DNA of 47,698 nt, taken from assembly GCA_016782225.1 (NCBI GenBank), contig JADDOW010000100.1, positions 1 through 47,698 of the forward strand, in the 5' to 3' direction. Shown piece after piece: positions 1-47,698 of the stretch. Below the pieces are notes generated by a model that worked only from the letters and a program-made list of their open reading frames with translations, was not told where the DNA came from and made no database searches. The translations under genes were made by a program, and so were the position numbers. The first letter of the stretch is position 1. Each line of letters starts with the position of its first letter. The DNA comes from Nitrososphaeraceae archaeon (GTDB lineage: Archaea; Thermoproteota; Nitrososphaeria; Nitrososphaerales; Nitrososphaeraceae).

Positions 1-21
1 CCTACTCTTTATATTTTATAA

Positions 22-37
22 TTAGTATATATACTAA
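22..37. promoter_or_regulatory. 16-bp perfect palindrome before the CHAD gene
   Basis: TTAGTATATATACTAA is identical to its reverse complement over all 16 positions. It sits between a TATA-like stretch at 8-17 and the start codons of the CHAD-domain gene. The position suits an operator that would block or recruit initiation factors, but no regulator is identified. AT-only palindromes arise fairly easily in this base composition; the C and G at the symmetric positions make this one less trivial. Confidence 0.4.
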
Positions 38-66
38 AATGTTTGGAGGTGGATTTACTTTTACTA

Positions 67-993
67 ATGGCCAATTTAATTTTTGAAGTCTCATATCCCG
101 TTAATTTGGATACTTTTTTTGATAATTATGCTCATAATGTGCAAAAGGTAGACAAGAGGGTTGAGGAATATGCCAAAGATCCTAATGAAGAGAACATACA
201 TGACATACGAACGGCAATTAGAAGATTAGAAGCATCGTACATGTCAAGTCCAAAAAAGTTACAAAAGAAGAAAATAAAAAAATATGTTGGTATTAGTAAA
301 TGCCTTTTTAAATTAAATAGCGAAATCAGGGATTTTGACATAATATTAGAAAAACTATCTAATGAAGGACAGATATCTGAACAACAACTTGAGCCAATAA
401 AAAAATCACTTGAAAGGGAAAAAGATAAAAAACTTGGTAAGGCGTTATCCATTGCCACCGATCTAAAAAAGATAAATGTTCCACATCCGGTAAAAGACAA
501 TAGTCTCTATAAGCATAACAAAACAGAGAAGAAGTTATCTAGGAAATACAATAAAATTGTCAATGGTTTTGCGTCTAGAATCGAGAAAAACCTGCCTCTT
601 GTAATTAGTGACTGTGAAAAAATAGACGAGTTGCATGAGATAAGAAAGGATTCCAAGAAATTGCGATATTTGCTTGAGCTTTTATTAAGTGATGGGGATA
701 GGAGAAAAGAAAATGTTGACAAAAAGGCTCGACTTAGTGGAAATAAAGGTGATGATATTTATGGTGTTTCTTGTCTAATTGGGGCATTGGAAAATATCCA
801 GGATATGCTAGGCGTTATCCATGATTATGATGTAACAATTGCCTATTTAAAAAAGCATCATACATATGAACACAATGACGCTGAAAATAATATTACTGTT
901 ATCAGAAAAAACAAATATGAACAATTTATTCAATATTGTAAATCTGATCTGTTAAAAAGCGATGATGGTTTCTTTCTCAATAAATATAGATGA
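67..993 (+). CDS. CHAD domain protein
   Basis: This is a CHAD domain (conserved histidine alpha-helical domain), a family that binds inorganic polyphosphate and occurs with phosphate metabolism genes in bacteria and archaea. The sequence shows a helix-rich, very basic protein. It has the N-terminal HDIRTAIRRLEA motif that matches the family's H-x-x-R-x-x-x-R-R signature, and a second repeat of the motif in HEIRKDSKKLRYLLELL. A third helical segment (LENIQDMLGVIHDYD) matches the LQ-LG--ND-- element of the family. ATG at 67 (MANLIFEV) is preferred. TTG at 43 and GTG at 49 are in frame, and a GGAGGTG lies at 45-51. The gene stands alone but lies 2 kb upstream of the pst phosphate transport locus, which fits a role in polyphosphate storage; that link is inference. 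There is no attached CYTH/triphosphatase domain, so no catalytic activity is predicted. Confidence 0.85.
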   Translation: MANLIFEVSYPVNLDTFFDNYAHNVQKVDKRVEEYAKDPNEENIHDIRTAIRRLEASYMSSPKKLQKKKIKKYVGISKCLFKLNSEIRDFDIILEKLSNEGQISEQQLEPIKKSLEREKDKKLGKALSIATDLKKINVPHPVKDNSLYKHNKTEKKLSRKYNKIVNGFASRIEKNLPLVISDCEKIDELHEIRKDSKKLRYLLELLLSDGDRRKENVDKKARLSGNKGDDIYGVSCLIGALENIQDMLGVIHDYDVTIAYLKKHHTYEHNDAENNITVIRKNKYEQFIQYCKSDLLKSDDGFFLNKYR

Positions 994-1384
994 TGTAATT
1001 TATTGTTTTGAGCATAATGACTTCAGTCTTCATGTTATTGTAATCTGTTTCTTATTTTATTAATACCATTAAATAGTTAATTAGAATATGTGCGATATTG
1101 TTTAATTACAGTAAAACTGGAATAGTCTCAAAGGGCTGATAGATCTAGATTACTTATTGATTTGATGTTAATTAATGTGACTTTTAATATAATATTATTA
1201 TTTAAAAGCTCTGCTTTTATAATTATGGCTATAGTTACTTTTATTTATATTTCCTAATACAATAGTTATGTCGTAATGACAAAACTATATAATATTCGAC
1301 CTAAATATATAGATGCTTTTATTCTATAAAAGATACTATTAAAAACATTTAGTAAAAGGATTAATGTATTTATCATAAAATCAT
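994..1384. other. Gene-free spacer after the CHAD gene
   Basis: About 390 AT-rich bases with no plausible reading frame. The only structure noted is a 6-bp stem with a 3-nt loop (AAAAGC-TCT-GCTTTT, 1204-1218). It lies too far from the CHAD stop codon to be its obvious terminator. Confidence 0.5.
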
Positions 1385-1843
1385 ATGGTGGAAGAAAGAA
1401 CGTTTCTCAATAACATATGTTCTAAAACACTAAGAATAGATAAATCTATAATATTCACATCTGTAATAAATCGCAACGGAAAACTAATTGTGGGGAAGTC
1501 AAAGCAATGCATTATCAAAAAATATATAACCGGTGATTATAATTTTTTAGGGCAAAACATAGCAGATCATCCAATATCTTATCTAATGATAACAATAGCT
1601 TTTATTCGATGATAAATGAGAAAAATATCCTTATTCATTCTAATTCGATAATAAAATCCGATTTCCAGTTGATTAATGTTGATAATAATACATATATTGT
1701 AATACATATATTGTAATACATATATTGCATTTGTTTCCCTAAATGAGAATCAAGACAAATACCTGTGCATATATTTTGAATCCTATCCTCCTTTATATAA
1801 TGTATTATTAAAATTAAATACTATATTTGATTGCGTAGAATAA
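1385..1843 (+). pseudogene. Frameshifted DUF6659-like gene
   Basis: The first 75 codons (MVEERTFLNNICSKTL... IIFTSVINRNGKLIVGKSKQ) resemble the N-terminus of the intact gene at 41153-41563 (FKGLCDKII... IRFVGIADKHGIILTKGERK). That frame stops at 1612. Homology-like sequence then continues in another frame (NSFYSMINEKNILIHSNSII... INVDNNTYI), and returns to the first frame as AFVSLNENQDKYLCIYFES, ending at a TAA at 1841-1843. The second frame change coincides with a triplicated 14-bp unit at 1687-1728. Removing two units (28 bp) joins NNTYI directly to AFVSLNEN in frame. The first shift, near 1560-1585, has no such obvious cause. The gene is therefore judged dead. Family naming is from memory and the similarity is by eye. 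Confidence 0.6.
1687..1728. repeat. Three tandem copies of a 14-bp unit
   Basis: The unit AATACATATATTGT occurs at 1687-1700 and 1701-1714, and with one change (final T to C) at 1715-1728. Because 28 is not a multiple of three, expansion from one to three copies shifts the reading frame of the surrounding DUF6659-like pseudogene. Confidence 0.9.
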
Positions 1844-2085
1844 AATAAATATTGAGCGTAAGATAATACTCTACATTAAATTACATATAGTAGATTGTGC
1901 TGTTGTTAAATAAAATAATCATTACCTTAAATATTTGGGATTAGATGAATTTGATAACATTTAACAATTTATTATATTATTATCAATCCCTTTATTTTGT
2001 CATTATTTATCTGAATTATATAAAATATATCAAGATGAATATGCTTCTATATCAACTAATAATTTTTTTTAACATTGAATTATCT

Positions 2086-2349
2086 CTAGTTTATTTGTAT
2101 TTGATCTTCCTTTAGAATAATCATATCCTTTCGTATATTCTCTAGTATTTTTCCTGTCATCTTGTTTGTTCTATTTAAATGATAAAAAATTAAATTACAG
2201 GAAACCTTTGCTAATATTCTGGTTATAGAATTATGAATCCTTCGGATTATATCATCTCTTATACCTGATCTATTGTTTACTTGCTCTATTGTGGACTTTG
2301 AATCATTCCTAACAATAATTGTCTTTTTTCTTGGTTCGATTGCTATCCA
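2086..2349 (-). pseudogene. Remnant of an RNase HI-like gene (C-terminal half)
   Basis: The minus strand is open for 88 codons between stop codons but has no start codon near its beginning. The translation contains KTIIVRNDSKSTIEQVN, which matches the RNase HI motif around the third catalytic aspartate (the V-x-x-DS-x-x-x-I-x-Q-V pattern). A helix rich in R and I follows, then YHLNRTNKMTGKILE, which aligns with the family's H-x-x-R-x-x-N-x-x-A-D segment. In that segment the expected final aspartate is missing. The N-terminal half with the first two catalytic acids is absent in frame. A stop sits just upstream, with FVVASDNNG in another frame. This is probably a decayed copy of the RNase HI-like genes common in Nitrososphaeria. 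The assignment is by motif only. Confidence 0.4.
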
Positions 2350-3032
2350 TTATTGTCGGATGCTACAACAAACATTATATATAAACAAATAATGATTAAT
2401 TAAAACCATATAAACTTGGTATATCCATTAGTAGAAAATCTCATCACTATAATGAATTATTTATTCGTTATACCCAATAACATCTAAAAATTTATTTTAT
2501 TTCTATTATGGTGATGTGGTCTATATCGCATCAAGTGCCTATTTTTAGATCTGATTTTAATTTCTTTATTGCAGGGACAAGAACAATACCCCAATATAAA
2601 AGATTTAGATTTGTGTAATACTTTAGATTGTTTTGTCATTTTGTCTCTTATCACGCTTATTAAATTGAATATAAAAAACTTTTCTATATGATTCTTCTGT
2701 ACATTATTCTAAAAATATTTATCAAAGCTAGCTTTCAGGTGATTTTCAATAGCCTTAAAGACCTTTGTATCATTGGATTATATCCCTATTTGTTGACTGT
2801 TAAAAATCGATTTAATTTATCTGTTCATAATGGCTTATTAGTGTTATTTTATAGTTGATATTTTGTTGTGCAGAATTAAAATTTTTTTATCGACAAGCTC
2901 TTTGCAGAGCCCATATTACAATTACATTAATTTGATATAATTTTAATTGTTATTCTTATTTGATGTTGTCAAAATTCATTTTTATACAAATTATCTCATT
3001 ACTTTACCAAGGCTTATAGTTATTGAGCGCAT

Positions 3033-3057
3033 CTATATAGTTTACGATTACTATATA
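3033..3057 (+). promoter_or_regulatory. pstS promoter: CTATATAG element and TATA box
   Basis: The palindrome CTATATAG (3033-3040) lies upstream of a TATA box (TATATA, 3052-3057) placed 34 nt before the pstS ATG, as expected for a short or absent leader. A related TATAGTT occurs at 3014-3020. The same CTATATAGTT string recurs before pstC, and CTATATAG recurs before pstB. Confidence 0.45.
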
Positions 3058-3085
3058 CGTAATTGATTAATAACTAAATGCTATA

Positions 3086-4192
3086 ATGCTTTTAATGGCA
3101 AATATAACTAATTTTAAACAAATAGGTGTGTCATTCTTAGCGTTGTCTTTATTAATTCCTATGGTAATTAATTCAGTAAACGCACAACAAGTAACAATCA
3201 ATGGTGCAGGAGCTACTTTTCCATTTCCCTTAATAGATACATGGAGGGTAGAGTATAAAAAAGTTAATCCTGATGTAAATGTTAATTATGCATCTATTGG
3301 TAGCGGAGGTGGAATAAAACAATTCTTGGAAAAAACAGTTGATTTTGGTGCAACAGACGCTCCATTAAGTGAATCCGAATTTACTAGAGCAGGAAATCCT
3401 GTCCATATTCCAGAAACTATTGGATCTGTTGTATTGTCATATAATATACCTGGAATTCAAGATAACTCTCTTAAACTGTCTGGCCCTGTAATTGCGGATA
3501 TCTTTTTGGGAAAAATTACTAATTGGAATGATCCTAAAATACAAGAATTAAATCCAAATCTTGCTTTGCCATCAAATACTATAAATGTGGTTCATCGTTC
3601 TGATGGTTCCGGCACAACTTTTGTGTTTACAGATTATCTGTCTAAAGTAAGCCAAGAATGGTCAGAGAAAATTGGAACATCAAAATCAGTACCTTGGCCA
3701 ACCGGAATAGGAGCACCAGGTAATGAGGGAGTTTCGGCTTCAATTCTTGGTTCGGAAAATTCTATTGGGTATGTAGAACTTGCATATGCTTTGACTACTA
3801 AGATGAATTATGCTTCTATTCAAAATAAAGATGGTAGTTTCGTTTTACCATCAATAAATTCAACTATGTCTGCTGTCAGTGCAACCGCTTCTAGTCTACC
3901 ACAAGGTTCAGATAGGTGGAATAATGTATCGCTCACAAATGCTGCCGGTCCCAACTCTTACCCAATCTCGAGTTTCTCCTATATTGTATTATATAAAGAG
4001 TTAGGCACCAATCCATCTATAAATCAGCAGAAGGCAAAATCTATTGTTGATTTTATCTCATGGGTCATAACAGATGGACAAAAGTTTTCTGAACCATTAG
4101 GATATGTTCCATTACCTGCCCCTGTAGTTGAACTGAATAAACAAACATTGAATTCTTTAACATTAAACGGAAAGCCGATTTCCACCAACTAA
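3086..4192 (+). CDS. pstS: Phosphate ABC transporter, substrate-binding protein PstS
   Basis: PstS binds inorganic phosphate outside the membrane and delivers it to the PstCA channel. The protein begins with a signal peptide: a hydrophobic stretch (VSFLALSLLIPMVI) followed by an NSVNA-QQ cleavage-like site around residues 34-35. The mature domain opens with GAGATFPFPL. It carries the two phosphate-contacting loops of the family, SIGSGGG near residue 72 and RSDGSGTTFVFTDYL near 171-185. The length (368 residues) is normal for PstS. There is no lipobox cysteine, so anchoring may differ from bacterial lipoproteins. ATG at 3086 is used; ATG at 3095 is a close alternative. It is the first gene of the locus pstS-pstC-pstA-pstB-phoU-like, but has its own promoter. 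Confidence 0.95.
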   Translation: MLLMANITNFKQIGVSFLALSLLIPMVINSVNAQQVTINGAGATFPFPLIDTWRVEYKKVNPDVNVNYASIGSGGGIKQFLEKTVDFGATDAPLSESEFTRAGNPVHIPETIGSVVLSYNIPGIQDNSLKLSGPVIADIFLGKITNWNDPKIQELNPNLALPSNTINVVHRSDGSGTTFVFTDYLSKVSQEWSEKIGTSKSVPWPTGIGAPGNEGVSASILGSENSIGYVELAYALTTKMNYASIQNKDGSFVLPSINSTMSAVSATASSLPQGSDRWNNVSLTNAAGPNSYPISSFSYIVLYKELGTNPSINQQKAKSIVDFISWVITDGQKFSEPLGYVPLPAPVVELNKQTLNSLTLNGKPISTN

Positions 4193-4199
4193 TTTATTT

Positions 4200-4225
4200 C
4201 TATATAGTTCATATAATCTATAGTT
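4200..4225 (+). promoter_or_regulatory. pstC upstream region: CTATATAG and CTATAGTT elements
   Basis: CTATATAGTT (4200-4209) and CTATAGTT (4218-4225) lie in the pstS-pstC gap, giving TATAGTT twice with a 16-nt period. The first is identical over 10 bases to the element before pstS. A TATATA-containing stretch follows at 4229-4234. This suggests that pstC has its own promoter with the same control elements. Confidence 0.4.
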
Positions 4226-4274
4226 ATTATATATGTAAACTATTTTAATTAAAAATACTTAATAATCATGCCAA

Positions 4275-5270
4275 TTGAACTCAAAGGATCATAAAGCAGA
4301 GGTTGCCCATTTAATCAGATCAAAATCTAATAAATTTAACACTGGTGATAAATTTTTTAAGGCTCTTGTGTTTGGAGCATCAGTTTATGCTTTATTTATG
4401 GTTGTCCTGGTTTTTTATGCATTAAGTGAAGGCTCCATTCCAATTTTTTTAAAAGAAGGTGTAAATTTTATTACTGGTACTGACTGGAATTCTGTAGAAG
4501 GCCGAGAATCATTTGGTGCGCTGCCTTATATCATTGGTACGTTAATTAGTTCTTCAATTGCAATGGCTATTGCTGTTCCAATTAGCATAGGAATTGCAAT
4601 TTTTGTTAATGAAATGGTGTCGGGCAAAATTGGCACTGTTTTATCATTTATAGTAGAATTACTTGCTGCAGTCCCAAGTATTATATACGGATTATGGGCG
4701 TTATTTGTATTTCGATTTTGGATAAGAGATTATGTTGAATTGCCTCTCCATAACACATTTGGTGATAATTTATACATTTTTGCAAGAACTCCTTTCGGAC
4801 TTGACGTGTTTACTGCAGGCATAGTGCTTGCCATCATGATTATTCCTATAATATCTGCTGTCTCTCGGGAAGTCATCAAAGCAGTTCCTCATTCTCAAAA
4901 GGAAGCTGCTTATGCGCTTGGCGCAACACGCTGGGAGATGGTTAAAACGGCAATTCTTCCTTACGGGAAATCTGGTTTATTGGGAGCGTCCTTTTTAGGT
5001 TTGGGCAGGGCTATTGGCGAAACAATTCTAGTAACAATGATTATAGGCAATGCAGTTGGCCTATCTGCAATTCCAACCTCGTTATTTTCTCCTAGCCAAA
5101 CCTTGTCCAGTATTATTGCAAATGAATTCAATGAAGCGTCAGGTGATTTCCATCTATCGGCGTTAATTGGTCTGGGACTGGTGTTGTTTATGATGACTCT
5201 TTTTATTAATGTGATCTCAATTTTTATAGTTTCAAAAGTAACAAAATCAAATTCTAATCTGAGGGAATAA
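4275..5270 (+). CDS. pstC: Phosphate ABC transporter permease PstC
   Basis: PstC is one of two membrane subunits forming the phosphate channel. About six hydrophobic segments are visible, starting at residues 28-50 (ALVFGASVYALFMVVLVFYAL). The cytoplasmic EAA loop, which docks on the ATPase, reads KEAAYALGATRWEMVKTAILP near 212-231 and is followed by GLGRAIGET, a conserved PstC/PstA ending. The start is a TTG: the nearby ATG at 4268 is in another frame and hits a stop after eight codons. The stop codon lies one base before the pstA ATG, so the two permease genes are cotranscribed. The length of 331 residues is usual for the family. Confidence 0.93.
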   Translation: MNSKDHKAEVAHLIRSKSNKFNTGDKFFKALVFGASVYALFMVVLVFYALSEGSIPIFLKEGVNFITGTDWNSVEGRESFGALPYIIGTLISSSIAMAIAVPISIGIAIFVNEMVSGKIGTVLSFIVELLAAVPSIIYGLWALFVFRFWIRDYVELPLHNTFGDNLYIFARTPFGLDVFTAGIVLAIMIIPIISAVSREVIKAVPHSQKEAAYALGATRWEMVKTAILPYGKSGLLGASFLGLGRAIGETILVTMIIGNAVGLSAIPTSLFSPSQTLSSIIANEFNEASGDFHLSALIGLGLVLFMMTLFINVISIFIVSKVTKSNSNLRE

Positions 5271-5271
5271 G

Positions 5272-6186
5272 ATGGATAAGGATAATAAAAATAACAATAG
5301 AGATAATACAAATCATAAATCTGTAGTTCAAGAGTACGTTGTAAAAAACTCTAGAAAAAGGAAAATTGTGAACAATTTAATTACCGTTTTATTATTTAGT
5401 TTTGTAGTTATCGCGATCATACCCCTTGTAAGTATTTTAGTAGATGTCTTTAGAAACGGTACTGCTGCTTTTAGCCTTGATTTTCTGATTCTCCCACCCG
5501 GTGCAATGGGCGCCAGTGATGGAGGAATCGGGCCTGCCATTCAGGGAACTCTTATGATTATTGGGTTTGCTACAATGATTGGAGCGCCAGTTGGAGTTTT
5601 GGTAGGGGTTTATCTTTCAGAATATTCTTCCTCTAGCAGACGATTTGCATATTTTCTTAGATTATTTAACGATGTGATGACTGGTATCCCTTCTGTTGTT
5701 ATAGGAATAGTTGGATATATTACAATAGTCTTGACATTGGGTTCATTTTCAATTATTGCTGGAGCATTTGTTTTATCCGTTATAATGATACCAATAGTTG
5801 CTAGGGTTTCTGAGGAGACATTAAAGCTCATTCCAAATTCATTAAGGGAAGCCGCTTATGCGCTTGGTATTTCTAAATGGAAGGTTGTTTGGCATATCGT
5901 TGTAAAAGGTTCTAAAAGCGGTATAATTACCGGTATTGTTTTGGCGATATCCAGAATTGCTGGTGAAACGGCACCATTGATAATGACTATTTTAGGCACT
6001 AGTCTATTTTTTAGTGGTTTTAACTCACCTGTTGATGCATTGCCTTTGAGAATCTGGAGACTAGCCTCACAGCCATATCCATCGGCACATGAGCAAGGAT
6101 GGGGAGCTGCATTACTACTCATATTGATTATTTTGTCTTTAAGCATAGTATTGAGAATGATATCTCAAAAAAGGGGTTTCAGGTAA
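5272..6186 (+). CDS. pstA: Phosphate ABC transporter permease PstA
   Basis: This is the second channel subunit, partner of PstC. It has a polar Asn/Asp/Lys-rich N-terminus of about 40 residues, then six hydrophobic segments beginning at LITVLLFSFVVIAIIPLVSIL. The EAA loop is REAAYALGISKWKVVWHIVV, followed by ISRIAGETAP as in PstC. The ATG lies one base after the pstC stop, indicating coupled translation. The short hydrophilic N-terminal extension (KDNKNNNRDNTN) is low-complexity and probably disordered. The family assignment is secure from the paired context and the EAA motif. Confidence 0.93.
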   Translation: MDKDNKNNNRDNTNHKSVVQEYVVKNSRKRKIVNNLITVLLFSFVVIAIIPLVSILVDVFRNGTAAFSLDFLILPPGAMGASDGGIGPAIQGTLMIIGFATMIGAPVGVLVGVYLSEYSSSSRRFAYFLRLFNDVMTGIPSVVIGIVGYITIVLTLGSFSIIAGAFVLSVIMIPIVARVSEETLKLIPNSLREAAYALGISKWKVVWHIVVKGSKSGIITGIVLAISRIAGETAPLIMTILGTSLFFSGFNSPVDALPLRIWRLASQPYPSAHEQGWGAALLLILIILSLSIVLRMISQKRGFR

Positions 6187-6200
6187 ATCTTCGACGTGAT

Positions 6201-6236
6201 TATAGACCTATATAGATCTATTTATTTCATATAGAT
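6201..6236 (+). promoter_or_regulatory. pstB upstream region: repeated TATAGA elements and CTATATAG
   Basis: The pstA-pstB gap holds TATAGAC (6201-6207), CTATATAG (6208-6215, with TATAGAT at 6211-6217) and a further TATAGAT (6230-6236). The CTATATAG palindrome is the one shared with the pstS and pstC upstream regions. A separate promoter for pstB-phoU is therefore plausible. Confidence 0.35.
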
Positions 6237-6275
6237 AACATATATTATATTAATTCTACAATAGATGTATTATAG

Positions 6276-7142
6276 GTGATTTTGTTGTTTAATATTTTAA
6301 AATCTTCAAATAATAGAAAACCTGATACTAAATCTTATTCTTTACCTTCTTCTAAAAATGGTTCCTCTGTTTCAGGCAGTAGTGACAAATCCAAGCTTTC
6401 TATTTCTTCGTTAAATGCTTGGTTTGGTACAAAACTTGCATTAAAAAATATTGATATTGAATTTAAACAAAACTGTGTAACTGCTTTAATTGGTCCTTCG
6501 GGGTGTGGAAAAACAACACTGTTAAGATGCATAAACAGAATGCATGAGATGACTCCTAACGCTTCTGTGAAAGGAAAGGTAATTTTAGATGATTTTGATA
6601 TTTATGATAAAGGTTCTGATCCTGTTATCATCAAACGCCGAATGGGCATGGTATTCCAAAAACCAAATCCTTTTCCTACCATGAGTATTTTTGACAATGT
6701 AGCATCAGGCCTAAAGCTTAATGGCATAAAGAACAAGTCTCTAATAAAGGATATAGTTCAGGAAAGTCTTGAGGGTGCTGGACTTTGGAATGAAGTTAAA
6801 AACGATCTTGACAAGCCTGGAATAAGTTTGTCAGGTGGCCAGCAACAACGACTTTGTATAGCAAGGGCACTGGCAATGCAACCTGAAATTCTTTTGATGG
6901 ATGAGCCCACATCTGCACTCGACCCACTTGCATCCTCCAAAATAGAGGAGTTGATAAGTGATCTTAAAAAAAATCTTACCGTAATAATTGTGACCCATAA
7001 CATGCAACAAGCAGCAAGGGTTTCAGACTACACCGCCTTTATGTACCTTGGGGAGTTGGTGGAATTTGGTCAAACCGCTCAGATCTTTAGAAACCCCGTT
7101 AAAGAGTTGACCGAAAGATATATCTCAGGTAAGTTTGGCTAA
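6276..7142 (+). CDS. pstB: Phosphate ABC transporter ATPase PstB
   Basis: PstB is the ATP-hydrolysing subunit that powers phosphate import. All ABC motifs are present: Walker [10 protein letters not shown] (from residue 73), Q-loop VFQKPNPFP (the PstB-specific form), signature LSGGQQQRL, Walker B ILLMDEP and switch histidine in VTHN. About 35 residues of Ser/Asn/Lys-rich sequence precede the ABC domain (which starts near [13 protein letters not shown]), so the true start is uncertain. GTG at 6276 is the longest frame. TTG at 6282 or 6285 follows a GGTGAT Shine-Dalgarno-like stretch at 6275-6280 and may be the real one. The following phoU-like gene starts 40 nt downstream, suggesting one transcript. 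Confidence 0.93.
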
Positions 7143-7182
7143 TGATCACTTCTTTTTTCTTTTATGATGTTTTACAAATACA

Positions 7183-7836
7183 TTGACCCGCTTAATTGAT
7201 TTAGGCCTAAACAGGTTAAGCAATATCATTTTTGATATGGCTATCCTTGCTGAAAATACCGTAATCAAATCTATTGCATCCTATAAGGAAGATAATATGG
7301 AAACAACAAAAGAAATATTTGAGTCATCCTCTAAATTGCGTTTTCTTCAAGATGAGGTTTCAGTACTGACTATCGAGCTAATTGCTAGATTCCAGCCTGT
7401 TGCCACCGATCTGCGATACATAAAATCCTGCATGGAAATATCATATGGTTTTTCCAGGTTTGGCCGGTACGCATATGATATTATTACTGTGCTAGAAACT
7501 TTAGGACCGCTAAAACTGTGTGACAAGTCTTCAATTATTCATATGTCTGGGATTGTTTTAGAGATGATGAAAACAAGTGTATCTGCTCTTCGTTTGCTTG
7601 ATAACTCTATGTCAAATAAGATATATGAAATGGAGGATGTTGTTGATATCTTGTACAAAAAAAGCGTGAGGGAATGTACTAAAATTACAAACCAAGATAA
7701 TTTATACTCCGATAACAGATGCAACATTTCGTCTGCTTTGATATTGAAATATTTGGAGCGAATTTCAGATCATGCCTGCTATATCGCAGATTCGGTAAAT
7801 TATATTGTAACTGGAGTAACTAGCCCAAGAAGATAG
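7183..7836 (+). CDS. PhoU-like phosphate uptake regulator
   Basis: PhoU proteins are alpha-helical bundles that couple the Pst transporter to phosphate signalling and bind metal clusters through acidic motifs. This 217-residue protein is all-helical in appearance. Its segments (NTVIKSIASYKEDN, IELIARFQPVATDLRYIKSCMEIS, LKYLERISDHACYIADSVNYI) match PhoU helices, and LERISDHACYI is the classic E-R-x-x-D-H-x-x-N/Y-I motif. Its place directly after pstB supports the call. The start is TTG: an ATG at 7164 is out of frame. The first repeat is more divergent than the second. Whether it represses the transporter, as in bacteria, is not shown by sequence. Confidence 0.85.
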   Translation: MTRLIDLGLNRLSNIIFDMAILAENTVIKSIASYKEDNMETTKEIFESSSKLRFLQDEVSVLTIELIARFQPVATDLRYIKSCMEISYGFSRFGRYAYDIITVLETLGPLKLCDKSSIIHMSGIVLEMMKTSVSALRLLDNSMSNKIYEMEDVVDILYKKSVRECTKITNQDNLYSDNRCNISSALILKYLERISDHACYIADSVNYIVTGVTSPRR

Positions 7837-7838
7837 TG

Positions 7839-7846
7839 TTTTTTTT
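7839..7846 (+). terminator. T8 tract after the phoU-like gene
   Basis: Eight consecutive T residues start two bases after the phoU-like stop codon. Oligo-T tracts on the coding strand are the usual archaeal termination signal. The next promoter element (TATAAA, 7854-7859) begins just after it, which fits a transcript boundary. Confidence 0.5.
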
Positions 7847-7853
7847 AGTTGAA

Positions 7854-7859
7854 TATAAA
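7854..7859 (+). promoter_or_regulatory. TATA box for the zinc-knuckle small gene
   Basis: TATAAA lies 32 nt before the ATG at 7886, the spacing expected for a leaderless archaeal transcript. It supports the short gene that follows. Confidence 0.45.
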
Positions 7860-7885
7860 TTCCTGTAATGTTTCATTGATAGTAA

Positions 7886-8002
7886 ATGGTGAATGAAATA
7901 AAAAAGAGATGTATTATTTGCGGATGCACTGGACATTTTATTTTTGGATGTGTTAGCCATTGGAATGGCCATAAAAAAAACAATGGAAATTGCATAAAAT
8001 GA
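7886..8002 (+). CDS. Small zinc-knuckle protein (38 aa)
   Basis: This 38-codon frame encodes a perfect CCHC zinc knuckle: residues 9-22 read CIICGCTGHFIFGC, that is C-x2-C-x4-H-x4-C with the canonical Gly after the second Cys and Gly before the His. The remainder adds H25, H29 and C36, possibly a second metal site. Basic residues (KK-R at the start, HKK and terminal K) suit nucleic acid binding. Supporting evidence: a TATA box 32 nt upstream, a T8 terminator separating it from phoU, and a stop codon that abuts the stop of the convergent gene (8003) with no gap, as seen at other convergent ends here. Zinc knuckles in one-domain micro-proteins are known in haloarchaea; a function here cannot be named. 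It is short enough to be missed by ordinary gene callers. Confidence 0.6.
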   Translation: MVNEIKKRCIICGCTGHFIFGCVSHWNGHKKNNGNCIK

Positions 8003-8644
8003 TTATTTTAATTCATACAGTGCTATTATTAGTTTTAGTAAAATTTTCTCATTAGTTTTCTCTGCCAACGGCACAAAAAATTCCTGGGTTTCATCTTTAA
8101 ACCTGGAGATTTTGTCTTTTCTTCGTGAATTCTTTAATGATCTGAGGTCGTCTAATCTCTCTGCTAAAACTATGCATTTGGTATGGTTATCTGCTTGTTT
8201 TATTTTCGAAATTTGTTTTTCTATTGATGATTCATCATTTTTTTTTGTCTTTTTGACAAAAAATGAAACTGTCTTATAGATTTTTTCACCAATTTCAAGT
8301 TTAATGTAATCTTTAATTTCTTGAGATGGCTCCTCTTTATCAAAAATATCGTGAAGTAGGGCCGAACAAATCAAATCTGTTTCATTCATTTTTATTTCTT
8401 CAGATAAAATTAAGGCAACCCTTAGTGAATGATTTATCTGCGGTTCATTAGTGTCGGATTGGTATTTTCTAACTATTTCATTATGCATTCGGATGGCTAA
8501 TCCAAAAGATTTTGTAATCTTTTCAACATCCTTTATGGATTCCTCAAACGGCTTTAATAAAGTTGTAAATCCTGTTTTAATAAAATTATTTTTTTTATCC
8601 TTTTTATCAATGTTATTATACATTTCTTGCAATTTGTCCTTCAA
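8003..8644 (-). CDS. SpoT-like HD domain protein (hydrolase domain only)
   Basis: The 213-residue protein matches the (p)ppGpp-hydrolase type HD domain: HSLRVALILSEEI (H72), CSALLHDIFDKEE (H98-D99) and ERLDDLRSLK (162-171). These correspond to the H, HD and ADRLHNMRTL elements of RelA/SpoT. Two family positions differ: the Asp of ADRL is Glu162 and the Asn of HNM is Asp166. The ED pair after HD reads as Asp102-Lys103. Metal binding is plausible but alarmone hydrolysis is uncertain. No synthetase, TGS or ACT domain is attached. Residues 1-50 are basic and helical. The start is TTG, with a stop codon ten codons upstream in frame; an ATG seven codons downstream is an alternative. It is convergent with the zinc-knuckle gene. 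Confidence 0.7.
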   Translation of the reverse strand: MKDKLQEMYNNIDKKDKKNNFIKTGFTTLLKPFEESIKDVEKITKSFGLAIRMHNEIVRKYQSDTNEPQINHSLRVALILSEEIKMNETDLICSALLHDIFDKEEPSQEIKDYIKLEIGEKIYKTVSFFVKKTKKNDESSIEKQISKIKQADNHTKCIVLAERLDDLRSLKNSRRKDKISRFKDETQEFFVPLAEKTNEKILLKLIIALYELK

Positions 8645-8782
8645 ATTGGTTTGATATTTTATCCATTAATGTACTTTTCATCATGATTCTTTTGATTTTG
8701 ACAATAACTATGATATCGGATACAAATTAATAAATATACATTCATAAGTTTTGTGTATTTATGGGTTTATTGAATATTTCCG

Positions 8783-9334
8783 ATGACCTCAAAAGATTCA
8801 ATCAAACATGAAACTATTAACGTGTCCATTCAATTTGGTGATATAAAGGTGCAATTTAATGGTGAACCGGAAAACGTTACTATTTCTGTCATGAATTTTC
8901 TCTCTAAGAATATACCTGAAATAGATTTGGCTAGAAGAATTTCCTTAAATTATTCTATACCAGAGTTGATAAACATATACTCTCCTATAATCAAAATTAC
9001 TCCCGAAGGGCCTAAAATTTTACCGGATAGTGTAGAAATCCAAAACAAAAAATTTTCCGATAAGGAAATAGTTATGCTATACCTTTTGGGATCAAAAATT
9101 GCGTTTGAATTAGGAAAGATTTCTGATAAATCCTACCGTATTTCTGACATTCAGTCCTCGACAAATTTGAATCCAAAATCCATAAGCTCCAGGTTATCCG
9201 AATTGGTTAAAGCTGGTTATGTGTCTAGAAGCGTTAATAAAGAAAACCAGTTAGAATTGGTAGTCTATGGAATTACTACTGTGGGCATTAGTTGGCTAAA
9301 TAATATTATAACAAAAAAAATCAGTACAAAATAG
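8783..9334 (+). CDS. Winged-helix protein with N-terminal beta domain
   Basis: Residues about 10-60 form alternating beta strands (INVSIQFGDIKVQFNGEPENVTISVMNFL). Residues 95-175 form a winged helix: a helix with KEIVMLYLLGSKIAFEL, then YRISDIQSSTNLNPKSISSRLSELVKAGYVSRSV as helix-turn-helix, and a wing with LELVVYGITTVGISWL. No enzymatic motif is visible. The protein has the same overall plan as the neighbour on the opposite strand (9336-9842), with which it is convergent, the stop codons one base apart. Both lie next to nurA-herA. It is likely a DNA-binding regulator or accessory factor conserved in Nitrososphaeria; the partner and target are unknown. Confidence 0.6.
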   Translation: MTSKDSIKHETINVSIQFGDIKVQFNGEPENVTISVMNFLSKNIPEIDLARRISLNYSIPELINIYSPIIKITPEGPKILPDSVEIQNKKFSDKEIVMLYLLGSKIAFELGKISDKSYRISDIQSSTNLNPKSISSRLSELVKAGYVSRSVNKENQLELVVYGITTVGISWLNNIITKKISTK

Positions 9335-9335
9335 T

Positions 9336-9842
9336 TTATTGTTTCTCAAACAATGGCTTTTTCTGGATATATCTGTAATTTCTGAGTGTTCCCACTCTAG
9401 TTAGGATTCCTTCTCTAACCATGTCTGTTAAGGAGTGTGATACAGCTGTCCTATCGTAGTTATATCCCATTGCTGATATTTCATCATGTACTTCACCCAG
9501 TGATCTTTCGCTTTCAAAATACTTTTCATAAAATATTTTTTCTATTAGGCTTCTACATGTGTTACCGTTTTTAGCTAATTCTTTTAATGAAATGCTGCTG
9601 TTTTTTCTTTGATTGTTGTTGTATGCATTGTTGTTTGTTTCAAATTTGGATTTTATGTAACCTATTTCATCTTTTAATTTTTCAATCTCGTCGTTTGTGT
9701 TTGAGTTTGAGAGTGAGGCAATATCTATTCCAGAAAGTACATTCTCTACAACCTGTTTTACTTTGTCTTCTGTACACGTGATTTCGACTTCCCACTCTTT
9801 ATATTTTAGTTTTATTTTTGCCTCTACGGAAAGCTTTGACAT
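9336..9842 (-). CDS. Winged-helix protein with N-terminal beta domain, divergent from nurA
   Basis: The N-terminus (KLSVEAKIKLKYKEWEVEITCTEDKVKQVVENVLSGI) has the same strand-strand-helix pattern as the gene at 8783. A short coiled-coil-like helix (NDEIEKLKDEIGYIKSKFE) and an Asn-rich linker follow. The C-terminal winged helix (SLGEVHDEISAMGYNYDRTAVSHSLTDMVREGILTRVG) ends in an aromatic wing. ATG at 9842 (MSKLSVE) is preferred over the in-frame ATG at 9854. The TATA box at 9860-9865 lies about 23 nt from the former but only 11 nt from the latter. It is divergent from nurA with about 110 nt between start codons, so it may control that operon; this is inference from position. Confidence 0.6.
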   Translation of the reverse strand: MSKLSVEAKIKLKYKEWEVEITCTEDKVKQVVENVLSGIDIASLSNSNTNDEIEKLKDEIGYIKSKFETNNNAYNNNQRKNSSISLKELAKNGNTCRSLIEKIFYEKYFESERSLGEVHDEISAMGYNYDRTAVSHSLTDMVREGILTRVGTLRNYRYIQKKPLFEKQ

Positions 9843-9859
9843 TGCCTCATTCATCAGTC

Positions 9860-9865
9860 TTTATA
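9860..9865 (-). promoter_or_regulatory. TATA box deciding the start of the divergent winged-helix gene
   Basis: On the minus strand the sequence is TATAAA. Its distance to ATG 9842 fits a leaderless start, while ATG 9854 would lie upstream of the expected transcription start. Confidence 0.4.
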
Positions 9866-9920
9866 TTGGGATTTCTCTTTGATAAAGTTATTGCTGTTCA
9901 TCATGAACAAGATGAACAAC

Positions 9921-9928
9921 ATTTATTA
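9921..9928 (+). promoter_or_regulatory. TATA-like box for nurA
   Basis: ATTTATTA lies 32 nt before the ATG at 9953. A start at TTG 9818 would instead overlap the coding region of the divergent gene. The box therefore favours the shorter NurA form. Confidence 0.35.
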
Positions 9929-9952
9929 ACCAGTCTGCTGTTGTTGAACAAG

Positions 9953-10984
9953 ATGAATAATCAATTAAATTATCAAGAGCTCGAATCAAATATAACTAAC
10001 ATGAAAAAATCACTAATTAACAATTTTACTAATTCCTTTTTTTGTAAAGACTATAAAAAATTGTTAGAGAGCAAAAAATTGGTTTTTGTAAACGACGATG
10101 ATGGGATACCTATTCAAAATTGGGGAATGCGTTCTGAAAAATACGATCATGTGAAAGTTAATGATATTGACACTGTTAAAGTAGATAAGTTTGTTTTTGG
10201 TATTGATTCAAGTTGTATTAAAGTTGCTGAAGTAGAGGATGGGGGCCTATATGCAATAAAAGGTTGTATTTGTATCTCTTTTAAGGGACGGCCTTTGAAC
10301 CACCTTAAAGTTGGTCCCTTTTTATTTTACTTAAATGAGGAAACATTAAAAAATTTCCGAATAGATCATAACATACTAAAACTGACGTTATTTAATGATG
10401 ATTACGCAAAAAAGTTTCTTAGAATCAACCTTGAGCGATACATCCAATTTTGGTTATCCAAACTAGTCACAAATTCAATCATTCTTATAGATGGCTCTCT
10501 TAAATATTCGATATTTGAAAATCAATTTTATTCTATTTTGAGGGTATTTGAGAATTCTGTCATCAACAAAAACTCCATAATCGGGATTAGCAAGAACACT
10601 AAGATTAAGGTGTTGAAATATTTCTCTTATCCTCTATTAAAATCAAAAAACCCTTCTTTCATTAACATTGATCTAGTTATTACAAGTTTGATTAGGAAAA
10701 TATATGGAGAACACATTTTGGTAAAGTTTGATGATGGTAAATATGCCAATATCTTAAGGGCGGATGTGGTGGCGTTTGATAATGATGTTACTAATCTACT
10801 AGGTACTTTGCTCTATAACGAATTTATCACAAATGGTTATCCCAGTACATTACAGTTGTCTCATCATGTTTCGACTTTTTCAAATACTGATTTGTCTAGT
10901 ATACAGGGTTTTATAAAGTCAAACTATTTCATTAAGGAAGTTTATCATGAAAACATACGAAATTCAATTTTAGGATCCATTTAG
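9953..10984 (+). CDS. nurA: NurA-domain nuclease
   Basis: NurA is the 5'-3' nuclease that works with HerA (and Mre11-Rad50) in DNA end resection. The family signature is the FGIDSS motif near residue 80 (VFGIDSSCIKVAEVEDGGLYAIKG), whose aspartate binds metal. A second acidic motif follows in SIILIDGSLKYS, and a third segment, VITSLIRKIYGEH, near residue 245. The frame extends upstream to a TTG at 9818, but the 45 extra residues are unlike NurA and overlap the divergent gene. ATG 9953 gives 343 residues, normal for the family. The stop is three bases from the herA ATG, so nurA-herA form an operon, as in most archaea. Confidence 0.87.
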   Translation: MNNQLNYQELESNITNMKKSLINNFTNSFFCKDYKKLLESKKLVFVNDDDGIPIQNWGMRSEKYDHVKVNDIDTVKVDKFVFGIDSSCIKVAEVEDGGLYAIKGCICISFKGRPLNHLKVGPFLFYLNEETLKNFRIDHNILKLTLFNDDYAKKFLRINLERYIQFWLSKLVTNSIILIDGSLKYSIFENQFYSILRVFENSVINKNSIIGISKNTKIKVLKYFSYPLLKSKNPSFINIDLVITSLIRKIYGEHILVKFDDGKYANILRADVVAFDNDVTNLLGTLLYNEFITNGYPSTLQLSHHVSTFSNTDLSSIQGFIKSNYFIKEVYHENIRNSILGSI

Positions 10985-10986
10985 AA

Positions 10987-12444
10987 ATGAAGATCCTCTC
11001 AAAAAGCGGAGATGAGATAATATTGCTTGCCGTAACTAACGATTTTGCAAATAAAGGTGATTATTTTATCATTGAAGATTTCAATTTAAATAAAAAACTA
11101 TTAGTCCAAATTTATGATGAGGAGTATCTTTCATCCCAATCACTAGCAGATGAAATAATTAAAGATGAGGTTATTGGTAAATACAGCTCTGAAAACATCT
11201 TTGATCCGCTAGAAATCAACAATCTTTCTCAAATAATCCGAGACGTAAGGCTTTTTAGAACAAAAATCAGGGGATCTATCGATAAATTTGATAGCCTGTC
11301 TGCTGATGTGGATTGGGTGCCCTCCCGTGTATATTCAAAAATCATCAAAATTAATTACAACGAGATTAAATCTTTGACAAAAAGAGATTTGCAGTATCCT
11401 ATACCTATTGGCAAATCCGGAACTGAAGATCAGGTTTTTGAGATCTATGCTGAAGACCTGGATGGTAAGTTAAATATAATTACTGGAAAAAAGGAGACCG
11501 GCAAATCCCATCTCTCAAAAATTCTCATAAAGTCTTTAATTCAATACGGTGCGTACGTTATTGTCTTTGATTTAAACAATGAATACAGCGGGTTATTGTT
11601 CAACAATAACGGGGGAGCATCATCCATTAACGATAAGTTACTTTTGTTGGAACCAGGAAAGGAGCTGAAATTTGATTTACGATATTGTGGTAAACCGTCC
11701 ATTTCAAATATGTTAAGAAATGCTCTTGATATGCCTGCGGCTTCCTTGAGGGAGTTTTTTAGAATATGGGACTCGCTTGAAAATAAAAAGATGTTGGGAT
11801 TAGATGAGCTTGGACATGCATTTAGTACATGGAACATAAATGAGTTGGTACGAGATGCTCTGTTATCTAGATATCATATTATCGATTCATCTCATCTTTT
11901 TTCTCTTAACCATACCAATGAGAAGGGTTTTCAATTCGAAGAATTAATAAAAACGAAAAGAAAAGGAGCCGGAATGATAATCAATATGAGTAGGGTTTCT
12001 CCTGTTGTAAGGCGTATGATTGTTGAGGTTGTAATGAATAAATTGATTGATTTAATGGAAAAATCATTAATTCCGCCAATATTTATTTTTGCCGAAGAAG
12101 CCCATTTATATATTCGCGATACCTATTGGGAAGATTTGATAACCCGTATGAGGCATTTTGGAATTTACACCACGTTCATCACTAATCAGCCTGACGCACT
12201 TAACGATACCATTTATAGGCAAGTTGACAATATCTTTTTATTTAACTTTACAAACGATGCTGATTTGGAAAAAATATCCAAAGTTTCTTTGCTTGACAAT
12301 TCCACAATAAAGTCTTTAGTAAAAACGCTATCACATCGCAATTGCCTTTCTATAGGCAAGGTTGTTTCTAACCTGCCAATGGTGGTAAAAGTCGACTCCG
12401 TAGACATGGTTACACTAGGGGAAACAAAAAAATTTTTTAAATGA
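10987..12444 (+). CDS. herA: HerA-type DNA helicase/translocase
   Basis: HerA is a hexameric ATPase of the FtsK/HerA superfamily that drives NurA. The first 110 residues form the beta-barrel (HAS) region. Walker A is GKKETGKS (167-174). Walker B is PPIFIFAEEAHLYI, with the catalytic Glu pair at 369-370. The following FGIYTTFITNQP segment matches the HerA sensor region, and a C-terminal arginine-containing stretch ends the protein. The length of 485 residues is typical. It directly follows nurA and its last eight bases overlap the end of the convergent rtcA gene. Confidence 0.9.
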   Translation: MKILSKSGDEIILLAVTNDFANKGDYFIIEDFNLNKKLLVQIYDEEYLSSQSLADEIIKDEVIGKYSSENIFDPLEINNLSQIIRDVRLFRTKIRGSIDKFDSLSADVDWVPSRVYSKIIKINYNEIKSLTKRDLQYPIPIGKSGTEDQVFEIYAEDLDGKLNIITGKKETGKSHLSKILIKSLIQYGAYVIVFDLNNEYSGLLFNNNGGASSINDKLLLLEPGKELKFDLRYCGKPSISNMLRNALDMPAASLREFFRIWDSLENKKMLGLDELGHAFSTWNINELVRDALLSRYHIIDSSHLFSLNHTNEKGFQFEELIKTKRKGAGMIINMSRVSPVVRRMIVEVVMNKLIDLMEKSLIPPIFIFAEEAHLYIRDTYWEDLITRMRHFGIYTTFITNQPDALNDTIYRQVDNIFLFNFTNDADLEKISKVSLLDNSTIKSLVKTLSHRNCLSIGKVVSNLPMVVKVDSVDMVTLGETKKFFK

Positions 12445-13498
12445 TCTCAGAACCTTTTATTGTTATGATGAATTCATTTTCTGCAATTTTCTCTATTTGG
12501 TATTCCATGCCATTTATTTTTTTGATTATCTCCAAATTTGTTAAAAGGTGCTTTGAAATACTTGATATCTTGTACCTTGATTTTTCGTTAACAAAACTTA
12601 GTGGCAATACCAACATGTCTGCCAAATGCTTGTCTATGCATGCCCGAAATTTAAACTCCTCAATATACTTTTTTGAGACATTATATCCTATTGTTTCGGC
12701 TTTTAAATTTTTTTCACCTATTGAATCAGCTCCCAAATAAATTCCGGATTCAGATATGCTATATACCAAAATAGACGATCCTGCGCTCTCAGAGTTTTCT
12801 ATTGATGACTTATATTTTTCACACTTTATTCCGTTTTTCTCCAAATTCGACAAAGCACTACTGATTTGCCTGTCGTTTACATGCTTTGGTAGCCTGCCTA
12901 CAATACTTATAATATGTGGGTTTGTCTCCCTGAAATTGCAAAAGTCAACTGATTTTAGATTCTTTGCCTTTTGGATTTCTATATTAACAATCCCTTTACC
13001 ATTTGGATAAAATCCCCTTTTTATTATATTTACATCAAATAGGATTCCTATCCTGTTGAATGCTTCCCTCATCACATATTTTATGTAATCAATTGTGGGG
13101 CTAAACTTTACATCGGTTCCCCCTGTCAACTGAATCAGAATGTTCTTTTGGGAAATTGCGATACTTGGAATTATTGTTTGAAGTAATAATGGGATGCTTC
13201 CTGCAGTCCCAATATCAATATTGTATGTGTCTTTATTTATCTCATCATTGTTTTCACTGTTTTTATCAAATGATATATTTATCCACTCTGCTCCTAATTC
13301 TGCATTTTCGATATGGATATCAAATAATTTTGACAGGAGTTTTATTGTTGTAACATGCTGGTGTCTTAAGCCCGGACTGTTTCTTTTTGTTCGGATGTTT
13401 GTTATTTTTATGGGCTTTTTAATGATAGTTGAAATTGTTAATGCACTTCTAAGTATTTGACCTCCGCCTTCGCCAGTTGATCCATCTATTATTAGCAA
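12437..13498 (-). CDS. rtcA: RNA 3'-terminal phosphate cyclase
   Basis: RtcA converts RNA 3'-phosphates to 2',3'-cyclic phosphates through a covalent histidine-AMP. The N-terminus DGSTGEGGGQILRSALTIS is a family hallmark, followed by RTKRNSPGLRHQH. The insert domain starts near KHVNDRQISSALSNLE. The DKHLADMLVLPLSF segment near the C-terminus holds the histidine that is adenylylated in the family. The length of 353 residues is normal. Its 3' end overlaps herA by eight bases on the opposite strand. No RtcB ligase lies in this window. The NadM gene is upstream, on the same strand, with a gap of 37 bases. Confidence 0.93.
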   Translation of the reverse strand: MLIIDGSTGEGGGQILRSALTISTIIKKPIKITNIRTKRNSPGLRHQHVTTIKLLSKLFDIHIENAELGAEWINISFDKNSENNDEINKDTYNIDIGTAGSIPLLLQTIIPSIAISQKNILIQLTGGTDVKFSPTIDYIKYVMREAFNRIGILFDVNIIKRGFYPNGKGIVNIEIQKAKNLKSVDFCNFRETNPHIISIVGRLPKHVNDRQISSALSNLEKNGIKCEKYKSSIENSESAGSSILVYSISESGIYLGADSIGEKNLKAETIGYNVSKKYIEEFKFRACIDKHLADMLVLPLSFVNEKSRYKISSISKHLLTNLEIIKKINGMEYQIEKIAENEFIITIKGSEII

Positions 13499-13535
13499 TT
13501 ATAGTTTTATAATTTGTTTTTAAATTAAATTTTTG

Positions 13536-14081
13536 TTATTGTTGCCTTTTATTTTGGTGATTGATGTTATGTATTGCCTTTATTCTCTCAATTCCGTTTA
13601 TTTCCTCAATGATTTTTGCTGTTTCAGCGGATACCAATTCTTTCCAATTCCTATTATTTGAAATTCTATGTCTGACTTCAGTTGCAGAAAGCTTTTCCCT
13701 ATTGATTATTTCGGGATGGATTATTTCTATTCTTCTTTCATTAAATAACATGGTTGTAAACGGATCGTTCGTAAATACCACATTGTATCTTGGTACCAAT
13801 AAGTCAATAGTGTGTGTCCATAATTTATGTACTCCAACGTCTGGAACTGGTATGAGAATAGTGTTTTGCAGTATGTCTTTCCTAATTTCCTTACAGATGG
13901 TTTCTCTTATGATTTCTATTCTCTCTCCTGCGGTAAAAGGATTTTTAAACTCAAAACTTTTATCAGAGCTGCCAATAACTATTACTAATTCATCTACCTT
14001 ATCAAGACAGTATTTTATCGAATTTATATGACCATTATGTAGTGGTTGAAATCTGCCAACAAAAAGGCCTCTTTTTACCAT
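13536..14081 (-). CDS. nadM: Nicotinamide-nucleotide adenylyltransferase, archaeal NadM type
   Basis: The enzyme joins NMN and ATP to make NAD+. The nucleotidyltransferase motif GRFQPLHNGH lies at residues 9-18, and the second motif of the superfamily, LSATEVRHRI (the ISSTxIR equivalent), lies near 129-138. IGSSDKSFEFKNPFTAGER matches the archaeal NMN-binding region. The length of 181 residues fits the archaeal hexameric form. It lies upstream of rtcA on the same strand, and the pair is probably cotranscribed. Confidence 0.92.
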   Translation of the reverse strand: MVKRGLFVGRFQPLHNGHINSIKYCLDKVDELVIVIGSSDKSFEFKNPFTAGERIEIIRETICKEIRKDILQNTILIPVPDVGVHKLWTHTIDLLVPRYNVVFTNDPFTTMLFNERRIEIIHPEIINREKLSATEVRHRISNNRNWKELVSAETAKIIEEINGIERIKAIHNINHQNKRQQ

Positions 14082-14194
14082 TTTTTTTCTTATGTTGTTT
14101 GAGTTAAAAATATATTGGATTCATACGCGAATTCAATTGTGCAATTTTGCTAGTATAGTAAGAAATTAATATGTTTTTATTTCTATAGATTCTT

Positions 14195-14560
14195 CTGTAC
14201 TATTCATTTAGTAAATTTGGGCGTGATGCGGAGTTTTTAGTTGGTTTATGTATGAAATCTAAGGAATGGAGTGTGTATTTTTCTAAAGGAAGTAGAGGCC
14301 CTTCTGATATCATCGCAATAAAAAATGATGTCATTTGGTTGGTTCAAATAAAATCAAGCACCAGAATACCGAAAATACGCGGATGTGAAATACATAACCT
14401 TATAAAAATGTCAAATAAAATAAACAACAGTTTTCCTATCTTATCTTTGATAAGCCCTAAATTAGACTGTAATGCTAATGCAAACTCAATTTTATTTGGG
14501 AATTATTCTTTAAATTTTTACTTGTTGCCTGATTGGAAAAGCGTTACTTTCGAGTTATAG
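14195..14560 (+). CDS. Hjc-type Holliday junction resolvase-like nuclease
   Basis: The core GSRGPSDIIAIKN... WLVQIKSS matches the archaeal Hjc/PD-(D/E)xK nuclease fold. The first ATG (14252) would remove the conserved N-terminal helix. Upstream in the same frame, FGRDAEFLVGLC supplies that helix with its acidic residue, matching the G-x-x-x-E-x-x-L pattern of Hjc. The frame is open only from 14189, and the codons there are ATT, CTT, CTG. CTG at 14195 is given as a tentative start; no ATG, GTG or TTG is available. Where Hjc has E-x-K, this protein has Q-x-K (VQIKSS). A distant alternative is an Hjc paralogue with altered or lost activity. Confidence 0.65.
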   Translation: MYYSFSKFGRDAEFLVGLCMKSKEWSVYFSKGSRGPSDIIAIKNDVIWLVQIKSSTRIPKIRGCEIHNLIKMSNKINNSFPILSLISPKLDCNANANSILFGNYSLNFYLLPDWKSVTFEL

Positions 14561-14602
14561 GTATATGTAACTATTTCATTACTGAATTCAATACATGAAT
14601 AA

Positions 14603-15121
14603 TCAGTCTCTATAAATGTTTTTCCAAAAAGATTTTATTGTTTTTTCGTTGAAACGAATAGAATTTAATGCAAATTCTTTCATTGACCCAATATAATCTA
14701 GCATATATGTTTTCCATGGATTGCTATAATTGCTTTTCAATGAGGTGTTTTTGTCACCTGGTACTTTTTTATCTTTTTCGGGATTTAACATATGATTTGA
14801 TATTGTCTTTACAATTACCTCATTATCTATGTCTTTTGCAGTAGCAAAGGTGATTATTTTTTCTTTTGTCGGTAAGTCAAATAACTTTATTTTTTCATAT
14901 TCCACAGCTATATACTCTAGTTTTCCCAATTCTTTTGAAAACCTTTCTCCAATCTGCACTATATGGGGAGTTTGGATAAGACTTAATTTTGCAATATTGT
15001 TGTCAATTGTTTGACCTGGATCATTTAGGTTTGATTCTATGTTGCCATCTTCTAAAACCCCGACAAATTTTATTTTAGGTTCCAATGAAATGATTTCGGC
15101 GGAACTATGCGCAACATTCAT
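14603..15121 (-). CDS. DUF6659-like protein with C-terminal extension
   Basis: Residues 10-110 share the plan of the protein at 41153: IISLEPKIKFVGVLEDGNI (compare IRFVGIADKHGII), then LGKLEYIAVEYEKIKLFDLPTKEKIITFAT (compare LGKLHYTCSLYEKILRITIP). The fold is probably a small sensor-like alpha/beta domain, but no function is known to me. About 60 extra residues at the C-terminus are basic and helical (NPWKTYMLDYIGSMKEFALNS). The ATG overlaps nothing. It lies upstream of the minus-strand end of the Hjc region and downstream of the pterin dehydratase gene on the same strand (40 nt gap). Such proteins are expanded in Nitrososphaerales, as far as I recall. Confidence 0.6.
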   Translation of the reverse strand: MNVAHSSAEIISLEPKIKFVGVLEDGNIESNLNDPGQTIDNNIAKLSLIQTPHIVQIGERFSKELGKLEYIAVEYEKIKLFDLPTKEKIITFATAKDIDNEVIVKTISNHMLNPEKDKKVPGDKNTSLKSNYSNPWKTYMLDYIGSMKEFALNSIRFNEKTIKSFWKNIYRD

Positions 15122-15161
15122 TTAATTTTTTTAAATTCATTACAACTATATTTATATTTTT

Positions 15162-15428
15162 TTATATTTTTTGTGCATTTAACCCATCAATTTTTTTGGC
15201 TAGATCTGTATCTTTTTCACTAATTTGGTTAGTGTCATGCGTTATTAGTTTTATATTCACTTTATTGAATGAAATTAGGATGTCGGGATGGTGATCCATT
15301 TTTTCGGATTCAAGTGCAATTTTTGTAATAAAGCCAAAAGATTCAATAAAATTATTGAATTCAAAATCTTTGCATAGTTTCCCTTCTATTTCTTCCCAAC
15401 CATGAAGTCCGCTTAGTTTATTGTTCAT
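15162..15428 (-). CDS. Pterin-4a-carbinolamine dehydratase family protein
   Basis: PCD/DCoH proteins dehydrate 4a-hydroxytetrahydropterins. The short 88-residue protein has all of the family's hallmarks: GWEEIEGKLCKDFEF at the start, FITKIALESEKMDHHPDI (with the DHHPD metal/substrate histidines at 44-48), VNIKLITHDTNQISEKD and LAKKIDGL at the end. Phenylalanine hydroxylase is not expected in these archaea, so the physiological pterin is unknown. A dihydropteroate synthase gene at 41867 shows that pterin cofactors are made here. Confidence 0.9.
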   Translation of the reverse strand: MNNKLSGLHGWEEIEGKLCKDFEFNNFIESFGFITKIALESEKMDHHPDILISFNKVNIKLITHDTNQISEKDTDLAKKIDGLNAQKI

Positions 15429-15546
15429 TGTTGGTATTATGTTTAAAAATAGTTAAATATTTTCTCTATACGTCTTTTACCTGTCATGATTAAAATGAAT
15501 AATATATTTTAATATCTGGTATTGTCCTAATACCTAATGAAAAAAA

Positions 15547-16416
15547 GTGGTAGAAGTTGCCATTGTTCAGATGAAATCATCTGTAAATAAAGATGAGAAT
15601 CTAAAGTTCTCTTTAGAGCAAATCAGGGAAGCTCGGAAGAAAAAAGCACAGATAATTTGTTTTCCTGAGTTTCAGATGGCATTTTCTCCAAGTTCTCAAT
15701 CAACTAAAGAATTGTTTTCGATTTCTGAACTAGTTGACGGTGATTTTATTACAGAATTGCGCAAAAGCGCTAAGGAAAATGATATTCATGTCATAGGAAC
15801 AATATATGAACGCTCAACTGCGGATTCTGATGAATTCGCCAAACCATCAGATAACAATGATAGTTTTGACAATCAATATTGCGTTTACGATACGGCAGTA
15901 TTTATAAACAATAGTGGAACTTTGGTGTCATGCTACAGAAAATTGCATCTTTATAACGCTCTTGGTTTTCAAGAATCAAAAAAACTATTAGCTGGAAATA
16001 AACTTTTTTCACCTGTTGATTCTCCATTAGGTAAACTGGGGGTCTTGGTTTGTTACGATTTACGTTTTCCAGAATTAAGTAGGTTGCTTGCTATTGAGGG
16101 ATCAAATGCATTGGTAGCTCCCTCTGGTTGGGTTCAGGGAACAATGAAAGAGGATCACTGGTTGACTATGTGTAAAGCTAGATCTATAGAAAATGGTGTT
16201 TATTTGATAGCCCCAAACCAAGTAGGCAATATTTTTTGTGGCCATAGTTTGATAGTTGACCCGTTTGGTATTGTAATTCTCGATATGGGCACCAGAGAGG
16301 GAGTGGAGATAATTGATTTGGATCTTGGTAGAATCGATTTAGTTAGAAACGATCTTCCTTTATTAAAAAACAGAAGGGCAGACTTATACAATTTAAGACA
16401 AATAAATGTTTTTTAA
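15547..16416 (+). CDS. Carbon-nitrogen hydrolase (nitrilase superfamily)
   Basis: The enzyme belongs to the nitrilase/omega-amidase superfamily, which hydrolyses amide bonds of small molecules. The catalytic triad is visible as Glu41 (CFPEF), Lys132 (CYRKLHLY) and Cys169 (VCYDLRFPEL). The YRKLHLYNALGFQES and CKARSIENGVYLIAPNQ motifs match the NIT/Nit2-like branch. The length of 289 residues is usual. The start is GTG at 15547; an ATG at 15538 is out of frame. It appears to be a single-gene unit, and the substrate cannot be told from sequence. Confidence 0.9.
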   Translation: MVEVAIVQMKSSVNKDENLKFSLEQIREARKKKAQIICFPEFQMAFSPSSQSTKELFSISELVDGDFITELRKSAKENDIHVIGTIYERSTADSDEFAKPSDNNDSFDNQYCVYDTAVFINNSGTLVSCYRKLHLYNALGFQESKKLLAGNKLFSPVDSPLGKLGVLVCYDLRFPELSRLLAIEGSNALVAPSGWVQGTMKEDHWLTMCKARSIENGVYLIAPNQVGNIFCGHSLIVDPFGIVILDMGTREGVEIIDLDLGRIDLVRNDLPLLKNRRADLYNLRQINVF

Positions 16417-17031
16417 AATTTTATTATTTGAAGTTGTTTATCCATGACTTTGGTTTTTTATAATTTATTTTGATGAATGTTTTAAACAGTATGTTTTATA
16501 GTGCCAAAAAGATCATAAAACCATGATATTATAACAAGGTTTAATGTTTACCTTTCTTTTTGGATTCTCATGCGGTTAATTTGTCTTTACTTGGTTTTCT
16601 ATTAGGCAAACACAAGTATTTCTCCATTTTATCATTTGAACTAATTAATCCGTGCTATTTTTTTATAATGAATGATTTTTACAAATTTTGACTTAAAAAA
16701 CATTATTCCTCAAATCCAAATCATGACAGTAGTTTTATTACTTGTACAGTTTTCTATTTCATGGCGTTTAGATTGTCTAAACTATAATAAGACGTTTAGA
16801 ACCCTATCATGGTTATTGAATAAGTTTAATTTATCGAAAATAAACAAAAATTAAATCCAATAAATTTAGGTGTCCTTTTCTATAACGGAATGGCAACACA
16901 ATATTAAATTAAAATGGAAAGTCAGTTGGTTTGATTATGGCACACATGCATATTAAATTCAACACCGATAAACTTATTTATTTGTTGTATTACACTTTAC
17001 ATTTTTATTATGCTAAAGTCATTTATTAATC
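16417..17031. other. Spacer between nitrilase and thiolase genes
   Basis: About 615 AT-rich bases. A 60-codon frame at 16672-16854 was considered and not accepted. TATA-like sequences near 16975-17000 may serve the thiolase gene. No RNA gene or repeat was recognised. Confidence 0.5.
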
Positions 17032-18192
17032 ATGGTTGAAAAGGTCTGTATACTAGGTGCTGGTAGTACAAAATATGGCAGATTAAATGAAAGCATTATT
17101 GAAATATCTCTTAATGCTTCCAAGAATGCCATTGATTCGGCTGGAATAACTCCAAGAGATATAAAGGCTGGATATATATCAAATGTTTTTGGTGTTGCAG
17201 ACCATCAAGTACATATGGCTCCTGTAATCATGAGTAACCTAGGGATACCTGATGTCCCTGGATTAACTATTGAATCCGCATGTGGATCTGGATCGGTTAT
17301 GTTTAGGGAAGCCTATGCAAATATTGCTGCAGGGTTCTATGACTGTGTTATTGCTCTTGGTGTTGAAAAAATTACTCACACAGGAACTGCTGAAAGTACC
17401 ACATTGTTTTCCTATTGTTCTGATTATTTTTATGAGGGTGGAAATGGAGCTTCATTTCCAGGTCTTTTTGGCTCTATGGCTAGAGCATATCTTGCAACAT
17501 ATAAAGCCACTGAAGAAGATTTAGCAAAAATAGCTGTAAAAAATCACGAAAATGGATTTTTTAATCCTAAAGCACATATTCGAAAAAAAATAACTGTAGA
17601 TGATGTATTAAGCTCACCTGTTGTCGCGTCTCCATTAAAACTTTATGATTGTTGTCCTTTTTCCGATGGTGCATCTGCTGTTATATTATGTAGTGAAGAA
17701 TTTGCAAAAAAAAGCGGGAAACCTTATATTGAAGTTATCGGATCTGGAAGAGGCGCGTCACCTGCAGCTGTTCAATCAAGAAAAGATATTACAACTATCC
17801 CAAGCACTATTGAGGCTGCTAAACAAGCCTATAAAATGGCTAATCTCGCTCCTAAAGATATTGACTTTGTGGAAGTTCATGACTGCTTTACTATAGCTGA
17901 GCTCATAGATATAGAAGATTTGGGATTTTTCCCCAAAGGCTCTGGTGCTCAAGCAATTAGAGAAGACCGCACCACATTAAAAGGCGACATTCCTGTGAAC
18001 CCATCTGGTGGTTTAAAATCTAAAGGTCATCCAATCGGTGCAACAGGCGTAGGACAAGTTGTTGAAGTGTTCGAACAGTTTACAAACAAAGCTGGTGAGA
18101 GAACCGTTAAAGATGCAGAAATAGCAATGACTCATAATTTTGGTGCAACGGGAGCCAGTGCTGCTGTTCATATTTTTAAAAAAATAAAATGA
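17032..18192 (+). CDS. Thiolase family protein (SCP-x type acetyl-CoA C-acetyltransferase)
   Basis: This protein belongs to the archaeal non-decarboxylating thiolase family, which condenses two acetyl-CoA or cleaves acetoacetyl-CoA. The nucleophile is Cys84 in ESACGSGS. The other active-site elements are EVHDCFT near residue 285 and the GGLKSKGHPIGATG histidine motif near 335. The small DUF35 protein that follows 24 nt downstream is the usual partner; in archaea it shapes the thiolase/HMG-CoA synthase complex. In ammonia-oxidising archaea such a thiolase serves either mevalonate synthesis or the last step of the 3-hydroxypropionate/4-hydroxybutyrate cycle. No HMG-CoA synthase gene is adjacent, so the choice stays open. 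Confidence 0.9.
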   Translation: MVEKVCILGAGSTKYGRLNESIIEISLNASKNAIDSAGITPRDIKAGYISNVFGVADHQVHMAPVIMSNLGIPDVPGLTIESACGSGSVMFREAYANIAAGFYDCVIALGVEKITHTGTAESTTLFSYCSDYFYEGGNGASFPGLFGSMARAYLATYKATEEDLAKIAVKNHENGFFNPKAHIRKKITVDDVLSSPVVASPLKLYDCCPFSDGASAVILCSEEFAKKSGKPYIEVIGSGRGASPAAVQSRKDITTIPSTIEAAKQAYKMANLAPKDIDFVEVHDCFTIAELIDIEDLGFFPKGSGAQAIREDRTTLKGDIPVNPSGGLKSKGHPIGATGVGQVVEVFEQFTNKAGERTVKDAEIAMTHNFGATGASAAVHIFKKIK

Positions 18193-18216
18193 TGATAAAG
18201 AGTATGGAAGATTAAA

Positions 18217-18615
18217 TTGTCTAATGTTAATTTGAAAAAACAAAGCTCAAGAGAGCAATTTATAGAATATGCCAAAACTGGCAAAATATTGGTTAATCAA
18301 TGCATAAAATGTAACAATCTTCTTTTAGAAACTATGTATTATTGTGACAAATGTTTTTCCAGTTCATTTAAACAAGTGTCCTACACAGGTACAGGTAAAG
18401 TGGTTACATATACAATACAATCTGTATCTCCTGAAGGATTTGAAGATGTTGATTCCTTTGCATGGGTTGTTTTTAAATTGGATGAATGTGGACTAAATGT
18501 TTCCGGATTTTTGCCTGGAATCTCATCGCCAAATGATTTACCATTGGGCACTCCAATCAAGGTAATTGATTTTAGTGAAAAACATGGCTTGGTGTTGGAA
18601 AAACTAAAAGCCTAA
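18217..18615 (+). CDS. Zn-ribbon/OB-fold DUF35 protein, thiolase partner
   Basis: The protein has an N-terminal helix (SREQFIEYAKTGKIL), a zinc ribbon with Cys29, Cys32, Cys43 and Cys46, and an OB-fold (GTGKVVTYTIQSVSPEGF... WVVFKLDECGLNVSGFLPG). This is the DUF35 family, which bridges thiolase and HMG-CoA synthase in methanogens and is encoded next to SCP-x thiolases in most archaea. It binds CoA in the shared active site of that complex. The start codon is TTG at 18217, 24 nt after the thiolase stop, so the pair is an operon. Confidence 0.9.
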   Translation: MSNVNLKKQSSREQFIEYAKTGKILVNQCIKCNNLLLETMYYCDKCFSSSFKQVSYTGTGKVVTYTIQSVSPEGFEDVDSFAWVVFKLDECGLNVSGFLPGISSPNDLPLGTPIKVIDFSEKHGLVLEKLKA

Positions 18616-18699
18616 TCTAATAAGCTAAAATTAATCTTCTTTTTTGTTTATAGAGTTTAACATTCGTTTTTAACAAATATCTTTAAGACAGTGTAATAG

Positions 18700-19314
18700 A
18701 TGGAAAAAAGCGGTCAATTCTATTATGATGTTAATAATGCTATATCCGTGATAAACGCCCAAATTTCGCATTTAAAATCAATAGATACGAAGTTTTCTGC
18801 AATGGATACTAATTTTAGTTCAAAAATTGCCCAGAATATAAAATTAGGAAATAATGCCCGAGCAAATGTAATAGCAAATGAGTTGTCTGCCATGAGAAGA
18901 TTAAGAAAAAACACACAAAATGTCAGTTTAGCATTGGAAGTCGTTGCTATACGATTTTCAACTATAACTGAATTTTCAATGATGATGGATACAATTAATC
19001 CCACCGTAGAGATGTTAATGGATATCCAAAAGGATCTTTCAAAAGCTGTCCCATCTGCCACTGAAGTTATATCTCAAGTTCATACCTTATCCAGTGACGT
19101 ATTAATTAATTCCAGCATTAATACTGATGTAGGCAAAATTGGTGCTGTAATCGATCAGGATGCGTTATCTATATTGAGTGATGTGCAAAATAGCCTTGAG
19201 GATGAAGCAAAAGAAAAATTACCTGAGGTGCCGGAATCTATAATTTCTAAACGATCTCATATTAATTTAAAAGATGATATCATAAACAGCGGGCAAGTTT
19301 TACTAGAAAATTAG
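18700..19314 (+). CDS. CdvB-type ESCRT-III (Snf7) family protein
   Basis: ESCRT-III proteins polymerise on membranes and drive division in Cdv-type archaea. The 204-residue protein is almost entirely helical: the basic helices 1-2 (residues 10-75, with SAMRRLRKNTQ), the long helix 3-4 region to about 165, and an acidic tail. LPEVP at 174-178 resembles a type-2 MIT-interacting motif, through which Vps4/CdvC is recruited. No winged-helix extension is present, so this is the shorter paralogue type rather than the CdvA-binding CdvB. CdvA and CdvC are not in the window; in related genomes several such paralogues are scattered. Confidence 0.82.
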   Translation: MEKSGQFYYDVNNAISVINAQISHLKSIDTKFSAMDTNFSSKIAQNIKLGNNARANVIANELSAMRRLRKNTQNVSLALEVVAIRFSTITEFSMMMDTINPTVEMLMDIQKDLSKAVPSATEVISQVHTLSSDVLINSSINTDVGKIGAVIDQDALSILSDVQNSLEDEAKEKLPEVPESIISKRSHINLKDDIINSGQVLLEN

Positions 19315-19364
19315 GATTGCACTGTTCTAGTAATTTCTAATGTATTTTTTTTATCAGTTTTATT

Positions 19365-19370
19365 TATATA
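19365..19370 (+). promoter_or_regulatory. TATA box of the RNR-like regulator gene
   Basis: TATATA lies 31 nt before the TTG at 19396. This spacing supports the upstream TTG start (leaderless) over the in-frame ATG at 19441. Confidence 0.4.
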
Positions 19371-19395
19371 TCAATACTTGAACTGCATCTTATAA

Positions 19396-21456
19396 TTGAG
19401 GATTACGTATCTGCCCACGTCGGAAACTAAACGAGGTATTATGGAATCTACCTCTAAAAGAGTAAGAATGATTTTTTCAGTAATGGCAAGTCCTAATAGG
19501 ATTGATATCTTACGTATTCTGAATTCCAAAGGGCCTTTAACTTATTCCGAATTAAAATCATTAGCAGGGTTCCGATCTAAAAAGGAGTCTGGGAAATTTG
19601 CTTATCATTTAAGAAAGTTGTTAAGACAGTCATTAATAGGCCTAAATAAGGCAGAAAGACGATATGCTATTACTAATTTAGGGAAATTGGTATTGAATTT
19701 AGCACGACAAATAGAAGAAAAATCCATTATTGAAAGCGGGAAAATGTATGTAAGAACCAGTAACCAAAACATTGAGGAGTTCAATCCTCATAAAATAATA
19801 CAATGCTTGGTAAGGGAAGCAAATATGTCATTGGAACAATCTACAAAAATTACAGAAGAAGTTGAAAATAAGATATATAAGACTCCAACCTCTTATTTGA
19901 CGTCTAGCCTAATACGAAACTGTGTTAACAATGTGTTATTAGAGCATGGTTTGGAGGAGCAAATGAATAAACTGATTCGAATTGGTATTCCTATCTATGA
20001 TTTAAATAAAAAGCTAAATAATAACACTGGAGTACTAAACAATGGCATTAATGATGTAATTATTGACATTTCAAAAAGTGTTTTTTCTGATTATTTGAGA
20101 AATACTTTTCCTAAAGATGTGTTGGATATGCATTTTAATGGTGAAATTCATCTAGATGATTTGGGAAATTGGGGAATATGCCCAGATACTATTTTTATTG
20201 ATATTGAAAACATACTGGAAAAAAGCATTCATCTAAACGTGCAGTTTCCTTATTTACCTCATATCTCGAAACCAGATGATGTAGATATAGTTTTACCTCT
20301 TTTAGTTTCTATTTTTCAAAAGGAGGTTTCAAAAGAAATAGTGATTGAAAACATTTTAAAATTATTTGATGGTATTTCTTCAAACAATGATATTCCTTTA
20401 ACTTTTGCAAATTCTTTGTTAAAGTCTTCTTTTTCTATTCACTCAATTAATTCTCCATTTATTACAATTGTTTTACCTCTAAAAGATAATGATGAAGTTT
20501 TGTTAAATATCTTACATGGATACCTGATGTATTTGGAGAAGGTTTCCATTTTAAAATTTGGAATACTTGTTTCATTTTCAAATCATCTTCCTAATAAAGT
20601 TGTAGAGATGATAGCTAAAATTACAAGGCTTGGTGGAAAGATTTCCTTATCACAGACATCTATTCGAAGTAGTAAGGGAGTTTTTAAGATGAATAACAGT
20701 ACTAATTTGCCTGTGATATCATTACATTCTCTTTCGCTAAACCTCCCCCATTTGGCCTATCAATCAAATAAAGATGAAACTTATTTTAGGACAAAGTTGG
20801 CATTATTGTTAAAACCCTCGTTAGATGCCATGGTGTCAAAAAAAGACATGATCTTTGATAACGTTAGGAGGGGTTTACTGCCTGCCATATCCAATTCACT
20901 TGTGTTCCCACAATCAGGCTCCACTAACATACTCATCAATTTAACCGGTTTAAATGAATCTATTTTCAATATATTGGGATATTCAGATAACCATGAGGAA
21001 GGCATTGAAATAGTTAAGAAAGTTGTCAAAACTGCTAATGATGTTATTTCCAATTTTGATAAAAAAAATTATGATCATTTTGGAATTTCAATAATTGACG
21101 ATAATAGCCCTAATCGCTTTCTTCAACTAGATTCTGAAAAGTTTGGTAGGATGTCCCATACTTTTGGTTCATATTCTCAGGGTCTAACCATTACCAAAAA
21201 TGATCTTAAAGTAAACTCTATATCTCGAAACTTACTTTTTTTAGGGGGTTTGTTGACTGGTGGTTTTTCTGTCAAATTGGATACTACCGCACTGTCTTTG
21301 ATTGATGCAATTGACTTATTGTCCAAATCTGTAGATTTTATTCCCTATTTTGATATAATTGATAAGCAGGTTGTCTGTGGTGTTTGTAGTTCCCGAGTTT
21401 TGGATAACAGCATATGCTCTGTATGTAAGTCTAACAATCCACCAACTTTAACCTAA
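19396..21456 (+). CDS. Winged-helix + ATP-cone + inactive NrdD-like fusion protein
   Basis: Three parts are visible. Residues 22-105 are an ArsR-like winged helix (SPNRIDILRILNSKGPLTYSEL... KFAYHLRKLLRQSLI). Residues 116-205 are an ATP-cone (MYVRTSNQNIEEFNPHKIIQCLVREANM), the dATP/ATP sensor of ribonucleotide reductases and NrdR. The rest resembles the anaerobic class III reductase NrdD: IYDLNKKL, FNGEIHLDDLGNW, ISLHSLSLNLPHLAY (compare VTINLPRIAY) and a C-terminal zinc site with Cys661, 664, 674 and 677. Between Cys262 and Cys661 there is no cysteine, so the thiyl-radical residue is missing. The chain ends nine residues after the last zinc cysteine, just where the RxxGY glycyl-radical loop would begin. 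An active enzyme is therefore unlikely; a nucleotide-sensing regulator of the downstream reductase is inferred. Confidence 0.72.
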   Translation: MRITYLPTSETKRGIMESTSKRVRMIFSVMASPNRIDILRILNSKGPLTYSELKSLAGFRSKKESGKFAYHLRKLLRQSLIGLNKAERRYAITNLGKLVLNLARQIEEKSIIESGKMYVRTSNQNIEEFNPHKIIQCLVREANMSLEQSTKITEEVENKIYKTPTSYLTSSLIRNCVNNVLLEHGLEEQMNKLIRIGIPIYDLNKKLNNNTGVLNNGINDVIIDISKSVFSDYLRNTFPKDVLDMHFNGEIHLDDLGNWGICPDTIFIDIENILEKSIHLNVQFPYLPHISKPDDVDIVLPLLVSIFQKEVSKEIVIENILKLFDGISSNNDIPLTFANSLLKSSFSIHSINSPFITIVLPLKDNDEVLLNILHGYLMYLEKVSILKFGILVSFSNHLPNKVVEMIAKITRLGGKISLSQTSIRSSKGVFKMNNSTNLPVISLHSLSLNLPHLAYQSNKDETYFRTKLALLLKPSLDAMVSKKDMIFDNVRRGLLPAISNSLVFPQSGSTNILINLTGLNESIFNILGYSDNHEEGIEIVKKVVKTANDVISNFDKKNYDHFGISIIDDNSPNRFLQLDSEKFGRMSHTFGSYSQGLTITKNDLKVNSISRNLLFLGGLLTGGFSVKLDTTALSLIDAIDLLSKSVDFIPYFDIIDKQVVCGVCSSRVLDNSICSVCKSNNPPTLT

Positions 21457-21477
21457 CTAAATATTGTAATGGAAATT

Positions 21478-21490
21478 TTCATTATATGAA
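21478..21490. promoter_or_regulatory. Inverted repeat TTCAT-N3-ATGAA, copy 1
   Basis: This perfect 5-bp inverted repeat with a 3-nt spacer (TAT) is a candidate operator for a dimeric winged-helix protein. The centre lies 65 bp from the second copy. Confidence 0.4.
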
Positions 21491-21542
21491 TTGATTAAAT
21501 ATTTTTATTAAACATTATGATTATTGTATTGTTATCTGAATT

Positions 21543-21555
21543 TTCATTATATGAA
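21543..21555. promoter_or_regulatory. Inverted repeat TTCAT-N3-ATGAA, copy 2
   Basis: It is identical to copy 1. It lies just upstream of the TATA-like stretch 21560-21570 and about 50 nt before the reductase start codon. Confidence 0.4.
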
Positions 21556-21604
21556 TTGATTAAATATTTTTATTAAGCGATATGATTATTGTATTGATAT
21601 CTGA

Positions 21605-24358
21605 ATGGCAGAAACTGATCTTCACAATTCAAAAAATGAGTCTATTTTACATATTAAAAAAAGAAATGGAGCAATAGTAAACTTTGAGCAGTCGAAAATA
21701 TCAAATGCAATATATAAAGCACTGGTTGCCGCTGGCAAACCTGACCATAATCTAGCTGAAGAGCTCGCAACAAAACTAGTCAATAAAATTGTTAAAAGCG
21801 GATATGTGGGATCTGCTAATAAAGATCATGCCTTAAGCGTTGAGGACGTTCAAGACATGGTTGAATCGATTTTGATAGAGGAAGGTTTGGCTGAAACTGC
21901 TAAAGCTTACATATTATACCGACATGAAAGGCGAAAGTTAAGGGAAATGAAAATGAAGATATTAAATAAAAGGGATCTTGATGAAGTAGATAAATCGTTA
22001 GATATCAATTCGCTTAGAGTCTTATCCTCACGTTATTTGCTTCGAGATAACAATAACGAAATTATCGAAGGGCCAAAACAACTTTTTGAGCGTGTTGCAA
22101 TCCTGGTTTCTATTCCAGATATAGTTAATGATGCTTCTATTTTTGATTTGAATGGTAGTTATAAACAACCTTTAAGTGAGGCAGAAAAATATTACGAGAA
22201 ACTGGATGATTTTGACTATAAACTTAAAATTGGGAGTTATTATTTAAACAAATTCCATTTTGAATCTCTGATTAGAACTTATGTTAATGAAGCAAAAATT
22301 GGTAGAATGAAAATAAGCTTTAAAGAGTTACTGCGAATGATAGCCGAAGGGAGATTGGCTAATTATGGCAATAAAATTTTTGAATATTATAATTTGATGG
22401 TTTCAGGGGAGTTTCTTCCAAATACGCCTACCCTTATGAACTCGGGAGCTAGATTGGGACAATTGTCTGCTTGTTTTGTTCTTGATATGCCTGATGATAT
22501 GTACTCCATAATGAAATCATCTACTGATGCTGCAATGATTTTTAAATCAGGTGGTGGCGTTGGAATCAATTATTCTACTTTAAGGCCCGAAGGTGATATT
22601 GTTGCTTCAACCAGTGGTGTTGCATCAGGACCTGCATCCTTTATGCAAATCATTGATACGGTAACTGATGTAGTCAAACAAGGTGGAAAAAGACGTGGCG
22701 CAAACATGGGTATTTTGGAAACTTGGCATCCGGATATTGAGAAATTCGTTACAATGAAGACCAAACCTGGATTATATGAGAACTTTAACGTTAGTGTTGG
22801 AGTTTGGTCTGATTTTTGGAAATCATTGGTAACTAAAGGAGATCACAAATATTCTTTAAGGAACCCTAGAACCAATGCACATGTAAAATATATTGATTCC
22901 CATCAATTAATGGAGTTGATTGCCTTAAGCGCATGGAAAAGCGCCGAACCAGGTGTTATATTCTTTGACAATATAAACAAATACAACCCATTGATAAAGT
23001 CCAAAGGTGGTCCTCTTAGGGCAACAAATCCATGTGGGGAGCAATCATTGTATCCATATGAGTCTTGCAATTTGGGATCCATTAATCTTTCAAAATTTGT
23101 AAAAAGGAAGGCAGATGGGATGTATGAATTTGACTGGCAGAGATATGAGCAATCTATTAGGGTAGCTACCAAGTTTTTGGACAATGTTATAGATGTCAAT
23201 AAATATCCAGTTGATGAGATTGATGTAAACACAAAATTAACTAGACGTATTGGGTTAGGCATTATGGGTATTGCTGATTTGCTTTTCCTGTTACATATCC
23301 CGTATAACTCCAAAGAGGGTTATGATTTTATGAGCAAACTTGCAGAAACACTATCATATTTTAGCATGGATGAAAGCATAGTTATCTCCAAATCTAGGGG
23401 CCCTTTTCCATTATTTGACGAAACGGATTACAAAAATGGGGTTATTCCTATATCTGGGTTCTATGAAATCCCTAAAGATCTGCACAGTTTTGATTGGGAT
23501 TCTCTAATAGAAAAAATTAAAAATCATGGTATTAGGAATTCTTGGACTACTACCATTGCACCTACAGGCACATTATCAATGATTGCAGACGTATCAAATG
23601 GTGTAGAGCCAGTCTTCGCTTTGGTGTTTGAAAAGCGCGTTACAGTGGGTAGATTCTTTTACACTAGTAAAATTTTTGAAAATGTATTAAAGGAACATGG
23701 GCTATACAATGATGAAATTTTGTTAAAGATTGCTAATAACTATGGTTCTGTACGCGGACTTGATGAAATCCCGGACTGGATACAAAATATTTTTGTTACT
23801 GCTATTGATGTCCACTGGACTGAGCATTTGATGGCTCAAGCGGTATGGCAAAAATGGATTGGCAATGCAATTGCTAAAACAATAAACATGCCTGCAGATG
23901 CCACAGTTGAAGATGTAAAGTGTGCATATTTACTTGCTCATGAATTTGGTTTAAAAGGGGTTACTATCTATAGAGATGGCTCAAGAAATGAACAAGTGTT
24001 GCATATTACTGGTAGTGAACGCGAGAAAAAATTTCTGGTCAAACCTAGTAAATTCTTATGCAATTATATTTTCAACAATATGCATGAGCCTTATGTTCTT
24101 GAACAAGTCACTCCCATTTTCAAAAACTATTTGGACAACAATGACGTTAAACATGACAATGATGGTCCTAATTCCAATAACGAGTTAGGACCATCAAATT
24201 TTGAAACTAACCACCGAAACACTCAATCTGACATATATGTTAATTTTGAACAGGAAAACAATAAAGTGTTATGCCCAACATGTAAAAACATTCTGATAAT
24301 CACGGAGGGATGTAATATGTGTATTGAGTGTGGATTTAGTAGTTGCGCTTCAGGGTAA
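21605..24358 (+). CDS. nrdJ: Adenosylcobalamin-dependent (class II) ribonucleotide reductase
   Basis: The enzyme reduces ribonucleotides to deoxyribonucleotides using B12. Residues 13-115 form an ATP-cone (IKKRNGAIVNFEQSKISNAIYKAL). The catalytic barrel has FLPNTPTLMNSG, LSACF (Cys290) and NPCGEQ-LYPYESCNLGSINL, with Cys477 and Glu479 of the radical site. PTGTLSMIADVSNGVEPVFA follows. The C-terminal tail has four cysteines in two C-x2-C pairs (CPTCKN and CIECGF) plus a terminal SSCASG, suited to re-reducing the active site. The length of 917 residues is normal for archaeal class II enzymes without inteins. Its promoter region is a tandem duplication, and the upstream gene is the dead NrdD-like fusion. 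Confidence 0.93.
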   Translation: MAETDLHNSKNESILHIKKRNGAIVNFEQSKISNAIYKALVAAGKPDHNLAEELATKLVNKIVKSGYVGSANKDHALSVEDVQDMVESILIEEGLAETAKAYILYRHERRKLREMKMKILNKRDLDEVDKSLDINSLRVLSSRYLLRDNNNEIIEGPKQLFERVAILVSIPDIVNDASIFDLNGSYKQPLSEAEKYYEKLDDFDYKLKIGSYYLNKFHFESLIRTYVNEAKIGRMKISFKELLRMIAEGRLANYGNKIFEYYNLMVSGEFLPNTPTLMNSGARLGQLSACFVLDMPDDMYSIMKSSTDAAMIFKSGGGVGINYSTLRPEGDIVASTSGVASGPASFMQIIDTVTDVVKQGGKRRGANMGILETWHPDIEKFVTMKTKPGLYENFNVSVGVWSDFWKSLVTKGDHKYSLRNPRTNAHVKYIDSHQLMELIALSAWKSAEPGVIFFDNINKYNPLIKSKGGPLRATNPCGEQSLYPYESCNLGSINLSKFVKRKADGMYEFDWQRYEQSIRVATKFLDNVIDVNKYPVDEIDVNTKLTRRIGLGIMGIADLLFLLHIPYNSKEGYDFMSKLAETLSYFSMDESIVISKSRGPFPLFDETDYKNGVIPISGFYEIPKDLHSFDWDSLIEKIKNHGIRNSWTTTIAPTGTLSMIADVSNGVEPVFALVFEKRVTVGRFFYTSKIFENVLKEHGLYNDEILLKIANNYGSVRGLDEIPDWIQNIFVTAIDVHWTEHLMAQAVWQKWIGNAIAKTINMPADATVEDVKCAYLLAHEFGLKGVTIYRDGSRNEQVLHITGSEREKKFLVKPSKFLCNYIFNNMHEPYVLEQVTPIFKNYLDNNDVKHDNDGPNSNNELGPSNFETNHRNTQSDIYVNFEQENNKVLCPTCKNILIITEGCNMCIECGFSSCASG

Positions 24359-24417
24359 TCCTTTTACCAAATTCAAAAAAGCATAAATTTTAGCATTTTT
24401 TTATTGTCTAATTATAT

Positions 24418-25356
24418 ATGACTGATAATAAATTTTTTAAGCGGAGTATTGTTTCTATAAGGGATTTTACTGTTGATGATTTTACTTATCTCTTTGACCT
24501 TACTGATAGAATACAAACTTTAACAACCAATGAGCGGGGTGAGATTGCAAAAGGTCTAATACTTGGATACATTTTTTATGAATATAGCACAAGAACAAGA
24601 TTGAGTTTTGAATCTGCTATGGCATCTATCGGCGGAAGGTCATTAGGTATATCGGATATAGATTCTTCGTCTATTATGAAAGGCGAAAGTTATGCTGACA
24701 CCATAAAAACAATATCTTTGTATTCTGATGTTGTTTTAATACGCCACCCATCTGATGGTTCGAGCAGATATGCAAGTGAAATTTCAGACAAACCCGTAAT
24801 AAACGGTGGCAGTGGAAGCGAGGAGCATCCTACGCAAGCTATGTTGGATGTTTATACCATATTTAAAGAAAAAAAAAGAGTTGATGGTTTGTCTATTGGT
24901 ATCATTGGAGATTTAAAGTATGGTCGTACTGTGTATTCTCTAATATATGCATTATCTAACTATGATGTGAATATTCATCTAGTTTCCCCATCAATGTTAA
25001 GAATTAGAAATGAATCCATATATGATATTGCCAATAATGTGAAGATGTTTCATCACACCGAACTAACTGATGACTTGCTAAAAGAATTAGATGTTATGTA
25101 TGTTACTAGAATTCAGAGAGAACGATTTCCTGATTTGCAGGAATACAAAAAAATTCAGGGATTGTATACTATCGATGAGAATGTTTTGAAAAGGTCTAAA
25201 TCTGATGTTTCGATTTTACATCCCATGCCTAGAGTTGATGAAATATCGTCATCTATCGATAACACCAAAAATGCTGTATATTTCAAACAGGCTTCTTACG
25301 GTAAGGAACTGCGATCTGCTCTTTTGTCTGCATTACTTCATGAGAAGCCGTTTTGA
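24418..25356 (+). CDS. pyrB: Aspartate carbamoyltransferase catalytic subunit
   Basis: The enzyme makes carbamoyl-aspartate in pyrimidine synthesis. The carbamoyl-phosphate loop STRTRLSFESAM lies near residues 59-70. GSGSEEHPTQAMLDVYTI carries the HPTQ motif, and GDLKYGRTVYSL and ILHPMPRVDEI complete the active site. The length of 312 residues is standard. The regulatory subunit gene pyrI, often adjacent in archaea, is not beside it; the following 427 bases hold no plausible copy. The ATG follows the reductase gene after 59 nt. Confidence 0.94.
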   Translation: MTDNKFFKRSIVSIRDFTVDDFTYLFDLTDRIQTLTTNERGEIAKGLILGYIFYEYSTRTRLSFESAMASIGGRSLGISDIDSSSIMKGESYADTIKTISLYSDVVLIRHPSDGSSRYASEISDKPVINGGSGSEEHPTQAMLDVYTIFKEKKRVDGLSIGIIGDLKYGRTVYSLIYALSNYDVNIHLVSPSMLRIRNESIYDIANNVKMFHHTELTDDLLKELDVMYVTRIQRERFPDLQEYKKIQGLYTIDENVLKRSKSDVSILHPMPRVDEISSSIDNTKNAVYFKQASYGKELRSALLSALLHEKPF

Positions 25357-25783
25357 TTCATATTCATTATTATAATTATAATTATGATTATTGTTATTAT
25401 GGCGAGTATAATTTAATATTTTGATTTCCAATATCAAATGTATTGTTTTGATGCTTGTTTTTAAAGGTACAATATTAGGTAACAGGCCCTATGGCCAGTA
25501 TATTGTTGTGTTATATGAGATATCTTTGGAAACCGGTTAATAAAATAGCCAAAGTCTTCAAATATCTTGTGGCTGTTTGATTGTACAAAGGCCAAATTTT
25601 AAATCCGGAAATTGATGGTAAGATTTCATTCTGAACCACGCATGAATTTTCTAATAGTTTCTAAATTCTGTTTAGATTGTGTGGAATATGTTATTGCAAT
25701 ACAAGCATGTAGTTTTTTCCATTCTTGTAGGTTTTGTTTTAATGGTGTATTCTTTATATTTTTAAAGGGGTCTTTTAAAAATA
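25357..25783. other. Spacer between pyrB and cutA with a stem-loop
   Basis: No convincing gene. An outer stem ACAATAT (25469-25475) / ATATTGT (25500-25506) encloses GGCC-CTAT-GGCC (25485-25496). An AACCGGTT palindrome follows at 25531-25538. The patch is richer in G+C than its surroundings and could be a small structured RNA or a transcript end. Two short frames here (25612-25800 plus strand, 25626-25841 minus strand) were not accepted. Confidence 0.35.
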
Positions 25784-26128
25784 ATGACGAGTATGGTTGA
25801 TAAAGAGTCCTCCCAAAATGGTGTAATTTTGATTTCAACATTCTCTGATGAGAAATCGCTAATTGCTCTATCTAATAGCCTAATAGCGGAAAAAAGGGTT
25901 TGTGCATGCGTAAACTATACGACGACAAAATCTATTTATATGTGGAATTCTAAACTGCATCAAGAAACGGAGTTTCTGGCTTTTTTTAAAACTACATCCG
26001 ATCTTGCCGAAAAGTTAAAGACTGAAATAGAGAATAATCATCCTTATGATGTTCCTGAAATAGTTATCATTAAAATGAGTGATGTCTCATCAGAATATTT
26101 TGATTGGATGCATAAAAATACCCATTGA
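25784..26128 (+). CDS. cutA: CutA1-like divalent cation tolerance protein
   Basis: CutA1 is a small trimeric PII-like protein, linked in name to copper tolerance but of unclear role. The family signature is complete: ILISTFSDEKSLIALSNSLIAEKRVCACVN, then YMWNSKLHQETEFLAFFKTT and the C-terminal HPYDVPEIVIIKM (compare HPYExPEI). It is 114 residues long. ATG 25784 is used; ATG 25793 is possible. It is convergent with the pelota gene. Confidence 0.92.
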   Translation: MTSMVDKESSQNGVILISTFSDEKSLIALSNSLIAEKRVCACVNYTTTKSIYMWNSKLHQETEFLAFFKTTSDLAEKLKTEIENNHPYDVPEIVIIKMSDVSSEYFDWMHKNTH

Positions 26129-26140
26129 ATGACAATAGTG

Positions 26141-27217
26141 TTAGTTAATTTGAAAGCGTAATAAAGCAATGATTCCTCCAAGTGATGAAACTCTCATTCC
26201 AATATCTGTTGATGAATCTGTTGCAAAAGTTTTTACATTTTTTTTACTTTCAATTTCGTTTAACATTTTTATAAATTCATCTTCCTTCATCTCAAAAAAA
26301 ACTTTATCGGAGTAGACCATCTTATCTATGGCATTTAATGAATTTGCATATCTTATTTCATTTATTCCTATTGCAAATTTTTTCTCTCCTTTATTTATCT
26401 GATACATCACATTGTCTAGTATTGTTGAGACCATGGCGATTTTACTATTTGCAAGAATCTCTTTCATTGCATCTGATCTTAGAAATACAAAAAACCCATC
26501 TTCGCCAGAGGTTTCTATGCCCTCAGTCAGCATAAGATCTTTGTTTTTGTATGATTCTTCTTTTTCTTTTAAGTAATTGAGAAATTTTCTCTTTGTCTCT
26601 CCGGGGCCAAAAATTATTATTTTTATCCCAATTTCTTCTTTATAAACGTCTAAAGAGTTTTTGATGTTTTCAAAATAACTTTTAATATGGGTTTCGTTCT
26701 TTTGGTTTGCCGAATATCTCTTTCCGCTTTTTCCGGAATATATATTTGGAATAATTTTTAAATTTGTTCCAATTAGTTTTGCAATAGAAGTTTCTTCTGA
26801 ATCCATCGAAACCAAGATGTATTTAAATTCTGACACCGAACCTGTTATCAAATTCAAATAATCCTCAGTCCATCTTGATTTTTCTAAAATTATTGTATCG
26901 TTGATTTTTACTCCAATAGAGTGGTATAATCCCTTTGGAATGCTTTCGTTATTTGATGTAACTATTGTTCCAGATACTTTTAATCTCTCGATTGTGTTGT
27001 CAAAGCTTATTTTTTCTATTCTTAAGTTTATCTTTACTTTGATTCTCTCTCCCTTATCTGGCCTAGCAAATTCTTTTTCTTGTTTTATAACTCTAGTAGT
27101 ATCCGCAATTATGTTGTCTCCTATTTCTATCACTCTTCTTAAATTAAAAAGATCGTCTGGTTCCTCAGGCGTAATTGCTATTTTGTTCTCTGAATCTTTT
27201 AACCTATTTGTCTTCAT
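26141..27217 (-). CDS. pelA: mRNA surveillance protein pelota
   Basis: Pelota/Dom34 binds the empty A site of stalled ribosomes and, with ABCE1, splits them. The N-terminal Sm-like domain (EPDDLFNLRRVIEIGDNIIADTTR... KINLRIEKISFDNTIERLKVSGTI) is diagnostic. The middle and C-terminal eRF1-like domains follow, with IIFGPGETKRKFLNYLKE and VFFEMKEDEFIKMLNEI, ending in SSLGGIIALLRF. It lacks the GGQ motif, as pelota should. The length of 358 residues is typical. The gene upstream on the same strand is a TrmB regulator, 330 nt away. Confidence 0.94.
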   Translation of the reverse strand: MKTNRLKDSENKIAITPEEPDDLFNLRRVIEIGDNIIADTTRVIKQEKEFARPDKGERIKVKINLRIEKISFDNTIERLKVSGTIVTSNNESIPKGLYHSIGVKINDTIILEKSRWTEDYLNLITGSVSEFKYILVSMDSEETSIAKLIGTNLKIIPNIYSGKSGKRYSANQKNETHIKSYFENIKNSLDVYKEEIGIKIIIFGPGETKRKFLNYLKEKEESYKNKDLMLTEGIETSGEDGFFVFLRSDAMKEILANSKIAMVSTILDNVMYQINKGEKKFAIGINEIRYANSLNAIDKMVYSDKVFFEMKEDEFIKMLNEIESKKNVKTFATDSSTDIGMRVSSLGGIIALLRFQIN

Positions 27218-27547
27218 AGTTGTTGTAAATTGATCTTTAATTTTTTTATCGTTATTATAAAGCTTCTTTAATATGGTAACTAATATGCTATTTCATTTTT
27301 TTGGGTATGTGCAGGAAAAAGTTAACTGTAATGTACGTCCATTATAAGGTCAATATGATGTTTATTCAAGTAAACCTAACGGATTGGTCGTTATTATCAT
27401 TTTTTTATTTATCGTTTATAACACAGGTTTATTAACATGTAGGGACAAACTCCTTACTCAAGATCTACTTCATCTTATCAGCAGGGCATTTCAATTCATC
27501 GTTTGTCCGACCGTTTGTATGCTTCTCTGCTAATAAACTTTATTCAT
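27218..27547. other. Spacer upstream of pelota with a long-range inverted repeat
   Basis: No gene. GGACAAAC (27443-27450) and GTTTGTCC (27501-27508) are perfect inverted repeats 50 nt apart, and CGTTTGT occurs twice in tandem spacing. Promoter elements for pelota presumably lie near 27240-27260. Confidence 0.35.
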
Positions 27548-28333
27548 TTATGTTTTTTCAAACCTTTTTCCGTCTTGCCACAAGTATTTAAAATAATCTT
27601 TTGCAAAACTTGCTAATCCTATATGCTCTGCCCATATTGCAATTATGTCATAGTTGTTATTTTCATTGTTATCGTTTTTGCCCTCACCAAGTAAAATTAA
27701 CACTTGCTTTGAATCACCTATTACTCCCCCACCAAACATGCTATTTTTTAATCTTATTTCGGCAACCCTTGACATTGTTTTTATTATTTCCGCGCTGGTT
27801 TCCTCAGATACTAGAATAATTATTTTCACACCTTTTTCACAAAGTTCTCGCAGAAATGGTTGGATGGATTTAATAACCGTATCTGGAATTTTTGGAATTG
27901 CAATTAAAAGCTCTTCTTTGGTGGATTGAATAATTTCGGTAATTTTAGATGCTATGTTATAAAGTCCACTTACTACCCATATGTCTGGTTTTTCTTTTAA
28001 ACCCGTTTTCTCATATATGGGCATCAATTCATTTATTATGGTGTTTCTGTTATTCCTAATGCTGTTTTCCATTTCTACCATCATTGCCTCTACAGCAGTA
28101 GAAGGGGATTTAGGAAAGAAATTCTGAGGCCTTAAATTATCTGAATAAGTCCACCCTCTTACATATAAGCTGTTTAAAACATCATATATCTTTGAATAAG
28201 GCACACCCGATCTCCTGCTGATTTCTGCAGCAGTAGTTGCCCCGGTAGATAATAATGCTGTATAAACCCTTATCTCATAATTTGTTAATCCAAGGCTTTC
28301 CATCGATTTTTTTGCCTTGTCGCTAATTTCCAT
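27548..28333 (-). CDS. TrmB family transcriptional regulator
   Basis: The N-terminal winged helix is clear: LGLTNYEIRVYTALLSTGATTAAEISRRSGVPYSKIYDVLNSLYVRGW (about residues 14-61). It is followed by the TrmB linker PSTAVEAMMVEMENSIRN. A PLD-like effector domain follows (residues 110-255) with STKEELLIAIPKIP and IQPFLRELCEKGVKIIILV. TrmB proteins respond to small molecules, often sugars; the ligand here is unknown. It is divergent from the Tes-like radical SAM gene, with 76 nt between start codons, so it probably controls that gene or itself. Confidence 0.88.
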   Translation of the reverse strand: MEISDKAKKSMESLGLTNYEIRVYTALLSTGATTAAEISRRSGVPYSKIYDVLNSLYVRGWTYSDNLRPQNFFPKSPSTAVEAMMVEMENSIRNNRNTIINELMPIYEKTGLKEKPDIWVVSGLYNIASKITEIIQSTKEELLIAIPKIPDTVIKSIQPFLRELCEKGVKIIILVSEETSAEIIKTMSRVAEIRLKNSMFGGGVIGDSKQVLILLGEGKNDNNENNNYDIIAIWAEHIGLASFAKDYFKYLWQDGKRFEKT

Positions 28334-28409
28334 TCTTTTATGTGAATAATTTAAGCAAAGATATTAAATCTATCTTTCCTTTTTGTTTACTGACTATACA
28401 CCGTAGTAT

Positions 28410-30161
28410 TTGTCAGATCATGTTTATAAAGGAAAAATATTAAAGAAAATAGGCCTATATATGGATCTAATACATATTTCTAATTTAACTAGTAAAACTG
28501 TTGGTTCTAAACGCACAATACGCTACACTCAGAGCATCTGCCCGGATTGTAATATGATTCTGGATGCTGAAGTGTTTGAGCGGGAGGGTAAGGTATTCAT
28601 GACAAAAACCTGTCCTAGTCATGGAGAATGTGAAGAATTATACTTTGGTTCCTATGAGATGTATAAAAAGTTTAGCACTTATTGGATGGATGGAAAAGGA
28701 GCCCAATCTCCAAATGTCATGGTAGACAAATGTGCCTGTCCTACTAATTGTGGTCTATGCACAAATCATCTTTCTCATTCTGGATTGGCAAACATAATTG
28801 TAACCAATAGATGTGATCTCACATGTTGGTATTGTTTCTTTTATGTAAAAAAGGGCTTAGAGGGTGCTTACCTATATGAACCTAACCATGAACAAGTTCG
28901 TGCAATGATGAAGACTTTAAAATCAGAGAGACCAATTGCCGGTAATTCAATTCAAATTACAGGTGGTGAACCTATGCTAAGGGATGACTTGACTGCATTA
29001 ATTAAAATCATGAAAGAGGAAGGTGTAGATCATGTCCAACTCAATACTAATGGGATAAAGTTAGCGCTCTCTCCGGAGACCATGAGGCAAATTAGAATGG
29101 CTGGTGTAAGCAACCTCTATTTGTCTTTTGATGGTGTAACCCCAAGAACTAATCCTAAAAACCACTGGGAGGTTCCATCTACTTTGGAATCTGCAAGAAA
29201 ATGTGGGATGACTGTCGTATTTGTACCCACGGTTATTAAATCTATTAATGATCATGAATTGGGTGGAATCATACGCTTTGCACAAAAGAACATGGATGTT
29301 GTTCATGCGGTAAACTTCCAACCTGTGTCGTTAACTGGTAGAATGGGCAAAAAGGAAAGAGAAAAGTACAGAATTACTATTCCTGATTGTATCGAGAGAA
29401 TTGAAGAACAAACCAATGGTGAAATATCAAAAGATGGTTGGTTTCCGGTTCCATCATGTATGCCTATGACCAATGTTATAGAGGCATTTAGCAAAAAACC
29501 AAAATATGAGTTATCTATCCATTTTGCATGCGGTGCAGGAACATATGTATTTGAAGATACCCAAACTAAGAAACTGATGCCACTTACATCATTTGTCGAT
29601 ATTAAAGGGTTATTAGAATACTTTGAAGAAAAAACTGATGAGATTAAATCCGGATCTAATAGATATTGGACAATGTTGGAAGTAATAAGAAAATTAAATC
29701 AATTTGTTGACAGATCAAAGCAGCCTCATGGATTGGACTTGGGCAGGATGTTTTCTAGTATTCTGCTTAAACAAAATTTTGATTCAGTAGGTTCATGGCA
29801 TGTAAGATCATTATTCCTAGGAATGATGCATTTCCAAGACAAATATAACGAAGATTTGGAAAGGCTGCAAAGATGCGATATCCATTACCTGACTCCTGAT
29901 TTGCGTATTGTACCATTTTGTGCCTTTAATGTAATTCCTGAATGGTATAGGGATAGAATACAAAAGAAATATAGTATTCCTGTGGAAGAGTGGGAAAAAG
30001 AACACGGTCAAACTTTGGAAGCTGGTCTCTATCGTGGTATAATGAGAAAAGGAAAGTCTGAGGCTCAAATGGGGTGTGCTGTATCGGAAATGCATAAAGC
30101 CGCCTCAGAATCTGAAGACCACCGTGGAGTTGAATTGAGAAATGGCATGGCTGGTGCTTGA
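28410..30161 (+). CDS. Radical SAM enzyme, tetraether synthase (Tes)-like
   Basis: The protein matches the Tes/MJ0619-type radical SAM family, which couples two archaeol chains to make tetraether lipids (GDGT). The radical SAM cluster motif is Cys135-x3-Cys139-x2-Cys142 (CDLTCWYC), with GGEP at 185-188. N-terminal cysteines CPDC (44, 47), CPSHGEC (68, 74) and CACPTNCGLC (108-117) suit a rubredoxin-like site and further clusters seen in that family. The C-terminal half (AWYRDRIQKKYS-like region, WHVRSLFLGMMHFQDKYNEDLERLQRC) also agrees. The start is TTG at 28410 or ATG at 28461. GDGTs including crenarchaeol are the main lipids of ammonia-oxidising archaea, so the role fits. A related methyltransferase of the same family cannot be excluded. 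Confidence 0.72.
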   Translation: MSDHVYKGKILKKIGLYMDLIHISNLTSKTVGSKRTIRYTQSICPDCNMILDAEVFEREGKVFMTKTCPSHGECEELYFGSYEMYKKFSTYWMDGKGAQSPNVMVDKCACPTNCGLCTNHLSHSGLANIIVTNRCDLTCWYCFFYVKKGLEGAYLYEPNHEQVRAMMKTLKSERPIAGNSIQITGGEPMLRDDLTALIKIMKEEGVDHVQLNTNGIKLALSPETMRQIRMAGVSNLYLSFDGVTPRTNPKNHWEVPSTLESARKCGMTVVFVPTVIKSINDHELGGIIRFAQKNMDVVHAVNFQPVSLTGRMGKKEREKYRITIPDCIERIEEQTNGEISKDGWFPVPSCMPMTNVIEAFSKKPKYELSIHFACGAGTYVFEDTQTKKLMPLTSFVDIKGLLEYFEEKTDEIKSGSNRYWTMLEVIRKLNQFVDRSKQPHGLDLGRMFSSILLKQNFDSVGSWHVRSLFLGMMHFQDKYNEDLERLQRCDIHYLTPDLRIVPFCAFNVIPEWYRDRIQKKYSIPVEEWEKEHGQTLEAGLYRGIMRKGKSEAQMGCAVSEMHKAASESEDHRGVELRNGMAGA

Positions 30162-30317
30162 TCTCAATTCCCTTTTATAATTTATTTAACTAAACCATCA
30201 AACAAAAAAATTGATACTAAAAATTTTATATAAAAATAATATTTTTGATTGTTATTAATTTTTCTTATGTTTTTGTAGATAATTTTAAATAACATGAAAA
30301 CGTAGCGTATAGTGTAA

Positions 30318-30737
30318 ATGCCGTCTTCATCAATAAATGCAATAACTAGAATGAGTGCAACTCTAAAAGATCTATTTATTTACATATATGATTTGTCTCC
30401 ATTGGATATGGATTTGTTACTCACATTGATTAAATATAACGATAAACAAATGACTTTGGAGGACTTATCCAAAGCTGTAAACAGGGATAAAAGCACTGTT
30501 TTCAGATCATTGCAAAAACTAACTGGCTTGGGAATCTGCGTAAAGGAAAGTAGAACCCTAAAAGAAGGGGGTCATTTTCACGTATATTCCTCCATTTCTA
30601 GAGATATCTTTAAACTAGAAACAGAAAAACGTGTAAAAGAATTGGAACAAAGTTTAAGGAGGATTTTGAAGAAATTTGAAGATGATTTAGATGTAATGTT
30701 GGATGATGTATATAAGAAAAAAAAATACGCTGAATAG
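30318..30737 (+). CDS. Winged-helix regulator with C-terminal coiled coil
   Basis: The first 20 residues are variable. The HTH core is LDMDLLLTLIKYNDKQMTLEDLSKAVNRDKSTVFRSLQKLTGLGICVKES (about 31-80), typical of TrmB/MarR-like archaeal regulators that read a single wing. A long amphipathic helix follows (ETEKRVKELEQSLRRILKKFEDDLDVMLDDVY), probably a dimerising coiled coil. There is no ligand domain. It lies 156 nt after the Tes-like gene and three bases before the histidine kinase ATG, so it belongs with the two-component genes as an operon. Confidence 0.75.
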   Translation: MPSSSINAITRMSATLKDLFIYIYDLSPLDMDLLLTLIKYNDKQMTLEDLSKAVNRDKSTVFRSLQKLTGLGICVKESRTLKEGGHFHVYSSISRDIFKLETEKRVKELEQSLRRILKKFEDDLDVMLDDVYKKKKYAE

Positions 30738-30740
30738 CGA

Positions 30741-32294
30741 ATGTCTATTATTATAGATAGCGTCAATTTTCATAATTTTGATACTTTATTTGAAAACTCG
30801 GAACCAAAATTCATAGATATTTATCTTAACTCTTTTTCCTCTTTTCTATTCCTAAAAAATAGTTCATTTCACAATTCATTGAAATTGATTTCTAAAAAAA
30901 GTTTTTCTAACGTTCGTATCTTGGCAGTATGTGATGATAATCAATTTGATTCAATCTGTGACTTATTTTCACCAATTAGTAGTGTCTATGTTAATAATAT
31001 TTCATCTTTTTCGGAACAGCAAGAAAATTTGATAACAATCACCATCAACAAAAAAATAATGTATCTTTTTAAAATAAATTATGATGAATCTAAAAAAACA
31101 TTTAATTGTAATTTGTATAACATTATTTTTAATGAATTGGTCTGTTTTTTCTCAATTGTATATGATTTCCTATGGTATGCTATAGAAAAAAACAAATCAT
31201 TGGAAAAACGCAATATATTCCAGCAAGATTTTATAGATATCGCCTCTCATCAATTACGGAATCCTATTTTACCCATAATAGGATTTTCTAAAATATTAAA
31301 GTCAAAAATAAAAGATTCGGCCATACTGGAATATATTGATATAATAATTAGAAATGGGGAAAAGCTAAGAGACATCGCAAATGATATATTGGATATTTCT
31401 AGAATTGAAACAAATTCAATAAGGATTAACAAAGAATTTTTTGACATTGACAAAATTTTATCTGATCTTATTGGTGAATATCAGGACATATCTGTTAGAG
31501 AATCAGTTGGTATTAAATTCATTTATTGTGGCAAGCCCGGTTTATTAATTGAAGCCGATAAATCTCTAATTTCACAAGCATTTGACAATTTGTTAAATAA
31601 TTCATATTTTTTCACAAAAAATAATCACGGTCAGGAAATAATAGTTAGTTTGTCTCAAAAAAATGCCTCCCGTGTTACTATAACTATTGAAGATGAAGGG
31701 CATCTGATGCAAATAAAAGATCTCAATCAGCTATTTACAAAATTTTTCACAAAATCGATTGGAGGAACTGGTTTAGGCTTGTTTATTTCTAAAAAACTAT
31801 TTGATATTCATGGTGGAACTATCGATATAAAAAATAGATCCCCTGACATAGGCTTGGAGTTTATCATAGAGCTCCCTATATCGGATCATAAACCGTCTTC
31901 TCAACCCATAGGAAATACCTTATATAATAATAGAATATTACTTATAGACGAGTCTTCAGAAAACCTACACCTAATTAAAAATAGAATTCAAGAGTTAGGC
32001 TATGATTTAGATTATTATGGAGATCCCCTAAATGCTACTGAACATTTCGTCTCTGGTAAATATTCTTTGGTTTTTTTAGGTATAGATATTGGAGGTTTTG
32101 ATGGGTTTGATCTTTATGATGAATTGAAAAAACGCGATAATGATATCAAAGGCTATTTTATAACATCTAACAAAATAAATAAAGACGCAATAGATGTGTT
32201 CTTCGATAAGGGTATACAGTACGATCAGTTCATATATAAACCCATTCTATTAGACTCAATTGTAAAAATTATTAAGAAAGAGCATACTACTTAG
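30741..32294 (+). CDS. Hybrid histidine kinase with degenerate receiver
   Basis: Residues 1-150 form a sensor that, in NVRILAVCDDN... YVNNISSF... VYDFLWYAIEK, resembles the PLD/TrmB-like input domain common in Nitrososphaeria kinases. The HisKA H-box is DIASHQLRNPI with His170. The ATPase domain has QAFDNLLNNS (N box) and GGTGLGLFISKKL (G box, 341-353). A receiver domain occupies 397-514, with the acidic pair LLIDE and a conserved lysine in FIYKPI. However, the phosphoacceptor position is Gly447 (FLGIDIGGFDG) where LLDIxMPxMDG is expected. The receiver is therefore unlikely to be phosphorylated in the usual way. No transmembrane segment is obvious, so sensing is cytoplasmic. It is followed 52 nt later by a stand-alone receiver with an intact aspartate. 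Confidence 0.85.
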   Translation: MSIIIDSVNFHNFDTLFENSEPKFIDIYLNSFSSFLFLKNSSFHNSLKLISKKSFSNVRILAVCDDNQFDSICDLFSPISSVYVNNISSFSEQQENLITITINKKIMYLFKINYDESKKTFNCNLYNIIFNELVCFFSIVYDFLWYAIEKNKSLEKRNIFQQDFIDIASHQLRNPILPIIGFSKILKSKIKDSAILEYIDIIIRNGEKLRDIANDILDISRIETNSIRINKEFFDIDKILSDLIGEYQDISVRESVGIKFIYCGKPGLLIEADKSLISQAFDNLLNNSYFFTKNNHGQEIIVSLSQKNASRVTITIEDEGHLMQIKDLNQLFTKFFTKSIGGTGLGLFISKKLFDIHGGTIDIKNRSPDIGLEFIIELPISDHKPSSQPIGNTLYNNRILLIDESSENLHLIKNRIQELGYDLDYYGDPLNATEHFVSGKYSLVFLGIDIGGFDGFDLYDELKKRDNDIKGYFITSNKINKDAIDVFFDKGIQYDQFIYKPILLDSIVKIIKKEHTT

Positions 32295-32346
32295 GTTTTA
32301 ATACATTTATCAGAAAATTTTTCTATTTGTTATTTTTATTTAATTT

Positions 32347-32892
32347 ATGAATGTTTTGATTATTGAAGACGATGCTGATATATGCTATTTGTATTCTATT
32401 TGGCTTAAAGAATTTGATTGTGATTGTGTTATTGCCAGGACTGTTGAAGATGGCCTTTATGAATATCACAAATCACTAAAGCAAAATTCTGCTAATCTCA
32501 ATAGTTTTGATTTAATTGTATTAGATTATGATCTACCGCCAAAAAAAGATACTTCTCTGTCTACTAAAAATGGTTTATATGTAGCAAAAGAAGTATTGCG
32601 TTTAAATAGAGATCAAAGAATAATATTTGCTTCTGCATGGCCTCAAAAAATTTTTAACGAATACATGGAAAGCTTGAAATGTTTCATAGAAATCCTTCAA
32701 AAACCGTTCGAAAAAGATCTTTTTATTAAAATGATACAAGATACATTTGTTTTTGATACCTTGAAAAAGGTTGTAATAGATATGAGGAAAAATAATGTAA
32801 ATCCAAACGAACCCAATCCTGAAAGTTATGTTAATCTTTTTGAGCTTTTATGGAAATTACAAAAAGATACTTTTGACACCACTGATAATTAA
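32347..32892 (+). CDS. Stand-alone response regulator receiver protein
   Basis: It contains only a CheY-like receiver domain: IIEDDADI (acidic pocket residues 7-9), LIVLDYDLPPKKD (phosphoacceptor Asp60), FASAW (switch Ser/Thr) and LQKPFEK (conserved Lys). An insertion with KDTSLSTKNG lengthens the loop after the aspartate. The last 50 residues (VNPNEPNPESYVNLFELLWKLQKD) are helical and have no recognised output. It is presumably the phosphorylation target of the upstream kinase, taking the place of that kinase's own defective receiver; this is inference from adjacency. Confidence 0.85.
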   Translation: MNVLIIEDDADICYLYSIWLKEFDCDCVIARTVEDGLYEYHKSLKQNSANLNSFDLIVLDYDLPPKKDTSLSTKNGLYVAKEVLRLNRDQRIIFASAWPQKIFNEYMESLKCFIEILQKPFEKDLFIKMIQDTFVFDTLKKVVIDMRKNNVNPNEPNPESYVNLFELLWKLQKDTFDTTDN

Positions 32893-32938
32893 CTATTTCC
32901 TAATAAGATTTAATTTAAAGAATAGTTGAAATTTGATT

Positions 32939-33796
32939 ATGTCTTCTATGAAGTACGTGCAAATAGACCTACAGAATGATGTTGCTGTTTTAAAAATACA
33001 TAGACCCGAAGCACTCAATGCAATGAATTTAGATGTTATATCCGAATTATCTCGAGCAATAGATTTAATTTCTGTTGATCAGGGAATAAAGGTATTGATT
33101 ATTACTGGTTCAGGTGAACGATCTTTTTGTGCTGGAGCCGATATTTCGTATATGGTCGATATCGATGCTGTTACTGCTGAAAAATACGCGTCCTCTGCCC
33201 AATCTATGTTAAACAAGATTGAAAAAATGGAAAAACCTGTAATTGCTGCTATAAATGGTTTTGCTCTTGGTGGGGGCTGCGAACTTGCTTTAGTCTGTGA
33301 TCTAAGGATAGCTTCTGAAAATGCGAAAATGGGACAACCTGAAGTTACAATCGGAATTCCACCGGGATGGGGAGGGACCCAACGATTGTTGAGAATAATA
33401 GGTCCGGCAAAGGCCAAAGAAATGATTTTTACAGGAAAGATGATCTCTGCTCAAGAAGCTGAAAGCATAGGCCTTGTCAATAAGGTTGTTTCACTTACCA
33501 ATGAGGATAAATCACAATTAGATTCATCTCTAGATCAAAAGAGTGAGAAGGAAAAAAATATGGCTCTCTCAAAAATCCTTAACAATAAACTTTTAGAGCA
33601 TTCTGTGTCATTAGCTAAAGAAATCACTAAAAATAGCTTTAATGCAATAAAAATTAGTAAAATGCTGATAAATAAAGGCATGGATGCAGATATCGACACT
33701 GGATTAAGATTGGAGATTTACGGCTGGGCGCTATGTTTTGCTCATGAGGATAGGCAAAAAATGATGTCTGCATTTCTTAATAAAAGTAAAAGATAA
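32939..33796 (+). CDS. Enoyl-CoA hydratase/crotonase family protein
   Basis: This is a crotonase-fold enzyme with both catalytic glutamates in place: GGGCELALVCDLRIAS and GQPEVTIGIPPGWGGTQRL. The oxyanion-hole loop is CAGADISYM. In Nitrosopumilus the homologue (Nmar_1308, from memory) acts as 3-hydroxypropionyl-CoA dehydratase and crotonyl-CoA hydratase in autotrophic carbon fixation, so the same role is likely. ATG at 32939 is preferred; TTG at 32933 is two codons upstream. About 30 residues inserted near position 185-215 (NEDKSQLDSSLDQKSEKEKN) are charged, low-complexity and unusual for the family. It is not clustered with other cycle genes except the distant thiolase. Confidence 0.88.
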   Translation: MSSMKYVQIDLQNDVAVLKIHRPEALNAMNLDVISELSRAIDLISVDQGIKVLIITGSGERSFCAGADISYMVDIDAVTAEKYASSAQSMLNKIEKMEKPVIAAINGFALGGGCELALVCDLRIASENAKMGQPEVTIGIPPGWGGTQRLLRIIGPAKAKEMIFTGKMISAQEAESIGLVNKVVSLTNEDKSQLDSSLDQKSEKEKNMALSKILNNKLLEHSVSLAKEITKNSFNAIKISKMLINKGMDADIDTGLRLEIYGWALCFAHEDRQKMMSAFLNKSKR

Positions 33797-33808
33797 CTTT
33801 TCTATCAT

Positions 33809-34801
33809 CTATTTTATTGAGATTATTTTTGCTCCTGAACTCGGGTTGCATATAAAAGTTTTACATCTGATATTCAATTTTCCATAAGTTTCTTTCATGG
33901 TGTTTGATACTTCAGAACCTTTGCTCTTAGAATTCAAAAATGCAATTGTGGATGGGCCTGCGCCACTAATAGCGAATGCTAATGCACCTGCTTTGAGAGA
34001 TCTTTCTTTTACTTGCTCAAATCCCGGTATCAGTTTTTGCCTTGCAGGCTCTATTATACAATCGTCGATACCATTGCATATCATTTGAATGTCTTGATTG
34101 AAAAAACCCGCAACAATTGTACATGCGTTTGAAAGATTTTGCACCATTTTTTTTAGAGGGACTTCTTGGGGAAGTGCTTTTCTTGCCACTTCTGTTTTCA
34201 TTTTAGGAACGCCTATCAATGGGACACAAACAACCAAAGTCAAATCTTTTGGCGATTTTATTTTTATAAACTCTAGTTTTGGAAGGCTTCTTACTATTAC
34301 AAAATCCCCAAAAAATGATCCGGCAACGTTATCATAGTGTTTTACACCTGCACTTGCTATTTCACCTTCTGCAGCATAATCTAATAATTCTGCATCTTTT
34401 ATATCCAATTTGAAAATTTTATTAAATGCAACAGCTGTCGCAACAGCCGAAGCAGCACTACTTCCCATTCCGTATCCTGGAGGAATATTTTTTTCAATTT
34501 CAATTATAAAATCATATCTATGTAATTCATAATCTTCAATAATTCTTCTTGCCACTTTTCCTGATGAGTTTTGGTCGGGATCAAGTGGAATACTTTTGCT
34601 CTCTTCTCCTTTTATTATTATCTTTATGTTGTCTGAATTGCTTTCTGATTTTTTTATTAACTTTAGATAAACAAGATCTTCTAATGCATCTAATCCTAAA
34701 CCGAAAACGTCATAACCCGGGCCTAGGTTTGCTGTAGACGACGGTGCGCTTGCTATGCATTCGCGATATTCTGTTTCATTTGTATTGTTTGTTTTTCCCA
34801 T
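33809..34801 (-). CDS. thrB: Homoserine kinase
   Basis: A GHMP kinase that phosphorylates homoserine on the way to threonine. The hallmarks are APSSTANLGPGYDVFGLGLDAL at the N-terminus, the ATP loop PPGYGMGSSAASAVATAVAFN near 110-130, and the C-terminal GALAFAISGAGPSTIAF motif. It is 330 residues, usual for archaeal ThrB. It lies 14 nt downstream of the GPN GTPase gene on the same strand, and is convergent with the crotonase gene. Confidence 0.92.
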   Translation of the reverse strand: MGKTNNTNETEYRECIASAPSSTANLGPGYDVFGLGLDALEDLVYLKLIKKSESNSDNIKIIIKGEESKSIPLDPDQNSSGKVARRIIEDYELHRYDFIIEIEKNIPPGYGMGSSAASAVATAVAFNKIFKLDIKDAELLDYAAEGEIASAGVKHYDNVAGSFFGDFVIVRSLPKLEFIKIKSPKDLTLVVCVPLIGVPKMKTEVARKALPQEVPLKKMVQNLSNACTIVAGFFNQDIQMICNGIDDCIIEPARQKLIPGFEQVKERSLKAGALAFAISGAGPSTIAFLNSKSKGSEVSNTMKETYGKLNIRCKTFICNPSSGAKIISIK

Positions 34802-34815
34802 GTTAGTCTCACATT

Positions 34816-35580
34816 CTATTGGTTGTTTTTTTCTTCTTCCCCATGTGTAAATATTCGTGAAAGGGCTGCAGATAAATTTATCATTCCATTCATTGTTATG
34901 TTTGATATTGCAATAGGATTTGTTATGTTTCCGCTTCTGAGCAATGTCTTTATCAAGTCCTTGCTAAGTAAAGATTGCTCAAAGTTTTTTTCTTTGTCAA
35001 GGGAGTCTTGTAACGATGAAATGGAATTGGACCAGTCTAATACCTCTTTTAGTTTATCTATTATTTTGTCTCTTTTGGTCAGGACATTAATTTGGGGAGT
35101 ATTTAATCGCAATTTTACTGATTGGGACAAAAACATTAGCGATACGTAATTGATAGGTGATTCAGCCAAAGTCCCATCAATAGTAAAAAGAGTTACTTTG
35201 TTATCTGAAAAAAAATTTGAAACAAAATATGGCCCACTGGACCTAAAAGCAAACAATTCTATTTGCCCCGGTGTGTCTACAATGACATAGTCTGGATTCA
35301 GCTCATCTACCTGTTGCTGTATTTCGCTTAATTTGGTGGATATTAGATCGTTTGCTAATATCAGGGATCCGTTAGGCCCCAAATTATAATTTTCCATAAT
35401 TGAATAAATGTCAATAAAATCTCTCACATCAACATCTGGATTGTAGGGTAAATTAGCTACACCTGGGTCTAAATTTATTGATATTGGCGAAATGTCGTTG
35501 CTGTTATACCATTCCAAAAGATTGGATGTTAATAGTGACTTCCCCGAGCCGGCAGTACCTGTAACAAAAATAGCATACAT
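34816..35580 (-). CDS. GPN-loop GTPase
   Basis: GPN-loop GTPases are dimeric G proteins found in archaea and eukaryotes; the eukaryotic ones assist RNA polymerase assembly. Walker A is GTAGSGKS (8-15). DPGVANLPY is the family's switch-like element, GPNGSL (near 74) is the eponymous GPN loop, DTPGQIE is G3, and TKRD is G4. The length is 254 residues. It precedes thrB on the same strand with a short gap, suggesting cotranscription without a functional link. Confidence 0.93.
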   Translation of the reverse strand: MYAIFVTGTAGSGKSLLTSNLLEWYNSNDISPISINLDPGVANLPYNPDVDVRDFIDIYSIMENYNLGPNGSLILANDLISTKLSEIQQQVDELNPDYVIVDTPGQIELFAFRSSGPYFVSNFFSDNKVTLFTIDGTLAESPINYVSLMFLSQSVKLRLNTPQINVLTKRDKIIDKLKEVLDWSNSISSLQDSLDKEKNFEQSLLSKDLIKTLLRSGNITNPIAISNITMNGMINLSAALSRIFTHGEEEKNNQ

Positions 35581-35665
35581 GTGAAATAATTTTATACCTT
35601 ATTGTAATTTTACTGTTGTATTTGTATGATTATTATATTGCTTTATTTGAACTGACTGTTACAAG

Positions 35666-36712
35666 TTGAATTGGCGGTTACTTTCCATTGTCGCAAGTAT
35701 AATACCTATAATTCTAATGTTTGTATTTACCCCAGTATCACTTAATGATATATCCTCCGTTGGGATTTTTCCCTTTTTATTGTCGTTTATTGCAACAATG
35801 GCAAGAATCCTTCTCCAAGCGGTTAGGTTTTATTATTTTGTACGAAAATTTATAGGAGACGGTGTAAGCTCATTTTGGAAAATAATTTATGCTAGGCTAG
35901 CAGGTGAATTCGTAACTCAAACTACACCATCTTATGTGGGAGGTGAAATTGTGAGAATTGCCTTTTTAACAAAAAATAAAGTTCCCCCAGGGAAAGCTGT
36001 TTGGGTTACTACTATGGAAATTATAGCCGATGTTTTTGTTGGCACGATATTGGCATTTATAGCCGGCTATCATGCACTTCTTACAGGTGCTTTCTTTATC
36101 GGCATTCTATTGATTTTAATTGCCCTTCCAACTTTTTGCTTTTGGTTTTTTTTGTTGATTTATTCTTCAAAAAAAAATATTAGATTGCCATCATTTTCAT
36201 TAAAGTTATCTAAGAGATTTGTTTCTGAAGAAAAGGCTTTGCGTGGAATTAATTCAGTAAACAAAGCATTAGATGATTTATGCATGATGAGTAGAGAGAA
36301 TTTCGGTTCATCCAAATCTGTGAAAATATTTTCAATTGGAATAGGAATTACTTTATTGGCGTTTATTTTCCAAGGACTTTCTTTTCTTGTTTTGACTCAT
36401 TCCATAAACAGTGATATTGGTTTATTTTCCTCTTTTATGGCTACTTCGGCATCTACTGTTTTGGGAACTTTGCCTATTACAATAGGGGGATCTGGTTTGA
36501 CAGAGTTAGGTCTTTGGGGTTATATCAATCACTTAAATGATTTTTCCCAACTTGGAAATATTATCAGTGATAGCCAATTGAATGTGATAATTGCTTGGCG
36601 TATAGCTTCATACCATATCCCTTTAATTATAATGTGGATTGCATTGATGAAATTAGCTTTAGGAAAAAGTTATTCCAAGCCTTCCTCACACTCTACACCT
36701 GTTAGTTTTTGA
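35666..36712 (+). CDS. Flippase-like integral membrane protein (UPF0104/LPG synthase TM family)
   Basis: About eight hydrophobic segments are visible, starting with LLSIVASIIPIILMFVF at residue 4. Family motifs are TQTTPSYVGGEIVRIAFL (near 88-105), AVWVTTMEIIADV and TLPITIGGSGLTELGLWG (near 272-289), typical of the lysylphosphatidylglycerol synthase transmembrane/UPF0104 family, whose members are thought to move or modify lipids. The catalytic C-terminal domain of true LPG synthases is absent. It starts at TTG 35666, with a promoter shared or overlapped with the divergent GPN GTPase gene (85 nt apart). Archaeal homologues often accompany glycosyltransferases, but none is nearby. Confidence 0.8.
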   Translation: MNWRLLSIVASIIPIILMFVFTPVSLNDISSVGIFPFLLSFIATMARILLQAVRFYYFVRKFIGDGVSSFWKIIYARLAGEFVTQTTPSYVGGEIVRIAFLTKNKVPPGKAVWVTTMEIIADVFVGTILAFIAGYHALLTGAFFIGILLILIALPTFCFWFFLLIYSSKKNIRLPSFSLKLSKRFVSEEKALRGINSVNKALDDLCMMSRENFGSSKSVKIFSIGIGITLLAFIFQGLSFLVLTHSINSDIGLFSSFMATSASTVLGTLPITIGGSGLTELGLWGYINHLNDFSQLGNIISDSQLNVIIAWRIASYHIPLIIMWIALMKLALGKSYSKPSSHSTPVSF

Positions 36713-37287
36713 GATGTTGCTTTATAATTTTATTAGTGGTCTGCTTATGTGTTTGGTAAAAATATGCTGTTTGACTCGTTAAAAGACTATGTAATAGCTA
36801 TAACTTAGGACATTGGGTAGTATTGGTAATTCATTACTTGTGATTTTAAAACTTAGGTTGGCTTGCTGTATTTATTTTAAAAATAACTCAAATTATCCGG
36901 TCTTATTAATTGCAATAGAAGACAACAATGATCAAAAAATTAATTTCTATTTGTACGGTTAAAAAAAAGTATCAAGATAACTATTAGGTAACTATTGGCT
37001 GGCAAAGTATATTTAAAAACTACTGTATTATTCTAAAAATTTACAATGAGAATAAGAGAATTTAGTATTAAAAATTTTACCACCTTGAATTTGCTGATGT
37101 GATATTTTTATGCATGATCTTTTGCAAATTCTATGAAAAAGAATATGCCGTTTAAAAATCATATTGAGCATTTATTAGATGCTTTTTACATTTTTATGGC
37201 CCTAATTCTTAACCCATCAAGAATACTTCCCGTTATAGTATGTCCTATTTGAGTAGACAATTAATAAAAATCTGCCTTTGATTTTAT
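36713..37287. other. Gene-free spacer after the flippase-like gene
   Basis: About 575 AT-rich bases with stop codons in all frames. An 18-codon frame at 37047 (MRIREFSIKNF start) looks like the first strand of an SMC/RecF-type ATPase but stops at once. No RNA gene or repeat was recognised. Confidence 0.45.
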
Positions 37288-37770
37288 TTATTTTTCATCG
37301 TCTTCTTCATTTGGAATATTTGGTATGTTGTCTGATTCTACATTCATCATTTGAGCGTTTTCTAAATCAAACTTGTAAATCTCATATATATCGAGTTGGT
37401 ATTTTGTTTTTAACAATTCTACTAAATGTTGACTCAACGATGCTTTTGAAATTTTTATGTTGTATTCATATACAAAACCTTTCATAAAATCACTAATGTT
37501 TGATTTATCTGATATTTCTATTTCTTCAATTATAGTCCTGCCATCGGGCAGTGCTTCATACAATTGAATATCTGCTTTTTTTTTCGGTTCGTTAATATCT
37601 AGGAAATAGCCTGTTCTATTGATGACGCTGTATTCTTGAAAATTTGCACCTTTTATTTCATTTTCTGCCCATTCTGGGAGGCCGTTTTCTTCCGATTTTG
37701 ACTTTGCTGCTTTTCTTACCATTTGATGTACTTGAATTATTTTATCACTTTTTATTAAAACCTTTTTCAA
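37288..37770 (-). CDS. Conserved protein of unknown function
   Basis: I do not recognise this 160-residue protein. The first third is basic (KVLIKSDKIIQVHQMVRKAAKSKSE). The middle (INRTGYFLDINEPKKKADIQLYEALPDGRTIIEEIEI) alternates strands. A helical region follows (VYEYNIKISKASLSQHLVELLKTKYQLDIYEIYKF). The last 25 residues are strongly acidic (NIPNEEDDEK). No signal peptide, membrane segment or metal motif is seen. It is divergent from the sulfurtransferase gene, with 48 nt between starts. Codon use resembles its neighbours, so it is probably a real lineage-specific gene. Confidence 0.6.
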   Translation of the reverse strand: MKKVLIKSDKIIQVHQMVRKAAKSKSEENGLPEWAENEIKGANFQEYSVINRTGYFLDINEPKKKADIQLYEALPDGRTIIEEIEISDKSNISDFMKGFVYEYNIKISKASLSQHLVELLKTKYQLDIYEIYKFDLENAQMMNVESDNIPNIPNEEDDEK

Positions 37771-37818
37771 ACATTATTTTTATTATGGGAAAGCATTATC
37801 TATTGGCTTGCTTTAATT

Positions 37819-38631
37819 ATGCTAACTTTGACTTTGGACACCGTTGTGAATGGTGAATATTTATGCCGTCTGATTGATACTCAAAATCCAAATTTACTTA
37901 TTGTGGACACAAGACCTTTTTCAGATTATAATAAGGGGCATATTCCGCATGCCGTTAACATTGACTTGATGAATTTCCATTGGTTTGATACCTCTAAGGA
38001 AGGTATTGTGCAGTTCAATAAACAAATGAAAATATTGTTAAATTATTTGGGTGTTAACCCACAAAGTATTGTAGTTTTTTATGATGGTGTATCGGGTTCT
38101 TCGGCATCAAGAGGTGTTTGGTTATTAAATTATTTTTCTCATGAGGATTCATATATATTAGATGGTGGTTTTGAAAATTGGTTAAAATCAAACTACCCGG
38201 TTGAAACAACAACTAATCCATTCATATCATCCGATACTGTGTTTAACATAAATAAGGATGTATTAGCGGATGCGGAATATGTCAAAAACAAAATTGAGAA
38301 AAATGCTAATGATGTAGTTATTATTGATTGCAGATCCAAAATGGAGTATGATGGATTGGTTGTAAGGGCATCAAGAAGAGGACATATTCCATACGCCGTT
38401 AACATTGACTGGATTAATAATCTTGAAAATGAAAAATTTAAAGATCATGAAAAACTTTCTCAACTATATTCCTTCATTCCTATGGATAAAGAAGTCATTA
38501 CATATTGTCAAGGTGGTTATAGAGCAGCAAATACATACCTTATCCTAAAAAAACTTGGCTATTCTAATGTTAAAATGTACCTGGGTTCTTGGGGCGAATG
38601 GGGAAATATTCCTTCCCTTCTGATAGAGTGA
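37819..38631 (+). CDS. Two-domain sulfurtransferase (rhodanese/TST family)
   Basis: There are two rhodanese domains: residues 10-130 (VDTRPFSDYNKGHIPHAVNID, then SASRGVWLL with an inactive loop VVFYDGVSGSSASRG) and 150-268 (IDCRSKMEYDGLVVRASRRGHIPYAVNIDW). The active-site loop of the second domain is YCQGGYRAANTYLIL, with the catalytic cysteine near residue 232. The loop CQGGYR resembles the thiosulfate sulfurtransferase/SseA-like group. The length of 270 residues is normal for tandem rhodaneses. It would transfer sulfane sulfur; the acceptor is unknown. Confidence 0.9.
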   Translation: MLTLTLDTVVNGEYLCRLIDTQNPNLLIVDTRPFSDYNKGHIPHAVNIDLMNFHWFDTSKEGIVQFNKQMKILLNYLGVNPQSIVVFYDGVSGSSASRGVWLLNYFSHEDSYILDGGFENWLKSNYPVETTTNPFISSDTVFNINKDVLADAEYVKNKIEKNANDVVIIDCRSKMEYDGLVVRASRRGHIPYAVNIDWINNLENEKFKDHEKLSQLYSFIPMDKEVITYCQGGYRAANTYLILKKLGYSNVKMYLGSWGEWGNIPSLLIE

Positions 38632-39272
38632 TGGTTGTTCCCATAGGTTTTACATTCCAATTCAAATCATTCAAATCACTTTAATTTGTAAGGCATGTGA
38701 AAAGTAATTTCCTAAAAAGTTGAATCTAATTTCAATGCCTAAGGATGTCAATTAGCTTGTTTTAGATATTTGATAATAAAATGAAATTTATTTGAATTTA
38801 AATCACTTGTTTGTCTTGTTGTATATGTATATAATTCCATGATGTGATTGATATACCATTTTTAAGCTAATGTTAATTATATTGCAATTTATATACCTAT
38901 TTGTAATGAGTTTTAGTTACTAATTAAATGCAACAAGTACATATTTGATTTTCTTATCCAAAAAATTGTATTCAAATAATAATGTCAATAATATCAATAA
39001 TATCCATTAAGAGTATCATAATTATACTTTTCAATATCAAATGTCAAAAACAAAATGCCCGGTTTAAATTAATGGTAATAATTAAATATTTACGTTTAGG
39101 CTAACAAACGTATAGAATAATTATGTAAATTATCAAAAATTCGCAAAAATTATGGATATGTACATGTAAAATAGATTCAGACATGAAATAATGCATTTCA
39201 AGAAGGAAATAAATCTAACGGCTTATAAAGTTTGGTTCAAATAAAATGGGAGAGAGTTTTAAATTCAAAAAA
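38632..39272. other. Gene-free spacer after the sulfurtransferase gene
   Basis: About 640 AT-rich bases with no frame above 40 codons that looks coding. It contains short AATAATATC-like iterations near 38980-39010. Nothing else was identified. Confidence 0.5.
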
Positions 39273-39908
39273 TTATAATTTGTTTATTTTTATATTATTT
39301 AATTCTTGTAACTCATTTTCTATTTCGCTGGAGCTTTGGTTCCCATATGTCACCAAAACCCTGTCATCATCATTTAATACATAACCCATTATGTCATTAG
39401 TCTGATTCCCATTCACATAAAATCTTAATTTTGAATTTTCATTATCACAAAAGCGCTTATTTTCATCGGTTATGAAGCAACCGTTTGATATATCCATTCT
39501 AAGGCTCTTTACAAATTCTCCAATTGGAACCTTCGCAGCGTGTTTATGTAGGGTTGTCCCATCTAAAGTGCCATTATAACTTTCCATGTGTATATAATTA
39601 GATCTTACCATGTATTTTTGTTGGGCAAAATCAATTTTTGTTCCATTTAAATTAACTAAAAGTGCCGCATGTTCGTGAGCGGATCCTAATGTTCCGTATG
39701 TGGCTGAAACATCGTTTCTTGGAAATAATATAGCTAATACTATGGTAATTGCAATAATACCTACTATTGCAGGAATTATTATTTTCATATATTGTTTTCT
39801 TTTTCTTCTGCCTTTTGCGAAATAACTAGTATTATTATTTTCTTCTTTCATATTTGAATTATTTTTATTATTATTGTTATTTCCAGTGTCTTTTCTTTTT
39901 CTATTCAT
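39273..39908 (-). CDS. Membrane-anchored His/Cys protein of unknown function
   Basis: A low-complexity Asn/Lys-rich N-terminus (about 40 residues) is followed by one membrane segment (MKIIIPAIVGIIAITIVLAILF, near 41-62), placing the rest outside the cell. The outer domain starts GSAHEHAALLVNLNG and has NYIHMESYNG, LHKHAAKVPIGEFVK and two cysteines (GCFITDENKRFCD), ending in DDDRVLVTYGNQ. The histidine pairs HEH, IHME and HKH could bind a metal such as copper. Similar proteins in Nitrososphaeria are, as I recall, labelled thiol-disulfide isomerase, but no CxxC motif is seen here. It is 211 residues long. Confidence 0.65.
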   Translation of the reverse strand: MNRKRKDTGNNNNNKNNSNMKEENNNTSYFAKGRRKRKQYMKIIIPAIVGIIAITIVLAILFPRNDVSATYGTLGSAHEHAALLVNLNGTKIDFAQQKYMVRSNYIHMESYNGTLDGTTLHKHAAKVPIGEFVKSLRMDISNGCFITDENKRFCDNENSKLRFYVNGNQTNDIMGYVLNDDDRVLVTYGNQSSSEIENELQELNNIKINKL

Positions 39909-39976
39909 CTTGGATTGATTTTTATATACAAGTCTCTAATTTAAAATTAATATTGTAATTATGTTGAGTTAATTAT

Positions 39977-40855
39977 TTATTCTTTTATTATCTCATTAAT
40001 TATATGTTGCAAATTTTTTGAAAAAGGGTGATTTGGATTATTAACTACTGTTAAAAATTCTCTAGAGCTAAATTGAATGTCGCAATAACAAGGCAAAGGT
40101 GTAAGGTATTTTATACCTGTCACTTCTTCTAATCCTTCTAGAACATTTTGTGGATTCTGCATTTCTAATTTATTATTGTTGTCTATTTGCTTAAAATATG
40201 TGTGTGCTGGATTAGTTTTAACTTCATGAGAATTAATTAGTGTTACAGGCACGCAATACCCTGATATTCTGTTAAGTAATATGTATGTAATAGCTCCGAA
40301 TTTTACGAATGTTGTATAGATTTCATTTAGTAGTTTTTTTGTTCCTTCTATATCCAAGTCATCCATTTTCATGGTGAGTATTAATTTATCCGCTATAGAC
40401 AGAGCATTTATGGACCAATGCCTGATACCTGGACTGGTGTCTATTATTATATAATCGATATCCATCTTTGTTATAATTTGCTCTCTTAAAAAGACTAATT
40501 TTCTAAATTGTTTTTTCCAGTATTCAGATCCATTGCTAATTTCAAACTTGAATATGGCATCTCTGTTAGGATTTGAAAATCCTGCATAAATCTTGCCTGA
40601 AAGTGACTTTCCATTATATATGGAATCTGTCATGTCTATTATCGTTTCTTCAACATCTGCATTGTTATCCAAAAAGTCATTTATCCATTTTTTTGGGGTA
40701 ATCTTAAAGTAATTGTGTAAGCTTGGAGCGTATATGTCTAAATCTATAAGGGCGACTTTTTTTCCTGTTTCTGCAAGCAATGCCGCAGTATTTGCAGCAA
40801 TGGTGGTTTTACCTGTGCCACCTTTGTACGAATGTATTGCAATGCAATGGGTCAT
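39977..40855 (-). CDS. ParA/MinD-type ATPase
   Basis: The deviant Walker A motif KGGTGKTTIAANTAALLAETG (residues 11-31) identifies the ParA/MinD superfamily. IDLDIYAPSLHNYF (Walker A', near 37-50) and YIIIDTSPGIRHWS (Walker B) follow, then LILTMKMDDLDIEGTKKLL, which is MinD-like. Residues 60-120 are an insertion with NADVEETIIDMTDSIY that is longer than in standard MinD. No C-terminal amphipathic membrane helix is obvious, and no ParB or partner lies beside it. The ATPase probably positions or activates a cargo that cannot be named. Confidence 0.88.
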   Translation of the reverse strand: MTHCIAIHSYKGGTGKTTIAANTAALLAETGKKVALIDLDIYAPSLHNYFKITPKKWINDFLDNNADVEETIIDMTDSIYNGKSLSGKIYAGFSNPNRDAIFKFEISNGSEYWKKQFRKLVFLREQIITKMDIDYIIIDTSPGIRHWSINALSIADKLILTMKMDDLDIEGTKKLLNEIYTTFVKFGAITYILLNRISGYCVPVTLINSHEVKTNPAHTYFKQIDNNNKLEMQNPQNVLEGLEEVTGIKYLTPLPCYCDIQFSSREFLTVVNNPNHPFSKNLQHIINEIIKE

Positions 40856-41152
40856 TCACTTACAATCTATTACTTTATAATATTTAATAATAATCTTTTG
40901 AAATATTTGTTTTATTTTATTAATTGTCATTATTGTTTTAAAATTAATGCAATTCTTGGTAATTTTTGGAGTTTTCCTAATATCATAAATGCAGTATTTT
41001 AAAAAAAATATGGTTTGCAAATAGGAGCCTTAATTAATTTACAACGAATTTTACATTTTAAATACATGATTTTTCTCTAAAATATTGGATTGATAGTTAT
41101 TGTCTTGTGAACCCTGCTTTGGTATTGCCTATCACTTATTTTAATTCCTTTT

Positions 41153-41563
41153 TTATTTTAAAAGAACAGAAAAAAAATTATTTATGGGACTCATCAATTT
41201 TCTCATAACCAAGTCATCAAAATCATCGATATCTGGATCCAATGTTAAAATCATAAGAAATTCTAATCTGTTGTTTTGATTAGTTATTGGTATTGTTATT
41301 CTTAGAATCTTTTCATACAAAGAACAAGTATAATGTAATTTACCTAAAATGTTTTGCCATCTTAACCTGGTATATTGCCTTGTAGATGCAGTTATTGCAT
41401 ATTGTTCTGTCTCCTCATCATTTAATAGCGGTACTATGTCCTTTCTTTCCCCTTTAGTTAGTATTATTCCGTGTTTGTCTGCAATTCCGACAAACCTTAT
41501 TCTGGAATCCGTGTCTATAATTTTATCACACAAACCTTTAAACTCTGAATTATTGTTTACCAT
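41153..41563 (-). CDS. DUF6659-like protein
   Basis: It is the compact form (136 residues) of the family also present at 14603 and, broken, at 1385. The sequence shows an N-terminal helix (EFKGLCDKIIDTD), strands IRFVGIADKHGIILTKGE, a polar loop (LLNDEETEQYAITASTRQYTR), strands LGKLHYTCSLYEKILRITIPIT and LEFLMILTLDPDI, then a helix (DDLVMRKLMSPINNFF). This strand order resembles Roadblock/PAS-type small sensor domains, but that is a guess. No catalytic residues stand out. Confidence 0.6.
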   Translation of the reverse strand: MVNNNSEFKGLCDKIIDTDSRIRFVGIADKHGIILTKGERKDIVPLLNDEETEQYAITASTRQYTRLRWQNILGKLHYTCSLYEKILRITIPITNQNNRLEFLMILTLDPDIDDFDDLVMRKLMSPINNFFSVLLK

Positions 41564-41866
41564 ATTTTGTTATTAAAAGAGTTTTGTGTGTTATAAAACT
41601 TATATTTATCTCTCCTCCTTTTCTAACTTATTATGAGCCTTAGTTGGTTATCATGTTATATATTATGGATTTACTGCGTATATGCCATAAAAAAAATGTT
41701 GTTAGTTAAATTACCAAAATTTTATCCCTATCAAATATTTACCAAATAAATCTGTTTATCAAATTTTAATTATGGTTCTATATTAGAAAAATGGTTGCCT
41801 ATTGTTTTCAACAAGATTTTATCATGTTCATCTTAATGTATTTAACACCATTCTTGTATTTGTGTC
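41564..41866. other. Spacer before the dihydropteroate synthase gene
   Basis: About 300 bases containing a candidate 38-codon gene (41633-41749) and a TATA-like TATATTTAT at 41601-41609. The rest shows no structure. The divergent DUF6659-like gene starts at 41563. Confidence 0.4.
41633..41749 (+). CDS. Candidate 38-aa small membrane protein
   Basis: The frame ATG..TAA encodes a hydrophobic stretch (LSWLSCYILWIYCVYAI) followed by basic residues (KKMLLVKLPK), which fits one membrane segment with a positive inside. A TATA-like TATATTTAT begins 32 nt before the ATG, the same spacing as at other genes here. The support is only composition and promoter position; a chance frame is quite possible. 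Confidence 0.25.
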   Translation: MSLSWLSCYILWIYCVYAIKKMLLVKLPKFYPYQIFTK

Positions 41867-42733
41867 ATGTTGACTAAAATAGGTAATATTTCAATAGGTT
41901 ATAATCACTGCCCAAGAGTAATGGGAATAATTAATTTAAGCCCGGAATCCTTTTACAAAAAATCTATAAAATTAAACTCTGATGAAATACAAAATACTGT
42001 TTTGGATATGCAATCCTCAGGTGTTGACATAATTGATATTGGAGGTATGTCTACAGCCCCTTATTTGAAAACATTTATCCCAATCGATTTAGAGATTGAA
42101 AGGCTGCAATATGCAGTATCTGCAATCCGCCAGATTAGTGACATACCTATTTCAGTAGATACTGTTAGATCTGATGTGTTAGAATCCCTGTTGAAGTATG
42201 AAATAAATGCAGTTAATGATGTTACTGGATTAAAGTATGATAAAAAGATGCCTTTAACTGTTTCTGAATCTGATCTACCAGTTATTGTCGGTGCTTATAG
42301 AAGCAATTCTGATTCTTCAAATCTATTCACGGGCGATATATATGATACCATTAACCTATTAGTAGAAAGTATTGATATTGCTGCTAGTTACAAAATCGAA
42401 GGAGAAGGGATAATAATTGATCCATCAATTGGTTTTTTTAGAAAAATTGGTAATAATCCCTTTTTTTCAAAGATCGATGGAATGGATTGGTATATCCGTG
42501 ATATCAATATACTTTCTAATATTTCATTATTATCTTCCTTACACAAACCTGTTTGTATTTCGGTTTCGAGGAAGTCATTCATGGGTTCATTATTGAATTT
42601 AAATTTAGAGGAGAGACTTATACCATCAATAATCACAGAGATCCATTGTGTATTAAATGGGGTTTCCCTAATACGAACCCATAATGTAAAAGAAACTAAA
42701 CTAGCAGTAAATATGATAGGCATATTAAATTGA
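41867..42733 (+). CDS. folP: Dihydropteroate synthase family protein
   Basis: The enzyme couples a pterin pyrophosphate with an aminobenzoate unit in (tetrahydro)folate or methanopterin synthesis. The DHPS motifs are VMGIINLSPESFYK (residues 18-31), DIIDIGGMSTAP, ISVDTVRSDVLE, INAVNDVTG, the SRKSFMG loop, and the C-terminal IRTHNVKET (compare RVHDV). The length of 288 residues is normal. Archaeal members can act on methanopterin precursors, so the exact product is open. It starts at ATG 41867, and Csl4 follows 61 nt later. Confidence 0.88.
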   Translation: MLTKIGNISIGYNHCPRVMGIINLSPESFYKKSIKLNSDEIQNTVLDMQSSGVDIIDIGGMSTAPYLKTFIPIDLEIERLQYAVSAIRQISDIPISVDTVRSDVLESLLKYEINAVNDVTGLKYDKKMPLTVSESDLPVIVGAYRSNSDSSNLFTGDIYDTINLLVESIDIAASYKIEGEGIIIDPSIGFFRKIGNNPFFSKIDGMDWYIRDINILSNISLLSSLHKPVCISVSRKSFMGSLLNLNLEERLIPSIITEIHCVLNGVSLIRTHNVKETKLAVNMIGILN

Positions 42734-42794
42734 TATATTTTGTATTTTCTGTAACAATTATAACTATAAAAAAGATAATATTTTGTGATTTGAT

Positions 42795-43424
42795 GTGAAT
42801 AAAATTAAAGAAATTGATCGTGTGCTTCCAGGAAAACCTCTTTCGGTAATTGAAGAGTTTGAATCAGGAAAAAATACTTTTGTATATGATGGGGAAGTAA
42901 GATCATCTGTAATAGGTAAACCTGTGGTTAATATGGTAAATAGAATATTAAATGTTACACAAAGAAATCCTCCAATGATACCTAAAATTGGGGATATTGT
43001 GACGGGTTATATTGATATGCTGTTTGGAAATATGATATCTGTGAGAGTCGTATATATCAATGACAAAAATTCTCATTCTGGGTTTTCCGCAATTGCATCA
43101 ACTCGTATCTCTAATATGGGCAATAATTACTATTCTAGTTGGCGTGAAAGAAATTATAAGGGAAAGCTTATATTTAAAGTAGGTGACATTATTCGTGGAA
43201 GAGTTTATAGTTTGTTGAACTCTTCAATCCATATAACATTAGAAGACAAAGATTTAGGTTTAGTTTATACAATTTGTTTTTCATGTGGAAATACCGATCT
43301 GATTAAAGTTTCTGGAGGCTTGAAATGTCCAAATTGTGGTAATTATGAGGAAAGAAAAGTTTGCGTTGATTATGGCAAAGAGGCTTTTACATCACTTTAT
43401 GATAAACAATATATTATGGGATGA
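42795..43424 (+). CDS. csl4: Exosome RNA-binding subunit Csl4
   Basis: Csl4 caps the archaeal RNA-degrading exosome. The N-terminal domain opens with VLPGKPLSVIEEFESGKNTFVYDGEVRSS (residues 10-38), the family hallmark. An S1 domain (PKIGDIVTGYIDMLFGNMISVRV... FKVGDIIRGRVYSLL, about 63-145) and a C-terminal zinc ribbon with CFSCGN and CPNCGN complete it. GTG at 42795 is the start, as the adjacent ATG runs into TGA. Its end overlaps the next gene by 4 nt (ATGA), so the two are translationally coupled. Confidence 0.93.
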   Translation: MNKIKEIDRVLPGKPLSVIEEFESGKNTFVYDGEVRSSVIGKPVVNMVNRILNVTQRNPPMIPKIGDIVTGYIDMLFGNMISVRVVYINDKNSHSGFSAIASTRISNMGNNYYSSWRERNYKGKLIFKVGDIIRGRVYSLLNSSIHITLEDKDLGLVYTICFSCGNTDLIKVSGGLKCPNCGNYEERKVCVDYGKEAFTSLYDKQYIMG

Positions 43425-44248
43425 GAAAAATTGTGAAAATTGGATTTCAAGGCGAATCAGGATCATACAGCGAGATAGCTGCATTCAGGTATTTTTCCAA
43501 TATCCGATCTGAATTTATTCCATTTAGATCTTTCCAGGATTTATTTGATGGTGTTGAAAATTCTTCCTTGGATTCTGCAGTAATCCCAATTGAGAATTCT
43601 ATAGAAGGTAGTGTAAATGAAACTTATGATTTACTTGTGGAAAAACACTTGTTTGTTATAGGTGAAATTTACCAAAGGATAAGGCATTGTTTAATTGCTA
43701 ACAAACAATCTATTGAAATAAAAACTGTTTATTCTCATCCTCAAGCTTTGGCCCAATGCAGAAATTATATAAGGAAAAAATCTTTAGACCCAATACCATC
43801 ATATGATACTGCTGGTTCTGTAAAATTAATAAAAGAGCATTCTTTGGTTAACGCATCGGCTATTGCTAGTAAAAGAGCCGCAGATATTTATGATATGAAA
43901 ATAATTGAAGAAGGCATTGAAGATAAAAACAATAACTTTACTAGGTTTTTAGTAATATCGAAAACACCTGATTATCAAAACAATGCAGATAAAACCTCGA
44001 TAATTTTTTCTATTTCCCATACACCTGGTTCCTTATTCTTAATTTTAAAGGAGTTTGCATTAAGAAATATTAACTTAACAAAAATTGAATCGAGGCCAAC
44101 TAAAGATGTTCCATGGGAATATTATTTTTTTGTTGACTTTGAAGGCAATCCAAATGACAACGTAATAATGAACTCCCTAACAGACATAAAAAGGGAGACT
44201 CTTTTTTTTAAAATACTTGGTTCTTATAAAAAGGCCGAGATTATTTAG
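43421..44248 (+). CDS. pheA: Prephenate dehydratase
   Basis: The enzyme makes phenylpyruvate for phenylalanine. FQGESGSYSEIAA (residues 9-21) and VIPIENSIEGSVNETYDLL are dehydratase signatures, and NNFTRFLVIS near 172 carries the catalytic TRF motif. An ACT domain (about 190-272; TPGSLFLILKEFALRNINLTKIESRP) provides phenylalanine feedback. The length of 275 residues is standard for the mono-functional enzyme. The ATG overlaps the csl4 stop by 4 nt. Confidence 0.94.
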   Translation: MRKIVKIGFQGESGSYSEIAAFRYFSNIRSEFIPFRSFQDLFDGVENSSLDSAVIPIENSIEGSVNETYDLLVEKHLFVIGEIYQRIRHCLIANKQSIEIKTVYSHPQALAQCRNYIRKKSLDPIPSYDTAGSVKLIKEHSLVNASAIASKRAADIYDMKIIEEGIEDKNNNFTRFLVISKTPDYQNNADKTSIIFSISHTPGSLFLILKEFALRNINLTKIESRPTKDVPWEYYFFVDFEGNPNDNVIMNSLTDIKRETLFFKILGSYKKAEII

Positions 44249-44249
44249 T

Positions 44250-44717
44250 TTAAGCTTGGTTTCTCATTCTAATTCCGAGTATTATTATAATTATTCCTGT
44301 TATTATTAGCATCATTTGACCGCTAAAAGCTATAGAACTGGCCTTAGAAAAAGCTCCCAAATTCAAATTGATATCGGTGTTTCCTGTATTAGTTATAAGA
44401 ATCTTATATTTTCCATCTTTATCTGATTTTATTGTTTCATTGAATAATTTGTTATTCTGGGTTTTGTTTAATATTACTTTGTCTAAAGGATCTGTTACTA
44501 CTATTGATGCACTTGATTTATTGAAAAAGATGTTTGCAATATTTCCAGTATTCATATCTGGTGTAAAAATTCCAGACTGATTGGGTTTAATTGTCTCTGA
44601 AATTTGTACAAATCTAGGAATATTGGAATCTATTACTGAAACAATGCCTATTCCTATAAATATACTACCTGCAATAAAAAAGATTATTAAAGATGTTTTT
44701 CTTGAAATATTAACCAT
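44250..44717 (-). CDS. Small two-TM protein with beta-rich extracellular domain
   Basis: One membrane segment lies at residues 9-30 (LIIFFIAGSIFIGIGIVSVI) and another at the end (IAFSGQMMLIITGIIIIILGI). The loop between them is all beta strands (SASIVVTDPLDKVILNKTQNN... GKYKILITNTGNTDINLNLGAF), resembling a GOLD/emp24-like jelly roll with its closing GKYKILITNTG strand. Such proteins are common and uncharacterised in Nitrososphaeria. It is convergent with pheA, the stop codons one base apart. Confidence 0.6.
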   Translation of the reverse strand: MVNISRKTSLIIFFIAGSIFIGIGIVSVIDSNIPRFVQISETIKPNQSGIFTPDMNTGNIANIFFNKSSASIVVTDPLDKVILNKTQNNKLFNETIKSDKDGKYKILITNTGNTDINLNLGAFSKASSIAFSGQMMLIITGIIIIILGIRMRNQA

Positions 44718-44929
44718 TAATTGCCTTTGATTGATTAACTAATTATATAATCTTTACAAAATGACTTTTTGTAAAGATATCATTCCAGACCTTTATTTCT
44801 GTAAATTAATAATTGTACTTGATACCTTTTGATACCATGTTAAATGAATGAATGGATAAAAAGCTAATGTATTTGTTATTTGACTCTTTATCGTTGTTTT
44901 TTTTTGTCTTTTATTAAGGCTTTTACCCA

Positions 44930-45931
44930 TCATAACCAGTGTTGGATTTTGAAAAATTCTTCTATTGGTTCTTTTTTTAGTAATTTAATTAAGGCTAATG
45001 ATTGTGGTACAGATAAAACGGGTTTTGAGAAATAATTGTCAGTTCCTAGCCTTGGACATGCAACCTGTATAAACGCGTCTATGTTCTTAAAATTAAGTAA
45101 CTTCTCGTTAGTAATATCTGTTAGGGCTATCAAATGAGTTTCTATTCCTAACTTGGATAATTCCTTTTTAATCTCGAGAGCTTTAACGTTTGCAAATTGT
45201 CCCTCTTTTAAACCTATTATTATTCCAATTTTTCTTGAGTCTAGTGCTTTGTATATTGATAAGATAGATTTTTTTTTGACCACCTCTGCTTCTTCATTAA
45301 TTAGTAAAAATTCTTCAAAATACGGATCTAGCATATATGTTGGCTTTTCTATGGACAGGGCTACTCCAATGGAATGAAACCTGCTTTGACCAAGAAAAAC
45401 AAAAGCTTCTATTTTCTTGGTTATGTTGTGCACCGGGTAAAATTCACAGCCAAACACTTGAGCATCATTAAGCTGTCCCTTGCCCTTCCCGATAAATACT
45501 GAAAATCCTTTTTCTTCAAAGATGTCTTTCACCCTGGAAATCTGATGAATGTGTTGGCTGTCTGTAACTAATGAAATGTTACTAAATTTTTCTTTTAATG
45601 CGTTAGCACACTTTATTGCAACTTTGTCAAAACTGATGTCATCATACGCATTTATCATAAATACTTTATTACCAAATTTTTCCATAGCTATTGTATGTCC
45701 TATGTTAAACAAAATATCTGCATTTAACATATCGGCAGCATGTGTATTTAGATCACAGGAGCCCCAACTTTTCTCCCCAATTATGTATGAATTAATGTTG
45801 TATTTTTTTTCTATTTCTTCCGAGACGATTTGAATTTTTGGAAGCAGTGGCTCAGGTCCATTCAAAGCTACTGATCTGGGTTTTTGAGACTCGATTATTT
45901 GGAAAATCTTATTATCATCAATTTTTATCAT
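44930..45931 (-). CDS. dph2: Diphthamide biosynthesis enzyme Dph2
   Basis: Archaeal Dph2 is a homodimeric non-canonical radical SAM enzyme that transfers the 3-amino-3-carboxypropyl group to a histidine of elongation factor 2. Three widely spaced cysteines hold the 4Fe-4S cluster: Cys59 (WGSCDLN), Cys162 (FGCEFYP) and Cys292 (VACPRLGTDN), each in its family motif. IGHT and GQSRFHSIG motifs also match. The length of 333 residues is normal. The upstream region 45932-46238 holds its promoter but no other gene. Confidence 0.93.
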   Translation of the reverse strand: MIKIDDNKIFQIIESQKPRSVALNGPEPLLPKIQIVSEEIEKKYNINSYIIGEKSWGSCDLNTHAADMLNADILFNIGHTIAMEKFGNKVFMINAYDDISFDKVAIKCANALKEKFSNISLVTDSQHIHQISRVKDIFEEKGFSVFIGKGKGQLNDAQVFGCEFYPVHNITKKIEAFVFLGQSRFHSIGVALSIEKPTYMLDPYFEEFLLINEEAEVVKKKSILSIYKALDSRKIGIIIGLKEGQFANVKALEIKKELSKLGIETHLIALTDITNEKLLNFKNIDAFIQVACPRLGTDNYFSKPVLSVPQSLALIKLLKKEPIEEFFKIQHWL

Positions 45932-46712
45932 TTTTAACTTTTTTCATTATTGTTATTATCTCTCTTAATTAATATTTTTTTATGTCTGTAATGTTAAACT
46001 GTTCTATGCCTTGTTATGATTTTTTATCCGTTTATACTAATAGTATTATATACATGTTATTTGATGTCTTTTCATCTATCTTTATCTATTGGAGATTATG
46101 TGTTAAAGTGTCAAATTAGTTGTATTGCATATATCCGATAAAATATTCTCACCTTAATTCTTCACAACTACGACGATAATTTTGTAAAGAAATGATCGTT
46201 AGTTTTGCAAATCTTTTTTCAATTGCTTTGATTCTTCTCTATTGTTTTAAAGATCGTTGTCGAGATGCGTTTAGAAATAAAAAACCTCCAATCCAAATAG
46301 ATACAGCCACAAAATGTATCCAATCAATAGAAATTGCTAAAGATGAAAGATATGGCAAAGTATTACTGTGACTGATTATACTGTTTGAAAAAAAGATTTT
46401 ATTATCTGATAAATTACAAAAGAGGCGAATTGAATTCAAATCACTTTTTAAGAACGATGTTTGTTGTTTTTTCTTAAATTAGACAACATGTAAGATTTAG
46501 GCTTAGGCTTGAGGGGGGGGGATCCATCTTATCTACTTGATCCCTGAATTCCAGAACACTTGGTGTCTATCTGACGACATTGATCGCATCTGGATAAAAA
46601 AAATCATGTCATTGATATAAAAAATATCCGATAGTAATGGATGAGGTTTTATGATGATGAGAAACCTCAAAATCTATATAGCATTATATAAATTAAATAA
46701 TTACATATTGAT
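45932..46712. other. Decayed spacer with CopD remnant and a G9 run
   Basis: About 780 bases. The only gene-like content is the CopD fragment at 46239-46439. A run of nine G (46513-46521) stands out in this AT-rich DNA. A 24-codon minus-strand frame near 46530-46605 (RCDQCRQIDTKCSGI) is cysteine-rich but too short to call. CTATATAG occurs near 46675 upstream of the glycosylase gene. Confidence 0.45.
46239..46439 (-). pseudogene. Fragment of a CopD-like copper transport membrane protein
   Basis: The segment SIDWIHFVAVSIWIGGFLFLNASRQR matches the start of CopD domains (the pattern IHxxAVAxWIGGLxFL), which in Nitrososphaeria occur in long CopC-CopD proteins. Upstream in frame lie about 40 polar residues, then a stop; downstream the frame stops after SLKQ. 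A complete CopD needs several hundred residues and many more membrane segments, so this is a remnant rather than a gene. It matters because copper uptake is central to ammonia oxidisers. Confidence 0.5.
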
Positions 46713-47276
46713 TTGATTGATAAGATAAAGTCGTATAATGATGTTAAGACAGGTGTAATCAATTGCCACTTGTGCAAACTATGTAATAGCAGAAATAACG
46801 CCGTTCCGGGGCATGGAAGCCTTGATGCAAAAATATTGTTTGTAGGTGAAGCGCCAGGGAAAAACGAGGATAAATGGGGTTTACCATTTATTGGTTTTGC
46901 AGGTAAACTGTTGGGAGAAGCGTTAAAAAAATCCGGAATGGAAAGGGATAATGTATACATCACCAATGTTGTAAAATGCAGGCCACCAAACAATCGAGTT
47001 CCAGACAAAAACGAAATTGATACATGTATGCACTATTTACAAAAAGAGATACAGATAGTCTCTCCTACTATTGTTTGTATCCTCGGGGCAACTGCTTTGC
47101 AATCGATTTTAAATCTTAAAAATATGAGACTGTACCATGGAAAAACAATTACCCACAATAATATTAAATACTTTGTAACATACCATCCAGCTGCAACTAT
47201 TTATAATAATGATCTGAAAGAATTGTTTTTTAAAGAAATAAGTTTAGTGGTCGATATGGCAAAAGAAAAGTTGTGA
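46713..47276 (+). CDS. Family 4 uracil-DNA glycosylase (4Fe-4S)
   Basis: The enzyme removes uracil from DNA to start base excision repair. The catalytic motif GEAPGKNEDKWGLPFIGFAGKLL lies near residues 49-71, and the second motif is YHPAA near the C-terminus. The cluster cysteines are in CHLCKLC (18-24), CRPPN and DTCMHYL, with the spacing of family 4. The start is TTG at 46713 with the TATA-like TTATATAAAT at about 46686-46695. The length of 187 residues is usual. Confidence 0.92.
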   Translation: MIDKIKSYNDVKTGVINCHLCKLCNSRNNAVPGHGSLDAKILFVGEAPGKNEDKWGLPFIGFAGKLLGEALKKSGMERDNVYITNVVKCRPPNNRVPDKNEIDTCMHYLQKEIQIVSPTIVCILGATALQSILNLKNMRLYHGKTITHNNIKYFVTYHPAATIYNNDLKELFFKEISLVVDMAKEKL

Positions 47277-47601
47277 TTGCTTTATATGCTTATCTGAATG
47301 CTTCCTACATTTAAATCAAATGTTATTGTTTCTAGAGTTTTTATAAAAATTTAGATTATTTGAACATAACATTTGATTATGCTAATAGATTGATGATTTG
47401 CATTTTATTATAAATGTTTTAAATAATATTCCTATATAATTATAAATTGTTTCTGTATTTTTTGTTTTTCAAATTTATGTGACAGAAACAATGGTATAAT
47501 ATACAAAAAAAGAAGAACCCCTTGCAATTTATGACTAATGTTTTATTTGGTTATTATTGTAGGTTATCAATACTGAAACATTTTTTATTTAACTTATCCA
47601 A

Positions 47602-47635
47602 GAAAAAATAACGGAATTTCAGTTTGATAATTCCG
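47602..47635 (-). terminator. Hairpin plus T tract, minus strand
   Basis: On the minus strand CGGAATT-N10-AATTCCG (47635-47612) is a perfect 7-bp stem. It is followed by TTATTTTTT (47611-47603). This looks like an intrinsic terminator and points to a gene entering from the right edge. ACTGAAA near 47572 can also pair with TTTCAGT inside the loop. Confidence 0.45.
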
Positions 47636-47671
47636 GTCTATGTATATTTTTAATGTGATTGAATGGCCCTG

Positions 47672-47698
47672 TTAACTTAAGCGTACATCACCTCCTTG
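47672..47698 (-). CDS. Possible 3' end of a gene cut by the window edge
   Basis: Read on the minus strand, the last 27 bases encode QGGDVRLS followed by TAA. The stop is 37 bases before the terminator hairpin. Eight codons cannot identify a protein; the call rests on the terminator and on the absence of other explanations. The same bases read as a Shine-Dalgarno-like AAGGAGGTGAT, but the ATG it would serve stops after three codons. Confidence 0.2.
   Translation of the reverse strand, partial: QGGDVRLS

Follow-up and report, generated by a model that had tools for sequence, protein, structure and literature searches.

Ribonucleotide reductase regulators and class III reductases

Among the closest described systems is NrdR, the bacterial repressor of ribonucleotide reductase (RNR) genes. 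Like the candidate regulator described here, NrdR combines an ATP-cone with a DNA-binding domain and is linked to RNR genes. The two differ in build: NrdR has an N-terminal zinc ribbon and ca. 150 amino acids, whereas the present protein has a winged helix and a whole, apparently dead barrel of the class III reductase NrdD, amounting to ca. 690 amino acids. The NrdR model did not match the protein in an NCBIfam scan, and homology outside the cone is not expected. With NrdD, the family is homologous end to end over the cone, the barrel and the four-cysteine zinc site. However, C175, C384 and the glycyl-radical loop of NrdD are all gone, the winged helix is additional, and the protein scored 51 bits against a cut-off of 326 bits with the NrdD equivalog model. 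By Pfam, its DNA-binding head belongs to the ArsR-type winged-helix regulators (HTH_20, HTH_5, DUF7347), although it did not reach the threshold of NF033788, the model for ArsR/SmtB metalloregulators (21 versus 55 bits). Unlike in those regulators, the sensing part is a relic of an RNR. No published description of this HTH–cone–dead NrdD architecture was found in the literature searched, whose coverage excluded most subscription journals.

Gene and domain architecture

The window, i.e., the whole stretch of DNA that was analysed (47,698 nucleotides of a Nitrososphaeraceae genome), contains the gene and its elements as follows.

19357–19371, + strand: putative TATA-like element of the regulator gene, TTTTATTTATATA, ca. 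30 nt upstream of the TTG
19396–21456, + strand: whole gene (winged helix, ATP-cone, dead NrdD barrel, zinc site), 686 amino acids, TTG start, open reading frame intact
19471–19695, + strand: winged helix, residues 26–100 (Pfam PF12840/PF24038, conservation)
19744–19965, + strand: ATP-cone, residues 117–190 (Pfam PF03477, alignment)
20053–21360, + strand: NrdD-derived barrel, approximately residues 220–655 (hmmsearch of the PDB; hhalign to true archaeal NrdD)
20188–20190, + strand: codon of T265, which aligns with a catalytic cysteine of NrdD (C175 in E. coli, C79 in T4)
20680–20682, + strand: codon of V429, which aligns with the thiyl-radical cysteine of NrdD (C384 in E. coli, C290 in T4)
21376–21426, + strand: zinc site formed by four cysteines (C661, C664, C674, C677), with 9 residues left in the chain, which stops ahead of the glycyl-radical loop

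An earlier note on this DNA, made from the letters alone, had described a single protein joining a winged helix, an ATP-cone and an NrdD-like barrel. Pfam recovered all three, each above its curated cut-off: HTH_20/DUF7347 at residues 26–100 (31.2 bits against 27 and 39.7 bits against 27.6, respectively), the ATP-cone at 117–190 (PF03477, E 6e-11, 43.2 bits against 25.8) and NRDD at 434–681 (E 3e-16). The complete list of cysteines (137, 176, 262, 661, 664, 674 and 677) shows that the note was exact in placing none between residues 262 and 661. It was equally correct that the chain stops just past the zinc site without a glycyl-radical loop, the end lying 9 residues after C677. AlphaFold models of the protein were of low confidence, with mean pLDDT values of 37.2 (single sequence) and 35.9 (with four close homologues), both below 40.

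The TTG start is credible because both the N-terminus (YLP.SE.KRG) and the TATA-like TTTTATTTATATA are conserved within the genus, the latter in all eight sequences compared. The distance between this putative promoter element and the TTG is consistent with a leaderless mRNA. An ATG at 19441 was set aside as the start, since the longer N-terminus and the TATA spacing are common to the relatives.

Descent from NrdD and loss of catalysis

A profile of 23 homologues matched solved class III reductases over positions 404–694 in an hmmsearch of the PDB (best E 5e-11). In an hhalign comparison, the family profile was paired with the true archaeal NrdD of L121, which belongs to a different genome of the phylum; the alignment spans 571 columns and reaches from the cone as far as the zinc site (99.7% probability, E 1.4e-25). 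Furthermore, homologues from other classes covered the Pfam NRDD model almost completely (L142: positions 12–562 of 562, E 7e-75). These profile matches indicate that the protein is, by descent, an NrdD, and they support an NrdD-type barrel.

The protein was aligned with NrdD of E. coli and with six from archaea, which placed their two catalytic cysteines at T265 and V429. Among 94 Nitrososphaeria homologues, the C175 position was occupied by T, V, I, A or S and the C384 position by I, V or L (rarely M, F or S), with a cysteine in none of them at either site. The pairing at C384 was read via the intermediates GCRS / GCRF / GVFK, and the direct HMM alignment from the PDB search was shifted there by a few residues; either way, the position is without cysteine. 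The four zinc cysteines were retained in 93 of the 94 homologues, and in the same number the chain ended no more than 15 residues past the last of them, the exception being L038, which has no zinc site. The L038 homologue stops before that site, and both a real truncation and a frameshift are possible. The glycyl-radical loop was missing from the 94 homologues. The NrdD ancestry and the loss of catalysis proposed in the earlier note were thus upheld by profile homology and by the cysteine positions, and an intact glycyl-radical domain, which the note had named as evidence against its reading, is not present near the gene. Judged on its sequence, the protein appears to be catalytically dead as a reductase, and it can be taken as close to certain that a class III reductase, now dead, was joined to a DNA-binding head in its evolution.

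The retained barrel and zinc site could also be understood if the protein were still an enzyme, whether an unusual reductase that works without a glycyl radical or one that converts nucleotides in another way. In favour of this reading, other glycyl radical enzymes include aminoacyl radical enzymes whose radical position is occupied by Ala, Ser or Thr (PMC11528403). However, both catalytic cysteines are missing in 94/94 class homologues and the radical loop is gone, NrdG is below the cut-off in the genome, and conservation of the barrel lags far behind that of the helix and the cone, making a surviving enzyme very improbable. The aminoacyl radical enzymes were rejected as an explanation, since they represent other subfamilies, for which NrdD served only as an outgroup (PMC11528403).

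ATP-cone and conservation of the domains

The cone of the protein shares the V, E, F and K positions of the NrdR nucleotide site: V51, E59, F61 and K65 of E. coli NrdR align with V119, E127, F129 and K133. The position of NrdR K53 is taken by T121, beside the invariant R120. The matching residues of Streptomyces NrdR, V48, K50, E56 and K62, are important there for the binding of nucleotides and of DNA (PMC9110341, PMC12176259). The cone is probably functional, because true archaeal NrdDs of this lineage have the same VRTS or VRRTDG form in theirs. Nucleotide binding may nevertheless differ from that of NrdR, given the change of a phosphate-contacting Lys to Thr.

Across 53 dereplicated homologues, the mean pairwise identity decreased from 80% in the winged helix, which includes the basic segment SKKESGKFAYHLRKL, to 68% in the cone and 35%–39% in the barrel. 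Such a gradient would be expected of a DNA-binding nucleotide sensor, unlike an enzyme.

The survey of Nitrososphaeria suggested in the earlier note found the gene in 193 of 200 genomes, nearly always as a single copy, and in 57 of the 61 genomes of the family. While the loss of catalytic residues might suggest a decaying pseudogene, the chance of this is negligible and the idea is refuted by conservation: the open frame is intact, nearly all genomes of the class carry the gene, with rare exceptions in one copy only, and hardly any variation is seen in the winged helix.

In a model search of 120 genomes of the class, NrdR was above the cut-off in none and true NrdD in one; NrdG had no match above the cut-off in the genome of the window. 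The slot of an RNR regulator is therefore vacant in the class. The genome of the window also encodes a stand-alone ATP-cone protein of 136 amino acids with a weak NrdR match (L103:1486–1896, contig C8).

Linkage to nrdJ and other neighbours

The gene stands directly upstream of a class II reductase gene, as the earlier note had stated.

21605–24358, + strand: nrdJ, likely target gene; encodes a class II ribonucleotide reductase that has an ATP-cone of its own

The nrdJ product scored 730 bits against the NrdJ cut-off of 400 and was the sole match to the NrdJ model in this 99.8% complete genome. Synteny was the second part of the suggested survey: in 84 of 87 class loci, the regulator gene was followed directly by nrdJ in the same orientation, the 87 representing 81 genomes, six of which were counted twice. 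Of the other three loci, two are too short and L022 has no nrdJ within 1.5 kb. The pair persists in families whose NrdJ is only ca. 33% identical. In three loci of another family (L149, L150 and L154), nrdJ is adjacent but convergent, and no RNR gene was seen nearby in the deep-branching class loci L151 and L156.

Among 32 loci from other classes, true nrdD lay just downstream in five (in three with a glutaredoxin-like gene between) and nrdJ in one. The remaining 26 homologues had no adjoining RNR gene, and their commonest neighbours were pyrB, pyrI or NAC genes. A neighbouring RNR gene is thus firmly the norm in Nitrososphaeria, but is found in only a minority of loci elsewhere, so that the linkage expected in the earlier note held for the class and failed for most homologues beyond it.

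Other genes were recorded in the surroundings. A Snf7/ESCRT-III-like (CdvB-type) gene lies directly 5′ of the regulator gene in Nitrososphaeraceae (18700–19314 in the window), its Pfam match being just at the cut-off. The aspartate carbamoyltransferase gene pyrB follows nrdJ in the window (24418–25356). Across the phylum, pyrB and often pyrI recur near the HTH–cone–NrdD gene (L119, L120, L121, L125 and others).

Active homologues are often regulated by pseudoenzymes. The tight linkage to nrdJ, together with the ATP-cone that NrdJ itself carries, would accordingly also suit a protein that acts on the NrdJ protein as an allosteric partner or inhibitor, with the winged helix serving mainly for protein interaction or dimerisation. 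We consider this improbable. Within the protein, conservation peaks in the winged helix with its basic SKKESGKFAYHLRKL (80%), although the adjoining NrdJs diverge to ca. 33% identity; moreover, homologues adjoin class II enzymes, class III enzymes or neither, which fits control at the DNA better.

A further unlikely alternative, slightly more probable than the last, is a nucleotide sensor that binds DNA but mainly controls genes beyond nrdJ or in place of it, such as those of pyrimidine supply, DNA replication or cell division, the linkage to nrdJ being partly an inherited neighbourhood. The adjoining pyrB/pyrI of many other-class homologues, the pyrB after nrdJ in the window, the ESCRT-III-like Snf7 gene just 5′ in Nitrososphaeraceae, a dCTP deaminase-like gene that follows in L133 and the many other-class homologues without an adjoining RNR gene all favour this reading. 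However, pyrB is mostly convergent and therefore shares no promoter with the regulator gene, and some deeper families of the class have retained nrdJ amid altered thiolase/OB surroundings.

Search for an operator

The region upstream of nrdJ contains a duplication, which the earlier note had proposed as the binding target of the regulator.

21462–21591, + strand: direct repeat 5′ of nrdJ, made up of two 65-bp copies with 89% identity

This proposal did not survive comparison with relatives: the repeat is restricted to the genome of the window and its 98%-identical relative and is missing in the 90% and 79% relatives, i.e., it is local and unconserved even within the genus. Since near relatives are without it, the repeat was ruled out as a conserved operator.

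NrdR recognises paired palindromic boxes ahead of RNR genes in a manner that depends on ATP/dATP. For the present family, dyad counting and footprinting across the class yielded no operator conserved across families. In Nitrosopumilaceae, a palindrome (TATGAANTTCATA) lies ca. 117 bp 5′ of nrdJ, with exact copies in 12 of 41 sequences and none in shuffles. Its conservation is confined to this family, and it is missing upstream of the regulator gene. Moreover, in the Nitrosopumilaceae genus searched, several genomes (L158, L172 and L181) have the palindrome ca. 28 nt 3′ of their archaeal RNase P RNA. It is therefore not specific to nrdJ and was rejected as an operator.

Homologues in other classes and evolution of the family

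A search of the phylum found longer relatives, of up to ca. 780 amino acids, in other classes. C175 was missing in all 32 HTH-fused sequences compared from these classes, and C384 was kept in two (L121 and L146). A glycine near the radical position was kept in a few (such as L130, L132 and L148); in most, that position held Ala, Ser, Thr or nothing. In a maximum-likelihood tree, a supported branch (97/91) parted all HTH-fused proteins from true NrdD, and the Nitrososphaeria homologues were monophyletic (100/100). With true NrdD as the outgroup, here only seven sequences, some of them long-branched, the tree fits a single fusion followed by a putative stepwise loss.

Two arrangements outside the class deserve mention. 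In L121, L126 and L146, an HTH–cone–dead NrdD gene, a gene for a glutaredoxin-like protein and true nrdD follow one another in this order, so that dead and living copies stand in tandem. The shorter relatives in L135, L136, L137 and L144 (535–602 amino acids) keep the helix and the cone, their barrel is strongly eroded and they are without the zinc site; some adjoin NAC genes.

Proposed function and significance

We consider it likely that the protein is a transcription regulator derived from a dead class III reductase, which most probably adjusts nrdJ to dATP/ATP. An archaeal NrdD with an ATP-cone would have acquired an N-terminal winged helix, and the fusion would then have lost the catalytic cysteines and the glycyl-radical loop. 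The cone, barrel and zinc site were retained and would form the part that senses nucleotides and probably dimerises. In Nitrososphaeria, the regulator would bind DNA at the nrdJ locus and tune nrdJ transcription to the dATP/ATP level sensed through its cone, the role that NrdR has in bacteria. We infer the DNA binding, and regard nrdJ as the likely target and dATP/ATP as the likely signal; at high dATP, the protein would presumably repress rather than activate.

For the phylum as a whole, we see about an even chance that these proteins form one transcription factor family, descended once from a class III RNR, in which the enzyme relic (the cone and barrel, perhaps with the old specificity site) reads the DNA-precursor pool and a dead reductase controls a living one. 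In the literature searched, no description was found of DNA-precursor control in archaea without NrdR, and the present protein is an almost universal regulator candidate in Nitrososphaeria, the class of ammonia-oxidising archaea. Matches to NrdD models in Nitrososphaeria genomes are no evidence for anaerobic ribonucleotide reduction. Active NrdD, HTH fusions with broken catalysis and the truncated putative regulator would together make up an unusually complete record of the passage from an enzyme to a transcription factor.
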